This document shows positions 1 to 56,825 of a stretch of DNA of 56,825 bases, piece after piece (the first letter of the stretch is position 1; each line of letters begins with the position of its first letter). The notes below the pieces were generated by a model. That model was not told where the DNA came from, did not search any database, and saw only the letters and a list, made by a program, of their open reading frames with translations. This stretch comes from Candidatus Gastranaerophilales bacterium (GTDB lineage Bacteria; Cyanobacteriota; Vampirovibrionia; Gastranaerophilales; UBA9579), in assembly GCA_028689995.1 (NCBI GenBank), contig JAQVCB010000009.1:1-56825 (forward strand). The letters run 5' to 3'. The position numbers were made by a program, and so were the translations under genes.

Positions 1-390
1 CTTGCATTCTGGCATAGAAATTCCGGTGAACAAAATAATATTGGTGATTGGGTAAATAAACATATAGGTACAATTTCTTTCCTGAGCTTTGTTCCAACAC
101 TTATAACCGAGGCAAGTGCTTCATTGAGAGGCTTAGGCTATCTAGAAAAATATGCTGAACAGCATAAATCCGTTACTCCTGAAATGATTAAAAATTATAA
201 AGGTCGTATGGGATGGGCATTTGGAACGTATGCGGCAACTGCTCTGTTAACTCCTATTGCTATAAAACTTGGTGTTATGGTAAAAGATAAGATGGTTTCA
301 GATAATAATAATCAAGAAATGAAACAATCTTATGACAGGTTCTTCAATCAACAATATCAGACATCAGGCGGTTTTAGAATTAATAAATAG
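1..390 (+). CDS. 3' part of a host membrane protein (start outside window)
   Basis: Frame 1 is open from base 1 (LAFWHRNSGEQNNIGDWVNKHIGTISFLSF...GGFRINK*); the 124..390 ORF is its 3' part; hydrophobic segments. Confidence 0.7.
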   Translation, partial: LAFWHRNSGEQNNIGDWVNKHIGTISFLSFVPTLITEASASLRGLGYLEKYAEQHKSVTPEMIKNYKGRMGWAFGTYAATALLTPIAIKLGVMVKDKMVSDNNNQEMKQSYDRFFNQQYQTSGGFRINK

Positions 391-1234
391 TGGAATTGCT
401 AAAAATGAAGCCTCAATAGAGGCCAATATTCTTGTTGAATGTGTTTTTGGACTTTCAAAAAAGGATATGCTAATTAATCCAAAGCAGAAAGTGCCTGAAA
501 ATCTTGAAAAAAAATTCAAAGAGCTGGTTCAAAAAAGAATAAATGAGAAAATTCCGGTTCAGTATCTTGTAAATAAAGCTTTTTTTATGGGGTATGAATT
601 TTATGTTGATGAAAATGTTCTAATCCCAAGACCAGAAACGGAAATTCTGGTGGAAGAAGTCATAAAACTCATTAAGGCAAGCAAAAAGAAGAATTTAACT
701 ATAATAGACATTGGTACAGGTTCAGGCTGCATAGCCTGCATGCTGGCTAAAAATTTATATAATAAGTGTCATCCTGAATTCATTTCAGGATCTAATAATT
801 ATAACATTACAGCTTCTGACATTTCTAAAAAAGCCCTCGATATAGCAAAATTTAATGCACAAAAGCTTAATATTGCTGATAAAATTGAATTCCAACGTTC
901 TGATATTTTAAAGGATATAGATGAAACCTTTAATTTTATTATCTCAAATCCGCCCTATATTCCGCTTAAAGATCGAGAAAGCCTGCAAATTGAGGTTTCA
1001 GGGCATGAACCGCACCTTGCCCTGTTTGTTGATGATGAAAAAGGAATATCTTTTTATAAAGAACTTATCAGGCAATCCAAAGAAAAGTTAAACTCTGCTG
1101 GCTACCTGGCAGTAGAAATAGGCATTTCTCAGTCCCATTATATTTCAGAATTACTACAAGAAGCCGGCTTTGTTGATATACAAATAATTAAAGATTTTAG
1201 TGATATTGACAGAGTGATTATTGCCAGAAAGTAA
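332..1234 (+). CDS. prmC: Peptide chain release factor N5-glutamine methyltransferase
   Basis: SAM motif DIGTGSGCIA, catalytic NPPYIPL, C-terminal GISFYKELI...FSDIDRVIIARK typical of PrmC. Confidence 0.93.
   Translation: MTGSSINNIRHQAVLELINSGIAKNEASIEANILVECVFGLSKKDMLINPKQKVPENLEKKFKELVQKRINEKIPVQYLVNKAFFMGYEFYVDENVLIPRPETEILVEEVIKLIKASKKKNLTIIDIGTGSGCIACMLAKNLYNKCHPEFISGSNNYNITASDISKKALDIAKFNAQKLNIADKIEFQRSDILKDIDETFNFIISNPPYIPLKDRESLQIEVSGHEPHLALFVDDEKGISFYKELIRQSKEKLNSAGYLAVEIGISQSHYISELLQEAGFVDIQIIKDFSDIDRVIIARK
766..798 (+). repeat. REP-like palindromic repeat inserted in frame in prmC (encodes CHPEFISGS)
   Basis: TGTCATCCTGAATTCATTTCAGGATCT contains TCCTGAA-TTCAT-TTCAGGA; interrupts the usual PrmC spacing between SLAK and ITASDIS. 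Confidence 0.7.
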
Positions 1235-1352
1235 AATTTCATTTTTGAAATTATTTCTAAGATTTTTTAAAAATACAAAATTTTGGACATTCGATCTTGA
1301 AAAGTTATAATATATTTATGGACAACGCTTTAAACAGTTTAGAGGGGAAAAA

Positions 1353-1740
1353 ATGGAAAATCAGTTTAATAATAATCAGAATAGTGATGAAATTATAATA
1401 GATTTTAATAAAATATGGCGAATAATCTGTTATAGAAAAAGTTTAATCATAACATGTTTTGTGTTAGCTATTATTTTATCGGGATTATTAACTATATTAA
1501 TGCCTAAAAAGTATGAAACTGAAGCTAAATTACTGATAAATAAAAGTAGTTCCACGAACCTTGCAGATATAAATCCTTTTATTATATCTGATGCAGTTGA
1601 TATTGGTGGTGGAGGAATGTCAAGTCTGCTGGGCGGTTCCTCAAATCTTAGTAATGAAATAGAAATATTAAAATCTCCGCTGGTTTTGGACCCTGTAATT
1701 AAAATTAATAACCTTAAATATAAAAAAGGAAAAAAAACAG
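1353..1740 (+). pseudogene. Truncated Wzz/chain-length determinant (N-terminal half only)
   Basis: Aligns with the 17229..18590 protein (KYE.EA.LLINK..STNLADINPF...LGGS..L.NE.EILKSPLVL.PVI...L.YKKG) and then diverges abruptly after KKGKK. Confidence 0.85.
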
Positions 1741-2399
1741 GCTGTCCTTTGCCAGGACTTTTCGGAATTTTGCAGACTTAGCCGTTTCTCGCCCGTTGCT
1801 AGTATCTTAGCCTGATTTTTGCGCTTCCGACCTGACGGGAAAATTGCCGGATTGTGTCCACTTTTCCGCATTATTTTTTCAAAAAAATTGACGTTAAGTT
1901 ATTTAAATTTGCACCTGTATTATAGATATATTAATGGTCTTGCCGAGGTGGTAAAAAATAGGACATTTTTTCTCTAAGTCCGCACGTCGGAAAAAGTCGG
2001 AAATCTTACTTTATGTTTCTGGGCGGAAGTTTAAATACTTTTTAAAAGAGCTAATACGCTAATATTCTAAAAAACTGCCATTTTATTTTTATAATTGATT
2101 CGAATCAGAGCTTTCAAAACCGAAGTGATAATTACCAATCTTCCTGTAAGTTACATGGGCAGATAATTTAGGCTTAAGATGGATGAGCTTGTGATAAATT
2201 TTGCCAATTTTTAATGGGTATTTAACCGGTAGTTAATAGGATTTTAATCACTGGTTAAAACTCGGAAGCAAGTTTAGGAAAAGCTGCCTATTTTTTCAGG
2301 ATTTATAATCTTTTATTCAGACATAAATGAACACAAATTACTCTAAAACAGTTCCATTCTGAGAATTCCGATTTAACATTGACAACAACATTAGATTAG

Positions 2400-4436
2400 A
2401 TGGAGTCGTCAATGAATAACGGCATTTTAAATGTACAAGATTGCTGGCTTGATGTTGATATTGTGGCAGAGCTGAAAGGAATAACTGAAAGAGCAGTCAG
2501 ACTTGCAATAAGGAAAAAGAAATATATTACTAAAGCTTGTAACACCAGAGGAGGTAAGAGTTACAAGATTTTGTTATCTTCGCTGGAGCCTAAAATCCAG
2601 CAGAAATATTTGGATGAATATTATAAAGATCTTGTTCTATCAGAATCCCAGCAAGAACTTATCAAGATTGAACCAAAGCAAGAAAAGATTATACCTGAGC
2701 ATATAAGGAAAATTGCATTAGCAAGATTGGACCTTTTAAAACTCTGGGATAGGTTCAGAAGAGAGCGTGGAGCAGTTGGAGCTGCAAATAAAGACTTCCT
2801 GCAGTTATATAATTCGGGAGAATTTCACGCAAATATATTTCAAACGATAGGTAAGGTTTCAATAGGTACACTTTATAGGTGGAAACAGTCACTGGGTACG
2901 CTTACCTGCGATGACTGGACAAGACTCGTTCCTGAATACAATTATTCAAGTGATACAGAATATAGAACCAGCCTTACTGATGAGGAGATCAGAATCTTTA
3001 TGAAACTCCTCCTTAATCAGAATCGCTTCAGTGTTGGAAAAGCAATAAGCCTTACAAAACATATCCTGCAGACAAGAGGCATAGATATTACAGCAAAAGA
3101 AGTTACTTTTAGAAGGTATGCTGAGTGGTTTAAAAAATATAATTATGATAAGTGGATTTTATCTCGTGAAGGCCAGAAGGCATTAAGAGATAAAGTCGAA
3201 CCATATATAGTTCGTGATGCTTCAATACTTGATGTCGGACAAATTTTAATCTCAGACGGACATAAATTAAACTTTCAAGTAATAAATCCTTTTAACGGAA
3301 AACCCTGCAGAGCAACATTAGTTGGATTTCTCGACTGGAAATCGGCAGGTCTTGTTGGATATGAAATTATGCTCGAAGAATGCACGCAAAGTATTGTCTC
3401 TGCCTTAAGAAACTCAATTTTAAGACTTGGCAAGATTCCGGATATAGTTTATCAAGATAACGGCAAAGCATTCAGGGCAAAGTTTTTTACAGGAGATAAA
3501 AACTTTGAGGAGTTAGGATTTAACGGAATTTACGGAAAGCTTGGAATCAAACCGGTCTATGCAACTCCATATAACGCAAGGGCAAAAGTAATAGAAAGGT
3601 TCTTCCTTGAGTTTCAAGAAAGCTTTGAAAAGCTTTTACCTTCATACATAGGCTCATCAATAGAAAATAAGCCAGCTTATTTAAAGCGAAATGAAGAACT
3701 ACATAAAGAAATTCATAACGGTTATGTACCGACTATTCAAGAAGCAATTCAGCTTATTGAAACTTGGCTTGAGTATAAACACAGCCAGCCCTGCCCGAAT
3801 GTTCCTAATAAAACAATAGCTGAAGTTTTAGCAGAAGTTAAAAAGCAGGAAATAGATGAACAGGAGCTTGATGATCTAATGCTTGCGATGGAAATAAAAA
3901 CCATAGGCAGAAACGGAATTAGATTTTTAAAGAGTGATTACTTTGATGATTCTCTTTATGGCATAAGGGATAAAGCAATCATCAAATATAGTCTATTTGA
4001 TATTAGCTACATAAAGGTTTATTCAATGAAAGGTGAATATTTATGTAAGGCATACAGGGTTATGCCCACTCATCCAATGGCTCAACATCTTGGAGATATT
4101 AAAGACATTGAAGATTACAAGCAAAAAATAGTTAAACAGAGACAGCTCAGAAATAAAACACTAAAAGCGGTTAAGCAGTACTTTAAAGCAGAGGACATTA
4201 ATATGATTGAAAAGCATCTAATTGATGATTTACACCAAACTCCTGTTATTCAGGAAACACCAAAATTAATTCCAAAAATTATACCGAATCAAGTTTTAGC
4301 AAGACCGATATTTAAGTCAAAATTTGAAAGATTTGAATGGCATTTAAAGCAAGGTTGTATAAATCAAGCTGATAGGAGGTGGGTTGAAGTCTATAAAAAA
4401 TCAGATGAATACACAATGATATATGGAGAGGCCTAA
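2400..4436 (+). CDS. MuA-like DDE transposase
   Basis: DDE candidates ISDGHKLNF, VYQDNGKAFRAK, ARAKVIERFFLEFQ; N-terminal HTH; Mu transposase C-terminal layout. Confidence 0.92.
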   Translation: MESSMNNGILNVQDCWLDVDIVAELKGITERAVRLAIRKKKYITKACNTRGGKSYKILLSSLEPKIQQKYLDEYYKDLVLSESQQELIKIEPKQEKIIPEHIRKIALARLDLLKLWDRFRRERGAVGAANKDFLQLYNSGEFHANIFQTIGKVSIGTLYRWKQSLGTLTCDDWTRLVPEYNYSSDTEYRTSLTDEEIRIFMKLLLNQNRFSVGKAISLTKHILQTRGIDITAKEVTFRRYAEWFKKYNYDKWILSREGQKALRDKVEPYIVRDASILDVGQILISDGHKLNFQVINPFNGKPCRATLVGFLDWKSAGLVGYEIMLEECTQSIVSALRNSILRLGKIPDIVYQDNGKAFRAKFFTGDKNFEELGFNGIYGKLGIKPVYATPYNARAKVIERFFLEFQESFEKLLPSYIGSSIENKPAYLKRNEELHKEIHNGYVPTIQEAIQLIETWLEYKHSQPCPNVPNKTIAEVLAEVKKQEIDEQELDDLMLAMEIKTIGRNGIRFLKSDYFDDSLYGIRDKAIIKYSLFDISYIKVYSMKGEYLCKAYRVMPTHPMAQHLGDIKDIEDYKQKIVKQRQLRNKTLKAVKQYFKAEDINMIEKHLIDDLHQTPVIQETPKLIPKIIPNQVLARPIFKSKFERFEWHLKQGCINQADRRWVEVYKKSDEYTMIYGEA

Positions 4437-4483
4437 ACGATGATTAGAGTTAAAAGACAAAGATTAATGAGGTTAAATAAAGA

Positions 4484-5197
4484 ATGAAGAAAGTATTTGT
4501 AAAAACTCAAAATGTTAAAAACCTGATAAATATGATGAATAACCTTCAAAATAGAGCAGAAGGAGTTCCAGGGTTTGGTCTGGTGTATGGAGAACCCGGC
4601 CTTGGTAAAACACAAGCCATACTTTGGTGGGTGATGCAGAATGATGCTGTTTTTATCAGAAGCACAAAGCTTATGACAGGTAGATGGCTATTAGAAGAAT
4701 TAATTGAGGAATTGGGTGAATATCCGGGTAATAAAAATTCTGATCTTTTTAAACAATGCGTAAATCAATTAAAAGAAACTCCAAGAACAATTGTTATTGA
4801 TGAAGTTGATTATTTAACAGGAGAGTCTCAGGTTATTGAAACTTTAAGAGATGTACATGACAAGACTGGAGTTCCAATAATACTTGTTGGAATGGCAATG
4901 GCAGATAAAAAGTTAATCAGATATCGACATTTATACGATAGAATTTCTGAAAAACTTAAATTTGAAGAATTCAGAAAAGAAGATATTAAAGATATAGTCA
5001 ATCAATTAAGCGAAGTGAAAATGACTGAATGTGCCATTGACTATATTTACAATAATACCAGCAGATTTAGGCAAATAGTAAAACTTATAAACAAAGCAGA
5101 GCAAATTGCTTCTGCAAATGAAATAAATATGATTGATGAAATAACACTAAAGGAGTTTGTACCGTATGATTCAGCAGAAGATTATAAAGCTGGCTAA
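4484..5197 (+). CDS. MuB/TniB-like AAA+ transposition ATPase
   Basis: Walker A GEPGLGKT, Walker B TIVIDEVDYL; directly downstream of muA. Confidence 0.92.
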   Translation: MKKVFVKTQNVKNLINMMNNLQNRAEGVPGFGLVYGEPGLGKTQAILWWVMQNDAVFIRSTKLMTGRWLLEELIEELGEYPGNKNSDLFKQCVNQLKETPRTIVIDEVDYLTGESQVIETLRDVHDKTGVPIILVGMAMADKKLIRYRHLYDRISEKLKFEEFRKEDIKDIVNQLSEVKMTECAIDYIYNNTSRFRQIVKLINKAEQIASANEINMIDEITLKEFVPYDSAEDYKAG

Positions 5198-6788
5198 AGG
5201 CTTAAATAATTTTACGTTTAATGATGTTTCAGTATTACTGGAGAATGACGAATCTTCTATAAATCAAGCTCTTGATCAACTTGTTATAAGCAATCTGTTA
5301 AAAAAACGAGATAATCTGTATTTTTACGTTGATAAATGTGAATTAAAAAGAAACAATTTGAATCCTAAAATTCTCGAAGATATTAAATTATTTAAAAAAG
5401 ATGATGAGTTTTATCAGGAATATAGCAGATTATCAGAAAAACACAGGAAAAAAGTTGATAAATATATTCAAATTCTTAAAGCTTCAAAATTTTTAAGAGG
5501 TAACGCTTTAATAGAATTTATAGAGCTTTGGAATAAGAAGCATCCTGATTTGAAAACTTCATATCACAGCGTAATTAGAGCTAGAAATGAATACAATCAC
5601 TATGGCTTAAAAGGGCTTACAGCCAAATATTCTTATCGGTATATAAAAAAAATTAAAAATCTTTCTATCTATAATCCGAAGTTTATTGATAAGTATTTAT
5701 CCAGTAATATTCCAAGTTTAGAGGAATGTTATGAAAAATTAAAAATAGAGTTTTTAAAAGAATCTTCTAAAAATAAATTGATGGATTTTCCTGAGCCTGA
5801 ACTTTTTATGAAAAAATTGTATGAAAAATATTCAAAGTCAGAGATTGATTTTTATAGATCAAGAAAAAGACAAACTAATAATTTAAATATCAATAAGATT
5901 AGTTTTAATGATGCTGCTTATAAATATCTTGAATTTATAAGAAACAATCTTAAGCATTCGACATATAGAGGCTATCTGTCAAAAGTAAGAAACTATCTCC
6001 TACCGTATTTTAAGGATCTCCCTGTAGAAAAAATAACGATAAACTTAATAAATAACCTTGCATTAAATCTGCAGGAATCTGGAGCCTCAAATAGCAAGGT
6101 TAATAAGATAGTTAATCTTACCAGAAATATTGTCAATGAATACAATAAGGAAATATTAAAAGCTGAAAATCTCTCAGATAAATTCAAATATGATAAAAAG
6201 GATCGGTATAAAACAATCAAGGTTTTATGCCTTAATGAGATCCAAAAGTTATTATTGACAGCAAAGTCTTTCAATACTGAGTTTTATACATTTTTATTCA
6301 TACTCATATCTACAGGACTCACTAAAGGAGAGCTTCTAGCATTAAGCTGGGATCAAGTAGATTTTACAAATAAAATTATTACTGTCGACAGATATTATAC
6401 TAATAGCAAAATTTGTAAGCATAAAACAAAGTACAGTATAAGAAACGTAAATTTGCCTGATGACATCTTAAATCTACTAGAAAATATAAATAAAAAGCAA
6501 TCACAAAGAATTAAATATGTTTTTAACGACCCAAGTAAACTCAAATCTGAAAATTTTTCCATTTGTGACCTCAATAAGATTACTACATGTGCTGGATTAG
6601 AAAAAATAACATTTAATATTCTTAGGGATACTTATGGAGCATTGTTAATTCATAAAGGCTTTTCAATTGAGTATGTCACCCTGCAACTCGGGCTTTATTC
6701 TGTTGACAATACATACAGCAAATACAAGCATTTATTGGCTCAAGAACAATTTAAATTAAGTTCTTTAATATATGGTAACAATGAATAG
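5166..6788 (+). CDS. Hybrid protein: winged-helix-like N-terminus, MuA-type DNA-binding region, degenerate tyrosine recombinase
   Basis: KHRKKVDKYIQILKASKFLRGNALIEFIELWNKKHPDLKTSY aligns with the prophage MuA; C-terminus has STGLTKGELLALSWDQVDF, NILRDTYGALLIHKGFS, LGL...YSKYKHL. ATG at 5166 preferred to track start 5157. Confidence 0.82.
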   Translation: MIQQKIIKLAKGLNNFTFNDVSVLLENDESSINQALDQLVISNLLKKRDNLYFYVDKCELKRNNLNPKILEDIKLFKKDDEFYQEYSRLSEKHRKKVDKYIQILKASKFLRGNALIEFIELWNKKHPDLKTSYHSVIRARNEYNHYGLKGLTAKYSYRYIKKIKNLSIYNPKFIDKYLSSNIPSLEECYEKLKIEFLKESSKNKLMDFPEPELFMKKLYEKYSKSEIDFYRSRKRQTNNLNINKISFNDAAYKYLEFIRNNLKHSTYRGYLSKVRNYLLPYFKDLPVEKITINLINNLALNLQESGASNSKVNKIVNLTRNIVNEYNKEILKAENLSDKFKYDKKDRYKTIKVLCLNEIQKLLLTAKSFNTEFYTFLFILISTGLTKGELLALSWDQVDFTNKIITVDRYYTNSKICKHKTKYSIRNVNLPDDILNLLENINKKQSQRIKYVFNDPSKLKSENFSICDLNKITTCAGLEKITFNILRDTYGALLIHKGFSIEYVTLQLGLYSVDNTYSKYKHLLAQEQFKLSSLIYGNNE

Positions 6789-6797
6789 GATAAATTT

Positions 6798-8432
6798 ATG
6801 ATTAAAGAAAAGATATTAAAACTTGCAAAAGTGCTTAATACTTTTACTGTTGACGAAATGGTAACTGTGTTAGAAGAAACAGAAAATCAAATAGGGCATT
6901 ATATAGAAAGCTTAGTCCAAGCTAATTGTTTAAAAAAGGTATCAGAGAAACAGTATTTATATTTAAAAAATCCCAATAATCGTCTTCTACAACAAAAATT
7001 AAAGTTTGAAGCTTTACTTAATACTTATAATGAAGAATACAAGATAAGAGTTTTAGAAGAAATCAGTAGCTCAAAATTAATGGGTGAATATTTAAAATAT
7101 CAGCCAAAAACAAGACAAAAAATTGAGAAAAATTTAGTTTTATTTAGATTAACTGAGAATCTCAATAATAAAGAATTTAGAAGCTTTATTATTAGCTGGA
7201 ACCAAAGATATCCGGATCAGAGAGTATTAAGATGTGACACAAATCTAAGAAATACTTACAATAATTATGGTTTAAGAAAATTTCTCGAAAAATTTTCTTC
7301 CAAATCGTTGCCAAAACATGCTTTATTAGGAATATATTTTCCTCAATTTATTAATATGTACTTCTCTAAAAAAGCACCCAGTGTAGAAGTTTGTTTAGAT
7401 AAACTTAAATTAGATTTTTTAAAAAACCAAAAACGTATTGAAGGCAATTATTTTCCTGACTACAAGTTTTTTATAAAAAAGCTGAATTCAGAATTTATGC
7501 CGGAGGAAATAGAGTATAACAGGTCTTACAAAAGAAGAAGTGTTTGCTCAATAACTTTTCAGGAAGCAGCTTTTGAATATTTAAATAAAATAAGAAAAGA
7601 AAAAAGTTTTAAAACTTATAAAAGTTATTCTTGTCATATAAAAAAATACAGTTTCCCTTTTTTTCAAAACATTAAAATATTAGATATTACTCCCGAAATA
7701 TTCAATATTTTTATATTAACCTTAAATAAAGAAAAACACTCAACCATAACAATTAGAAGCATAATTAATCATACGTTAAATATTATCAATTTATATTGTC
7801 AATTATCAAGAAGGGATTTAAATGTAAATATTAAAAATGAGAAAGCTAAAAAGCAAATCAGAGTTTTAACAGATAAAGAAGTTTCAACGCTATTAGCTAT
7901 TTCTCAGCAAATGTACCCGGACGTATATGCGTTCATATCCACAATCCTATCAACAGGATTAAAACAGTCAGAAATTCTTGCTATAAGTTGGGATAAAATA
8001 GATTTTAAAAATAAAAGAATTTTGATTGATGGCTATTACTTTGATAAAAAAATTAAAAGTTATACTAAAAAAGGTTTTATCAGGTATATAGAGATTTCTG
8101 ATAATCTTGCTGAGGTGCTAAAAGATTGGAAAAATAAATATCCAAAGAACTGGAAATATGTTTTTGTAACTAAAGCAAGCGATATAACTAAAAATTTTAC
8201 ACGTAACAGGCTAAATCCTATTACTCAAAGAGCTGGAATTGAAAACCTACTCTTAGATAATTTGCGAGATACATACGTGGTAAATCAAATTAAACAAAAT
8301 ATTTCTATAATTTATATTGCCCAACAACTTGGCTACACTTCCGCTGAATACGTTTGCAGAAGATATAAAAGTTTTTTAGAAAAATATACAATTCAGTTAA
8401 GCAGTACCCAAAATTGTCTTGAAATAATTTAG
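6798..8432 (+). CDS. Second hybrid MuA-type DNA-binding / degenerate tyrosine recombinase protein, paralog of the preceding gene
   Basis: Same layout: MIKEKILKLAKVLNTFT start, KTRQKIEKNLVLFRLTENLNNKEFRSFIISWNQRYPD, then STGLKQSEILAISWDKIDF, DNLRDTY, QLGY...RRYKSFL. Confidence 0.8.
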   Translation: MIKEKILKLAKVLNTFTVDEMVTVLEETENQIGHYIESLVQANCLKKVSEKQYLYLKNPNNRLLQQKLKFEALLNTYNEEYKIRVLEEISSSKLMGEYLKYQPKTRQKIEKNLVLFRLTENLNNKEFRSFIISWNQRYPDQRVLRCDTNLRNTYNNYGLRKFLEKFSSKSLPKHALLGIYFPQFINMYFSKKAPSVEVCLDKLKLDFLKNQKRIEGNYFPDYKFFIKKLNSEFMPEEIEYNRSYKRRSVCSITFQEAAFEYLNKIRKEKSFKTYKSYSCHIKKYSFPFFQNIKILDITPEIFNIFILTLNKEKHSTITIRSIINHTLNIINLYCQLSRRDLNVNIKNEKAKKQIRVLTDKEVSTLLAISQQMYPDVYAFISTILSTGLKQSEILAISWDKIDFKNKRILIDGYYFDKKIKSYTKKGFIRYIEISDNLAEVLKDWKNKYPKNWKYVFVTKASDITKNFTRNRLNPITQRAGIENLLLDNLRDTYVVNQIKQNISIIYIAQQLGYTSAEYVCRRYKSFLEKYTIQLSSTQNCLEII

Positions 8433-8640
8433 TTAAAATCTGTAAAAAGGGTATGTCTGAAAATCCATTGGAATGTTGATACATGAAGTAATTCGGGATT
8501 ATGCAGAAAATATTTGCAACACTGCATTTAGATAAGTAAAAGAGCAGTTAAAGATGAGTAATTTGAGAAAGGAGAATTTTTGTGTTTTAATACAATTAAC
8601 TGACAGTATTATTTTTAGACACTGAACGGGTTAGATAAAC

Positions 8641-9384
8641 ATGAATAGTGTAAAAAGGTCAGAAAGAGAATATCATAATAAGCGTTTTACTGAAGACCCT
8701 AGAAAAAAGATATCAATATTTTATTTTCTTTTTAATAGCATTAACAAGTATTATTCAGACTATATAGAAAAAAATGCAAATAATAAAAACATATTAGAAA
8801 TAGGTTGTGGGACAGAGAGTTTAGCTGTAAAGCTTGTTCAATATGGTGCAAATGTAAATGCAATAGATATATCCGATGTAGCTATAAAGCTTGCGAAAGA
8901 AAATTCACAAAAGTTGAATTTAAACATAAATTATAGTGTTATGGATGCAGAAATACTTGAATTTGAGCAGGATTCTTTTGATTTAATATGTGGAAATTCG
9001 ATTTTACATCATCTAAATATTGATAACTCTTTAAAAGAAATAGTAAAAGTATTAAAGAAAGATGGTAAAGCAGTTTTTAGAGAACCGCTAGGACACAATT
9101 TTATTGTGAATCTTTTTAGGAAATCAACGCCAATCTTAAGGTCACCAGATGAACATCCTCTATTAAAAGATGATTTAGCTAAATTTAATGGATATTTTAA
9201 GCAAGTAGATTTGAAATTTTATTATTTTACTGCATTATTAGCTTTAATCTTGAATAAAACTATCTTTGCAAAATTGTCTTTGCAAATTCTTGAGTATGTA
9301 GATAATATTATCTTTTTATTGTTACCTTTTGCAAGAAAATATGCTTGGCAGGTTTGTATTATACTTTCACAACCAAAAAAATAA
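8641..9384 (+). CDS. Class I SAM-dependent methyltransferase
   Basis: NILEIGCGTESLAVKL, NAIDISDVAI, DLICGNSILHHL. Confidence 0.85.
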   Translation: MNSVKRSEREYHNKRFTEDPRKKISIFYFLFNSINKYYSDYIEKNANNKNILEIGCGTESLAVKLVQYGANVNAIDISDVAIKLAKENSQKLNLNINYSVMDAEILEFEQDSFDLICGNSILHHLNIDNSLKEIVKVLKKDGKAVFREPLGHNFIVNLFRKSTPILRSPDEHPLLKDDLAKFNGYFKQVDLKFYYFTALLALILNKTIFAKLSLQILEYVDNIIFLLLPFARKYAWQVCIILSQPKK

Positions 9385-9423
9385 TCAACTAAAAACGTAT
9401 TGAAAATTAACTTAGAATTTGTA

Positions 9424-10518
9424 TTAAATTGAATTGATCGCATTAGAGATATATTCAATTTGTTCTTTTGATAATTCAGGGAACATTGGAAGACTTAAAA
9501 TTCTGTTAGTTATATTTTCGGAAACAGGAAAATCACCTTTTTTATATCCAAGAAATTTAAATGCAGGCTGTAAATGTAAAGGAATAGGGTAATGAATAGA
9601 AGCTGCTATACCTTTATCATTGAGTTGTTGCATTACTTGATTTCTATTATTAACCTGAATTACATAAAGATGATAAACATGTTCAGCGCTTAAAGTTGTT
9701 TTTGGGAGTATAATTTTAGTATTATCTGATAATAAAGTATTATATAGTCTTGCATTTTCCTGTCTTTGCTTTGTCCATTGCTTTATGTATTTCAGTTTTA
9801 CATTTAAAATAGCAGCCTGCAGACCATCCATTCTTTGGTTATAGCCTATACTTTCATGTTCATATTTCTTACTTCTACCATGATTAAGAAGTTTTTTTGC
9901 TTTTTCTTTTAACTGTAGTGAATCTGTAATAATTCCACCTGCATCACCATAAGCTCCAAGATTCTTACCCGGAAAGAAACTAAAGGTTCCGGCATTACCA
10001 AAAGTGCCAACAAATTTTCCGTTAAATTTAGCAAGATGAGCCTGTGCACAATCTTCAATGACAATAAGGTTGTATTTTTTAGCAATCTTCATAATTTCTT
10101 CCATATTCACAGGATTTCCGTAAATATGAACAGGAATTATGGCTTTTGTTTTATCTGTAATTGTTGATTCAATCTTACTGATATCAATATTATATGTTTC
10201 AGGATTAATATCTACAAAAACAGGTTTTGCTCCAACATTGCAAACAGCTTCTGCTGTAGCAATAAAGGTATGGGTTGTCGTTATAACCTCATCTCCCTGC
10301 TTTATACCAAGTGATTCAAGAACGAGTGATATTGCTGAAGTGCCGTTCGAACAGCCTAGAGCATATTCGGCTTCCTGAATTTTGGCAAAGCTGTCCTCAA
10401 ATTCCTGTACGTACTTGCCCTGAATAAATGCGCAGGATTCAATAACTTCTTCTATTTTTTCAAGAACCTCTTCTCTGATAGTTTTATATTGTGCTTTTAA
10501 ATCCACGAGTGGAATCAT
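9424..10518 (-). CDS. DegT/DnrJ/EryC1/StrS PLP-dependent sugar aminotransferase (WbpE/WlbC-like)
   Basis: MIPLVDLKAQY start, GCSNGTSAISL, EDCAQAHLAKFNGKFVGTFGNAGTFSFFPGKNLGAYGDAGG. Confidence 0.92.
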   Translation of the reverse strand: MIPLVDLKAQYKTIREEVLEKIEEVIESCAFIQGKYVQEFEDSFAKIQEAEYALGCSNGTSAISLVLESLGIKQGDEVITTTHTFIATAEAVCNVGAKPVFVDINPETYNIDISKIESTITDKTKAIIPVHIYGNPVNMEEIMKIAKKYNLIVIEDCAQAHLAKFNGKFVGTFGNAGTFSFFPGKNLGAYGDAGGIITDSLQLKEKAKKLLNHGRSKKYEHESIGYNQRMDGLQAAILNVKLKYIKQWTKQRQENARLYNTLLSDNTKIILPKTTLSAEHVYHLYVIQVNNRNQVMQQLNDKGIAASIHYPIPLHLQPAFKFLGYKKGDFPVSENITNRILSLPMFPELSKEQIEYISNAINSI

Positions 10519-10535
10519 AGCTACTCTCCTTTTTT

Positions 10536-11129
10536 CTAATATGATATTTTTCTGATGACTTTTGCAGGGTTACCTGCCACTATCATGTCAGGTGGGACGT
10601 TTTTTGTAACAACGCTGCCCGCTCCTATTAAGCTGTTTTCACCAACTGTTATATTTGGAAGCAGTGTAACGTTGGCGCCCACTTTGGCGTTCCGTTTAAC
10701 TGTAGCACCCTGTAGCTCATTTTTTACATTTGGGGATTTAGGGTATCTCGCATTCGTTATTACAACATTGGGGCCTATCCAACAATCACTTTCCAAAGTG
10801 GAAAATTCAGGTATAAATACCTGTGTGTGGACTCTGACATTATCTTCGATTTTTACATGATGTTCCACTACTGATAACGTACCAATGCTGACATTATCAC
10901 CGATCTCGTTAAACTCTCTGATATTTGCCTTGTTTCCCGACTGGAAGTTTTTTCCAATAACATTTCCGGCGTATATAACGGTATGAGAACGGATAACAGA
11001 GTTGTCTCCAATTATGGTTTTTTCATCGGTCATCCCTTTAAAGGGTGCACCAACGATACAGAAATCTTCTATCACAACGTTTTTTCCAAGAATTACGTTT
11101 GGATATATTTTTGCTGTTTCAGCTATCAC
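10536..11129 (-). CDS. Hexapeptide-repeat sugar N-acetyltransferase (WbpD/WlbB-like)
   Basis: Left-handed beta-helix hexapeptide repeats; VTLLPNITVGENSLIGAGSVVTKNVPPDMIVAGNPAKVIRKI. Confidence 0.9.
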   Translation of the reverse strand: MIAETAKIYPNVILGKNVVIEDFCIVGAPFKGMTDEKTIIGDNSVIRSHTVIYAGNVIGKNFQSGNKANIREFNEIGDNVSIGTLSVVEHHVKIEDNVRVHTQVFIPEFSTLESDCWIGPNVVITNARYPKSPNVKNELQGATVKRNAKVGANVTLLPNITVGENSLIGAGSVVTKNVPPDMIVAGNPAKVIRKISY

Positions 11130-12265
11130 TTTGTTATTACCCTGCTTTCTACTGATCTGGTAATGGCATTAACAAGGTTTTCAGTATGTGCCTGGCTTTT
11201 ACTTCTGGCACCGAGTCTGCATTTATCAGGTCTAAATCTTAGATAAATTTCTTGACCGGATTCTATAGATTCATATATTGCAGATATCAACTCAAGGCTT
11301 TTTCTTCCTTCAAAACCATCTATTAAGGCCTGTTTATCGTTTAAGATACAGTCAATAACGTGATCATAATATTCTTTATGACCAAACCCATAAACATTCG
11401 GAGGATTAACTGAATATTTTTCTAAAATTTCTTTATCAGCACTTGTCTGGTCAACAAAATTCCATACTTTCATTTCATTAACTGCAAATCCGCCGATTTC
11501 TACGCTGCCGCCTTCTCCTAAAATAGAGATTGAACCTTCAAGATCTTTAGGTCTTGTTGCTGTTGTAGCTTCTACAACACCAAGTGCGCCGTTTCTGAAT
11601 TTAAGTATTACAACGGCAGTGTCTTCCGTCTCTATGTCTACGAGTGCAGTTGTACTTTTTGCAAATACACTGTCTACTTCGCCCATCATCCATTCTAAAA
11701 GATCAATATGGTGGCTTGCCTGATTAGTCAGAACCCCACCATCGTACTTCCATGTCCCTCTCCAGGCATCGAGATCGTAATATTCCTGAGGTCGGCACCA
11801 TCTCACTCTGACGGTTCCCATAATAAGTTTTCCAAATCTATTTGCTTCCAGCGCTTCTCTGAGTTTTTTTACCGGAGTGTTGAACCTGTTTTGTTTAACA
11901 ACAAAAAGTCTGATTCTGTTTTTATCACAGGTTTTTATCATTTCGTCAGCATCATCAAGGGTTAAAGCCATGGGCTTTTCTACTATAATATGCTTTTTGT
12001 ATGAAGCCAGCTCAATCACATGCTGAGCATGAATACCACTCGGAGTTAAAATCGTTATTGCATCAATGTTATTTCTTTCTTTTTGCATCATCTCATGCAT
12101 GTCAGAATAGAAAGGAACGTTAAATCTCTCTCCAACAGCTTTTGCTTTTTGTAAGTCAATATCGCAAACTGCTGCCAGTTTAGCATGTTCGATCTGATTG
12201 TTTCCAAGAAGCTCAGAATGTCTCTTTACTATCCTTCCACACCCTATTAATGCAATTTTTATCAT
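11126..12265 (-). CDS. Gfo/Idh/MocA-family dehydrogenase (WbpB/WlbA-like)
   Basis: IALIGCGRIVKRH Rossmann start, EKPMALTLDDADEMI, ASHHIDLLEWMMGEV. Confidence 0.9.
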   Translation of the reverse strand: MIKIALIGCGRIVKRHSELLGNNQIEHAKLAAVCDIDLQKAKAVGERFNVPFYSDMHEMMQKERNNIDAITILTPSGIHAQHVIELASYKKHIIVEKPMALTLDDADEMIKTCDKNRIRLFVVKQNRFNTPVKKLREALEANRFGKLIMGTVRVRWCRPQEYYDLDAWRGTWKYDGGVLTNQASHHIDLLEWMMGEVDSVFAKSTTALVDIETEDTAVVILKFRNGALGVVEATTATRPKDLEGSISILGEGGSVEIGGFAVNEMKVWNFVDQTSADKEILEKYSVNPPNVYGFGHKEYYDHVIDCILNDKQALIDGFEGRKSLELISAIYESIESGQEIYLRFRPDKCRLGARSKSQAHTENLVNAITRSVESRVITK

Positions 12266-12285
12266 TTGACACCTTTCTTTGTTGA

Positions 12286-13518
12286 TTAAATGTAATTATT
12301 TATAATTTCAATGTAGTTATTTGTAATTTGTGCTCTGTCAAAGTGTTCTTCAGCATATTTGCGAGCATTTATACCCATCTTTACTAGTTTGTCTTTATTT
12401 TTATACATTTCTAATATAGCCTGAGCTAATGATTCGGGATCATTAGGCTTTACGCATATTCCACATTCAGCTTTTTTTATAATTTCTGATATTTCACTTT
12501 TTGGAATAGCTCCAATTATTGGTCTTGAAGCTGCCATGTAGTCAAATGCCTTAATGGGTAAAAACATTTCGAATAGTTTTCCTTCTCCAAGTGAAATATG
12601 ACAAACATCTGAGCTGGCTAAAATATTTGGAATATCCTGTCTGGGTTTACTTCCATATAAAACAACGTTATCAAGCAGAAATTGCTGTTTTATATTTTCA
12701 AGGAGAGGGCGGCTTTCACCTTCTCCAACTATAGCGAGTTTTATATTTTTATATTCTTTCAAGAATTTTGCAGTTTTTACAAAATTTTGAAGATTAGGGT
12801 AAAGGCTCAGAGCTCCTGCAAAAGTTATTATAAATTCATCTTCTGATTCCCTGATTATACCCATAGTTCTATTCTGATCAATCTGACTAAAAATTTCAAG
12901 ATCAGCTGCGTTAGGAACGAAAAATATTTTATTTTTAGGAATATCTTTCTCAGCTATACCTTTGCATATCCCTCTGGTAAGGCCGATTATTGCACAGGCA
13001 TTCCTGTATGAAAGCATCTCTATGAGTTTGCATATGGCTATAAGGGGTTTATTGCGCAATGTTCCCATTAAAATAGGCGTATCTGGCCAGAGATCACGAA
13101 CTTCAAATATAAATTTCTTGCCTTTCAGGAACTTCAGTCCAAATGCTGTTAATCCTATTAGTAAAGGTGTGCTTGAAGCTATTACAAGGTCTACATCCTT
13201 TATTCCAAGGGAAACAAGAAAAGCATTCCAGCTATAAGAAGCCATATTTTTTATTCTTGAAGCCACACTTTTTCCGTAATTAGGATAAGCGTATGTCTTA
13301 TATATAGTAAGATTTTCGCCTATAAGCTCTTTAACCACTTTTTTTCCTTGATATTCCGGAGAAATATCTCTGGTCATATAATCAAGATAACAAGAAACGA
13401 CTGATACCTTAAAACCGGCTTTTAACAACGCCTGTACATGGTAATAGTGCCTTAAATTTCCTGACTGATTTTCTGATAAATAAAATTGTGCTAAATATAA
13501 TATGTGTTTTTGCTTCAT
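12286..13518 (-). CDS. GT4-like glycosyltransferase
   Basis: FEVRDLWPDTP, FAGALSLYPNLQN, VGEGESRP, GSKPRQDIPNILASSDVC, E-x7-E-like region LFEMFLPIKAFDYMAASRPII. Confidence 0.88.
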   Translation of the reverse strand: MKQKHILYLAQFYLSENQSGNLRHYYHVQALLKAGFKVSVVSCYLDYMTRDISPEYQGKKVVKELIGENLTIYKTYAYPNYGKSVASRIKNMASYSWNAFLVSLGIKDVDLVIASSTPLLIGLTAFGLKFLKGKKFIFEVRDLWPDTPILMGTLRNKPLIAICKLIEMLSYRNACAIIGLTRGICKGIAEKDIPKNKIFFVPNAADLEIFSQIDQNRTMGIIRESEDEFIITFAGALSLYPNLQNFVKTAKFLKEYKNIKLAIVGEGESRPLLENIKQQFLLDNVVLYGSKPRQDIPNILASSDVCHISLGEGKLFEMFLPIKAFDYMAASRPIIGAIPKSEISEIIKKAECGICVKPNDPESLAQAILEMYKNKDKLVKMGINARKYAEEHFDRAQITNNYIEIINNYI

Positions 13519-13575
13519 TTTAATTAACCCGACACGATTTTCTTTTAGTATAACAAAAATGAGTGATTAAAAAAA

Positions 13576-14844
13576 TCATTTAAGTATAATACCTAATAAT
13601 AGATTTGATAAATAGCCTTCAGAGACAAGTACTGTGCCTAATGAAGAAAAACAAAATTTTACGACAGTTACACTTAAAACCGAGTATAACGCAATTGTAA
13701 AAACCGTTTTTCTTTTCTGATAAACTAAGTAGTCAGTATACCATTTTATGCAGAAGGAAATAATAAATGACACCAGTATGGATATGATTAATCTGAAATC
13801 CCAGTAAAGGTTACTTATAAAACTGCTATTGGCAGAATGGCCCATACTAGATCCGTTTAACTTGTCATACATAATTTGTGAGATTGTATTATTATAATCA
13901 AATCCTAAAAGTCTGTATAAATTAGCGAATGAAACACCGCCCCAGTACTGATAATGATTAGCAGCTTCAGTTACACTGGCATAAATAACAGTAGGATTAA
14001 CAAAAACAAGTCTCCTGATATACGCATTTATTATTATAGAAGCATCTAGCTGTTTAGGACAGGCTATTATAGTGATTATAATTGGTATTATCAATGCAAT
14101 AAGAAAAACACCGGTTAGTTTGAATACGTTGAGCTTCTTTTTCTTAATAACAACAAAACTAAAGAAGATAATAGCGCTAAACAATGCAAAAGGAGATTTC
14201 TGCAATGAGACAGTAAAAGGAATGAAGCTGATAAATATGGATAATGCCAGCCAAAGATACTTCTTTTTACTATAAAAGTTCACTATTAGAAAAGTCGCAC
14301 AAACAGGAAATATACCTCTTGATAGATAATAAAAAATATAGCTTTTATTCATTGCATAGGTTTTTCTCAGATCTCCATACTCGGTAAAGGATGAAAAAGT
14401 AAAAATTGACTTTAATGCTGATGATGCATTTTTAAAATAAATAGGAGATGAAATTATCTGAATGTAAACAACAATAAAAATTAGAATTACAAATATAAAA
14501 GTAAGATTTGAAGAATTTATAATAGGCTTTTTATCCCAATCAATGTTTTTAAATTTTGTGGAGAACAGCCAGTCTTTCACATATAAAGCAGCTGTCATAG
14601 CAACAAGTGAGCCGTGAGTAAGTGTAAAATATTCTAAATAATTGTCATGTTTTCTCTCAATAAAGCCACTTCCAGCACAGGCATAAAAAGCAAAGAATAA
14701 GATCAGTATAAGGCAGGGAGAAAAACCTCCGGGGTATTTTTTTTCCTTATAAAGAGCCAGTCCGCAGCAAGAGATTGCAATTATTGCAGATACAATAATA
14801 TATATAATACTTATGTCATCTATTTTTATATTTACATAATCCAT
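13576..14844 (-). CDS. Multi-pass membrane protein, likely O-antigen/oligosaccharide polymerase (Wzy-like)
   Basis: Many predicted transmembrane helices, position in the polysaccharide operon. Confidence 0.6.
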   Translation of the reverse strand: MDYVNIKIDDISIIYIIVSAIIAISCCGLALYKEKKYPGGFSPCLILILFFAFYACAGSGFIERKHDNYLEYFTLTHGSLVAMTAALYVKDWLFSTKFKNIDWDKKPIINSSNLTFIFVILIFIVVYIQIISSPIYFKNASSALKSIFTFSSFTEYGDLRKTYAMNKSYIFYYLSRGIFPVCATFLIVNFYSKKKYLWLALSIFISFIPFTVSLQKSPFALFSAIIFFSFVVIKKKKLNVFKLTGVFLIALIIPIIITIIACPKQLDASIIINAYIRRLVFVNPTVIYASVTEAANHYQYWGGVSFANLYRLLGFDYNNTISQIMYDKLNGSSMGHSANSSFISNLYWDFRLIISILVSFIISFCIKWYTDYLVYQKRKTVFTIALYSVLSVTVVKFCFSSLGTVLVSEGYLSNLLLGIILK

Positions 14845-14864
14845 TCTTATTCCTTCCGGACAGT

Positions 14865-15914
14865 TTATTTTGTATTTATTCTTTTATATATCTCTAACAT
14901 CCTGTTTCCAATACTTTCTGGGGAATGAAAAGTTTTAATAAACTCAATGCTGCTTGATGAAGCCTTTTCAAGGATAAGAGGATTTTTATATAGATTTAAC
15001 AAAACATTTTCAATATTATCAGCAGAGGAGTTAATTATTGGAAGACTAAAATCATCTCCTGTATGTTTTATTGCATCTTCAGAAATATAAGCGATAGTTG
15101 GTAGCCCCAGACTCATCATTTCAACGGAATAATTTCCGTACCAGCCTATCCTTAACTGATCTATCGCAATATCTGCTTCGTTTGCTATCTCAAGTACTTC
15201 TTGCCTTGTTTTATTTTCAATTAATATCAGCTCAAACTTGTCCTTATGCTTTTCAACGACTTCCAGAATTACTTCTGTACCCTTTTTAGACCTTTTGCTC
15301 GGGGCATGAACAATTTTCATTTTGTTTTGAGTGCTAAAGCCTGAATATTTTCTACTTTTCAAGGCGATTTTATTATAATTTATCTTTGGAATCCAGTTAA
15401 CTTTATAACTATTTAAATCAATGTATTCGTATAAATCAGGTGTTGTAACACAGATTTCATCTGCGAGATCCATGAGTTTTAATATCTTTTTTCTCCGCTG
15501 TGTAACAAGTTTAGGAGTACAAATTTGTTCCAGTTCAGGAGAAGCACAATATTTACAGACATTTGGAGCAGGATCATTAAATCTGTTTTTAATATCACAT
15601 CCTTGATAATGAAGTAAAATCTTTTTGCCAAGTGCTTTTAAAAGATAAAGATCCAGCCCTCCAAAGATAACGAACCAGAAATGCCATCTTGTTGATATAG
15701 GTAGAAAAGTGTAATTTGTATAAAAGTTAAATACATTGAAATCCTTAATTATTTTAAAAATTATCAATGGATTTCTTGCTATATCTTTGTACAAAAATGT
15801 CTGTGAGTCTAAATCAAGCATATTTTCGGCTTTTGCCAATGATTCTGCCTGAAAATTCCAGGATTTAAGCCCATGAAATATTTTCATCTGATAATTGCTC
15901 CTTTTTGCAGTCAA
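14865..15914 (-). CDS. Glycosyltransferase
   Basis: LLHYQGCDIKNRF, KMKIVHAPSKRSKKGTEVI, YSVEMMSLGLPTIAYI; likely start at internal MKIFHGLKSW. Confidence 0.75.
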   Translation of the reverse strand: MTAKRSNYQMKIFHGLKSWNFQAESLAKAENMLDLDSQTFLYKDIARNPLIIFKIIKDFNVFNFYTNYTFLPISTRWHFWFVIFGGLDLYLLKALGKKILLHYQGCDIKNRFNDPAPNVCKYCASPELEQICTPKLVTQRRKKILKLMDLADEICVTTPDLYEYIDLNSYKVNWIPKINYNKIALKSRKYSGFSTQNKMKIVHAPSKRSKKGTEVILEVVEKHKDKFELILIENKTRQEVLEIANEADIAIDQLRIGWYGNYSVEMMSLGLPTIAYISEDAIKHTGDDFSLPIINSSADNIENVLLNLYKNPLILEKASSSSIEFIKTFHSPESIGNRMLEIYKRINTK

Positions 15915-17199
15915 GAAAGCTTTTGATAAGAATTATAAGTGAACTTCCAACCCCTAAAGCCATGTAAGATATGGATAAAAGTAAAAAGTAATACTCCGGC
16001 CTGTTTTTTGGAATTATAAAAAAGAATGCTACGAAAATAATTGTTGAAGCTATTATTGGGTATATATGTAGAGGGCTTCTGTATATACTGTCTATTAACA
16101 GACGGCTTAAATTATATAAAACCAACCCTCCACAGGAAAATGAAGCAAAAGCAAGAAGCTTTGAATAAGCCAGATAATCATCTGATAAAAACAGTGAAAC
16201 TATTATATTCCTAGAAACAGAAATAATTAAAATTGATATTAATGCAAAAATAAATGAGTAAAAACAGACTTTTTTTACAGAATTATAAATTTCTGTTTTA
16301 TTCATTTTTTGAGTTTTTGCAGAAAATTTAGGAAGAAAAACAGTTGTAATAGGATTTAGTATTAATATTATTATGTTATTTAAAATAAAACAGAAATTAA
16401 AAATAACACCTATTTTAGGGCTTACAATATTAGTTACCAGAATACCCGGTAAAACCAAGAATAAATTCATCCATAGATCAGCAAACAGCCTTTTTAGTGA
16501 GAATATTTTAAACTCTTTCTTATCAAATTCATCTTTGCTGTCAGCGTGTTTGTTTTCGATATTCTTAATAATCCTTCCGATTCCAAGATTAAGTAGTATC
16601 AAAACCCCAAGCATTAGGATGTTGGACACAATTATTGCACCTGATGCCTTTAAAGAAGGAAATATCAAAACAAATAAGCTACCGACCAGTGCAGACAGTC
16701 CAAGGGCAAAAAATTGTAGTAATGATACTCTGAAAAATTTTTGGATACCGGAAAAGAATTTAATATAAACGGTGTAAAATGAAAAAACGAACACTTGAAA
16801 AAGTAGAGCCATGTTAAGTACAAAATCAGTTTTGTGCTGGCCTGTCAGGTAAGAGATTTGCTTTGGGAGCAGTATGAAGAACATAGTTAATATTATCCAG
16901 CCATACAAGGATCTTTTTGCTACATAACTCAGCAACGGCCTAACTATTGCAGGATATTTTGATAGGAATATTGGTAAAGATACAGGTGTACCGAATAAAA
17001 GGAAAATCGAGAGTAATGGCGTCAACCTTTTTACCAGAAGAAATGAAGAGACATCCTCTGGCTTAAGGCTTATTACAATAAATTTAGTCGCAAATAATGT
17101 CAAAATACTTGCAATAACTGTGCTTATAGCAACCAGAAGAAGCTGGTATTTGCTTCTATTTTGAAATGCTGATAATTTATTTGTAAGAGTATTTATCAT
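15865..17199 (-). CDS. Polysaccharide flippase (Wzx/MATE-like)
   Basis: About 12 hydrophobic segments, flippase-like N-terminus, operon context. Confidence 0.8.
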   Translation of the reverse strand: MINTLTNKLSAFQNRSKYQLLLVAISTVIASILTLFATKFIVISLKPEDVSSFLLVKRLTPLLSIFLLFGTPVSLPIFLSKYPAIVRPLLSYVAKRSLYGWIILTMFFILLPKQISYLTGQHKTDFVLNMALLFQVFVFSFYTVYIKFFSGIQKFFRVSLLQFFALGLSALVGSLFVLIFPSLKASGAIIVSNILMLGVLILLNLGIGRIIKNIENKHADSKDEFDKKEFKIFSLKRLFADLWMNLFLVLPGILVTNIVSPKIGVIFNFCFILNNIIILILNPITTVFLPKFSAKTQKMNKTEIYNSVKKVCFYSFIFALISILIISVSRNIIVSLFLSDDYLAYSKLLAFASFSCGGLVLYNLSRLLIDSIYRSPLHIYPIIASTIIFVAFFFIIPKNRPEYYFLLLSISYMALGVGSSLIILIKSFLDCKKEQLSDENISWA

Positions 17200-17228
17200 A
17201 AACTGTTTTTCTGATTTTTAAAATAACG

Positions 17229-18590
17229 TTAACTTAGTATATAGGCCTTTAATACCTTTTTATTATTGTTTTTGCAGTATGCAGCAAGGTTGTTAAACTC
17301 ATATTTATTAGTAGAACCAATTTCTCCAACAAATATTACGCTTTCTGAATTGTTTATCAAATCAAGACATTCCTTTGAAAAGTCAGGTTTATTGAATATC
17401 TCTATGTTAGGAACATTGATATCTTTAATAAATCTGGATGCCGCACTGCTGCCCGTCAAAGAAATAATGCACAATTTACTGCTACAGAGAGCAATATCCA
17501 GAGCAGCCTCCTTGATGTGCTGCTTCAGATTTCTTTTGGAGTTCAATCTCCAGTTATCTTCCATATCTATTATAGAAAGTTTACTGCTAAACTTTTCCCT
17601 TGCAAAAATAACTGAAAAAGCGAGGAAAGATGAGATAACTATAGACAATAGAATTACGGAAGGTAGATTAGGTTCTGAAAAATCAGCATAGTCAAGTATT
17701 GTAGGCTGTTTTATGATAGTTACATTTGTTGCATTTTTAGAAATATTTTCAACAAGTACACTCCATTCGTATTTTGTTTTTAAAGTCTTCTGCTCCTCGG
17801 TTGCCTGAACAAGTTCATCTTCGAGGCTTTTAGATTCCACCTGCTCCCTGGAGGTTGTTTTTAAATTTTTGTTAATTCTTTTATCATATAGGCTCAGTAA
17901 ACCGTTTAAGCCTAAAACACTACTGTCTATGTGTGATTCTGATCTAGATTTATGTTCTTTAAGTTTATTGGCTTTTTCGGCTACATTTTTTTGAGCTTTC
18001 TGGAATGTATTTTCAAGAATAGCCCTATCACTTGATGCCTTCTTTGAGTTGATATTTTCATAAATTTTTCTATAATTTTTTATTATTGAATCAACCACTT
18101 TAAAAGCTGTTTCAGGGTTATCAGAGCTATATGAAATGTTGATGACATTAGAGCCCTTTACATCCTCAATATCAGTGTTTCTCTCTAAAAAGTCGTTTAC
18201 CGACAACAGCTTATTTTTTTTCCTGCCCTTCTTGTAGATCAGACTGTTTTCTCTAATTACAGGTTCCAGAACAAGAGGAGATTTCAGGATTTCTACTTCA
18301 TTGACTAAACTGTTTGATCCTCCTAGTATACTAGAAAAATTTCCCTGTCCTGCGCTGCCAAAATCAGCCATTACAAAGGGGTTAATATCTGCTAAATTTG
18401 TAGAGTTAGCCTTATTAATAAGCAGCTCAGCCTGAACCTCATATTTTTTTGGCAGTATATTAAATAAGGCAATTACCATTACAATTGCTAAAAAAACAAA
18501 AAATAAAATTAATTTATATCTATAAAGTACAATTCTAAATATTTTGCTTAAATTAAGTAATAAATCATCTTTTTCAAAATTATTTTCCAT
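17229..18590 (-). CDS. Wzz/Wzc-type chain-length determinant with a degenerate C-terminal kinase-like domain
   Basis: Two TM segments, LPKKYEVQAELLINK, coiled coil; C-terminal NNSESVIFVGEIGSTNKYEFNNLAAYCKNNNKKVLKAYIL without a Walker A motif. Confidence 0.83.
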   Translation of the reverse strand: MENNFEKDDLLLNLSKIFRIVLYRYKLILFFVFLAIVMVIALFNILPKKYEVQAELLINKANSTNLADINPFVMADFGSAGQGNFSSILGGSNSLVNEVEILKSPLVLEPVIRENSLIYKKGRKKNKLLSVNDFLERNTDIEDVKGSNVINISYSSDNPETAFKVVDSIIKNYRKIYENINSKKASSDRAILENTFQKAQKNVAEKANKLKEHKSRSESHIDSSVLGLNGLLSLYDKRINKNLKTTSREQVESKSLEDELVQATEEQKTLKTKYEWSVLVENISKNATNVTIIKQPTILDYADFSEPNLPSVILLSIVISSFLAFSVIFAREKFSSKLSIIDMEDNWRLNSKRNLKQHIKEAALDIALCSSKLCIISLTGSSAASRFIKDINVPNIEIFNKPDFSKECLDLINNSESVIFVGEIGSTNKYEFNNLAAYCKNNNKKVLKAYILS

Positions 18591-18701
18591 CAGACACTTC
18601 CTTGTTTAGGTAAAAATAAATATTCTATTTTAATACTTGATATTAACTTTGTTATTGCAGTTATAGCAGAAATTAGAGAAAATGGAAAATAATTTTGAAA
18701 A
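18571..18701. repeat. 20-bp perfect inverted repeat of the wzz start region (18571-18590 and 18682-18701)
   Basis: TTTTCAAAATTATTTTCCAT ... ATGGAAAATAATTTTGAAAA separated by 91 bp. Confidence 0.9.
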
Positions 18702-19116
18702 TCATTTGTAAGTCATTATTACCAAGTTTTAAATAAGGCCTTGCTACTATTTTAATTTTTTTATTTCGTCCGGCATTGCCTCCGAATTGATGAATGGCAG
18801 CATAAATTTTGTTTGTGCCTATAATGGCTGAATTATCGTCATATTTGCTAGTTATTGATGCAGCTAGTTCGCCTCTCATCTGGAGAATTCTGCTAGGCCA
18901 GTATCCTTTTTTAGTTCGCTGTTTAATTGTGGATTTAGCAAGAAAAGTCCATTTATCAGGTCTGCCTTCTTTTTCAAAGTTCTCCTCAACAGAATCGATC
19001 ATAGTTCCTGCGATATTTTTCATAAGAGGTCTAAGGTTTTGAGTTTTAGAAATCAATTTTTCCAGAGCTCGCTGAAGTTCAGCATCTTCAATCTTTATTT
19101 CTATCGGTTCTGGCAT
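18673..19116 (-). CDS. Phage virion morphogenesis protein (Mu gpG-like)
   Basis: ASITSKYDDNSAIIGTNKIYAAIHQFGG...KIVARPYLKLGNNDLQ. Confidence 0.85.
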   Translation of the reverse strand: MPEPIEIKIEDAELQRALEKLISKTQNLRPLMKNIAGTMIDSVEENFEKEGRPDKWTFLAKSTIKQRTKKGYWPSRILQMRGELAASITSKYDDNSAIIGTNKIYAAIHQFGGNAGRNKKIKIVARPYLKLGNNDLQMIFKIIFHFL

Positions 19117-19909
19117 GGAATAATTCCTTTATTGGGTAATTGGCGATCAAAAGTTCTTTGAACATCTTATTTTTACGGTCTTTGTTGTTGATTCCATTAA
19201 GTCTTTCAATTGCGATCATTTCATAGTCTTTGTGGAGTTCTCGGACTTTTTCAGAATCATCGTAAGAGAGCAAGAATCTGCCTTTAATATTTTTCAAAAT
19301 TTCTTTAAGTCGTTCGTGGTCAAAGTCTTTTGTTGAAGTGGTTTCATAACCGCAGCCGAAAGTATATGGCGGATCACAGTAAAAGAAAGCTCCTTCAAAG
19401 TCATATTGCAGAATAAGTTTTTCAAAGTCTCTATTTTCAACAAGCACTTTATCCAGTCTTTTATGAATTGCATCGATTTTTAAAAGAATGTTGCCTTGAC
19501 TTTTACTTGCACCACCAGAAGATTTTTTAACAGTTCCATACGTCTCACCTCTGCCACCAAAAGAGCGTGTTATTAAAAACATAAACTTTGCAGCTCTTTG
19601 GATATCTGTTATTCCATCCATTTTCATAAACTGCATAAACATTTCTCTTGAGCCAAGAAGATATTTCAATTCTTCTTTTAATGCTTCAGGATGATATTTT
19701 ACAATTCTGAAGAGATTTACAAGTCTACCGTCAAGGTCGTTGTAAATTTCAAGATCTGCCCATTTTTGCTTATAAAACAGAACCCAGCCAGCACCTCCGA
19801 ACGGTTCTATATAAGACTGAATATCTTTTGGAATTAACGGTTCTATTGTTTTTCTAAGGAGTCTTTTACCTCCTACCCAGTTTAAAAGTGATTTTGTATC
19901 AATTGTCAT
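19088..19909 (-). CDS. D12-class DNA N6-adenine methyltransferase (Dam-like)
   Basis: LLNWVGGKRLL, YIEPFGGAGWVLF, FFYCDPPYTFGCGY. Confidence 0.92.
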   Translation of the reverse strand: MTIDTKSLLNWVGGKRLLRKTIEPLIPKDIQSYIEPFGGAGWVLFYKQKWADLEIYNDLDGRLVNLFRIVKYHPEALKEELKYLLGSREMFMQFMKMDGITDIQRAAKFMFLITRSFGGRGETYGTVKKSSGGASKSQGNILLKIDAIHKRLDKVLVENRDFEKLILQYDFEGAFFYCDPPYTFGCGYETTSTKDFDHERLKEILKNIKGRFLLSYDDSEKVRELHKDYEMIAIERLNGINNKDRKNKMFKELLIANYPIKELFHARTDRNKD

Positions 19910-20669
19910 TATTTTGCCTCCAATCTTTTAATCTCCCGGGGTTATAGCTCCAGCCAACATCCGGTGCAATCTTATGTTCTGTCAATGGATCTGTATAAAC
20001 TGCAACGGGCCTTAGTTCTCCTGTTTTTTTTGAAACAAGCCTTAATTCTTCTGATAATTGACCATCTGATTTATCAACTCCGAGATCTCTTTCTTTTATA
20101 TTCTCATCAGATAAAGCTCTAACTCTGCACCTGCATCCCCAGCCATTTGGCGGATAGAATGAATCCCAGAATGGGTCATCATAGCTGAATATTCTTCCGT
20201 TTAACTGAGAGTGAGCAGGTCTTGTTCTTCTATCCATTACTGCTACATATTGCCAATATGGTCGATTATCAATGTTATCAATCTGCTCTCGATATCTGCC
20301 AGCCATATAGGACGTTTGAATATTTGTCCTGTAAATTGTTTTCAATCTCCAGACTGAACCCAGCTGAACAGTTTCTGCTGAGGATCCATCTCCTATCCAA
20401 ACCTTTCCCCACCAGCCTTTGTTTTTAAGTTTAGGTTCAAGTTCCTTTTTAAACTGCTGAAAAGTAAGTCCTTTTTCCATTGCTTTTTCGACAATTTCTC
20501 TTATATCCTGCAGAATATCCTTTCGCATAACTTTAGCTACGACAAAAGATCTTGTATGAGCATCTTGCCAGATATCATGCCAGTCCCAAGTAAATTCATA
20601 TCCTTTATCCTTGAGATATTTTATGGCTTTCTCTGGAGTGAGAGTAATCAGATATTTAAGATCAGTCAT
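19899..20669 (-). CDS. Phage head morphogenesis protein (Mu gpF/gp30-like)
   Basis: YRTNIQTSYMAGRYREQ...YWQYVAVMDRRTRPAHSQLNGRIFSYDDPFWDSFYPPNGWGCRCRV. Confidence 0.93.
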   Translation of the reverse strand: MTDLKYLITLTPEKAIKYLKDKGYEFTWDWHDIWQDAHTRSFVVAKVMRKDILQDIREIVEKAMEKGLTFQQFKKELEPKLKNKGWWGKVWIGDGSSAETVQLGSVWRLKTIYRTNIQTSYMAGRYREQIDNIDNRPYWQYVAVMDRRTRPAHSQLNGRIFSYDDPFWDSFYPPNGWGCRCRVRALSDENIKERDLGVDKSDGQLSEELRLVSKKTGELRPVAVYTDPLTEHKIAPDVGWSYNPGRLKDWRQNNDN

Positions 20670-22104
20670 TTAATCTGCCCCATATTTCTGATATGAATAT
20701 TACTTTTTGAATGATTTTCTCTATTTTGTCTGTTTTTAAACCTTTTTCTGATAACTTTTCATAAATATCCTCATAGGAATTACCATCCTGAATGAGCTTT
20801 AAAATAGACATTAGAATTGTTTCGGCCTGCTTTTGAAGTTCTTCATCAGAAAATGACTCAATAAAATTATTAATAGTCTGTTGATCGAGAAACTCGCTCT
20901 GCTTAAATTCACTAAATTTAGGCTTTGCTTTATCAACTTCCTGCTGAATTTCAATATCTTCCTCATCAAACCCGTATGTTTTTATAAAATATTCCTTTGT
21001 GAATTTAACTCCTGTTTCGCAAAGTGTTTTATCACGCTGAGATAAAGTAAGATCGACATCTTCCTCCTCATACATTTCAAATACAGGAATATCTTTTTCG
21101 CTAAAATTAATTCCATAAATCCACTGAATAAGCTGATTTAAAGTTTTCTCAACAAGTTTTTTATCGGCATCAACTATGTCTTTCCTGACGTCCATATGTG
21201 TTTTTGATGCTGCATAGCTGCCTTTATTCCCTAATTCGGTTGTTAAGGTCTGACCTAGGATTGCTTTTGAAATTTCTGCATTCATTTTATCTATCAGTTT
21301 GTCAAAAACATCAGCTGATGAAGCTTTAGCTGCTTCCATAATTTCAACAGAACTGTCATCAGGAATAACAGCAATTGCATCCTGAACCATAGCTTCAAGC
21401 ATATCAGCCAGATTGTCTGTATCTTCTTTTGAAGTTCCACGAGGGTGTTTGCCAACTAAAAATGGCATTCCATATTTTTCAGTAAATATCACCCAGAATT
21501 TAAGACCACCTTTTTTAAATACAACAGGCCAGAAAACTCGTGATAAGGTTCTTTCTCCATATGGATTTTCATAGGTTGGATTTGATTGTGGACATAAGAA
21601 TTTACGCTCCGGTAAATCTTCACCGTAATAATTTTCTTTAGTACGGAATTTTAACTTGTTATCGTCATCAAAACAGAACCACTCCGAAGGTTTAGCTTTT
21701 ATCTCGGCAGGCAAAATTAGATTTCCCTGTTTTTTCCAGATAACTTCAAGTGGCTGAAAGCCGAACAATGAAACGTTTAAAATCTCTGAAATAATAGTGT
21801 ATAAGTCGATGGATTTTAAAAAATCTTCTATAAATTGCGATTGTTGGCTTTTATCCTTACCTCTATCAATTTCCCACTCAAGAGAAAGAACTCCTGATTT
21901 CCTTGATTGAACACAGGCCCAGACGTGAGGATCACATAACAGCTCTTTATAAATCCTGATGTCCTTGCCCTGCTTTTTCAAGACAGGATCAGGATCAGGC
22001 AGCATCATTGCCAGATTATAGAAATTGAATGATCGTTTTCTAGTAGCAATTTCATTTCCGACTGTATTATTTATATTTTTATCAGGATTTATATTTTTAG
22101 CCAT
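20662..22104 (-). CDS. Mu gp29-like portal protein (DUF935)
   Basis: DPHVWACVQSRKSGVLSLEWEID, FGFQPLEVIWKK, KYGMPFLVGKHPRG, LGQTLTTELGNKGSYAASKTHMDVRKDI. Confidence 0.92.
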   Translation of the reverse strand: MAKNINPDKNINNTVGNEIATRKRSFNFYNLAMMLPDPDPVLKKQGKDIRIYKELLCDPHVWACVQSRKSGVLSLEWEIDRGKDKSQQSQFIEDFLKSIDLYTIISEILNVSLFGFQPLEVIWKKQGNLILPAEIKAKPSEWFCFDDDNKLKFRTKENYYGEDLPERKFLCPQSNPTYENPYGERTLSRVFWPVVFKKGGLKFWVIFTEKYGMPFLVGKHPRGTSKEDTDNLADMLEAMVQDAIAVIPDDSSVEIMEAAKASSADVFDKLIDKMNAEISKAILGQTLTTELGNKGSYAASKTHMDVRKDIVDADKKLVEKTLNQLIQWIYGINFSEKDIPVFEMYEEEDVDLTLSQRDKTLCETGVKFTKEYFIKTYGFDEEDIEIQQEVDKAKPKFSEFKQSEFLDQQTINNFIESFSDEELQKQAETILMSILKLIQDGNSYEDIYEKLSEKGLKTDKIEKIIQKVIFISEIWGRLND

Positions 22105-22300
22105 AAACTATCCTTTAAACGGTTTTTAAACACTGGTTAAAAAGTGGTTAATTTTCCCTGTAATGAATTTTTATCTACTTGTGGGTATCAATCTATGCAA
22201 AAATTAAAGAACTCCTTCTTCTGAGCTTCTGATAAACTATTAAAATGAGTTTTTAAAAAGTGAAGCAAAGCTCCCCTTTTTAACACTCCTACTGCCGTAT

Positions 22301-23650
22301 TCAATAATTCTTTGTAGTCTCATAACATTCCCTTCTTGCTCGTGAAACAATGTTTATTGGGCCAGCATCAGTTCCAGCAGCATATAAAGCAAGTGCCAAA
22401 GCCCAAAATCTATCAGCGTGTCCGTTAACATCTGATGAATCTGCATCAAAACGTATATTTCCTGCTGATGTTGTAATCCTTCTTACTGAATGAAGATCTT
22501 CTCTAACATCGTGTTCCTGCGGAATATATACAGTTCTATCTTCAAAATTAGTTCTCAGATTATATGCAAGCTCTTCTTTTACCTTATTTGTAAAAGAAAT
22601 CGCCTCAACCCTATATTGTCCGAATTTTCTTTGTGCTGATTCAGCAAGCTGCATTCCTAATCCTGTTGAATCAATACAGCATCGCCTTAAGTTTTTATGT
22701 TTTAAAATTCCTGTTAAAACTTCTTCCTGAATATGAAACGGAGTCTTTTCAAGAATTTTAACTTGTCTGGTATATTTTGATTTTTCAAAAACTTCAAGAA
22801 TCCATATGACTGTTAAATCCTTCTTTCTGCCAATATCCATACCAACAAAAATATCTCCGGTTATATCTTCAATAGTCTTTAATATGTTTTCAGCTTCACA
22901 GGTTGATATAAGATCATAAGGCAGGAATGCCGAAGCTTCATCAATAGGTTCGCAGCAGTATTCCTGCAGCCAGGTATATTCATCAAAGCAGTTTGCCATC
23001 TGTTCATTGAGCCATTCTTCTTTTTCCTGCTCAGTTGCTTTTTTCTGGAGTATTTTATCAACCAGCCCTTCATCAACTGCTAATTGAATTGGTGTTGTAT
23101 GAAGATTCCATTTAAGCTTACCTTTTTGAACCTGCTCGATAAATTTATAAAATCTGCATTGTTTGCCGTTATGAGTAGAAAGAATTCTTAAAGGGAATCC
23201 CCAAGTTACACAAGGTCTTGCTGCTTTCCAAAGTAAATCCTGACTATCGTGGTGAGCAAACTCATCAAGCACAACCTTTCCACCTTTAGATCTGAAACCT
23301 TTAGGATTTGAAGATAGTGCGTGAATTTTAGTCCCGTTGGCAAATTCAATTACAAAAGCTTTTATATCTTTCTCTGAATCTATAACAATATTTCCAAGAG
23401 GTTTTGCAGCTAAATGGAAAAGTTTTGTCCATTGCTCGCAATATGTAATATATTCTCTTGCAGCTGATTCATCGGCTGAAGAGAACCAGACAGATGGTAC
23501 TTTTTTAGAAACACAATCCCTTACATCTTCATAGCTTTGAACATAGGTAGCTCCAATACGGCGTGATTTTTCCCATATTTTTACAGGGGAATTATCATCA
23601 AGCCATCTTTGTTGGTATGGTAAAAAGTATTTATTAAGTTCATTATTCAC
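22301..23650 (-). CDS. Terminase large subunit (Mu gp28-like)
   Basis: WEKSRRIGATYVQSYE, KGGKVVLDEFAHHD, VGMDIGRKKDLTVIWILE, CCIDSTGLGMQLAE. Confidence 0.93.
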   Translation of the reverse strand: MNNELNKYFLPYQQRWLDDNSPVKIWEKSRRIGATYVQSYEDVRDCVSKKVPSVWFSSADESAAREYITYCEQWTKLFHLAAKPLGNIVIDSEKDIKAFVIEFANGTKIHALSSNPKGFRSKGGKVVLDEFAHHDSQDLLWKAARPCVTWGFPLRILSTHNGKQCRFYKFIEQVQKGKLKWNLHTTPIQLAVDEGLVDKILQKKATEQEKEEWLNEQMANCFDEYTWLQEYCCEPIDEASAFLPYDLISTCEAENILKTIEDITGDIFVGMDIGRKKDLTVIWILEVFEKSKYTRQVKILEKTPFHIQEEVLTGILKHKNLRRCCIDSTGLGMQLAESAQRKFGQYRVEAISFTNKVKEELAYNLRTNFEDRTVYIPQEHDVREDLHSVRRITTSAGNIRFDADSSDVNGHADRFWALALALYAAGTDAGPINIVSRARRECYETTKNY

Positions 23651-24062
23651 GTTTCAATCCAAGAACCTCTTGCTCAATAATTGCTACAATATCCTGCGTT
23701 AATCCTTTTTTATCTTCCTTCTCTTCTTTCTTGGCTGATATATCCTCATATTCCTTAACCTTAAGAATCATCGGAAGCATACGAACAAAGGCATACATTC
23801 TTCCTGTATCAACCTTTTCACCTTTATCAAGGTCATCCTTTATTCCACTCATTAATTTTCTGGCAAATTCATATAATTCTTCGTGAAACATCTGTTTGCT
23901 GATAATGAATTGGCTTTTCTTTGTATCCCAATCACCTTCTTCTTTCCACCGTCTCACTGTGCGCTCATTTGAATTTGACCTTGAAGCTATTTCTTCAATG
24001 GTCATTTGACTCACAACATACATTCTCTCTGCTTCAGAGTAATATAGATGTTTCTTAGTCAA
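23643..24062 (-). CDS. Phage terminase small subunit-like DNA-binding protein (DUF1804-like)
   Basis: Helix-turn-helix EIASRSNSNERTVRRWKEEGDWDTKK directly upstream of the terminase large subunit. Confidence 0.75.
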   Translation of the reverse strand: MTKKHLYYSEAERMYVVSQMTIEEIASRSNSNERTVRRWKEEGDWDTKKSQFIISKQMFHEELYEFARKLMSGIKDDLDKGEKVDTGRMYAFVRMLPMILKVKEYEDISAKKEEKEDKKGLTQDIVAIIEQEVLGLKRE

Positions 24063-24306
24063 AATGAGCCTCCAGTTTCTCGATTTTGCTTTTTAAAATT
24101 TTCATCTGAGTTACAAGGGAGTTGAGTCTTGTTGTTGCAGTTGTTGCTTTTTCAATTTCAAGCCTGCAAATATCTTCTTCATAAGGATTAAGAAGTGACC
24201 GTATTAAAATAATTAAGCCTGATGCCTCAGTATCAAACTCTTTAAACTTTTTCCTTGCTTCTGCAAGTTGCCCTTTGATCTGCATGTTTTCAATATTCAT
24301 CCGCAA
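24055..24306 (-). CDS. Small coiled-coil phage protein
   Basis: Overlaps the terminase small subunit gene; position as in Mu gp25/gp26. Confidence 0.5.
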   Translation of the reverse strand: MRMNIENMQIKGQLAEARKKFKEFDTEASGLIILIRSLLNPYEEDICRLEIEKATTATTRLNSLVTQMKILKSKIEKLEAHFD

Positions 24307-24355
24307 AGTTTCCTTTTTGCTTTCTATGTTTTAAACGTTGACATATAAGAGTGGC

Positions 24356-24622
24356 TTAGCCACCTTTCTGAAGCTCTTTTTTGAGAATCGGACACCATAA
24401 GTTCGTATCTATTTTGCTCTCTATTCTTGATAAAAGAGCTGCGTGATACTGATTAGTTTCAAGCAGATCCTTTAATACAATAAAGTTGTTATTGACAATA
24501 TCTTCAAAAGTCTTGACCTGAGACTTATGGTAAATGTACCAGATAGCAAAAATAACAGCAGGAAAACCAATATTCTTGATTAGCTCGATAAATAAGGCAG
24601 TTTCACTCATATAGAACCTCAA
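24356..24622 (-). CDS. Small membrane protein, holin-like or Mu late-operon leader
   Basis: One N-terminal TM (FIELIKNIGFPAVIFAIWYIYH) plus cytosolic coil; likely start at internal MSETALF. Confidence 0.55.
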   Translation of the reverse strand: MRFYMSETALFIELIKNIGFPAVIFAIWYIYHKSQVKTFEDIVNNNFIVLKDLLETNQYHAALLSRIESKIDTNLWCPILKKELQKGG

Positions 24623-24714
24623 TACTTGTTAAGAAAGAAAGCTGCGGGATATAATCCCGCTTGCCAAAAAGAATTAGCCATTTGTATTTCAGAATAATCA
24701 TTTTAAAAACTCAA

Positions 24715-24764
24715 TTCAAATGCAGTACTGCAGTGCATTACTTCACTGCAGTACTGCATTTGAA
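24715..24764. promoter_or_regulatory. Large palindrome between the divergent phage late operons
   Basis: TTCAAATGCAGTACTGCAGTG - CATTACTT - CACTGCAGTACTGCATTTGAA, perfect 21-bp arms, each containing TGCAGTACTGCA. Confidence 0.9.
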
Positions 24765-24845
24765 AATGACTTTCAAGAGGGCTTATACTGCCCGATATAA
24801 ATTCAGTTTTAAATTTTTAATTAAAAATCTATGAGGATTAAAAAA

Positions 24846-25025
24846 ATGAGTGATAGCAAGAAGTTCTGGCAATCAAAGACTTTCTGGGTAAATATTTTGT
24901 CTGCGATAGGCATAGTCGTTCAGACTAAAACCGGATTTGTCGTTGACCCAGCGACTCAAGCAATTGGCTTAACCGTTATAAACGGAGCGTTAAGAGCTGT
25001 AACTAAAGAACCTGTTTCTTGGTAA
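24846..25025 (+). CDS. Small phage membrane protein (holin-like)
   Basis: MSDSKKFWQSKTFWVNILSAIGIVVQ; ATG at 24846 preferred to 24831. Confidence 0.5.
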   Translation: MSDSKKFWQSKTFWVNILSAIGIVVQTKTGFVVDPATQAIGLTVINGALRAVTKEPVSW

Positions 25026-26030
25026 TTGGGAGGAATTAAATTGAAATTTTTTGAAGTATTCAAAGCAGGCAAATATCCGCAAGGAGCATTCTCTCAAAGT
25101 GATGTTGAAGCTCTTGCCAATAATTATGATCCTGCATTCTGTGAAGCTCCTATTACTCTCGATCATGAGCAGAAAGGTCCAGCTTATGGTTGGGTATCAG
25201 GTTTAAAATCAGATAACGGAAGGTTAAAAGCATCCTTTAGAGATGTGGCTGATGAGCTTAAAGATTATGTTCAGGCAGGGAAATACAAAAAGATTTCTGT
25301 TGAAATATACAGAGAACTTGATGGTAAAAAACCGTATTTAAAGGCTGTCTCTTTCCTTGGAGCTGCAATTCCGCAGGTTAAAGGAATGGATCCGGTTGAA
25401 TTTAAAGAAGGTGAATCTGAAGTTTATATCTTTGAAATGGAAACAGATAATCCTCCAGAGCCTGAAATAAAAGAAAACCCGGAACTGATTCGACTTCAAG
25501 AACAGGTTTCTGAAATTGAGAGCCAGATTAAGCTTTTTACTGATAAAAGCGAAAACAAGGAAATTGTAGTTATTCTTCAGGAAAAAGTTCAGGCAATGTC
25601 TGAACAAATTTCAAAAATGCAGGACGATTCCATCGAAAGACAAAAAGCAGAACTGGAATTATCAAGGCTTCGTTTACAAATGAGACGCTCTGAATTTGAA
25701 CAATTCCTTAATGAACAAATTGCCTATGGCAATCTTACTCCTAATCAGAGAGATTTGAGCTTGAAAATCCTGATGGTGCTTGATAGCGTTCCACAGTTCA
25801 AGCAGGAAGATGATTCAATTGAGGAGTTTAAGCAACTTTTAAAATCTCTGCCTAAACAGGTTGAATTTGATGAAATAGCAACAAAGAAGAAACAAAATCA
25901 GACACAGGAAGATGTTCTAGACTTTGCAAATGCGAGTGATGAAAGCCTTGAAATATATAAAGAGGCCAAAACATTGAGTGAAAAAGAGAAAATCTCGTTT
26001 AAGGATGCTCTCTTAAAGTTATATAAATAG
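25026..26030 (+). CDS. Mu I-like protease/scaffold protein
   Basis: KAGKYPQGAFSQSDVEALANNYDP...APITLDHEQKGPAYGWVSGL...FLGAAIPQVKGM; coiled coil C-terminus. Confidence 0.87.
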   Translation: MGGIKLKFFEVFKAGKYPQGAFSQSDVEALANNYDPAFCEAPITLDHEQKGPAYGWVSGLKSDNGRLKASFRDVADELKDYVQAGKYKKISVEIYRELDGKKPYLKAVSFLGAAIPQVKGMDPVEFKEGESEVYIFEMETDNPPEPEIKENPELIRLQEQVSEIESQIKLFTDKSENKEIVVILQEKVQAMSEQISKMQDDSIERQKAELELSRLRLQMRRSEFEQFLNEQIAYGNLTPNQRDLSLKILMVLDSVPQFKQEDDSIEEFKQLLKSLPKQVEFDEIATKKKQNQTQEDVLDFANASDESLEIYKEAKTLSEKEKISFKDALLKLYK

Positions 26031-26039
26031 GAGACCATA

Positions 26040-26972
26040 ATGGGTAGATTAGAAGATTTAAGGATAAATGCGTATTTATCTGAAGTTGCAAGAGGATACA
26101 GCAATAATGCTTTTGTTGCAGATTCGCTGTTTCCGACAATAGATTCAGAAACTGAAAAGATTGATATCTTTGAATTTAACAAAGAAGCTTTTCAGGTTTA
26201 TAACACAGAGCGTGCAATAAGAGCTAATTCAAACGTAATGAGTCCAAAAGGGTTCAACAAAAAATCAGCAACTCTGACGGAGCACGATCTTGCTTATCCG
26301 ATTGATTACAGAGAAGAAGATGAATCGAAGAAGGTTAAACTTCAGCTTCACGCAACGAATGTTGTTACCGAAGGTTTAAAACTTAAGCACGAAACCCAAT
26401 GTGCTGATCTGGTTCAAAACCCTGCAAACTATCCGACAGGAAATAAAATTATTCTTGCAGGAAACTCCAAGTTTTCAAACTATGGAAATGATACAACCCC
26501 TGCCTCCGATCCTGTAGGCGTAATTGAAGATGCCAAAGATGCAATTGCAGGCAAGATTGCTCAGGATCCAAATACAATGGTCATCGGTCATGAAAGCTGG
26601 AAGAAACTTAAGAGACATCCTCAAATTCAGGGATTAATCAGTAACAATCAAAACAAACTTGTTACTTTGAATTTTCTCAAGGAAATCTTTGAAATTCAAA
26701 ATATTTACATAGGAAAGTCTGTTTTCGTTGATGAAAACGGAAACTTTGTAAAAGTCTGGTCTGACAATATTATCCTTGCCTATACTTCTCCCTTATCCTC
26801 AAGAACGGAGTATGATCCGGCGTTTGCCTACACAGTAAGAAAGAAAAACTCTCTTGCTATCGATGAATATCGAAAAGAAGGAAACAAGCTCAAATACATA
26901 AGAGCTACGGATATTTATACTCCGTTTCTTGTTGGCCCTGAAGCAGGCTATTTAATTAGTGACACTAACTAA
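26040..26972 (+). CDS. Major capsid protein (Mu gpT-functional equivalent)
   Basis: Follows protease/scaffold; YSNNAFVADSLFPTI, TMVIGHESWKKLKRHPQIQGLI, typical of phage major capsid proteins. Confidence 0.85.
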   Translation: MGRLEDLRINAYLSEVARGYSNNAFVADSLFPTIDSETEKIDIFEFNKEAFQVYNTERAIRANSNVMSPKGFNKKSATLTEHDLAYPIDYREEDESKKVKLQLHATNVVTEGLKLKHETQCADLVQNPANYPTGNKIILAGNSKFSNYGNDTTPASDPVGVIEDAKDAIAGKIAQDPNTMVIGHESWKKLKRHPQIQGLISNNQNKLVTLNFLKEIFEIQNIYIGKSVFVDENGNFVKVWSDNIILAYTSPLSSRTEYDPAFAYTVRKKNSLAIDEYRKEGNKLKYIRATDIYTPFLVGPEAGYLISDTN

Positions 26973-26986
26973 GAAGGAGCAAAAAA

Positions 26987-27196
26987 TTGGCTAAATATAA
27001 AGTTAAAGGAACGGACATTCTTTATAACGGCAAGCTTTTCGCTGAGGGCAAAACTATAAATCTCGAAGAAGATGAAGCCAGCGAATTAGCTGATTATCTT
27101 GAAGCCATTCCTGAAAAAGGAAACAAAAAACAGGATGAAGGCAAGCAGGGTAAACCTGCGAAAGAACCTGAAAATCCTGAAGGAGGCAATAAATAA
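26987..27196 (+). CDS. Small head-region phage protein
   Basis: Tight operon spacing between capsid and decoration-like gene. Confidence 0.5.
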   Translation: MAKYKVKGTDILYNGKLFAEGKTINLEEDEASELADYLEAIPEKGNKKQDEGKQGKPAKEPENPEGGNK

Positions 27197-27531
27197 TGGT
27201 AGAAAAACTCTATAAACCTCTATTGATGGACTCTATAAAAGCTGCTGCTAATATCGAAAAGCAAAGATTTATCGGATTTGACGGTGATTATTGCGCAGAG
27301 AATGCAAAAGCTCTTGGAATTTCTGATGTTGAAATTGAACAGGGACAGTTTGCTCCTGTAGCAGTAAACGGAATTCTTCTTGTGAAAACAGCAGGGGCAA
27401 TTACTGCAGGATCAAAGATTGCATCTGATGCAAGCGGCTTTGCAGTGGCTTATACCACAGGAGAAGCGAACGGTTATTCTCTTGATGATTCTGAATCAGG
27501 TGAAATCATCAGAATTGCTAGAGGTATCTAA
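27196..27531 (+). CDS. Capsid decoration-like protein (DUF2190-like)
   Basis: GAITAGSKIASDASGFAVAYTTGEANGYSLDDSESGEIIRIARGI. Confidence 0.65.
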   Translation: MVEKLYKPLLMDSIKAAANIEKQRFIGFDGDYCAENAKALGISDVEIEQGQFAPVAVNGILLVKTAGAITAGSKIASDASGFAVAYTTGEANGYSLDDSESGEIIRIARGI

Positions 27532-27962
27532 TGTACTGCTCTTTGGAAGATCTTAAAAAGCAAATTCAGGAAGATACTCTGATTCAGCTTACAGATGATG
27601 ATCAGTCTAGTCAGATTGATTCAACCATTATTGATGAAGCTGTAATTTATTCTGAAACGCTTATTGATGGATATCTTCGTGGCAGATATGTTTTACCTCT
27701 TGCATCAGTTCCCGCAGTAATAAAGATTCTTGCGGTTGATCTTACTATTTACAGGCTTTATTCAAGAAGATTCCAGACTGAAACATCTGATGCGGTAACT
27801 GAAAAATATAAAAATTCTATAAAGATCCTTGAGCAAATTCAAAGAGGCATAATCTCGCTTGGAATTGAGACAGCCGGAAGGCCTCCAGAACTTGGTGAAT
27901 ATAGAACAAATAAAACTTTTGAAGATAGAAGATTTTCTAAGCAGGCATTAAATGAGTATTAA
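27531..27962 (+). CDS. Mu gp36-like protein (DUF1320)
   Basis: MYCSLEDLKKQI..., ETLIDGYLRGRYVLPLASVPAVIKILAVDLTIYRLYSRR. Confidence 0.87.
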   Translation: MYCSLEDLKKQIQEDTLIQLTDDDQSSQIDSTIIDEAVIYSETLIDGYLRGRYVLPLASVPAVIKILAVDLTIYRLYSRRFQTETSDAVTEKYKNSIKILEQIQRGIISLGIETAGRPPELGEYRTNKTFEDRRFSKQALNEY

Positions 27963-28434
27963 AGATATTGAAAACTCAATAATCGAAAGACTCAAAGGTA
28001 CCATTCAAGATCTTCATATTGAAGGATTTCCTGAAAAACCTGCCGAGTTTAAACTGATTCACCCAAAAGGTGCAATCCTTGTTCATTATCAGGGAAGCAG
28101 CTACTCAGAACCAAAAAGTCCTGGCTGTATTTTTCAGGAGAGAAAACTTGAGTTCAGTATAACAGTTGTGATGAGAAACCTTAGAACTCACGAAGGAACT
28201 TATGAATATCTTGATAAGGTCAGAGATGTATTAACAGGTTTTAAACCTGAAAACTGTGGAAAAATGTATCCTTTAAAAGAGGATTTTCTGGCTGAAGATA
28301 ACGGTTTGTGGCAGTACGGAATTAATTTTGCGCTAACTACCAATAATATTGAGGCAGACAATGATACTAATCTAGTCTTCTTAAAAAGAATTACGCTTGA
28401 TGACAATTTTGAAGAGAGGGTTGTAATCGAATGA
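27952..28434 (+). CDS. Mu gp37-like protein (DUF1834-like)
   Basis: LIHPKGAILVHYQGSSYSEPK, FSITVVMRNLRTHEGTYEYLDKVRDVLTGFKP. Confidence 0.8.
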   Translation: MSIKDIENSIIERLKGTIQDLHIEGFPEKPAEFKLIHPKGAILVHYQGSSYSEPKSPGCIFQERKLEFSITVVMRNLRTHEGTYEYLDKVRDVLTGFKPENCGKMYPLKEDFLAEDNGLWQYGINFALTTNNIEADNDTNLVFLKRITLDDNFEERVVIE

Positions 28435-28637
28435 AATATTTATATACAGGACCTACATCAGGAGTAACTTTAAATGCCGGCAATGAAATTCTCCTTCATA
28501 AAGGAGAAGAAGTTGAATTGCCTGCAAATAATGATTATGTAAAAACCTTAATCGCTCTTGGTTATTTAAATGAAATTCAAGTTGGTACTGAAACTAAAAG
28601 CGATAAAAAGACAAAAGGAGGCATTGATGCCGGCTAA
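28431..28637 (+). CDS. Small Mu gp38-like protein
   Basis: Position between gp37-like and tail sheath genes. Confidence 0.5.
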   Translation: MKYLYTGPTSGVTLNAGNEILLHKGEEVELPANNDYVKTLIALGYLNEIQVGTETKSDKKTKGGIDAG

Positions 28638-29871
28638 TTATCTTCATGGCGTTGAAACTATAGAAGTTGAAAAGGGTTCCAGATCAATAAAAACAGTTAA
28701 AACTTCTGTAATAGGGCTTATAGGAACCGCTCCTGTTCAGGATGTTGATGCTGCTGATATAACTATAAATCAGCCTGTTCTTATTACCAATGAGAAAGAT
28801 GCCCAGAAATATTTTGGAGAACAGAAAGAAGGTTATACAATTCCGCAGGCTCTTGATGCAGTTTTTGATCAGGGAGCCGGAGTTGTTGTCGCAATAAATG
28901 TTTTTGACCCGAATGTACATAAAAATGCAAGCAATCAGCCTGATCCAACAAAAGTCTTATCTTCTGATGTTATAGGTACAGTAAATGCATCCGGAAATAG
29001 AACAGGAATGCAGTCATTAAAAGATTGTTATTCATTATTCGGATTTTTCTCAAAAATTTTGATTGCACCTGTATTTTGCACTCAAAATGCTGTAGCAACT
29101 GAATTAAATGTTCTTGCAGGCCAAACAAGAGCAATTTCACTTGTTGATGCACCAATAGGCACCAAGGTTGCAGATGCAATATCAGGAAGAGGTGCTGGCG
29201 GAGCTATTAACTTTAATTATTCAAGTGATAGGATGATTCTCTGCTATCCTCACTTAAAAGTTTATGACCTCGAAACAGAAACTGAAAGACTGGAACCATA
29301 TTCCCAAAGACTTGCTGGAGTCATTGCTGCTAAGGATATGGAAAAAGGTTATTGGTGGTCTCCATCTAATACCGAGATTAAAGGAATAATTGGTGCTGAG
29401 CGTCAGCTTACAGCTATGATTAATGACCCTGATAGTGAGGTTAATCTTTTAAATGAAGCTGGAATAACAACTATCTTCAATTCATTTGGAACTGGATTTA
29501 GAAGCTGGGGTAATAGATCCTCAGCCTGGCCAACAGTTACTCATCCGAGAAACTTTATAAACATAAGAAGAACGGCAGACGTTCTCCATGAAAGTGTTGA
29601 ATACTCAATGCTTCAATTTATTGATTACCCAATTGATAACGGTCTTATTGATGCAATATGTGAGTCAGTAAACGCATTTATCAGAACACTAATCGGCAGA
29701 GGAGCATTGATTGATGGCAAATGTTCATATAATCCGGCAAAGAATCTGCCTGAAGAAATAGCTCTTGGACACCTTCTTTTTGACGTTGAATTTATGCCAC
29801 CAACGCCAGCTGAGAGAATCACTTTTGAAAGCTTCATCAATATTGAATTATTGAGGAATCTTGGCCAATGA
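28627..29871 (+). CDS. Contractile tail sheath protein
   Basis: KTSVIGLIGTAPVQD, SLVDAPIGT, WWSPSNTEIKGIIG, INDPDSEVNLLNEAGITTIFNSFGTGFRSWGNRSSAW; ATG at 28627 preferred. Confidence 0.93.
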   Translation: MPANYLHGVETIEVEKGSRSIKTVKTSVIGLIGTAPVQDVDAADITINQPVLITNEKDAQKYFGEQKEGYTIPQALDAVFDQGAGVVVAINVFDPNVHKNASNQPDPTKVLSSDVIGTVNASGNRTGMQSLKDCYSLFGFFSKILIAPVFCTQNAVATELNVLAGQTRAISLVDAPIGTKVADAISGRGAGGAINFNYSSDRMILCYPHLKVYDLETETERLEPYSQRLAGVIAAKDMEKGYWWSPSNTEIKGIIGAERQLTAMINDPDSEVNLLNEAGITTIFNSFGTGFRSWGNRSSAWPTVTHPRNFINIRRTADVLHESVEYSMLQFIDYPIDNGLIDAICESVNAFIRTLIGRGALIDGKCSYNPAKNLPEEIALGHLLFDVEFMPPTPAERITFESFINIELLRNLGQ

Positions 29872-30065
29872 GAGTAAAGATCAATAAATTCGGTGGAGTT
29901 GAGGTTTTTACTGATACGAAAGATGTCTGTTTTGTTTGCGGGAATAAAATAGATTGTCCTTTAGTTGAGGCGTTAAGGGCTGAAATTGTAATTCTTCACT
30001 ACGAAGAGATTGATATTCAAAGATGCGGATTGTTTAAAAGGAGCATAAATAATGTCAAAAATTAA
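29868..30065 (+). CDS. Small Cys-rich phage protein
   Basis: CFVCGNKIDCPLVEAL...RCGLFK; coupled to the sheath gene. Confidence 0.5.
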   Translation: MRVKINKFGGVEVFTDTKDVCFVCGNKIDCPLVEALRAEIVILHYEEIDIQRCGLFKRSINNVKN

Positions 30066-30573
30066 GATAAATAGACTCACAAATGCCAATATCTATATGG
30101 ACGGCAATAATCTGCTTGGACGTGCAGAAGAAATTCAACTTCCTCAAATAAAACACAAAATGGCAGATCACAAAGCTCTTGGGATGGTTGGTTCTGCTGA
30201 ATTTTTCGCAGGAATAGACAAACTTGAAAGCAAAATCAAGTGGAATTCACTTTATACAGAAGTTCTCAAAAAAGCTGCTAATCCATTCGTTGCTGTGCAA
30301 ATTCAGGCAAGGGCATCACTTGAAACTTACAATAGTATGGGTAAATTAGCAGAAGTTCCTGCAGTTGCATACCTGTCCGGAACATTTAAAGAGTTTCCGC
30401 TTGGAAATTTAAAACCGGGAGATAATGCCGAATACGAAACAACAATGAGTGTTAATTATGCAAAATTAATTGTCGATGGCGAAGAAATCTTTGAAATAGA
30501 TGTTCTTGAAAATATCTATAAGGTAGAAGGAGTTGATATTCTTACAGTTTATAGAGCTAATATAGGAGGCTAA
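30052..30573 (+). CDS. Phage major tail tube protein (FII/Mu M-like)
   Basis: NANIYMDGNNLLGRAEEIQLPQIKHKMADHKALGMVGSAEFFAGIDKLESKIKWNS. Confidence 0.92.
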   Translation: MSKIKINRLTNANIYMDGNNLLGRAEEIQLPQIKHKMADHKALGMVGSAEFFAGIDKLESKIKWNSLYTEVLKKAANPFVAVQIQARASLETYNSMGKLAEVPAVAYLSGTFKEFPLGNLKPGDNAEYETTMSVNYAKLIVDGEEIFEIDVLENIYKVEGVDILTVYRANIGG

Positions 30574-30809
30574 GATATAGGCTCAACAGTCATTTTATAG
30601 CCAAGAGCTCTTAATATAGCAATTACATCATCAAAATAAAGGTCTGTATCATTTTCCAAAATGTCCTGTAACTGCTCTTTACTCATTCCTGTCTTTTTGA
30701 GAACTACTGGAGTTTTACCATTAATAAGTGTTTTTAAAGAAGTTAAAAACGGAACCATATCATCATTTTCAGCAATCAAATTTAACGCTTTATTTAAATC
30801 TTTAATCAT
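30570..30809 (-). CDS. Orphan HTH antitoxin-like protein antisense to the tail operon
   Basis: MIKDLNKALN...TPVVLKKTGMSKEQLQDILENDTDLYFDDVIAILRALGYKMTV resembles addiction-module XRE antitoxins. Confidence 0.65.
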   Translation of the reverse strand: MIKDLNKALNLIAENDDMVPFLTSLKTLINGKTPVVLKKTGMSKEQLQDILENDTDLYFDDVIAILRALGYKMTVEPIS

Positions 30810-30879
30810 AAAAATACCCAATCCTAAGTAATCATGATTAATTTTAATACTTAATTTCAATAAATAAAAGGAGAGCAAT

Positions 30880-31262
30880 ATGAAAGAACTAACATTACCT
30901 AGCGGAAAGACAGCTAAATTCAAAGACGGCAAAGGTCGAGATTTATTAAACGCACAGAGAAAAGCAAAAACCCCGGATGAAATCCTTTTTGCACTTATTG
31001 CAGAAATAGCTGAAATAGACGGACAGACTGTAATTTATGAAGATCTATTGGAAATGGATCTTGAAGATGTACTTGCTCTTCAGGCGGAAATCTCGGGGAA
31101 GTTTCAGTCATTACAGCCGAATGTATCATCCACCTTGCCAAAACAACCGGCTGGCAGCACAGCGAAATAAAAAAAATGGGACTCACTGAGCTTGAGTTCT
31201 GGGTGAAAGAAGCAATCAAATATAAACAAACTGATTCAGAGGATTTAGAAGAACTATGCTAG
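30880..31262 (+). CDS. Tail assembly chaperone with predicted -1 frameshift extension
   Basis: ORF 30880..31170; the -1 frame is open from GGGGAAG at 31095-31101 and encodes ...CIIHLAKTTGWQHSEIKKMGLTELEFWVKEAIKYKQTDSEDLEELC*. Confidence 0.75.
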
Positions 31263-33706
31263 ACACAATGATGAAAGTATCTTTAACCCTTATGGCCTTT
31301 GACAAGATGTCGAGGGTTATTCGAGATGCTGTCCAAAAGTCTAATGACGAGTTTAATAAGCTCCAAAAGAAAGTTCATCAAACCTCTGAATCAATAGAAA
31401 AGCTCGGCAAAAATATGATGGCATTAGGAGCAGGAATGACTGTTGGAGGTCTTGGCCTTGCTCATACACTTGGTTTAACTGATGCAATTCCGCAGGCACT
31501 TGAAATGGAACATAGAATTAGAGAACTTGGGAATGTCGGACAATTAACAGAACAACAGCTTGCCGGAATGGATAAAAGACTTGGGCAAATTTCTAAATAT
31601 ACCAATCAATTCAGACCAGATATTATCGAAGGTTTGAGTGTTCTTGTAGCTTCAGGTGTTGATCCGACCAAGGCTCTTGATTATATGAATGTCATTGGTA
31701 AAACCGCAACAGCAGAGCAGGCTGCAATTGTTGATATATCAAAGACCGCTTTTTCTGTTACGGATAACTTAAAAGTACCTGTTTCTCAGCTTGGCAAAAC
31801 TATGGATATTCTTGCGCAATCAGGAAAAGAAGGCCGATTTGAACTTAAAGATATGGCAGGAGAATTCCCAGGCTTAACGGCAAGCGCAAGTATGCTTGGA
31901 ATGAAGGGAGTACCTGCTGTTGCTCAATTAGGAGCAGCTCTTCAAATTGCAATGAAAGGTGCTAAAGATGCACCGGAAGCTGCAAACAATTTGCAGAATT
32001 TTATGCAAAAAGTTACCGCCCCACAGACCATACAAAATTTCAGCAAGAAGTTTGGAATAGATTTAAAATCAGAGCTTTTAAAAGCAATCTCTCAAGGCAA
32101 AGACCCAATACTTGAGATGATGCACATTCTTCAAAGGGCAACTGGCGGAGATGTATTCAAGGTTTCAGAAATATTTCAGGATATGCAGGTTTTAAACTTC
32201 ATAAAACCAATGATGAAAAATCTCAAGGAATATGAAGCAATCAAACGATCTGCATTATCAGCTCAGGGTGTTGTTGACAATGATTATCAGAATATGATGA
32301 AAACCACTCTTGAGCAGTGGAATCGACTCAAAATTAATATGATGGAGATTGTTCTTCCAAATCTTGCCGGCCCTCTAAAAAAAGCAAACGAGATACTCGA
32401 AAAAATTAATAGTAATCCTATACTTCAAAAAGGCATATTTGCGGCAATTATTGGACTTACGGGTGGAGGAATTCTTCTCACTATTCTTGGCGGTGCTGTT
32501 TTTGCTGTTGGAAATCTTGTTAATGGTTACGGGAAATTCCTCCAATATGCAAGGGATTTAACTCCAATCTTAAAACAAAACACTATGCAGTTATTGAAGT
32601 TTATGGGATTAAATACGACTTTTCACAATCTTGAAACAGCATCAAAACTAAGAAATGCAGGCAATCCTCTTGGCATAGACTTATCCAAATTCTCGTTTAA
32701 AAGCGGAATATTCGCTGATATAAGAAGAATTGACAATAATTTAAGAGCTGGAATTATCCGTTCATTTAAGGAATTTCCGTCAAATACTGTAAAAGCTACA
32801 GCTTCATTAAAAGACTGGACAATTGCTTCAATTCGAGCAGTTCCATCCAATTTTATGAATGGATTAAGAGGATTAAAGGCAGGCTTTTTAGATTTGCAGG
32901 GTAAAATCAGAGCAGGAATTATCGCATTTCGTGCTTTTTCGCTTACTCTTTTAACTTCTCCTATCGGATGGATAGCTTTAGCAATAGGTGCTGCTGCTTT
33001 TCTTATATATAAATACTGGAAGCCGATAACAGGCTTTTTTAGAGGCGTATTCAAAGGATTAAGAGATGGACTTGCACCTTTGCAGCCTGCGTTTAACTCT
33101 TTAGCCAAAGCATTATCTCCAATCCTTGCTCCATTAAAAGCAGTATGGGAATGGTTTAAAAAACTTATCCAGCCTGTAAATGATACAGGTGGAGCAGCAG
33201 AGAAAATGGGAGTTAAGTTTGGCAAGGTTCTGGCTCAGATAATTCTTAAAATAACTGACTTAATAAAGAAAATGTTCCAGTTAGGAGCAAAGGTTGGTGA
33301 TTTTCTCTCATTTGGAATGCTTTCTAAAACTGGAAAAACACAGCAGGCAATAGGTAAACACGCACAAATTATTAGAGATCACCTTCCACATTCTCCAGCC
33401 AAAATGGGACCTCTCAAAGATCTGCATAAAATAAAACTCATTGAAACAATTGCTGCAACAATAAAACCTGCTCCGTTATTCGCTGCTATGAATAAAGCTC
33501 TTTCATTTAAATCAACGCCGATTTCAATGTCTAGACAGGGAAGCTCCGGTGGTACTATTTCAATTCACTATAATCCGACTATCTCAATCAATGGAGCAAG
33601 CCCGCAGGCTAAAGAAGACTTTGCCCAAATGCTTAAACAGCATTCTTCAGAGATAGAAAAAATTGTTAAAAACGCTCAGTCAAAAAATATGAGGCTCGCT
33701 TACTAA
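31256..33706 (+). CDS. Tail tape measure protein
   Basis: 816 aa, TP901-like core (ASGVDPTKALDYMNVIGKTATAEQA...), central hydrophobic helices, overlaps tail chaperone end. Confidence 0.93.
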   Translation: MLDTMMKVSLTLMAFDKMSRVIRDAVQKSNDEFNKLQKKVHQTSESIEKLGKNMMALGAGMTVGGLGLAHTLGLTDAIPQALEMEHRIRELGNVGQLTEQQLAGMDKRLGQISKYTNQFRPDIIEGLSVLVASGVDPTKALDYMNVIGKTATAEQAAIVDISKTAFSVTDNLKVPVSQLGKTMDILAQSGKEGRFELKDMAGEFPGLTASASMLGMKGVPAVAQLGAALQIAMKGAKDAPEAANNLQNFMQKVTAPQTIQNFSKKFGIDLKSELLKAISQGKDPILEMMHILQRATGGDVFKVSEIFQDMQVLNFIKPMMKNLKEYEAIKRSALSAQGVVDNDYQNMMKTTLEQWNRLKINMMEIVLPNLAGPLKKANEILEKINSNPILQKGIFAAIIGLTGGGILLTILGGAVFAVGNLVNGYGKFLQYARDLTPILKQNTMQLLKFMGLNTTFHNLETASKLRNAGNPLGIDLSKFSFKSGIFADIRRIDNNLRAGIIRSFKEFPSNTVKATASLKDWTIASIRAVPSNFMNGLRGLKAGFLDLQGKIRAGIIAFRAFSLTLLTSPIGWIALAIGAAAFLIYKYWKPITGFFRGVFKGLRDGLAPLQPAFNSLAKALSPILAPLKAVWEWFKKLIQPVNDTGGAAEKMGVKFGKVLAQIILKITDLIKKMFQLGAKVGDFLSFGMLSKTGKTQQAIGKHAQIIRDHLPHSPAKMGPLKDLHKIKLIETIAATIKPAPLFAAMNKALSFKSTPISMSRQGSSGGTISIHYNPTISINGASPQAKEDFAQMLKQHSSEIEKIVKNAQSKNMRLAY

Positions 33707-34194
33707 TGTTCGCTCAACTAGGAACCATAAAATTTGATCTGATTACGTATTTTAATGGACTGGAAGAATCTAAAAAATACAATTTTGCAGAACACGCAAC
33801 TATCGATAAAAAGCCAAAACTTCAATTTATAGGAGATGAACTGGATGAAATATCAATAAACCTTAATTTTCATACGAATTTTTGTAATCCAAAAACAGAA
33901 ATTAAAAAATTAAAAGATACTGCAGCAAAACACGAAGCATTATCCTTTATTCTCGGAAATGGCGATTATCTTGGCAAGTACGTTATTACAGAAATTAGCT
34001 CTACAACAGAGCAATGTGATAAACAGGGAAATCTGATCGCTATAAGAGCAGATATAAAGCTAAAAGAATGGAGCGATGAAAATGTAAAATCTCAGAAAAA
34101 AGCGAAAAAACAAACTATAAAAAAGAAAAAAACCGCATTTAAACAACCAAGCAAAACCGCCAAGACTCCAAAACAAATTGTGAGGCAAGGATGA
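33706..34194 (+). CDS. P2 GpU-like tail terminator/completion protein
   Basis: MFAQLGTIKFDLITYFNGLEESKKYNFAEHATIDKKPKLQFIGDELDEISINLNFH. Confidence 0.88.
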   Translation: MFAQLGTIKFDLITYFNGLEESKKYNFAEHATIDKKPKLQFIGDELDEISINLNFHTNFCNPKTEIKKLKDTAAKHEALSFILGNGDYLGKYVITEISSTTEQCDKQGNLIAIRADIKLKEWSDENVKSQKKAKKQTIKKKKTAFKQPSKTAKTPKQIVRQG

Positions 34195-34406
34195 ATGAAT
34201 ATTACGAATACATTACCAAAGACGGTGACAGGTGGGATCTGATAGCTTACGACTTTTATGGCAACCCGACTCAATACGAACCAATTATTGTTGCAAATCC
34301 AGATATTCCTATAACTCCGATTTTAGCGTCAGGATTAAAACTCAAAATTCCTGCATTACAAGAAAATGATCTTATTACGTTTGAACTACCACCTTGGAAG
34401 TGCTAA
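34191..34406 (+). CDS. P2 GpX-like tail protein (LysM-like)
   Basis: YITKDGDRWDLIAYDFYGNPTQYEPIIVANP. Confidence 0.9.
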   Translation: MNEYYEYITKDGDRWDLIAYDFYGNPTQYEPIIVANPDIPITPILASGLKLKIPALQENDLITFELPPWKC

Positions 34407-34463
34407 CGCACATACATAGGTTAACAATTATAGATAAATGACAAAGTCAGAAGAGTTACGAAA

Positions 34464-35429
34464 ATGATCACAAGTCCAATATGTCAGATAATATATGAAA
34501 AGATAGATATTACAGCGAGCATTGCTCCTTATGTAATAGCTGTAAGTTATACTGACTTTGAACATGGACAAAGTGATGAAATTGAAATTCAGCTAGAAGA
34601 CAGAAGTAATCTCTGGAAAGCTGACTGGTACCCATCTAAAGGTGATAGTTTAAATTTAAATATTGGCTATAAAGGAGAAAAACTCTTAAATTGCGGTAGC
34701 TTTGAGATTGATGAAATAGAGATTGCATCGCCTCCGGACACTATAATACTAAAAGCTCTTGCAGCTAATATTAAAAAGGCTTTAAGACAGAAAAATTCTG
34801 TTGCTTATGAGAATAAAACTTTAAAGCAGATAGCCCAGGAAATTGCGGATAAACATAATTATCAGCTTGTTTGGAATATTCAAGACCTCAAAATAAAAAG
34901 AATTACTCAAAACAAGCAAAAAGACTTAACTTTTCTAAAAAACTTAGCCGAAGAATATGGATATATATTTAAAATTACTGATAATAAGCTTGTTTTCTAT
35001 GAAACAGAAAAATTAAAATCAGCTAATCCAACAATCATATTTAACAGGCAAGATTTAATCTCGTTTAATATCAAGGATAAAACTTCAAATGATTATAAAT
35101 CTTGCAAAGTCTCTTACCATGATCCAAAAACCAAAAAGGTTGTCTCAATTGCTGTTAAAAACGATAAAAGTGTAAAAGGCGATACTTTAAAGATTAATAA
35201 ACGCTGTGAGAATAAAGAACAAGCAATTTTAAAAGCCAAAGCTGCCCTAAGCAATCCTCATGTAGAAGGCACAATTACAGTAACCGGGAATCCAAATCTG
35301 GTTGCAGGAATGAACATCGAGTTAAAAGGACTATATCATCTGAGCGGAAAATATCACGTTACTCAAGTAAAGCATATATTTGACAGGATAAATGGTTATA
35401 AGACTGAGCTGGAGATCGAGCAATGCTGA
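34464..35429 (+). CDS. P2 GpD-like late control/baseplate hub protein
   Basis: ALAANIKKALRQKNSVAYENKTLKQIAQEIADKHNY...FLKNLAEEYGYIFKI. Confidence 0.9.
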   Translation: MITSPICQIIYEKIDITASIAPYVIAVSYTDFEHGQSDEIEIQLEDRSNLWKADWYPSKGDSLNLNIGYKGEKLLNCGSFEIDEIEIASPPDTIILKALAANIKKALRQKNSVAYENKTLKQIAQEIADKHNYQLVWNIQDLKIKRITQNKQKDLTFLKNLAEEYGYIFKITDNKLVFYETEKLKSANPTIIFNRQDLISFNIKDKTSNDYKSCKVSYHDPKTKKVVSIAVKNDKSVKGDTLKINKRCENKEQAILKAKAALSNPHVEGTITVTGNPNLVAGMNIELKGLYHLSGKYHVTQVKHIFDRINGYKTELEIEQC

Positions 35430-35872
35430 AATTTGGAATTGTGATAAATATTGATGAATCTAAAGCGCAGGCAAGAGTTCAGTTCTATGACGAGGATGAG
35501 ATGTCTTCATACTGGCTTTCTGTTTTGCAGTCAAAAACCCTGAAAGATAAATTCTATATTCTTCCTGATACAGGAGAGCATGTAGTTTGTCTTATGGATG
35601 AAAATTCGGAAGAAGGAGTGATTCTTGGAGCAATTTATAGTGAAGCCGATACCTGTCCTATATCTTCAAAAGATAAAATCCTCGCAAAATTTTCAGATGG
35701 CACAAGTATTGAAATAGATAAAAGCCAAGGGAATCTAACAATCAATGTAATAAACTTCAAGCTAAACGGCAAATTCATCTTAAACGGAATAGATTTAGCC
35801 GAATTATTCAACTCTCACAATCATAATGAAACCGATTCAGTAACTCAAACTCCTAATCAGAGGCTCTTATGA
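35423..35872 (+). CDS. P2 GpV-like baseplate spike protein
   Basis: QARVQFYDEDEMSSYWLSVLQ, DTGEHVVCLMDENSEEGVILGAIYSEADTCP. Confidence 0.9.
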   Translation: MLKFGIVINIDESKAQARVQFYDEDEMSSYWLSVLQSKTLKDKFYILPDTGEHVVCLMDENSEEGVILGAIYSEADTCPISSKDKILAKFSDGTSIEIDKSQGNLTINVINFKLNGKFILNGIDLAELFNSHNHNETDSVTQTPNQRLL

Positions 35873-36240
35873 CTTTAATTAATGAAATAAAATCTGTCGA
35901 CTGGCAGCCCAAACTTAATGAAATAGGATCTATTGTTGAGGGAATAGAGGATATTGATCAGTGCATAAGAATAATTCTTATGACTCCAAAAGGATCTGAT
36001 CCTCATAGACCGGATTTTGGTTCAGATATTTTTCTATACCTTGATTATCCGATAAATGAGGCAATACCCAATATAATCAGAGAAGCAATTGATGCTGTAA
36101 ACCTCTGGGAGCAAAGAATTGAAATAACAAATATTCAATCAAGAATTGATGATTCCCAAATAACTCTCTCGATTGAATGGAATATTAAAGACACAAATAT
36201 TGGTTCAAATACGGAGGTGAGTTTGAATGTCGCTTCCTGA
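35869..36240 (+). CDS. P2 GpW/gp25-like baseplate wedge protein
   Basis: DIDQCIRIILMTPKGSDPHRPDFGSDIFLYLD. Confidence 0.9.
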   Translation: MTLINEIKSVDWQPKLNEIGSIVEGIEDIDQCIRIILMTPKGSDPHRPDFGSDIFLYLDYPINEAIPNIIREAIDAVNLWEQRIEITNIQSRIDDSQITLSIEWNIKDTNIGSNTEVSLNVAS

Positions 36241-37333
36241 ACCATCTTTTATTGATCGTGATATAGATAAAATAACTAAGGACTGGATTGCCTTATACGA
36301 ACAGAAAACAGGCAAGGTTCTTCAGCCTGCTCAAATAGAGCGAGTTCTTATTGATGTTGGAGTTTATAGAGAATCCCTTTTAAGAATAGCTATTCAGGAA
36401 GCTGCAAAGCAAAATCTTGTTAATTTCGCTACTTATCCAATGCTCGATTATTTAGGAGAACTTGTTGGAGTAGAAAGACTCCAGCCACAGTATGCAAAGA
36501 CAATTATAAGATTTGCTATGGATGAGGCAGAAATTTATGCCATTGATATTCCTTCTGGATCTCAAATTGAATCAAAAGATGGAAAAGTTATCTTTACCAC
36601 ATTAAATAGTACAACTATTCCTCCTGGACAACTTTATGCAGATGTTCCGGTACAATGCGAGACTGCAGGTGAAATTGGAAATAACTATTTATCAGGTGAA
36701 ATAAATTCTCTCTTATCAAACCTTCCTGATATTAACAGCGTGTCTAATATTTCAGTCACATCAGGCGGAGCCGACGAAGAAGAAAATGATCCTTATAGAG
36801 AAAGAATAAAACAGGCTCCTGAGCAATTTTCCAATGCCGGATCACGTGGTGCTTATGAATATCTGACTAAATCAGCTCATCAGGATATCATTGATGTCGC
36901 TGTAATAAATCCAACTGCCGGAGTCGTAAAGGTTTATCCTCTTACAAAATCAGGGAATCCAACAAGTGAAATTATCAATGCGGTCAGTAATATTTTAGAT
37001 GACGATACAAAACGTCCTTTGACTGATCTTGTCATAGTAGAAAGTCCTCTTAAAATTGATTTTTCAATAACAGCAGATGTGACTATTTTTGACTGGGCGG
37101 ATCAGACTTTGGTTAAAGCTGAAATAGAGCTGAAACTTGATGCATATATATCAGATTTAAAACTTAAGCTCGGCAAAGACATTGTTCCTGCCCAAATAAT
37201 CTCGATTATTCTTGGTGTTTCAGGTGTTTATAACGTGAATCTTGTTAATCCCGCCTATCAAGCTCTTGATGAAAGCGAGTGGGCAAATTGTGTTTCAAGA
37301 ACGGTAAACATTGCAGGAGTGGTAAATGGCTGA
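36227..37333 (+). CDS. P2 GpJ-like baseplate assembly protein
   Basis: VERLQPQYAKTIIRF, ETAGEIGNNYLSGEI, SGGADEEENDPYRERI. Confidence 0.92.
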   Translation: MSLPEPSFIDRDIDKITKDWIALYEQKTGKVLQPAQIERVLIDVGVYRESLLRIAIQEAAKQNLVNFATYPMLDYLGELVGVERLQPQYAKTIIRFAMDEAEIYAIDIPSGSQIESKDGKVIFTTLNSTTIPPGQLYADVPVQCETAGEIGNNYLSGEINSLLSNLPDINSVSNISVTSGGADEEENDPYRERIKQAPEQFSNAGSRGAYEYLTKSAHQDIIDVAVINPTAGVVKVYPLTKSGNPTSEIINAVSNILDDDTKRPLTDLVIVESPLKIDFSITADVTIFDWADQTLVKAEIELKLDAYISDLKLKLGKDIVPAQIISIILGVSGVYNVNLVNPAYQALDESEWANCVSRTVNIAGVVNG

Positions 37334-37868
37334 TACAAGACTTATACCGGATGGAATAAATGACAGCTCAAGTCAGGCTTTTAATGAATTATTTGATCTG
37401 CTTGGCTCAATTGATATTACTCCTTTGCTTGTCTATCTTATTGATAATACTGAGTCATCAGCCTTAATTCATCTTGCAGAGCAGTTTAGTGTCACAGGTT
37501 ATGAGGGCTGGAACTTTGTTTCGACAGATTTCGAAAAAAGAAAACTGGTAAAAGAAGCCATCTTAAATCACAAATACAAAGGGACAAAATATGGAATTAT
37601 TCAGGCTTTAAGATCTATCGGTTTTGAATCTCAAATTAAGGAATGGTTTGAATACTCAGCAGAACCCTATCACTTTAAACTTACTATAATATCTGCTTCT
37701 CAGGATATCGACCTTGTTAATCAGGAGAAAATGAGTCTTTTAATTGAAGAGTATAAAAATGTCAGATCGGTTTTAGATACTGTCGAAATTGATATGCCAG
37801 CTGTTTCAAATACCCCATTTGCAGGTGGTTGCAGTACAGCAGGTATTTATATGGTAATTGGAGGATAA
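37326..37868 (+). CDS. P2 GpI-like tail protein
   Basis: LIPLAEQFSVTGYEGW-type motif (LIHLAEQFSVTGYEGWNF), HKYKGTKYGIIQALRSIGF. Confidence 0.88.
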   Translation: MADTRLIPDGINDSSSQAFNELFDLLGSIDITPLLVYLIDNTESSALIHLAEQFSVTGYEGWNFVSTDFEKRKLVKEAILNHKYKGTKYGIIQALRSIGFESQIKEWFEYSAEPYHFKLTIISASQDIDLVNQEKMSLLIEEYKNVRSVLDTVEIDMPAVSNTPFAGGCSTAGIYMVIGG

Positions 37869-40086
37869 AGTGACTGTTTATTCAATGATATTAACAAATA
37901 TTGGTTTATCAAAAATAGCTGCTGCAATTTCTACAGGCACTCAGATAAATTTAACTCAAATAGCAGTTGGTGATTCCAATGGAGCATATTATGAGCCCTC
38001 AACCAGCCAAACAACTTTGGTTCATGAAGTACACCGCTTTAACATAAATAATAAGAGTATAGATCCTCAAAATAGCTCCAAAATAATTATAGAAGGAATA
38101 ATTCCTGCTAGTATTGGCGGATTTTCAATTCGAGAAATAGGAATTTTTGATAATGTAGGATCGCTAATTGCAACAGGGAAATTCCCTTTAATTGAAAAGC
38201 CAAATCCTGTTGATGACAGTGCTGTTGATTTATATGTAAAAGAATACCTTGTTGTATCAAATTCCTCTGCCTTCGATATTACGGTTGATCCTAACATTGT
38301 TACTGCAAGTATTAATTATGTCGCTAATGAGATAACGGATCACGATAATGCTGTAAATGCCCATCAGGACAGATGGCTATTGAAAACAGAAGTAGTTACA
38401 ACTGCAGCTGCAAATAAAGTATTAACGCTAAATTCTTCATCAAAACTTCCTGCAAGTATAACAGGAAGTGCAGATGGAAATGCTGCCACTGCAACAAGAT
38501 TATATACATCAAGAACATTAGCGTTAAGCGGTGATGTAACAGGTTCAGCTTCATTTAATGGAAGTGCAAACGCTACAATAGCTTCCACTCTTGCAAACTC
38601 TGGAGCTACAGCAGGAACATATAAAAGTGTTACTGTAGATGTAAAAGGCAGGGTTACTGCAGGAACTAATCCTACAACTATTTCCGGTTATGGAATAACA
38701 GATGCTGTAATAAGCTCCGATGTTGCAACTACAGCCACTGCAAATAAAATTCTTAAGCTTGATGCAAATTCCAAGTTGCCTGCATCAATTACAGGAGATG
38801 CTGATGGAAATGCAGCAACAGCGACAAAGATTCAAACAGCAAGAACCATTTCATTAACAGGAGATGTAACCGGATCAGTATCCTTTGACGGAAGTGCAAA
38901 TGCTGCAATAGCATCAACCCTTGCTAATTCTGGAGCTACTGCAGGAACATATAAGAGCGTTACTGTTGATGCTAAAGGTAGAGTGACTACAGGTACTAAC
39001 CCTACTACGCTGTCAGGATATGGTATCACTGATGCTGTTATTTCCTCAGATGTGGTTACAAGTGCAGCAGCAAATAAAATATTAAAACTTGATGCTAATT
39101 CAAAATTGCCTGCCTCCATCACAGGGGATGCTGATACAGTTGATGGTTGCCATGCCGGAACCGCAGCAAATAATGTTTTAAAGCTTGATTCAAGTGGTAA
39201 AGTTCCTACTGGAAATTTACCTACAATTGAAACTATCCCAGTAGGCTCTGTTTTCTGGTTTGCAAAAAATACTGCCCCTACAGGGTATTTAAAATGTAAC
39301 GGCGCAGCTATATCGAAAACCACTTATTCAAATTTATATGCAATCATTGGCGATATCTTTGCAACTCTGGCAGACATATCCACAACTGCTCAGGCAATAA
39401 GTGGTGGTGATTACTCAGGATACCCAAAAGCGAATGTTTTTGATAATAATTTTGCCAATATATGGGCTAGTTCTCAGACTGGTGCAAGCGTAAACGGAGT
39501 CGCATATTTAGGTCAGGATTTTGGTGTTGGTATAACAAAACAAATTAGCCAGATTAATCTTACTCATGAGGCTGCAACAGGTTATATAGTAAGTTCTGCA
39601 AAAATACAATATTCTAGTAATGGTACAACTTGGACTGATATACAGACAGTATCCTTAACAACAGGATTAAATAAAATAATACTGAATTCCTATCCGGCTT
39701 CAAGATTTATAAGAGTGCTGGCTAATTCTGCTGCTCCTATCGATACTTGGCATGTAATGGAAATAGAATGCTTATGGCTCAATCCGGCTTTAACTACATT
39801 TAATATTCCTGATCTTCGGGGCGAATTTATAAGAGGCTGGGATGATGCAAGAGGTATTGATGCAAGTCGTGTATTTGGTAGTGCTCAATCTGATATGGTA
39901 GGTCCTCATACGCAGACTTTAACATTGCCACATTTGGGTGGATGTGATCCTGGGCCTGTTGGAAACTATTGGGCTTTAGGAAATACTTCTTGGGGTGCAG
40001 GTAACACAACAGCAACAATAGATGCTATGTCAGCCACAGAAACCCGACCAAGAAATATAGCATTATTGCCTTGCATTAAATATTAA
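37858..40086 (+). CDS. Phage tail fibre/tail-collar protein with inserted F5/8 type C-like domain
   Basis: Tail-fibre N-terminal domain (LTNIGLSKIAAAISTGTQINLTQIAVGDSNG), ~110-aa repeats, collar motifs PTGYLKCNGAAISKTTYSNLYAIIGDIF and TTFNIPDLRGEFIRGWDDARG. Confidence 0.9.
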   Translation: MEDKVTVYSMILTNIGLSKIAAAISTGTQINLTQIAVGDSNGAYYEPSTSQTTLVHEVHRFNINNKSIDPQNSSKIIIEGIIPASIGGFSIREIGIFDNVGSLIATGKFPLIEKPNPVDDSAVDLYVKEYLVVSNSSAFDITVDPNIVTASINYVANEITDHDNAVNAHQDRWLLKTEVVTTAAANKVLTLNSSSKLPASITGSADGNAATATRLYTSRTLALSGDVTGSASFNGSANATIASTLANSGATAGTYKSVTVDVKGRVTAGTNPTTISGYGITDAVISSDVATTATANKILKLDANSKLPASITGDADGNAATATKIQTARTISLTGDVTGSVSFDGSANAAIASTLANSGATAGTYKSVTVDAKGRVTTGTNPTTLSGYGITDAVISSDVVTSAAANKILKLDANSKLPASITGDADTVDGCHAGTAANNVLKLDSSGKVPTGNLPTIETIPVGSVFWFAKNTAPTGYLKCNGAAISKTTYSNLYAIIGDIFATLADISTTAQAISGGDYSGYPKANVFDNNFANIWASSQTGASVNGVAYLGQDFGVGITKQISQINLTHEAATGYIVSSAKIQYSSNGTTWTDIQTVSLTTGLNKIILNSYPASRFIRVLANSAAPIDTWHVMEIECLWLNPALTTFNIPDLRGEFIRGWDDARGIDASRVFGSAQSDMVGPHTQTLTLPHLGGCDPGPVGNYWALGNTSWGAGNTTATIDAMSATETRPRNIALLPCIKY
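38531..39180 (+). repeat. Two ~330-bp tandem repeat units within the tail fibre gene
   Basis: gtgatgtaac at 38531 recurs as gagatgtaac at 38861; protein unit GDVTGS.SF.GSAN..IASTLANSGATAGTYKSVTVD.KGRVT.GTNPTT.SGYGITDAVISSDV. Confidence 0.88.
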
Positions 40087-40098
40087 AGAGGAAAGGCA

Positions 40099-40626
40099 AT
40101 GAAAATATATAACTATAATTCAATGACAAAAGAATATATTGGAGAAAGCATAGCAGATGAAAATCCTCTTGAGGAAGGAGTCTTTCTCTTGCCGGCAAAT
40201 GCTACTTTTCTTCAGCCTCCTAATATAGCAGAAAATGAAGTTGCTGTATTTGAGAATGATTTATGGATTATCAAAGCTGATTATAGAGGTGGAACTTTTT
40301 ATTCTAAAACCACAAAAGAGCCAAAAGTTATTAGTGAAATTGGAATACAGCCGGATGATACTATGACACACCTTATCCCAGGAGAATTTGACACTTGGGG
40401 TTCTAAACTTAATAAATGGACTGAAGATTTAATTCTTGTTTCAAAAGCAGAACAGGAAAAAACAAACCTAGATTCCAGAAAATTTCTCGATGATACAGAC
40501 TGGAAAATAATAAGACATCGAGATCAACTTGATCTTGGGATAAAAACGAGTCTTACGGGTGAAGAATACAAACAACTTTTACAAAAAAGGCAGGAATCAA
40601 GAGAAAGAGTAATGGAGGCACTATGA
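40099..40626 (+). CDS. Tail fibre assembly-like protein
   Basis: Follows tail fibre; C-terminal DTDWKIIRHRDQLDLGIKTSLTGEEYKQLLQKRQESRERV. Confidence 0.65.
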   Translation: MKIYNYNSMTKEYIGESIADENPLEEGVFLLPANATFLQPPNIAENEVAVFENDLWIIKADYRGGTFYSKTTKEPKVISEIGIQPDDTMTHLIPGEFDTWGSKLNKWTEDLILVSKAEQEKTNLDSRKFLDDTDWKIIRHRDQLDLGIKTSLTGEEYKQLLQKRQESRERVMEAL

Positions 40627-41054
40627 TACAAACTAAAATTGAAAACTTTTTAGAAAATGAAATCAAATGCAAATGCTGTGGAGTCTTGAACATATCTGAT
40701 AAAGCTATTATTAGTCTTCAGGCATTCAGATATATGCTTAATAACAAATATAAAAGGAATATTAGGCTTACTGTTAATTCAGGCTGCAGATGCAGAAAAC
40801 ATAATAAAGCAGAAGGTGGAGTTGATGAGATAAGAAACGGTATTCTTGTTACTTCAAGACATGAATGTACAACCAAAAAGTCTGATGCCTTTGATCTTAT
40901 AAGTCCCGATCTGGATTATAAGACACTTTATCAGGAAGCAGTAGATTCTAAAATGTTTAATACCATAATCCGATATGACATTAAGCATTTTGTTCATGTT
41001 GATACAGAACCAAGACCTAACTTTGAAATCAAAGCTTGGAGCTGGAATAAATAG
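40623..41054 (+). CDS. Peptidase M15-like endolysin / D-Ala-D-Ala carboxypeptidase
   Basis: LTVNSGCRCRKHNKAEGG, SRHECTTKKSDAFDL, KHFVHVDTEPRP. Confidence 0.8.
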   Translation: MIQTKIENFLENEIKCKCCGVLNISDKAIISLQAFRYMLNNKYKRNIRLTVNSGCRCRKHNKAEGGVDEIRNGILVTSRHECTTKKSDAFDLISPDLDYKTLYQEAVDSKMFNTIIRYDIKHFVHVDTEPRPNFEIKAWSWNK

Positions 41055-41153
41055 TGTGTCCAAATGATACAAAATCCTCTCTGCTTCCGACTTTCAGCTT
41101 GAACTTTGAGAAAGGCAAGCTAATCTGTCAATGTAATCAGAAGGAGATAAACT

Positions 41154-41384
41154 ATGAAAAAGATTATTATGGGCAGATATCCAGAAATTAATGAAGTCGA
41201 AGTTAACATAGAAGATGTCAAACTAAAAAATGGTAAATTCCATGTAAATGGTGAAGAACACGCAATGGTAGTTGGATCTGATGAGCTTTTAGAAATATTT
41301 TACACAGGCGTTAAAAAGGCATTAAACGGTGAAATACCTGAAGCTACAGCAAATGAATTTTTAAAAGCTTTAAAAGTTAAATAG
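41154..41384 (+). CDS. Small phage accessory protein
   Basis: ORF with strong RBS (aaggagataaact) preceded by leader repeat A. Confidence 0.6.
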   Translation: MKKIIMGRYPEINEVEVNIEDVKLKNGKFHVNGEEHAMVVGSDELLEIFYTGVKKALNGEIPEATANEFLKALKVK

Positions 41385-41397
41385 CGGGAGATTTAGA

Positions 41398-41715
41398 ATG
41401 GAAAAGACAATCGAAAAAATCTGTTATGCATCTAATAGCCAGTCGATAAGCTACAGGGAAATTTATCAGCTAAACGATAAAAAGATAAAGATCGAGATCA
41501 AATCCGATTCTTATCATAACCAGTGCTATGCCAGAGCTTCTGTTTTAAAGGATGACGACTGGAATATCATTTACACCATACCTTATAGCCTAATGCAAAC
41601 ACCTGAAGGGCTGGCATATAAAAGCGATTACAAAAACAAGCCTGCAACTGCCGAAACAAATTTCAAAGAAGACGTTCAAAAACTCAGAACCCATATTGAA
41701 AAAATCCTGTTCTAA
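41398..41715 (+). CDS. Small phage accessory protein
   Basis: ORF with upstream RBS, co-oriented with 41154. Confidence 0.55.
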   Translation: MEKTIEKICYASNSQSISYREIYQLNDKKIKIEIKSDSYHNQCYARASVLKDDDWNIIYTIPYSLMQTPEGLAYKSDYKNKPATAETNFKEDVQKLRTHIEKILF

Positions 41716-41837
41716 ATTCTCAAATCCTTGTAATGTGTCGGAATGATTCAGTATTACTGAAACTTCCGACTTTCTTATTGAACTTTGAGAAAGAAGAGCT
41801 AACATCACGATGTAAGCAAATTAAAGGAGATATAGAG

Positions 41838-42266
41838 ATGACAAAACTTGAAAAGCTGAAATACCTGCCATTACAAGCAGTTTTTAAAAACGATAATTTT
41901 AACGACTGGCTGGCTAAAAATACAAACGAGATTAAAAACGCATTGAATATTGAAAGCTGGCAGTTAGAACGAAGAAACATGAACCATACCGAATTTACTT
42001 TTATGGATTATGACAACCATGAAAAAATATTTGTTTACTGCAATTTAGGTGAATTTCAGGAAGAAAATCTGCTGAATATATTAGCATTAACACAAGTAAA
42101 TAAAGTAAGCCGAGTAATCTGGATATTAGAAAAACCGCAGGATAAAACATTAGCAGCCCTGATAAATATAAACCTGCTCGCCAGTAAAAAGTATTTAACT
42201 TTAATGTCAGCAAGAGCTTATAAAATAGGGATTTCAAAGCCGGTAATAGAGTTTAGAAAGCATTAA
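41838..42266 (+). CDS. Uncharacterised accessory protein
   Basis: ATG 41838 after RBS and leader repeat B; the upstream extension to 41733 is likely non-coding leader. Confidence 0.6.
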   Translation: MTKLEKLKYLPLQAVFKNDNFNDWLAKNTNEIKNALNIESWQLERRNMNHTEFTFMDYDNHEKIFVYCNLGEFQEENLLNILALTQVNKVSRVIWILEKPQDKTLAALININLLASKKYLTLMSARAYKIGISKPVIEFRKH

Positions 42267-42356
42267 AAATATAAAATTTTTCTAGAAATTGGCGTGGTAT
42301 AATATTTGTGGTTTAAATAGCATACTTGATTTTTAATATTATTAGGTAAGATTGCA

Positions 42357-43445
42357 ATGAATGATAGCGCATTATATTATCCATATATAAAGTTTCATGA
42401 TACAGCTTGGATAAAAGCTATGTCTTTATTTTATGATAATATTTACAGAATAGTTCCAATTGGTTTTGATTTAAACGACCAAAAAGAACTTAAACCTTTA
42501 ATTAAAAATAAAATAATAGGTTTAGAATTTAGCAATTTAAGTGACTATCGTAAAGTTGCATCAGAAAAGTTTTTATCTAAAATTGATTCCTTTAAAGAGA
42601 AAGCTTTAACATTCAGGCACAATAATCGTTTTAATAATATAAGTAGAATACATAGTGATAAAATTGATTATAAATTAATTGAATTTTTTAGAAATTCAGG
42701 CTATAAACAAACAGACGAATGGCTTGATATGCCAGAACATCTAGCCTCTCTATATATGCTTTTTTTGTCGAATGAGATATCTCAATCAAATAATCTGTCC
42801 CTTATTACTGATAAAACTGAATTTTGGACAGCAATTAATTTTTATAAATCAGAAGAAAATATAACTCCTATTGAAAACAGAACAAATCTTCCTCATTATT
42901 ATAAAGAACGTAAGGAAGATGTACTATTTTCAATAATTTTAGACAACATAATGCCTCTAAACATTTCGGAAATATCATCTAGTAAAATTTTAAAATTTAG
43001 AGAAAAAAGAATTGTCGAAATAAAAGCACTAAGAGAGGCAATTACTCATTTAAATTCTAAGTTATCAAATATACAAGATTATGAAATTTTAAGAAGCGAA
43101 ATAGCTACAGAACTTTCTGGAATCAATAGGATTATAGAAGATTTTAGAAAATCTACAGATATAATGGGTAATATAAATTGGGGCAGTCTATTTACTTCTA
43201 CAGCAACTGGTTTTGGAGTGGGCTCTGGAGTTTGCCTGATTAATCAAGATCCAATAATAGTAGGTTCTATTGGCATTATTGCAACTTTAACCAGCTATAA
43301 CAATGATAAAAGCAAACAAAAACAAGAATTATTAAAAAAACCTCTTTCTTGTTTAGCACTTATGCGAAAAGATTTTAATTTAAATACTATTGATAAATTA
43401 AAAGAAATAATAAATAAAGATAGGTTTGAATTTATAAATGATTAA
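42357..43445 (+). CDS. DUF6236-like protein with C-terminal hydrophobic hairpin
   Basis: N-terminus ALYYPYIKFHDTAWIKAMSLFYDNIYRIVPIGF; C-terminal FTSTATGFGVGSGVCLINQDPIIVGSIGIIATL. Confidence 0.6.
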   Translation: MNDSALYYPYIKFHDTAWIKAMSLFYDNIYRIVPIGFDLNDQKELKPLIKNKIIGLEFSNLSDYRKVASEKFLSKIDSFKEKALTFRHNNRFNNISRIHSDKIDYKLIEFFRNSGYKQTDEWLDMPEHLASLYMLFLSNEISQSNNLSLITDKTEFWTAINFYKSEENITPIENRTNLPHYYKERKEDVLFSIILDNIMPLNISEISSSKILKFREKRIVEIKALREAITHLNSKLSNIQDYEILRSEIATELSGINRIIEDFRKSTDIMGNINWGSLFTSTATGFGVGSGVCLINQDPIIVGSIGIIATLTSYNNDKSKQKQELLKKPLSCLALMRKDFNLNTIDKLKEIINKDRFEFIND

Positions 43446-43532
43446 AATTTAATTATTTTTCCAAAAGCGCAATTTTTTTTATGTTCGAATTTTATATAAT
43501 CAGAGAGAAATTAAGAAGAGAGATTCAGAATA

Positions 43533-43889
43533 ATGTTAACTATTAACAAAACTTGTGCATCCCTGCAGGCATGTAATATTCAGAATGATCAAAGACCTAA
43601 TTCACCTAAACTGCAAACTTTAACAAGAGACACTATTTCTTTTAAAGCTAATGAAGCACTTTTTCTTAAGCATTTAAGAGAATTTTGCAAAGAACCTGGG
43701 AAATGGTATATCGCAGAAAAAGCAATGGCATATGCTCATAGTGTTAATCCAAATCATCCTGAAGTTGTTGCAGAATTTAAAAAAATAGCAAAAGATACAA
43801 CTCTTGATGAAGGTATAAAAGAGTGGATTCTTGAGGATTTAACTAAAATGGTTGGAATAAGTGGTAATAAGCCTATAAATCCCAAATAG
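43533..43889 (+). CDS. Small host-style protein of unknown function
   Basis: 118 aa, N-terminal TRDTISFKANEA segment. Confidence 0.55.
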   Translation: MLTINKTCASLQACNIQNDQRPNSPKLQTLTRDTISFKANEALFLKHLREFCKEPGKWYIAEKAMAYAHSVNPNHPEVVAEFKKIAKDTTLDEGIKEWILEDLTKMVGISGNKPINPK

Positions 43890-43899
43890 GGTAAAGATT

Positions 43900-44934
43900 T
43901 TATAAAGTAGATATATTTTTATTTACTTTATTAGCGATAAATGAGCCAACAATAGATCCTATACCCATACCAATAACAGATCCTACATATTTGTACCTAA
44001 TGTTTCCTAAAGCTCCAAGTATTCCGATACCAGATAAAACAGACACAACATTTATAGAGGCTTTTAATGTCTGTTTTCCTGCATTGGTAAGTTTATCCTT
44101 CATTTCTTCAGGTTTATTAAATGCTTTTATAATAGAGGGAATCCATAGAGTAGATAATATTATTGCTCCAATAACTGTTGTTCTTTGAATAGCTCTGTAT
44201 ATTAATTTACTCAAAAAAGTGCCTCTTAATTTGTTTGCAATAACTGGTATTTCTTCCACTACATATTTATTGTCAATATTAATTACTTGAGGAACTTTTC
44301 TTCCTGTCATTTCAGGTTTACCAAAACTGACACCCAATAATTTTCGTAGTTTCTCACCTAGTTGTGTTTCTGCAAAGGATTTATCAAATTCATGTAGAAT
44401 ATAGCCATATTTCCCCATCTTATTCACAGGAGCTTCAGCATAAGTTCCACGAATAAATCTAAATGGGGCCTGACAGTTTTTGTAATCATAATTTGGTAAT
44501 TTATTATGAACTGCCTGTTCCCAGGCATCTTTCATATCTCTTAGATCTTCAGGTAACATAATTCCAGCTACAGCAACAAGTCCTGCTGCTCTTTCATAAT
44601 CACCGTTTTCTATATTATCTGGCATTGAAGAGATTCTTCTAAATGGAATAATAGGACTAAGAGCTGAAAATACAGCTTTAGTTACTTCTTTGTTCTCAAG
44701 AGCAGTGTTGTCCAGTGTCTTAACTGTAGTTTTATGTTGATCTGCGTTATGAATAAATGCTTTAAAGGTATCCTGAATTTTAGCAATGTCAGGACTTAGT
44801 TTAGGATCAACAACTCTTTCTGTTTGTCTTCTATCTTCTCCAGAACGGCGTTCAGAATTGACAGGCTGGCCTTGCTGCCTCCTGTCGGTTAATTGGGTAA
44901 ATTGAGGATAAAGTTTTAAGATACTTCCTTCCAT
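43900..44934 (-). CDS. Host-style membrane protein of unknown function
   Basis: DRRQ-rich N-terminus and glycine-rich C-terminal TM segments. Confidence 0.7.
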   Translation of the reverse strand: MEGSILKLYPQFTQLTDRRQQGQPVNSERRSGEDRRQTERVVDPKLSPDIAKIQDTFKAFIHNADQHKTTVKTLDNTALENKEVTKAVFSALSPIIPFRRISSMPDNIENGDYERAAGLVAVAGIMLPEDLRDMKDAWEQAVHNKLPNYDYKNCQAPFRFIRGTYAEAPVNKMGKYGYILHEFDKSFAETQLGEKLRKLLGVSFGKPEMTGRKVPQVINIDNKYVVEEIPVIANKLRGTFLSKLIYRAIQRTTVIGAIILSTLWIPSIIKAFNKPEEMKDKLTNAGKQTLKASINVVSVLSGIGILGALGNIRYKYVGSVIGMGIGSIVGSFIANKVNKNISTL

Positions 44935-45029
44935 TTACCTTCCTTTGCCATACTAGATTAAAAGGGTTTGACCCTCTATTTATATAAAAACAAAATGTAT
45001 GCATTTATTGCGTTAAATAGGCAAAATTT

Positions 45030-45314
45030 TTACTTAGAATTATTTCTTTTTATAATTTCATAAAGCTGTCTTTGAGTTATTCCTAAAGACAAGCTTAAAT
45101 CAAGCAATGATTTCTTGGTTCCGTCATATTTATTGCAGATATATTTATTTCTAATAGCTATTAAAGAACGATTAGGAACACAGATCATAACACCCGGCAT
45201 GTTTTTCATAAGATTAATAGCTGTTTTCACACCACAAAGAGAAGCTATTGTTTTAAGCTCCTCGTTTGGCATTTCATCAGCGGTTATTTCATCAAGCCAT
45301 GGCTTTTTATCCAT
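45030..45314 (-). CDS. Mor-family middle operon transcription regulator
   Basis: VPNRSLIAIRNKYICNKYDGTKKSLLDLSLSLGITQRQLYEIIKR. Confidence 0.87.
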   Translation of the reverse strand: MDKKPWLDEITADEMPNEELKTIASLCGVKTAINLMKNMPGVMICVPNRSLIAIRNKYICNKYDGTKKSLLDLSLSLGITQRQLYEIIKRNNSK

Positions 45315-45339
45315 TATTCTCCTTAGCCGGTCTCATCAG

Positions 45340-45380
45340 TTAACGCATTACGTTAAGACGCACAGCATTTGACTGTGCGT
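45340..45380. promoter_or_regulatory. Two adjacent stem-loops upstream of mor
   Basis: TTAACG-CATTA-CGTTAA (45340-45356) and ACGCACAG-CATTTGA-CTGTGCGT (45358-45380). Confidence 0.65.
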
Positions 45381-45387
45381 TTCGACC

Positions 45388-45627
45388 TTAAATTGCCGCA
45401 CCCATCGGCCTTGGAATTATTGCATCTTCGATCAGCATTTCCATTTTTTCAAGAATCTGAATCTGAGCCTCAACTTTTTTGCAGGCTATTTTTCTGTCAG
45501 TTTTGCATTGCCAGTCATTCTCGGCTAAACAACTATCCGCAAACTGAATCTTTACATCGTCGAGACTGTCATCAAGTTCACTAATCTGATTTCTTATAAT
45601 TCCTAACACCTGTTCTTTTAAGTCCAT
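45388..45627 (-). CDS. Small phage early protein
   Basis: ORF in early operon between gp16-like and mor. Confidence 0.55.
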   Translation of the reverse strand: MDLKEQVLGIIRNQISELDDSLDDVKIQFADSCLAENDWQCKTDRKIACKKVEAQIQILEKMEMLIEDAIIPRPMGAAI

Positions 45628-45640
45628 TTTTGTTCTCCTT

Positions 45641-46093
45641 TTAATTAGCTATTAACTTCTGGTTAATCATCGATTGAATAGTCTTTAAAACTTTTGAAAC
45701 TTTATCTCTTTCGAGAAACCTCAAATCACTAATATGATAGAGTCTCCGTAAGAGTTTTCTTAATGATTTTCTTGCTGTATTTCCTTTTACCTCCTTTCCA
45801 TAAGACATTTTTAAAAAATCTATCCACATTGCTTCTATTTTTCTGAGCTGTGCTGGAGTTGCCATATCAGCTCTGTCGGAAAGCTCATCGAACTTTTCCT
45901 TTGGCTTTTGCCATTTATTTATGCCTATTGCCTGAACTTCGAGGATATCGATAAAAGTGCAGGCATCAGAAATTGATAAATCTTTGCTGGATGAAATATC
46001 AAACTTTGAGAGCATTTCTCTATAAAGCTCATCATCAAGCCCGAGAATATTTTTAAGAGTATGGATTTTCTTTATTTGAGCTTTAGTAACCAT
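45641..46093 (-). CDS. Mu gp16/GemA-like protein (DUF1018)
   Basis: AQIKKIHTLKNILGLDDELYREMLSKF...ATPAQLRKIEAMWIDF. Confidence 0.85.
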   Translation of the reverse strand: MVTKAQIKKIHTLKNILGLDDELYREMLSKFDISSSKDLSISDACTFIDILEVQAIGINKWQKPKEKFDELSDRADMATPAQLRKIEAMWIDFLKMSYGKEVKGNTARKSLRKLLRRLYHISDLRFLERDKVSKVLKTIQSMINQKLIAN

Positions 46094-46200
46094 AATTTTG
46101 AACTATCTCCTCTTTCTCAAGCTCTCGTCCATGATGTATTCCAACCTGTACTCCAAAAGTGAATACTGTAAGGCTTATGAGAAATATGTAGAATATTTTT

Positions 46201-47088
46201 TCAATTTTCGTCATACCACCTCAGCAAATGTTTTGAGACTTCCTGTATAATCTCCTCATCAATAGGTGAATCGCTTAACTTTGCGGCTTTATCCGCTTTA
46301 ACGATAAGTTTACTTAAGACTCTTGTATTTCCCAGTGATTCTTCAAGAAATTTATCTGAAAGATCCAAAGCATCAGGCAAAGTCCTTAAAATAATTTTCC
46401 TGATATCTGTAAGATCAAGAGGCTTTAGCTCTTTTAGCACACCGATTCTTGAATAAAGCTGTTCATATTGACCTGTTTTACCTCTTAAATTCCCAAGAAG
46501 TCTTGGCATCCCCACAAGCATAATACCCACTCCAGCCTTGTCATAAATTCTTCTTAAAAGCTCCAGTGCTTTATATGGAAGATGTTCAGCTTCATCAACT
46601 ATGATCAAACGGTTTGAGTTTTTGAGCTTTTTGACAATATCGAGCATCATTGAATAGATATTTCCAATGCCTTCAAACCCCAATCTTTTATGAAGTTCAC
46701 CAAATAAAATCTTTGGAGTATATCCAAGATCTGCTTCAATAAGGATTACATCTGTATTAAGTTTTGCATATTCTCTTACGGTAACAGTTTTTCCAAGTCC
46801 AGCCCTGCCGATACAAACACCGATTTCGCTGTTAATGTGGCACATTTTTGCAACATCAAAGACATTATCAACTACCTTTGTCTGAATAAATTCTGTTCTA
46901 CAAATATCTTTGCGCTCATATTCCCTTAATAGGAAATTATTTACCGCATCATTAATTTTATCCACTTTGCCTTTGTATTTGCCGTTTAGCCATAGACTTA
47001 TGGTTGTATAAGAGATTCCTGTAGCTCTTGCAACTGCATGCGAGCTAACTGAATTTTCCTCCATAAACTTTTTTAATTCGCTTCGCAT
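46201..47088 (-). CDS. MuB-like transposition ATPase with N-terminal HTH
   Basis: VCIGRAGLGKTVTVREYA, LIIVDEAEHLPYKALELLRRIYDKAGVGIMLVG; HTH AVARATGISYTTISLWLNGKYKG. Confidence 0.93.
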   Translation of the reverse strand: MRSELKKFMEENSVSSHAVARATGISYTTISLWLNGKYKGKVDKINDAVNNFLLREYERKDICRTEFIQTKVVDNVFDVAKMCHINSEIGVCIGRAGLGKTVTVREYAKLNTDVILIEADLGYTPKILFGELHKRLGFEGIGNIYSMMLDIVKKLKNSNRLIIVDEAEHLPYKALELLRRIYDKAGVGIMLVGMPRLLGNLRGKTGQYEQLYSRIGVLKELKPLDLTDIRKIILRTLPDALDLSDKFLEESLGNTRVLSKLIVKADKAAKLSDSPIDEEIIQEVSKHLLRWYDEN

Positions 47089-49001
47089 AAAATACCTCTC
47101 TCCAAATCTGCTCGTTTATCGCTTTCAAAAAGATAAATTTTTCGTTTTTTCTGCTCTTTAGGTACAAAGGGTTTGAGATCATAACTGCCTGCAAGCTCAA
47201 GTTCTCTTGCCTGTCTTACTGCTTTATCCATCTGGTTATTTGATAGTTTCATTAATTTTGGATTAAGCTCATAGTTTCTCTGATCAATCGATCTCTTAAG
47301 GTCAGCAACCTTTTTGCTCAGTTCAACTTCATCAACATTAGCTCCAGTTTTTGCAGCTTTGTAATCTGCTTTCTTGAGTTTTGTAGCTTTTTTAAGGATT
47401 GATTTCTCAATATCAGTTTCAGTAAGAGCTGGGACAAGCTCCATAATATTGCCTTTGCCGATAAATTTGTCTGTATTTGCAGTAAATACCCAGCACTCCT
47501 GATAAGCATCAATATCTCGTCTTATATAGACTTTTTCCCCCTTAAATCCACTCATCCAGCCAGACCAATAGTTGACTCCAAGTTGCGAATCTCTAATTCC
47601 GTTTCTTCCTATAGTGACAATTTTTGAGCTTCTCATGCAGAAAAGCATTAGCGAGTCTTTTGGAACGGTTTTCATTAAGGTAAATTCTTTAGCAAACAGC
47701 TCATCAGGGGATTTGCCACGAAGCTTTTTACTTTTCGATGGCAATTTATTCATAATATTTTCAATAAAGTCATCAAAAGTTAACTTGAATTCTGTAAAAG
47801 TAAGAAGTTTATTTCCGCTTATCTCATTTTTAAGTTTTTCAGGACGTTCAACTACATTTCCGCCTCTGTAACCGACAACATGCTTTGACAGTAATTCTTT
47901 TACCTTCTTAAAATCTCTTTCAATTGGTTTTGTCTGAGCGTTATAAGGTAAGGAAAAGCGGGCTTCCACACCTAGAAGCCCGAGCATTGGGGTTGAGTGG
48001 TGGTCAGATAATTTGGTCCTTCCTCCTGCAAAATCCTTTGCTCTATAATCCTTACCGTTATCGATATAAATTTCGTCGGGTAAACCATACTTTAATGCCG
48101 AATAATAAAATGTTTGGAATATATGATCTGAGTTTCCGCTTTCTTCGTGCAATAGCCAGCCCAGCCATTTATTGGATTTAAGATCTCTCCAGGCTGTAAC
48201 CCAAGGGAAGCAAACTTTGCCTTCCTTATTTATTACAGCAACATCAATTTGAGCATGATCCGATACCCAGCACTGGCCAGACCTCACATTTGAATAATCA
48301 CGTTCGATATAATTAGCATACTTTTTATTCCATTTAGAATATCCGTATCTGGCAAGATAGATAGACTGCTTTGGAACTTCTCTTTGCAGTTTTCTCAGGA
48401 AAGTTCTTGCTGATGGGAAGTCATTATTTTTTGCACCAAAACATCCTTTTACAATCCGGTGACAGCTTTCGGCAGTCGGTGCGCCTTCTAGTAGATAAAG
48501 CTGTTTAAAATATTCTATCCACTCCCTTTGCAGCTTCGTTTTACCCGAATTCCCATGCGGATTACTGATTAATCCTGCAATTCCATAAAGCTCATATTTT
48601 TTCCTGATTTCCATTAATCTTGAATAAGAGGTTCTAAAATCAGGATTTTGGATATTCCAGTCATCAATATAATCCATTAAAGCCTGACCTCTGAGGTTCT
48701 TACTTGTATTTAAAATATGGATATATTTATCAGCCAGCTTTCTTGATTTCTCATCTGCAGAGTTATATAGCATCAATCCTTCAGCCAGATCATTATCTGA
48801 TTTTGAATACAGATTCTGAAATTCAACAGGCAAAGATGAAAGCATGACTTTATAGATATGATTCTTTTTCCTTTTAGAGACTTTAAAAACATACTTTCCT
48901 GAAGCACAGTTTTTTCTGAGAGTTTCAGCTTTTATGCCCAAAAGTTCACAGGCATTGTCCTCTGATATCCAAATATTAAGATTTCTTTCGGTGTTTTTCA
49001 C
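47073..49001 (-). CDS. MuA-like DDE transposase
   Basis: CWVSDHAQIDVAV, EIYIDNGKDYRAKDF, AQTKPIERDFKKVKELL; N-terminal HTH ACELLGIKAETLRKNC. Confidence 0.94.
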   Translation of the reverse strand: MKNTERNLNIWISEDNACELLGIKAETLRKNCASGKYVFKVSKRKKNHIYKVMLSSLPVEFQNLYSKSDNDLAEGLMLYNSADEKSRKLADKYIHILNTSKNLRGQALMDYIDDWNIQNPDFRTSYSRLMEIRKKYELYGIAGLISNPHGNSGKTKLQREWIEYFKQLYLLEGAPTAESCHRIVKGCFGAKNNDFPSARTFLRKLQREVPKQSIYLARYGYSKWNKKYANYIERDYSNVRSGQCWVSDHAQIDVAVINKEGKVCFPWVTAWRDLKSNKWLGWLLHEESGNSDHIFQTFYYSALKYGLPDEIYIDNGKDYRAKDFAGGRTKLSDHHSTPMLGLLGVEARFSLPYNAQTKPIERDFKKVKELLSKHVVGYRGGNVVERPEKLKNEISGNKLLTFTEFKLTFDDFIENIMNKLPSKSKKLRGKSPDELFAKEFTLMKTVPKDSLMLFCMRSSKIVTIGRNGIRDSQLGVNYWSGWMSGFKGEKVYIRRDIDAYQECWVFTANTDKFIGKGNIMELVPALTETDIEKSILKKATKLKKADYKAAKTGANVDEVELSKKVADLKRSIDQRNYELNPKLMKLSNNQMDKAVRQARELELAGSYDLKPFVPKEQKKRKIYLFESDKRADLERGILCEAN

Positions 49002-49065
49002 TATGTTAATTACCCCAGACTAATTCGTTAAATAGGAACTTAAGGAAATTATTATCCTGAAATGC

Positions 49066-49082
49066 ACGTCAAAATTTGACGT
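49066..49082. promoter_or_regulatory. Operator-like dyad between muA and repressor
   Basis: ACGTCAAA-A-TTTGACGT, perfect 8-bp arms. Confidence 0.6.
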
Positions 49083-49232
49083 AAAGAAAGCTAATTCATG
49101 TGCAAATTAACCCGATTTATGATAGAATTAAATAAAATTACTTTAGGAAACTATAAACCGATTATAGGAAATTAATTTCTTATTGTCAATCTGTAAAACT
49201 TAAATAATTTAAAATGTGAAAGAAAAAGATAT

Positions 49233-49910
49233 ATGGACGGTATTGGGTACAAAATTAAAAAAGTCAGAAAAGCATTAGAACTTAGCCAGATTGATATGGC
49301 TAAGGAATTAAGCACAACAGAGCGTACTCTCAGAGATTATGAAAAAGAACGCTTTGGAGTCGGGTATGATTTTTTGATAAAACTTGTAGAAAGATACAAT
49401 GTCAATCCTAACTGGCTTTTCAAGAATGAATGGCCAATGTTCTTAGAAGAAGATAAAGAAACAGGAATTAAGAAAATACCTTCCGAAAAAAAAGAAAATC
49501 TCATTTATATTCCCAAATTCGAGGTGAAAGCTGCAGCAGGAGCAGGAGCTTGTGTTGAAACAGAAGCATTAGAATATTTGGTTGCTTTTGATCAGTCGAC
49601 ATTAAGAAAAATCCTTGGATATATTTCTAAATCAATCTATGCCATTACTGCATCCGGCGACTCAATGCTTCCTTTTATAAATGACGGTGATCTACTTTTA
49701 GTGGATCATTCCAAAACCATGCCTCAAGACGGAGTTTACGTTTTAAGAATTGATGAAACACTCATTGTAAAAAGAATTCAATGCTTGCCAAATAACAGAC
49801 TGAAAGTTATGAGCGACAATCCAGTTTATCAGCCATATGAGGTTGATTTTAAAACCGATAATGTTCAAATAATTGGCAAGGTCATCTGGCAAGGCAAACA
49901 TGTCGGGTAA
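49233..49910 (+). CDS. Phage repressor: HTH-XRE plus S24 (LexA/CI-like) peptidase
   Basis: HTH LSQIDMAKELSTTERTLRDYE; AAAGAGA cleavage-like region; ASGDSMLPFINDGDLLLVD; ETLIVKRIQ. Confidence 0.93.
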   Translation: MDGIGYKIKKVRKALELSQIDMAKELSTTERTLRDYEKERFGVGYDFLIKLVERYNVNPNWLFKNEWPMFLEEDKETGIKKIPSEKKENLIYIPKFEVKAAAGAGACVETEALEYLVAFDQSTLRKILGYISKSIYAITASGDSMLPFINDGDLLLVDHSKTMPQDGVYVLRIDETLIVKRIQCLPNNRLKVMSDNPVYQPYEVDFKTDNVQIIGKVIWQGKHVG

Positions 49911-49955
49911 AGTCGTTTAGTATATAAGAATTAGAATGTGATAAATTAATTGTAT

Positions 49956-50855
49956 ATGGATAATATGTTATACGAATTTTTGATGGAATATTGCTACAAC
50001 GCTTATAATACTCAAGAAGGTTGTGGTTCATCTTCTTGTACTCATCCATTAGGACAGTGCAAATTTAATCATGAATGTTGGAAATGTTTACAAGAAGCTT
50101 ATTATACCTATCCTTGGGAAACTACAAAAAAAAGAAAACAATATAACTGTGAAAAATTAACTAATTCATATGTATATCGATCTCTAGATAGATATGCTTC
50201 TGAAATTTGGTATGCTTTAAATGAATCAGACAAATTAAAAGAATATTCAGAATATAATGTTTTATCAATCGGTTGTGGCCCAGCAACAGATTTGGTTGCG
50301 ATTGACTATTTTAATAAAGTAAATAAATTATATAAACCAATAAATTATTTTGGTATAGATAAAGAAACTGCTTGGGAGCACATTCATCAAAAAATTATGG
50401 AATTTAAAGAAAATGATCCTTGTCTAAATTCAGTAATATTTGATACTAATGAAATTTTAGATAGTTTACCTAAAATTGACGAACACTTTAATATTTTTGT
50501 TTTTGAATACATAATATCCAGCTTTAATAGCAAGGGAAATTTGGCAGATATTAATAAAATATATGACTGTTTAATAAAAAAATTAATTGAAAATGATACA
50601 AAAGAAGCCTTGATTATAATAAACGATGTTAATAGAACTGATAGAGGAAGAGATAAATTTGTAGAATTAATTGCTTCATTACAGTCATATGAGCTTCCTA
50701 TCCGAAATATTAAGCAAAAGTATTTTCAATATGATCAATATGGACAAAAATATGAACGTATTGATACCATATTTGGGCAAAGGTTTTCTCCCAATTTATG
50801 GCCAAATAATAAATGTACCAGTGCTCAACTTATTGTAAATATTGGGGAAAGTTAA
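49956..50855 (+). CDS. Methyltransferase-like protein with Cys-rich N-terminus
   Basis: Motif I-like YNVLSIGCGPATDLVAIDY; CGSSSCTHPLGQCKFNHECWKC. Confidence 0.65.
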   Translation: MDNMLYEFLMEYCYNAYNTQEGCGSSSCTHPLGQCKFNHECWKCLQEAYYTYPWETTKKRKQYNCEKLTNSYVYRSLDRYASEIWYALNESDKLKEYSEYNVLSIGCGPATDLVAIDYFNKVNKLYKPINYFGIDKETAWEHIHQKIMEFKENDPCLNSVIFDTNEILDSLPKIDEHFNIFVFEYIISSFNSKGNLADINKIYDCLIKKLIENDTKEALIIINDVNRTDRGRDKFVELIASLQSYELPIRNIKQKYFQYDQYGQKYERIDTIFGQRFSPNLWPNNKCTSAQLIVNIGES

Positions 50856-50856
50856 A

Positions 50857-51840
50857 ATGATAATAAGTGCGAGCAGAAGAACTGATATACCAGCATTTTA
50901 CTCAGAATGGTTTATTAACCGTTTGAATGAAGGATTTTTATATGTTAGAAATCCAATGAGTATTCATCAAGTAAGTAAAATAAGATTAACCCCAGATGTT
51001 GTAGATTTTATTGTTTTTTGGACTAAGAATCCAGAAGAAATGATATCTAAGCTTCATCAATTAGAAGATTATAATTATTATTTTCAATTTACTTTAACCT
51101 CCTATGATAAAGATATTGAATCTAATGTTTCATCAAAAGGAAAATGTATTATCCCTACTTTTAAAAAACTATCTGATAAAATAGGGCCTGAAAAAGTTAT
51201 CTGGAGATATGATCCAATTCTTTTAAATAAAAAATATACTCTCGATTATCATACAGACAATTTTGAAAAAATAGCAAAGCAACTCTCCAATTATACTAAT
51301 AGATGTACTATTAGTTTCCTTGATTTTTATAAAAAAACAGAGAGAAATCTTAAAGAATATTTTATTGAGGACTTTACAATTGATAGTCAAAAATTTTTAG
51401 CTAAAAGCCTTAGTGAAATTGCAAAACAATATAACCTTAAAATAGATACTTGCTCTGAGAATATAGATTTAGAAGAATATGAAATAACTCATGCAAATTG
51501 TATAGATGCTGAATTAATGGAGAAATTAACCAATTATTCTTTTAAAGTTGTAAAAGATAAAAATCAAAGAAAAGAATGTGGTTGCGTTGAAAGTATAGAT
51601 ATTGGAGCATATAATACCTGTAAGCATAATTGTAGATATTGCTATGCAAACTTTAATGAAAAACAAGTTGAAACAAATTGCTCTTATCACAACCCTAAGT
51701 CACCTTTAATTTATGGAGAAGTTTCAAATCTAGAAGATAAAATTACTGAGAGAAAAGTGAAATCTATAATTACAAAAATTGATTGCAAACAAGAACAATT
51801 AAATCTTAATTTTATTGAGAACCCCAAAAAGCAACTTTAG
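50857..51840 (+). CDS. DUF1848-like protein with C-terminal Cys cluster
   Basis: MIISASRRTDIPAFYSEWFINRLNEGFLYVRNP, VDFIVFWTKNPEEM, CGCVESIDIGAYNTCKHNCRYCYANF. Confidence 0.85.
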   Translation: MIISASRRTDIPAFYSEWFINRLNEGFLYVRNPMSIHQVSKIRLTPDVVDFIVFWTKNPEEMISKLHQLEDYNYYFQFTLTSYDKDIESNVSSKGKCIIPTFKKLSDKIGPEKVIWRYDPILLNKKYTLDYHTDNFEKIAKQLSNYTNRCTISFLDFYKKTERNLKEYFIEDFTIDSQKFLAKSLSEIAKQYNLKIDTCSENIDLEEYEITHANCIDAELMEKLTNYSFKVVKDKNQRKECGCVESIDIGAYNTCKHNCRYCYANFNEKQVETNCSYHNPKSPLIYGEVSNLEDKITERKVKSIITKIDCKQEQLNLNFIENPKKQL

Positions 51841-51933
51841 TAGGCTTACAAGGAAATTTCGAGGGAATTTTCCACTGCTGAAACTGATTTTGCTAAAGAC
51901 AATTATGTGACTGTCTAATTTTCAGGATCCAAC

Positions 51934-52905
51934 TTATTTTCTTCGTATTTCTCCAGAATAACAATATTTATCGGGCCATCTATTTGTATTATACTCTGCA
52001 ATTTTGTATTGACGCTTAATTTCTATATTAGACATAACTTTATCTGCAAAATGCTCATTACCAAATATTCTATATACATATTTAGAAATCTCAGATCCAC
52101 ATCTTGAATGCTCTATATTTGCTAGATTTTGCATGAAGCAATATTCAGTCTCTATTCCTTTACATTTATTATCCTCCCAATGATAGCAACTATATGGATA
52201 AATTGTTTTTAACTGACCTCCCGAGTTTCTATAATTTTTAAATTCAAGATTGATAAGTTGCGGGATATGCAGTCTAGAAGTATCTGGTTTGCTTGTAACA
52301 TCAACAAGCATAACAATGCCATTTATCGATAGTATTGATTCTGACAAATTAAAGAATTCTTTATAGCTGCCATAGTTAGCCGTGCTATTATAAAGTTCAC
52401 ATAGACATTTTGAGGATAGAATAATATCATAATTGTCTTCTCTTCGCAGTATTCGCCTTTTTAACCTAGTATTTATCTCTCTTTTTGTGAATTCTAAATG
52501 CAAAAACTCAATATCAATATCTGGAAAAAATTCACTAATAATATTTGCCTGATAATTAAGAGCCTCCTCATTTCCATCTATGGATAAGACTTTTATAACT
52601 TTATCATCATATAATTCATATATTTCCCATAAAAGTCCTAATAATGCACCTCCTGTGCCTGAACCTATATCCACAATCTTAATTTCATCTTTTCTGTTAA
52701 AAATTCTATATAACCTATCCAAATTAAAAATTTTGCGAAAAGCTTTTTGTACCTCAATAAAGCTTCTAGGGAAATATGTCCCCAGATAATTAAGATGTTC
52801 TTTTTCACTATTAGTTAGATTACTCATAACCCTTACCGGGTCAGGTTGATATATAGCGTGCATTTCGTTAAAAATATAATCATCAATTTCTTGAGGCAAT
52901 TGCAC
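51934..52905 (-). CDS. Methyltransferase-like protein with C-terminal Cys-rich region
   Basis: IKIVDIGSGTGGALLGLLWEI; YSCYHWEDNKCKGIETEYCFMQN...SRCG. Confidence 0.7.
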   Translation of the reverse strand: MQLPQEIDDYIFNEMHAIYQPDPVRVMSNLTNSEKEHLNYLGTYFPRSFIEVQKAFRKIFNLDRLYRIFNRKDEIKIVDIGSGTGGALLGLLWEIYELYDDKVIKVLSIDGNEEALNYQANIISEFFPDIDIEFLHLEFTKREINTRLKRRILRREDNYDIILSSKCLCELYNSTANYGSYKEFFNLSESILSINGIVMLVDVTSKPDTSRLHIPQLINLEFKNYRNSGGQLKTIYPYSCYHWEDNKCKGIETEYCFMQNLANIEHSRCGSEISKYVYRIFGNEHFADKVMSNIEIKRQYKIAEYNTNRWPDKYCYSGEIRRK

Positions 52906-53132
52906 TTTTCTTTTCCTTATATTTATTCGGTTAATTTTTATTTTTTATAAAGAATATTTTAACTTAAAATTATCAATTACATAAAATCCGAAAATCAATT
53001 TACAGAAATGTGACCTTGGTTAGGAATTTTAGAATAAATTTCGAAAGCCGCTGAAATTTTGACTTCCCCGTTTATTACTTGGTATGAGCTTTTTTGTATA
53101 AATTTATTTTTAAAACATAATGGGCATTTACA

Positions 53133-53170
53133 TTATTTTACATCTGTATTATAATACAGATGTAAAATAA
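53133..53170. promoter_or_regulatory. Perfect 38-bp palindromic operator/promoter-like element
   Basis: TTATTTTACATCTGTATTATAATACAGATGTAAAATAA; holds TACATCTGTA and TACAGATGTA plus a -10-like TATAAT, just upstream of RBS aaggagg. Confidence 0.85.
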
Positions 53171-53183
53171 GCAAGGAGGTTTT

Positions 53184-53534
53184 ATGCCTATTGAATACCA
53201 AAGACTAAATATTAATTATGTTCCAAAGCAATTTACAACCGCCTTTAATGAGAATGACGGACAAAAAATATGGGATTTTTTAATACATCCCGCAAATTAT
53301 ATTCGCTATGAAACTGCTGTGAAATTACGCCGTCCCCCCGTCGAAGTTATTGGGGATTTACTTGCGCAAGAATTTTCTTTAACTACAAGATCAAATATAC
53401 AAGTTAAACAAATGATAGGACACATGATTTATCAAATTATGACAGCTCTTGGGTACAGGCATTCAAGTTCAAATTGCAGAATACAAAATAATCAAGTTTT
53501 TTCTTCGGGGGCAAAGTATGAAAAATGCGACTGA
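53184..53534 (+). CDS. Uncharacterised 116-aa protein
   Basis: ATG preceded by aaggagg RBS and the palindrome; ...IQVKQMIGHMIYQIMTALGYRHSSSNCRIQNNQVFSSGAKY. Confidence 0.65.
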   Translation: MPIEYQRLNINYVPKQFTTAFNENDGQKIWDFLIHPANYIRYETAVKLRRPPVEVIGDLLAQEFSLTTRSNIQVKQMIGHMIYQIMTALGYRHSSSNCRIQNNQVFSSGAKYEKCD

Positions 53535-53563
53535 GGAAATTACGCAGTAATTTGCGAGGTCGC
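53527..53563. repeat. Nested hairpin overlapping the end of ORF 53184
   Basis: GCGAC-tgagg-AAATTAC-gca-GTAATTT-gcgag-GTCGC. Confidence 0.6.
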
Positions 53564-53824
53564 CGAAATTATTTGCCTGCTTTGCAGATAAACTATAAAA
53601 AACTTAAAATATAGACATATAAGTTAACCCGAGTTTACTATCATCCAAAAAGAGAATAGTATCAGCTAGTTTGAGAATTTTTATGCCAAGTCTGCATTTT
53701 TACGACGAATCGTGACTGGAATTTCTCGAAATTGGTGACATTAATTCTCATAAATGGTGTCCATTTACACTTGAATGGATAAAATTCAAAGATTACCAGA
53801 ATAATAAAATTGAAAAGACATAAT

Positions 53825-53932
53825 TTATTTATGTTGTTCATTTAATGAATTAAAGTTTTGTATGGCAAAATATATCAAACCAATTCCCATTAAAACAGCA
53901 ATTATAATGCTAAAAATTTCGTAACCGTTCAT
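53825..53932 (-). CDS. 35-aa single-TM small protein (absent from the ORF track)
   Basis: MNGYEIFSIIIAVLMGIGLIYFAIQNFNSLNEQHK*, directly downstream of 53944..54165. Confidence 0.5.
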   Translation of the reverse strand: MNGYEIFSIIIAVLMGIGLIYFAIQNFNSLNEQHK

Positions 53933-53943
53933 TTTTACAGCTC

Positions 53944-54165
53944 CTATAGTTGATTTAAATATTTATTGATTTCAATATTACATTTGCCAATAGCAAAAAA
54001 TATGAATACCCAAAAGATAAATCCAACTGTAATAAGTATTATCTTAACAATACTGTCAACAGATAACAGTAACGTTGCAATACCGGCAGTTAGAGCAATA
54101 AATGCAGTCCAATAACTTTTTCTTACTTCAATTAAATTATTTAATTTTTCTTTAAGTTTATCCAT
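53944..54165 (-). CDS. Small two-TM membrane protein
   Basis: VRKSYWTAFIALTAGIATLLLS and IVKIILITVGFIFWVFIFFAIG. Confidence 0.6.
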   Translation of the reverse strand: MDKLKEKLNNLIEVRKSYWTAFIALTAGIATLLLSVDSIVKIILITVGFIFWVFIFFAIGKCNIEINKYLNQL

Positions 54166-54278
54166 GGCAACATTTTAACAGTATTCAAATTGGTATGCAA
54201 ATAAATTTCAACGCAAAATTTTATTCTTTATTCAGGTTTAATACCTCAAGGTTTACCTTGATAGTGATTCCTTATTTC

Positions 54279-55640
54279 CTACCCATGCCTTCCGCTTAAA
54301 GCCAGACCAATTGCCTTTAAAAGAATACTAAAATCCCAGAACAGATTTCTATGTTTTATATAATAAAGATCATATCTTAACTTTTCAACTGTGTCGTCAA
54401 CAGATGCTCCATATCTGTACATTATTTGCGCCCATCCAGTCCAGCCGGGAGTCACCCAATGTCTTCTTCCATAAAATGGAATTTCTTTTCCGAGCATTTC
54501 TGTAAATTCGGGTCTTTCAGGGCGAGGTCCGACAAGACTCATTTCTCCTTTTATTATATTTATCATTTGAGGCAGCTCGTCAAATCTTAGTTTTCTGGCG
54601 ATTTTGCCAATACCGGTTACTCTCGGATCTTTATTGTTATCAACAGCCCAGACAGCACCGTTTGCTTCTGCTTTTTCTATCATTGTTCTGAATTTTATCA
54701 TATTAAAAATTTTACCATTTTTACCAACTCTGGTTTGTGTATAGAAAATTTTACCTCCATCAGCCAGTTTTACTGATGCAGCAAGAGTAATCAAGACTGG
54801 GGAAGTAACCAGTGTTATTATACTAGCTCCAACTATGTCAAAGATTCTTTTGCAAAATCTGTATATAGGACGATGTACTCTGGTTAAATCATAAATAAAC
54901 CAGTCAGGAGTAATGCTTTTGACAGGGATTTTAAGTGCCAAATTTTCATAAATTTCAGACATTTTAAAGAAAGTAATATCCTTGTTGGCGCATTCTGAAA
55001 TGCGTAAAAGTGATTCTGTTTTAATAGGACTATTTATTGCTATAATTATTATCTTTATATCATTATCTTTAATTATGCTCTTGATTTCGCTTATAGTTCC
55101 CAATACTTTTATTCCAAGCATTTCATCTGATAATTTTTCAGGATTATCATCCAGAAAACCCACTATATTATATTTTAATTTCGGGTGCTTTTGCAGTTCA
55201 TGAACCATTACTATGCCTTGTCTTCCTGCTCCGACAATTAAAACATTTTTAGATTTTTTAAAGTACCTAATATAATTAATAAAAACTACTCTCCAGATCA
55301 ATAAAAGCGGATACACAATAAAGGCAGCTAGTATAACGTGCATAGTATAGGATTTGCAGATATATAACAACAAAATAACTGGAATTATAATTCCAAGCAA
55401 AATAGCTTCAAGAATATGGTATGAATCACTCCATAGAAATTTGTAAGTTCTTATTTTGTAAAAACCCTTTAAAGATAAAATATATAACCATGATAATGAT
55501 GTAAAGATCGCAACAGTATAGAAGCCTATATTAAATTTATGGTTTAAAATCAATGAAACACATAAAAAAACAGCTAGAAATATTATAAAATCTGCTATAA
55601 ATAAAACGGTTACAGATTTTGAAATTTTTTTGTAATTCAT
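54279..55640 (-). CDS. Undecaprenyl-phosphate sugar phosphotransferase (WcaJ/WbaP-like)
   Basis: CoA-binding-like VLIVGAGRQGIVMVHEL, KRIFDIVGASIITLVTSPVLI, FKMIKFRTMIEKAEANGAVWA, LRFDELPQMINIIKGEMSLVGPRPERPEF. Confidence 0.95.
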   Translation of the reverse strand: MNYKKISKSVTVLFIADFIIFLAVFLCVSLILNHKFNIGFYTVAIFTSLSWLYILSLKGFYKIRTYKFLWSDSYHILEAILLGIIIPVILLLYICKSYTMHVILAAFIVYPLLLIWRVVFINYIRYFKKSKNVLIVGAGRQGIVMVHELQKHPKLKYNIVGFLDDNPEKLSDEMLGIKVLGTISEIKSIIKDNDIKIIIIAINSPIKTESLLRISECANKDITFFKMSEIYENLALKIPVKSITPDWFIYDLTRVHRPIYRFCKRIFDIVGASIITLVTSPVLITLAASVKLADGGKIFYTQTRVGKNGKIFNMIKFRTMIEKAEANGAVWAVDNNKDPRVTGIGKIARKLRFDELPQMINIIKGEMSLVGPRPERPEFTEMLGKEIPFYGRRHWVTPGWTGWAQIMYRYGASVDDTVEKLRYDLYYIKHRNLFWDFSILLKAIGLALSGRHG

Positions 55641-56122
55641 ATATTCAACTCTTATGGCGTTAGATCAGCTATTTATAACATAAATCATGATAAATGTAGT
55701 GCTTAAACCACTCCGATATTATTTAAAACTCCATTCTTACCATATTGTTCTTTATTTTATAACAAATATATTTTTATAATAAATATATTTATTTTTAATT
55801 ATTCAAACTAAGATTTCTTTTTTGAAAATTTTTATCTGTAAATTGTATAGATAGGGCACTGTTGATCCTTATTAGCAATATAGCATGTATAGAATATCTT
55901 TTAAATTTAATTTTTTACTGCATTTAAAAGATATTGGAAAGTTATTATCTATTTATAAAAAACCGCTTATTTCTTGTTTTTGAGAAAGTCGAAGCATACA
56001 TAAATTAGTACATTGTCCCCAAAATTATGATCGTAATTAAAAAATAATAATTTTCGAACCTCAAAAAAACACCCACATTCGATGTTTTGGGTGATTATTC
56101 TGATGACTAAAGTAAAAAATGG

Positions 56123-56196
56123 GGCGAGTGATGGGAATCGAACCCACGAATGCCGGTACCACAAACCGGAGCCTTAACCACTGGGCGACACTCGCC
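56123..56196 (-). tRNA. tRNA-His (GTG)
   Basis: Reverse complement folds as a cloverleaf, anticodon loop TTGTGGT, extra G-1 opposite C73, T-loop TTCGATT. Confidence 0.95.
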
Positions 56197-56243
56197 ACAT
56201 AATTATTTGTCTTTATAACATATTATATTTTAAAATAAGAAAA

Positions 56244-56315
56244 GCGGGCGAAGAGACTCGAACTCTCGACAATCTGCTTGGAAGGCAGACACTCTACCAA
56301 CTGAGTTACACCCGC
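56244..56315 (-). tRNA. tRNA-Gly (TCC)
   Basis: Reverse complement gcgggtgtaactcagttggtagagtgtctgccTTCCaagcag...; anticodon TCC; acceptor stem GCGGGTG-like. Confidence 0.95.
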
Positions 56316-56334
56316 AGGTTAATTAAAAAAGAAT

Positions 56335-56407
56335 CGGGATGACACGATTTGAACGTGCGACCCCCTCGTCCCAAGCGAGGTGCGCTACCAAGCTGCGCTA
56401 CATCCCG
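56335..56407 (-). tRNA. tRNA-Pro (TGG)
   Basis: Reverse complement cgggatgtagcgcagcttggtagcgcacctcgcttgggacgagggggtcgcacgttcaaatcgtgtcatcccg; anticodon TGG. Confidence 0.96.
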
Positions 56408-56825
56408 TAATTTAAAAATTTTGATGTTCTTTTTTCAATGTTCACTTCGTTAAGCATGAACAATTTAACCAATAAGGCTTGACGTTGTCAAGCCCGGCTT
56501 TGTTCCAAATTTATACCAATTTGCATTTAAAGTATTATTAAAAATCTTGCCCTCAAGGTATTGCAGCTTCTGCTTAATAATTAATTAAAAATAAAATCAT
56601 ATTATATAAATAAAATTAAATAATTGATAAATCTAACTAATTTTAGCCCGTCAGGCAGCAGTTCTTGTGAGTGATCAAATTAAGGAAATAATAAAAAGCA
56701 TATTACTCCTCCTTGAAAATCGTTTTCGGGCGGAGAATGAGTTTATTCAAAGGAAAACTCATCGTTTCCCTTTGAAACGCTCCCGCTTCGCATGAGATTT
56801 TGATAAAACTTATGCCCTTCCAGCC

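Follow-up and report, generated by a model that had tools for sequence, protein, structure and literature searches.

A winged-helix protein joining a MuA-type DNA-binding region to a degenerate tyrosine-recombinase fold is a candidate target selector of Mu-type transposons in Candidatus Gastranaerophilales

Two consecutive genes of a Candidatus Gastranaerophilales bacterium encode proteins in which a MuA DNA-binding region is fused to an integrase fold. They lie in a stretch of 56,825 nucleotides (assembly GCA_028689995.1, contig JAQVCB010000009.1; hereafter the window), in an operon with the order muA (2400–4436), muB (4484–5197), C1 (5166–6788) and C2 (6798–8432), all on the plus strand. We use the name C for the third component encoded after muA-muB, C1 and C2 being the window copies. 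With moderate confidence, we propose that C1 and C2 are non-catalytic target selectors or adaptors of the MuA-MuB transposition module.

The muA product was a MuA/TnsB-like DDE transposase (phrog_310 transposase, 1e-87; Mu-transpos_C, 3e-11). Its DDE residues were intact, with D286, D353 and E399 invariant in the family alignment. The muB product was a MuB/TnsC-like AAA+ ATPase (phrog_296 DNA transposition protein, 4e-48; AAA_22, TniB) in which Walker A and B were present. The window thus contains the hallmark of Mu/Tn7-type systems, a DDE transposase with an AAA+ partner. The open reading frames of C1 and C2 are intact, and that of C1 has two possible starts, 5157 and 5166 (543 and 540 aa, respectively). 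The later of these, an ATG, is preferable, since C2 (544 aa) begins alike and since this position falls inside muB. Upstream of muA, only the 5' part of a wzz gene (chain-length determinant; 1353–1742, plus strand; Pfam Wzz, 8e-13) was present, cut by the element. This fragment matched intact wzz genes of the same genome up to approximately residue 128–133, corresponding to base ~1742, where the similarity stopped at a TGT. Judged by this comparison, the left end of the window element is probably the TGT at 1743, which places the window copy within a protein gene and not beside a tRNA gene. The putative left end (5'-TGTCCTTTGCCAGGAC...) and the region upstream of muA, together free of coding genes, span 1743–2399 (plus strand). 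No inverted copy of the left-end region was found for the right end of the window copy, which was not located in the intergenic stretch after C2 (8433–8640) either. A search for ACA plus a duplication gave no significant match, so no target duplication was identified for this copy.

C1 and C2 were 33% identical over their full length and had the same domain order of winged helix, MuA Ibeta/Igamma region and tyrosine-recombinase (YR) fold. In C1, the winged helix comprises residues 1–58 (5166–5339), where the N-terminal model matched winged-helix structures. It is followed by the MuA Ibeta/Igamma-like region (5421–5858) and by YR core-binding and catalytic folds with degenerate residues (5904–6743; PF14659, PF00589), all on the plus strand. 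The MuA of a prophage in the window (47073–49001) shared 53 of 146 residues with C1 (36% identity, 81 bits, E = 3e-20) and was 25% identical to C2 over 136 aa (E = 5e-7). BLAST found no match between C and the operon's own MuA. The C profile aligned in register with the family of this MuA over Ibeta-Igamma (hhalign, E = 3.9e-6). PF09039 (Pfam HTH_Tnp_Mu_2, MuA Igamma) was matched individually by 12 of 22 C family members (best 7e-5), and the best PDB sequence match of the C profile was the MuA Igamma structure 2ezh, a weak match (E = 0.06). The C-terminal half matched PF00589 at 2e-15 (C1) and 1e-18 (C2). In an AlphaFold model of C built on 28 relatives (mean pLDDT 79), the predicted C-terminal fold had YR structures as its best Foldseek matches in the PDB, namely Tn1549 integrase, XerA and lambda Int (best E = 1e-10). 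The N-terminal half alone gave winged-helix matches only and no MuA; the Ibeta/gamma assignment is therefore based on sequence and profiles. The original prediction of a MuA-YR fusion, encoded in one operon with muA and muB, was thus borne out, including the YR fold of the C-terminal half. Its expectation of a MuA-like N-terminal half was upheld by sequence and profile homology.

The catalytic residues were compared in an alignment of 20 full-length C proteins with seven ordinary integrases from the same bacterial order. All 20 C proteins had Arg-I replaced (by T, S, K or N) as well as the His of HxxR (by N, D, V, I, L or S), whereas Arg and His were present in all seven ordinary integrases; the original prediction had not remarked on this loss. 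At the positions RI-K-H-RII-H-LGH-Y, C1 reads T-K-N-R-D-L-Y and C2 reads K-T-D-R-D-Y-Y; each of the seven control integrases reads R-K-H-R-H-H-Y. Among the other residues, Arg-II was kept in eight C proteins, LGH in three and the nucleophilic Tyr in 16, both window copies among the latter; the Tyr was changed to Phe in the other four. Since Arg-I and His are lost family-wide, site-specific recombination by C is unlikely, and by its residues the YR domain is catalytically dead across the family while the fold persists. C had originally been put forward as a candidate new recombinase family, acting by tyrosine-recombinase chemistry and resolving cointegrates, for example. The fold recovered by Foldseek, the frequent retention of the nucleophile and the occasional retention of Arg-II would suit such an active enzyme, but the loss of two catalytic residues from every C protein, the Tyr to Phe changes and the complete sets in the controls argue strongly against it. 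We rejected an active recombinase or resolvase on these grounds and regard it as highly improbable; a role in non-catalytic DNA recognition is more likely.

Homologues of C were spread across Candidatus Gastranaerophilales and found only there. No homologue turned up among 59 genomes sampled from the rest of the phylum, and none of the phage or plasmid records covered 80% of C1. C lay directly 3' of muB in complete loci, and operon position and overlap were conserved in the loci examined. The N-terminal winged helix was common to all 64 distinct third genes collected, which had sizes of ~220–230, 243–245 and 509–572 aa, apart from a few cut by contig ends. Three C-termini occurred behind it: Ibeta/gamma with the dead YR, Ibeta/gamma alone, and an unrelated region of ~165 aa. 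Approximately 20 of the 64 third genes belonged to the ~220–230-aa class with the unrelated C-terminus (C'). This class was absent from the HMM used, and its similarity to C was confined to the winged helix (hhalign, E = 2e-16 over 57 columns). A constant winged helix with an exchangeable tail is a build as in the target selectors TniQ/TnsD. No description of the fusion or of the elements was found in the literature searched (open-licence papers) or in the libraries, and to that extent the earlier statement that no described family with this exact architecture was known was correct. One locus (L039, 9961–11005) contained two A-B-C modules back to back, with their left regions facing each other within ~1 kb. 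In relatives, muA was flanked on its left by a small gene on the minus strand, which appeared Mor-like by eye and had no match in Pfam.

Transposon ends were located in one subfamily (L042–L072) by searching for recurring end sequences (left 5'-TGTAAAGAAACAGGACAATACAG..., right 5'-TGTTAATTAACATGAGAAAGCAG...). The ends had the form TGT...ACA, and 7 of 12 end pairs were flanked by matching 5-bp duplications. The original prediction of a Mu-type transposon was correct. Alignment boundaries were misleading as indicators of insertion ends, since cargo is swapped at gene borders, and the motifs TTCCGACTT and TGTCTGACA recurred but could not be tied to ends. Complete elements of the subfamily were ~14–20 kb in size, and several carried defence cargo between their ends (GmrSD-type restriction enzyme, AbiH, RT-protease, protein kinase). 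Related loci carried Fic, type I and IIG restriction genes and helicases. In L042 (9783–10211) and relatives, the gene after C encoded a protein of 142 aa similar to the small subunit of phage terminases (HTH, DUF1804). The subfamily with a 509-aa C had two to three tandem left-end-like units of ~210–240 bp upstream of muA (L073, 3150–4000; L055, 4430–4700; L075), as if insertion had been repeated at the same site.

Insertions of the subfamily with located ends clustered downstream of tRNA genes. Flanks of 400 bp or more were available for 48 left ends; 29 of these had a tRNA gene within 400 bp (37–380 bp), and its 3' end faced the element in all 29 cases. Right ends had such a neighbour in 6 of 32 cases, always in the same orientation. 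In a control band at 800–1200 bp, tRNA genes occurred at 2 of 47 left and 0 of 31 right ends, and with approximately 40 tRNA genes per 1.9 Mb the expected adjacency was <1%. The enrichment beside tRNA genes is overwhelming, although a p-value is not to be taken literally as related insertions are not fully independent. The insertion flanks differed everywhere, and at least 10 tRNA types were used. Elements with a 243-aa C lacking the YR were ~1 kb from a facing tRNA gene (n = 2). As seen in the left flank of L071, one insertion falls in the final ~37 codons of a gene that by eye looks like a large serine recombinase, beside tRNA-Met. The window copy, inside wzz, differs from its tRNA-adjoining relatives; our guess is that this element, having two C paralogues, uses another target.

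Mu-like prophages of Gastranaerophilales often had tandem sets, an A-B-C' set with a C' of ~225 aa followed by an ordinary prophage-type MuA-MuB set, which suggests separate machines for integration and for replication. Tandem sets were seen in L241, L242, L245, L246 and L247 (also in L220–L239 and L248), with the A-B-C' set near the tRNA-side end. A facing tRNA gene was within 2.7 kb of muA in 15 of 18 A-B-C' phage loci, and the opposite orientation occurred in none. No tRNA gene was nearby in three prophages with the ordinary MuA/MuB set only (two loci and the window's own). The window prophage (18600–51000) had a Mu portal, terminase, MuA/MuB on the minus strand and an S24 repressor, and the nearest facing tRNA genes were 7 kb upstream of its MuA. 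Since phages whose ~225-aa C' lacks both Ibeta/gamma and YR also adjoin tRNA genes, tRNA homing accompanies the A-B-C module and can occur without the YR tail. We therefore rejected this homing as proof that the YR reads tRNA genes. The reader might instead be the winged helix, MuA/MuB or a host feature.

Two other roles of C were weighed against target selection. C may be a regulator that, through its winged helix, Ibeta/gamma and dead YR, occupies the muA promoter or the ends of the transposon and restrains (or stimulates) transposition, in analogy to the Mu repressor, which competes with MuA at Mu internal sites. C does carry a module of the MuA end-binding type and a winged helix, and a conserved sequence just upstream of muA is common to the window, L038 and L047. 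We nevertheless think a regulator unlikely: the C gene closes the A-B-C operon and runs in its direction instead of diverging from it, and target selection accounts better for the exchange of C-termini behind an unchanging winged helix, for the large, multi-domain protein and for the pairing of paralogues. Moreover, a selector would still be needed for tRNA homing. Somewhat less probable still is an architectural subunit of the transpososome, in which Ibeta/gamma would hold the end sites and the dead YR would bend or bridge DNA without any choice of target. MuA Ibeta/gamma binds end sites, and dead YR folds are still able to bind and bend DNA, both of which suit such a subunit. The phage and 243-aa versions, however, lack one or both of Ibeta/gamma and YR, and the Ibeta/gamma of C is closer to the prophage MuA than to the MuA of its own operon.

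Target selection remains the best reading of the domain make-up, the operon, the constant winged helix, the tRNA-side insertion and the precedent of TnsF. In the proposed mechanism, C would dock on MuB and/or MuA, the conserved machinery, through its winged helix and bind the chosen DNA through its variable part. MuB would be loaded at the DNA bound by C, so that MuA inserts nearby, comparable to TniQ/TnsD or TniQ-TnsF in Tn7-like elements. Two C paralogues in one element, as in the window, may serve two kinds of target.

Phage Mu and the C elements have the A and B families and 5-bp duplications in common, and the MuA Ibeta/gamma module is reused in C. Mu inserts near-randomly and is not known to have such a third gene, in contrast to the C elements with their defence cargo and clustering beside tRNA genes. 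Insertions of Mu are more frequent in the flanks of pre-tRNA than in the mature tRNA sequence (PMC7350765), and part of the tRNA bias could therefore come from MuA/MuB. Tn7-like elements repeatedly use tRNA genes as att sites, and the TniQ/TnsD and type V-K CAST systems are, like the C elements, TnsB/TnsC-type machines inserting beside them (PMC11406308). Their targeting is by TniQ/TnsD or a guide RNA, whereas C has another domain make-up. The nearest precedent is TnsF, an inactivated tyrosine recombinase and third-party selector for a TnsB/TnsC machine, which is required for insertion of the Tn7-like Tn6022 into comM; the relative in the Tsy transposon is active (PMC10293859). Zinc fingers at the N-terminus and two core-binding domains characterise TnsF, whereas C has a winged helix, MuA Ibeta/gamma and nearly the whole catalytic fold. 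TnsF works through TniQ at comM, whereas C relatives insert beside tRNA genes and the window copy in wzz. A search for TniQ gave no match in 11 genomes, although the control genomes gave no match either. C was not classed as TnsF because the N-terminal domains and the target differ and TniQ was not found, with the same blank controls. The best structural match of the C-terminal half of C, the Tn1549/Tn916-type integrase, is active and has its own arm-binding domain, whereas C is without the catalytic residues.

Tentatively, and with less confidence than in the selector role itself, we suggest that C represents an apparently TniQ-free, so far undescribed class of selectors. A constant winged-helix adaptor with swappable DNA readers, one of them a dead integrase on MuA Ibeta/gamma, would direct the A-B machine of Mu type to sites 3' of tRNA genes, both in defence-island transposons and in Mu-like phages. 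In the phages, which carry an ordinary MuA/MuB set as well, the two sets would perhaps share out integration and replication between them. If this is true, landing guides evolved from dead tyrosine recombinases on at least two occasions, as TnsF in Tn7-like elements and as C in Mu-type elements, where the fold was grafted onto a DNA-binding module of the kind used by the transposase itself. The elements would then be a Mu-type system with a site preference and without a guide RNA, and would offer natural interchangeable targeting modules on one machine. They would also explain the travel of defence genes in uncultured Gastranaerophilales.
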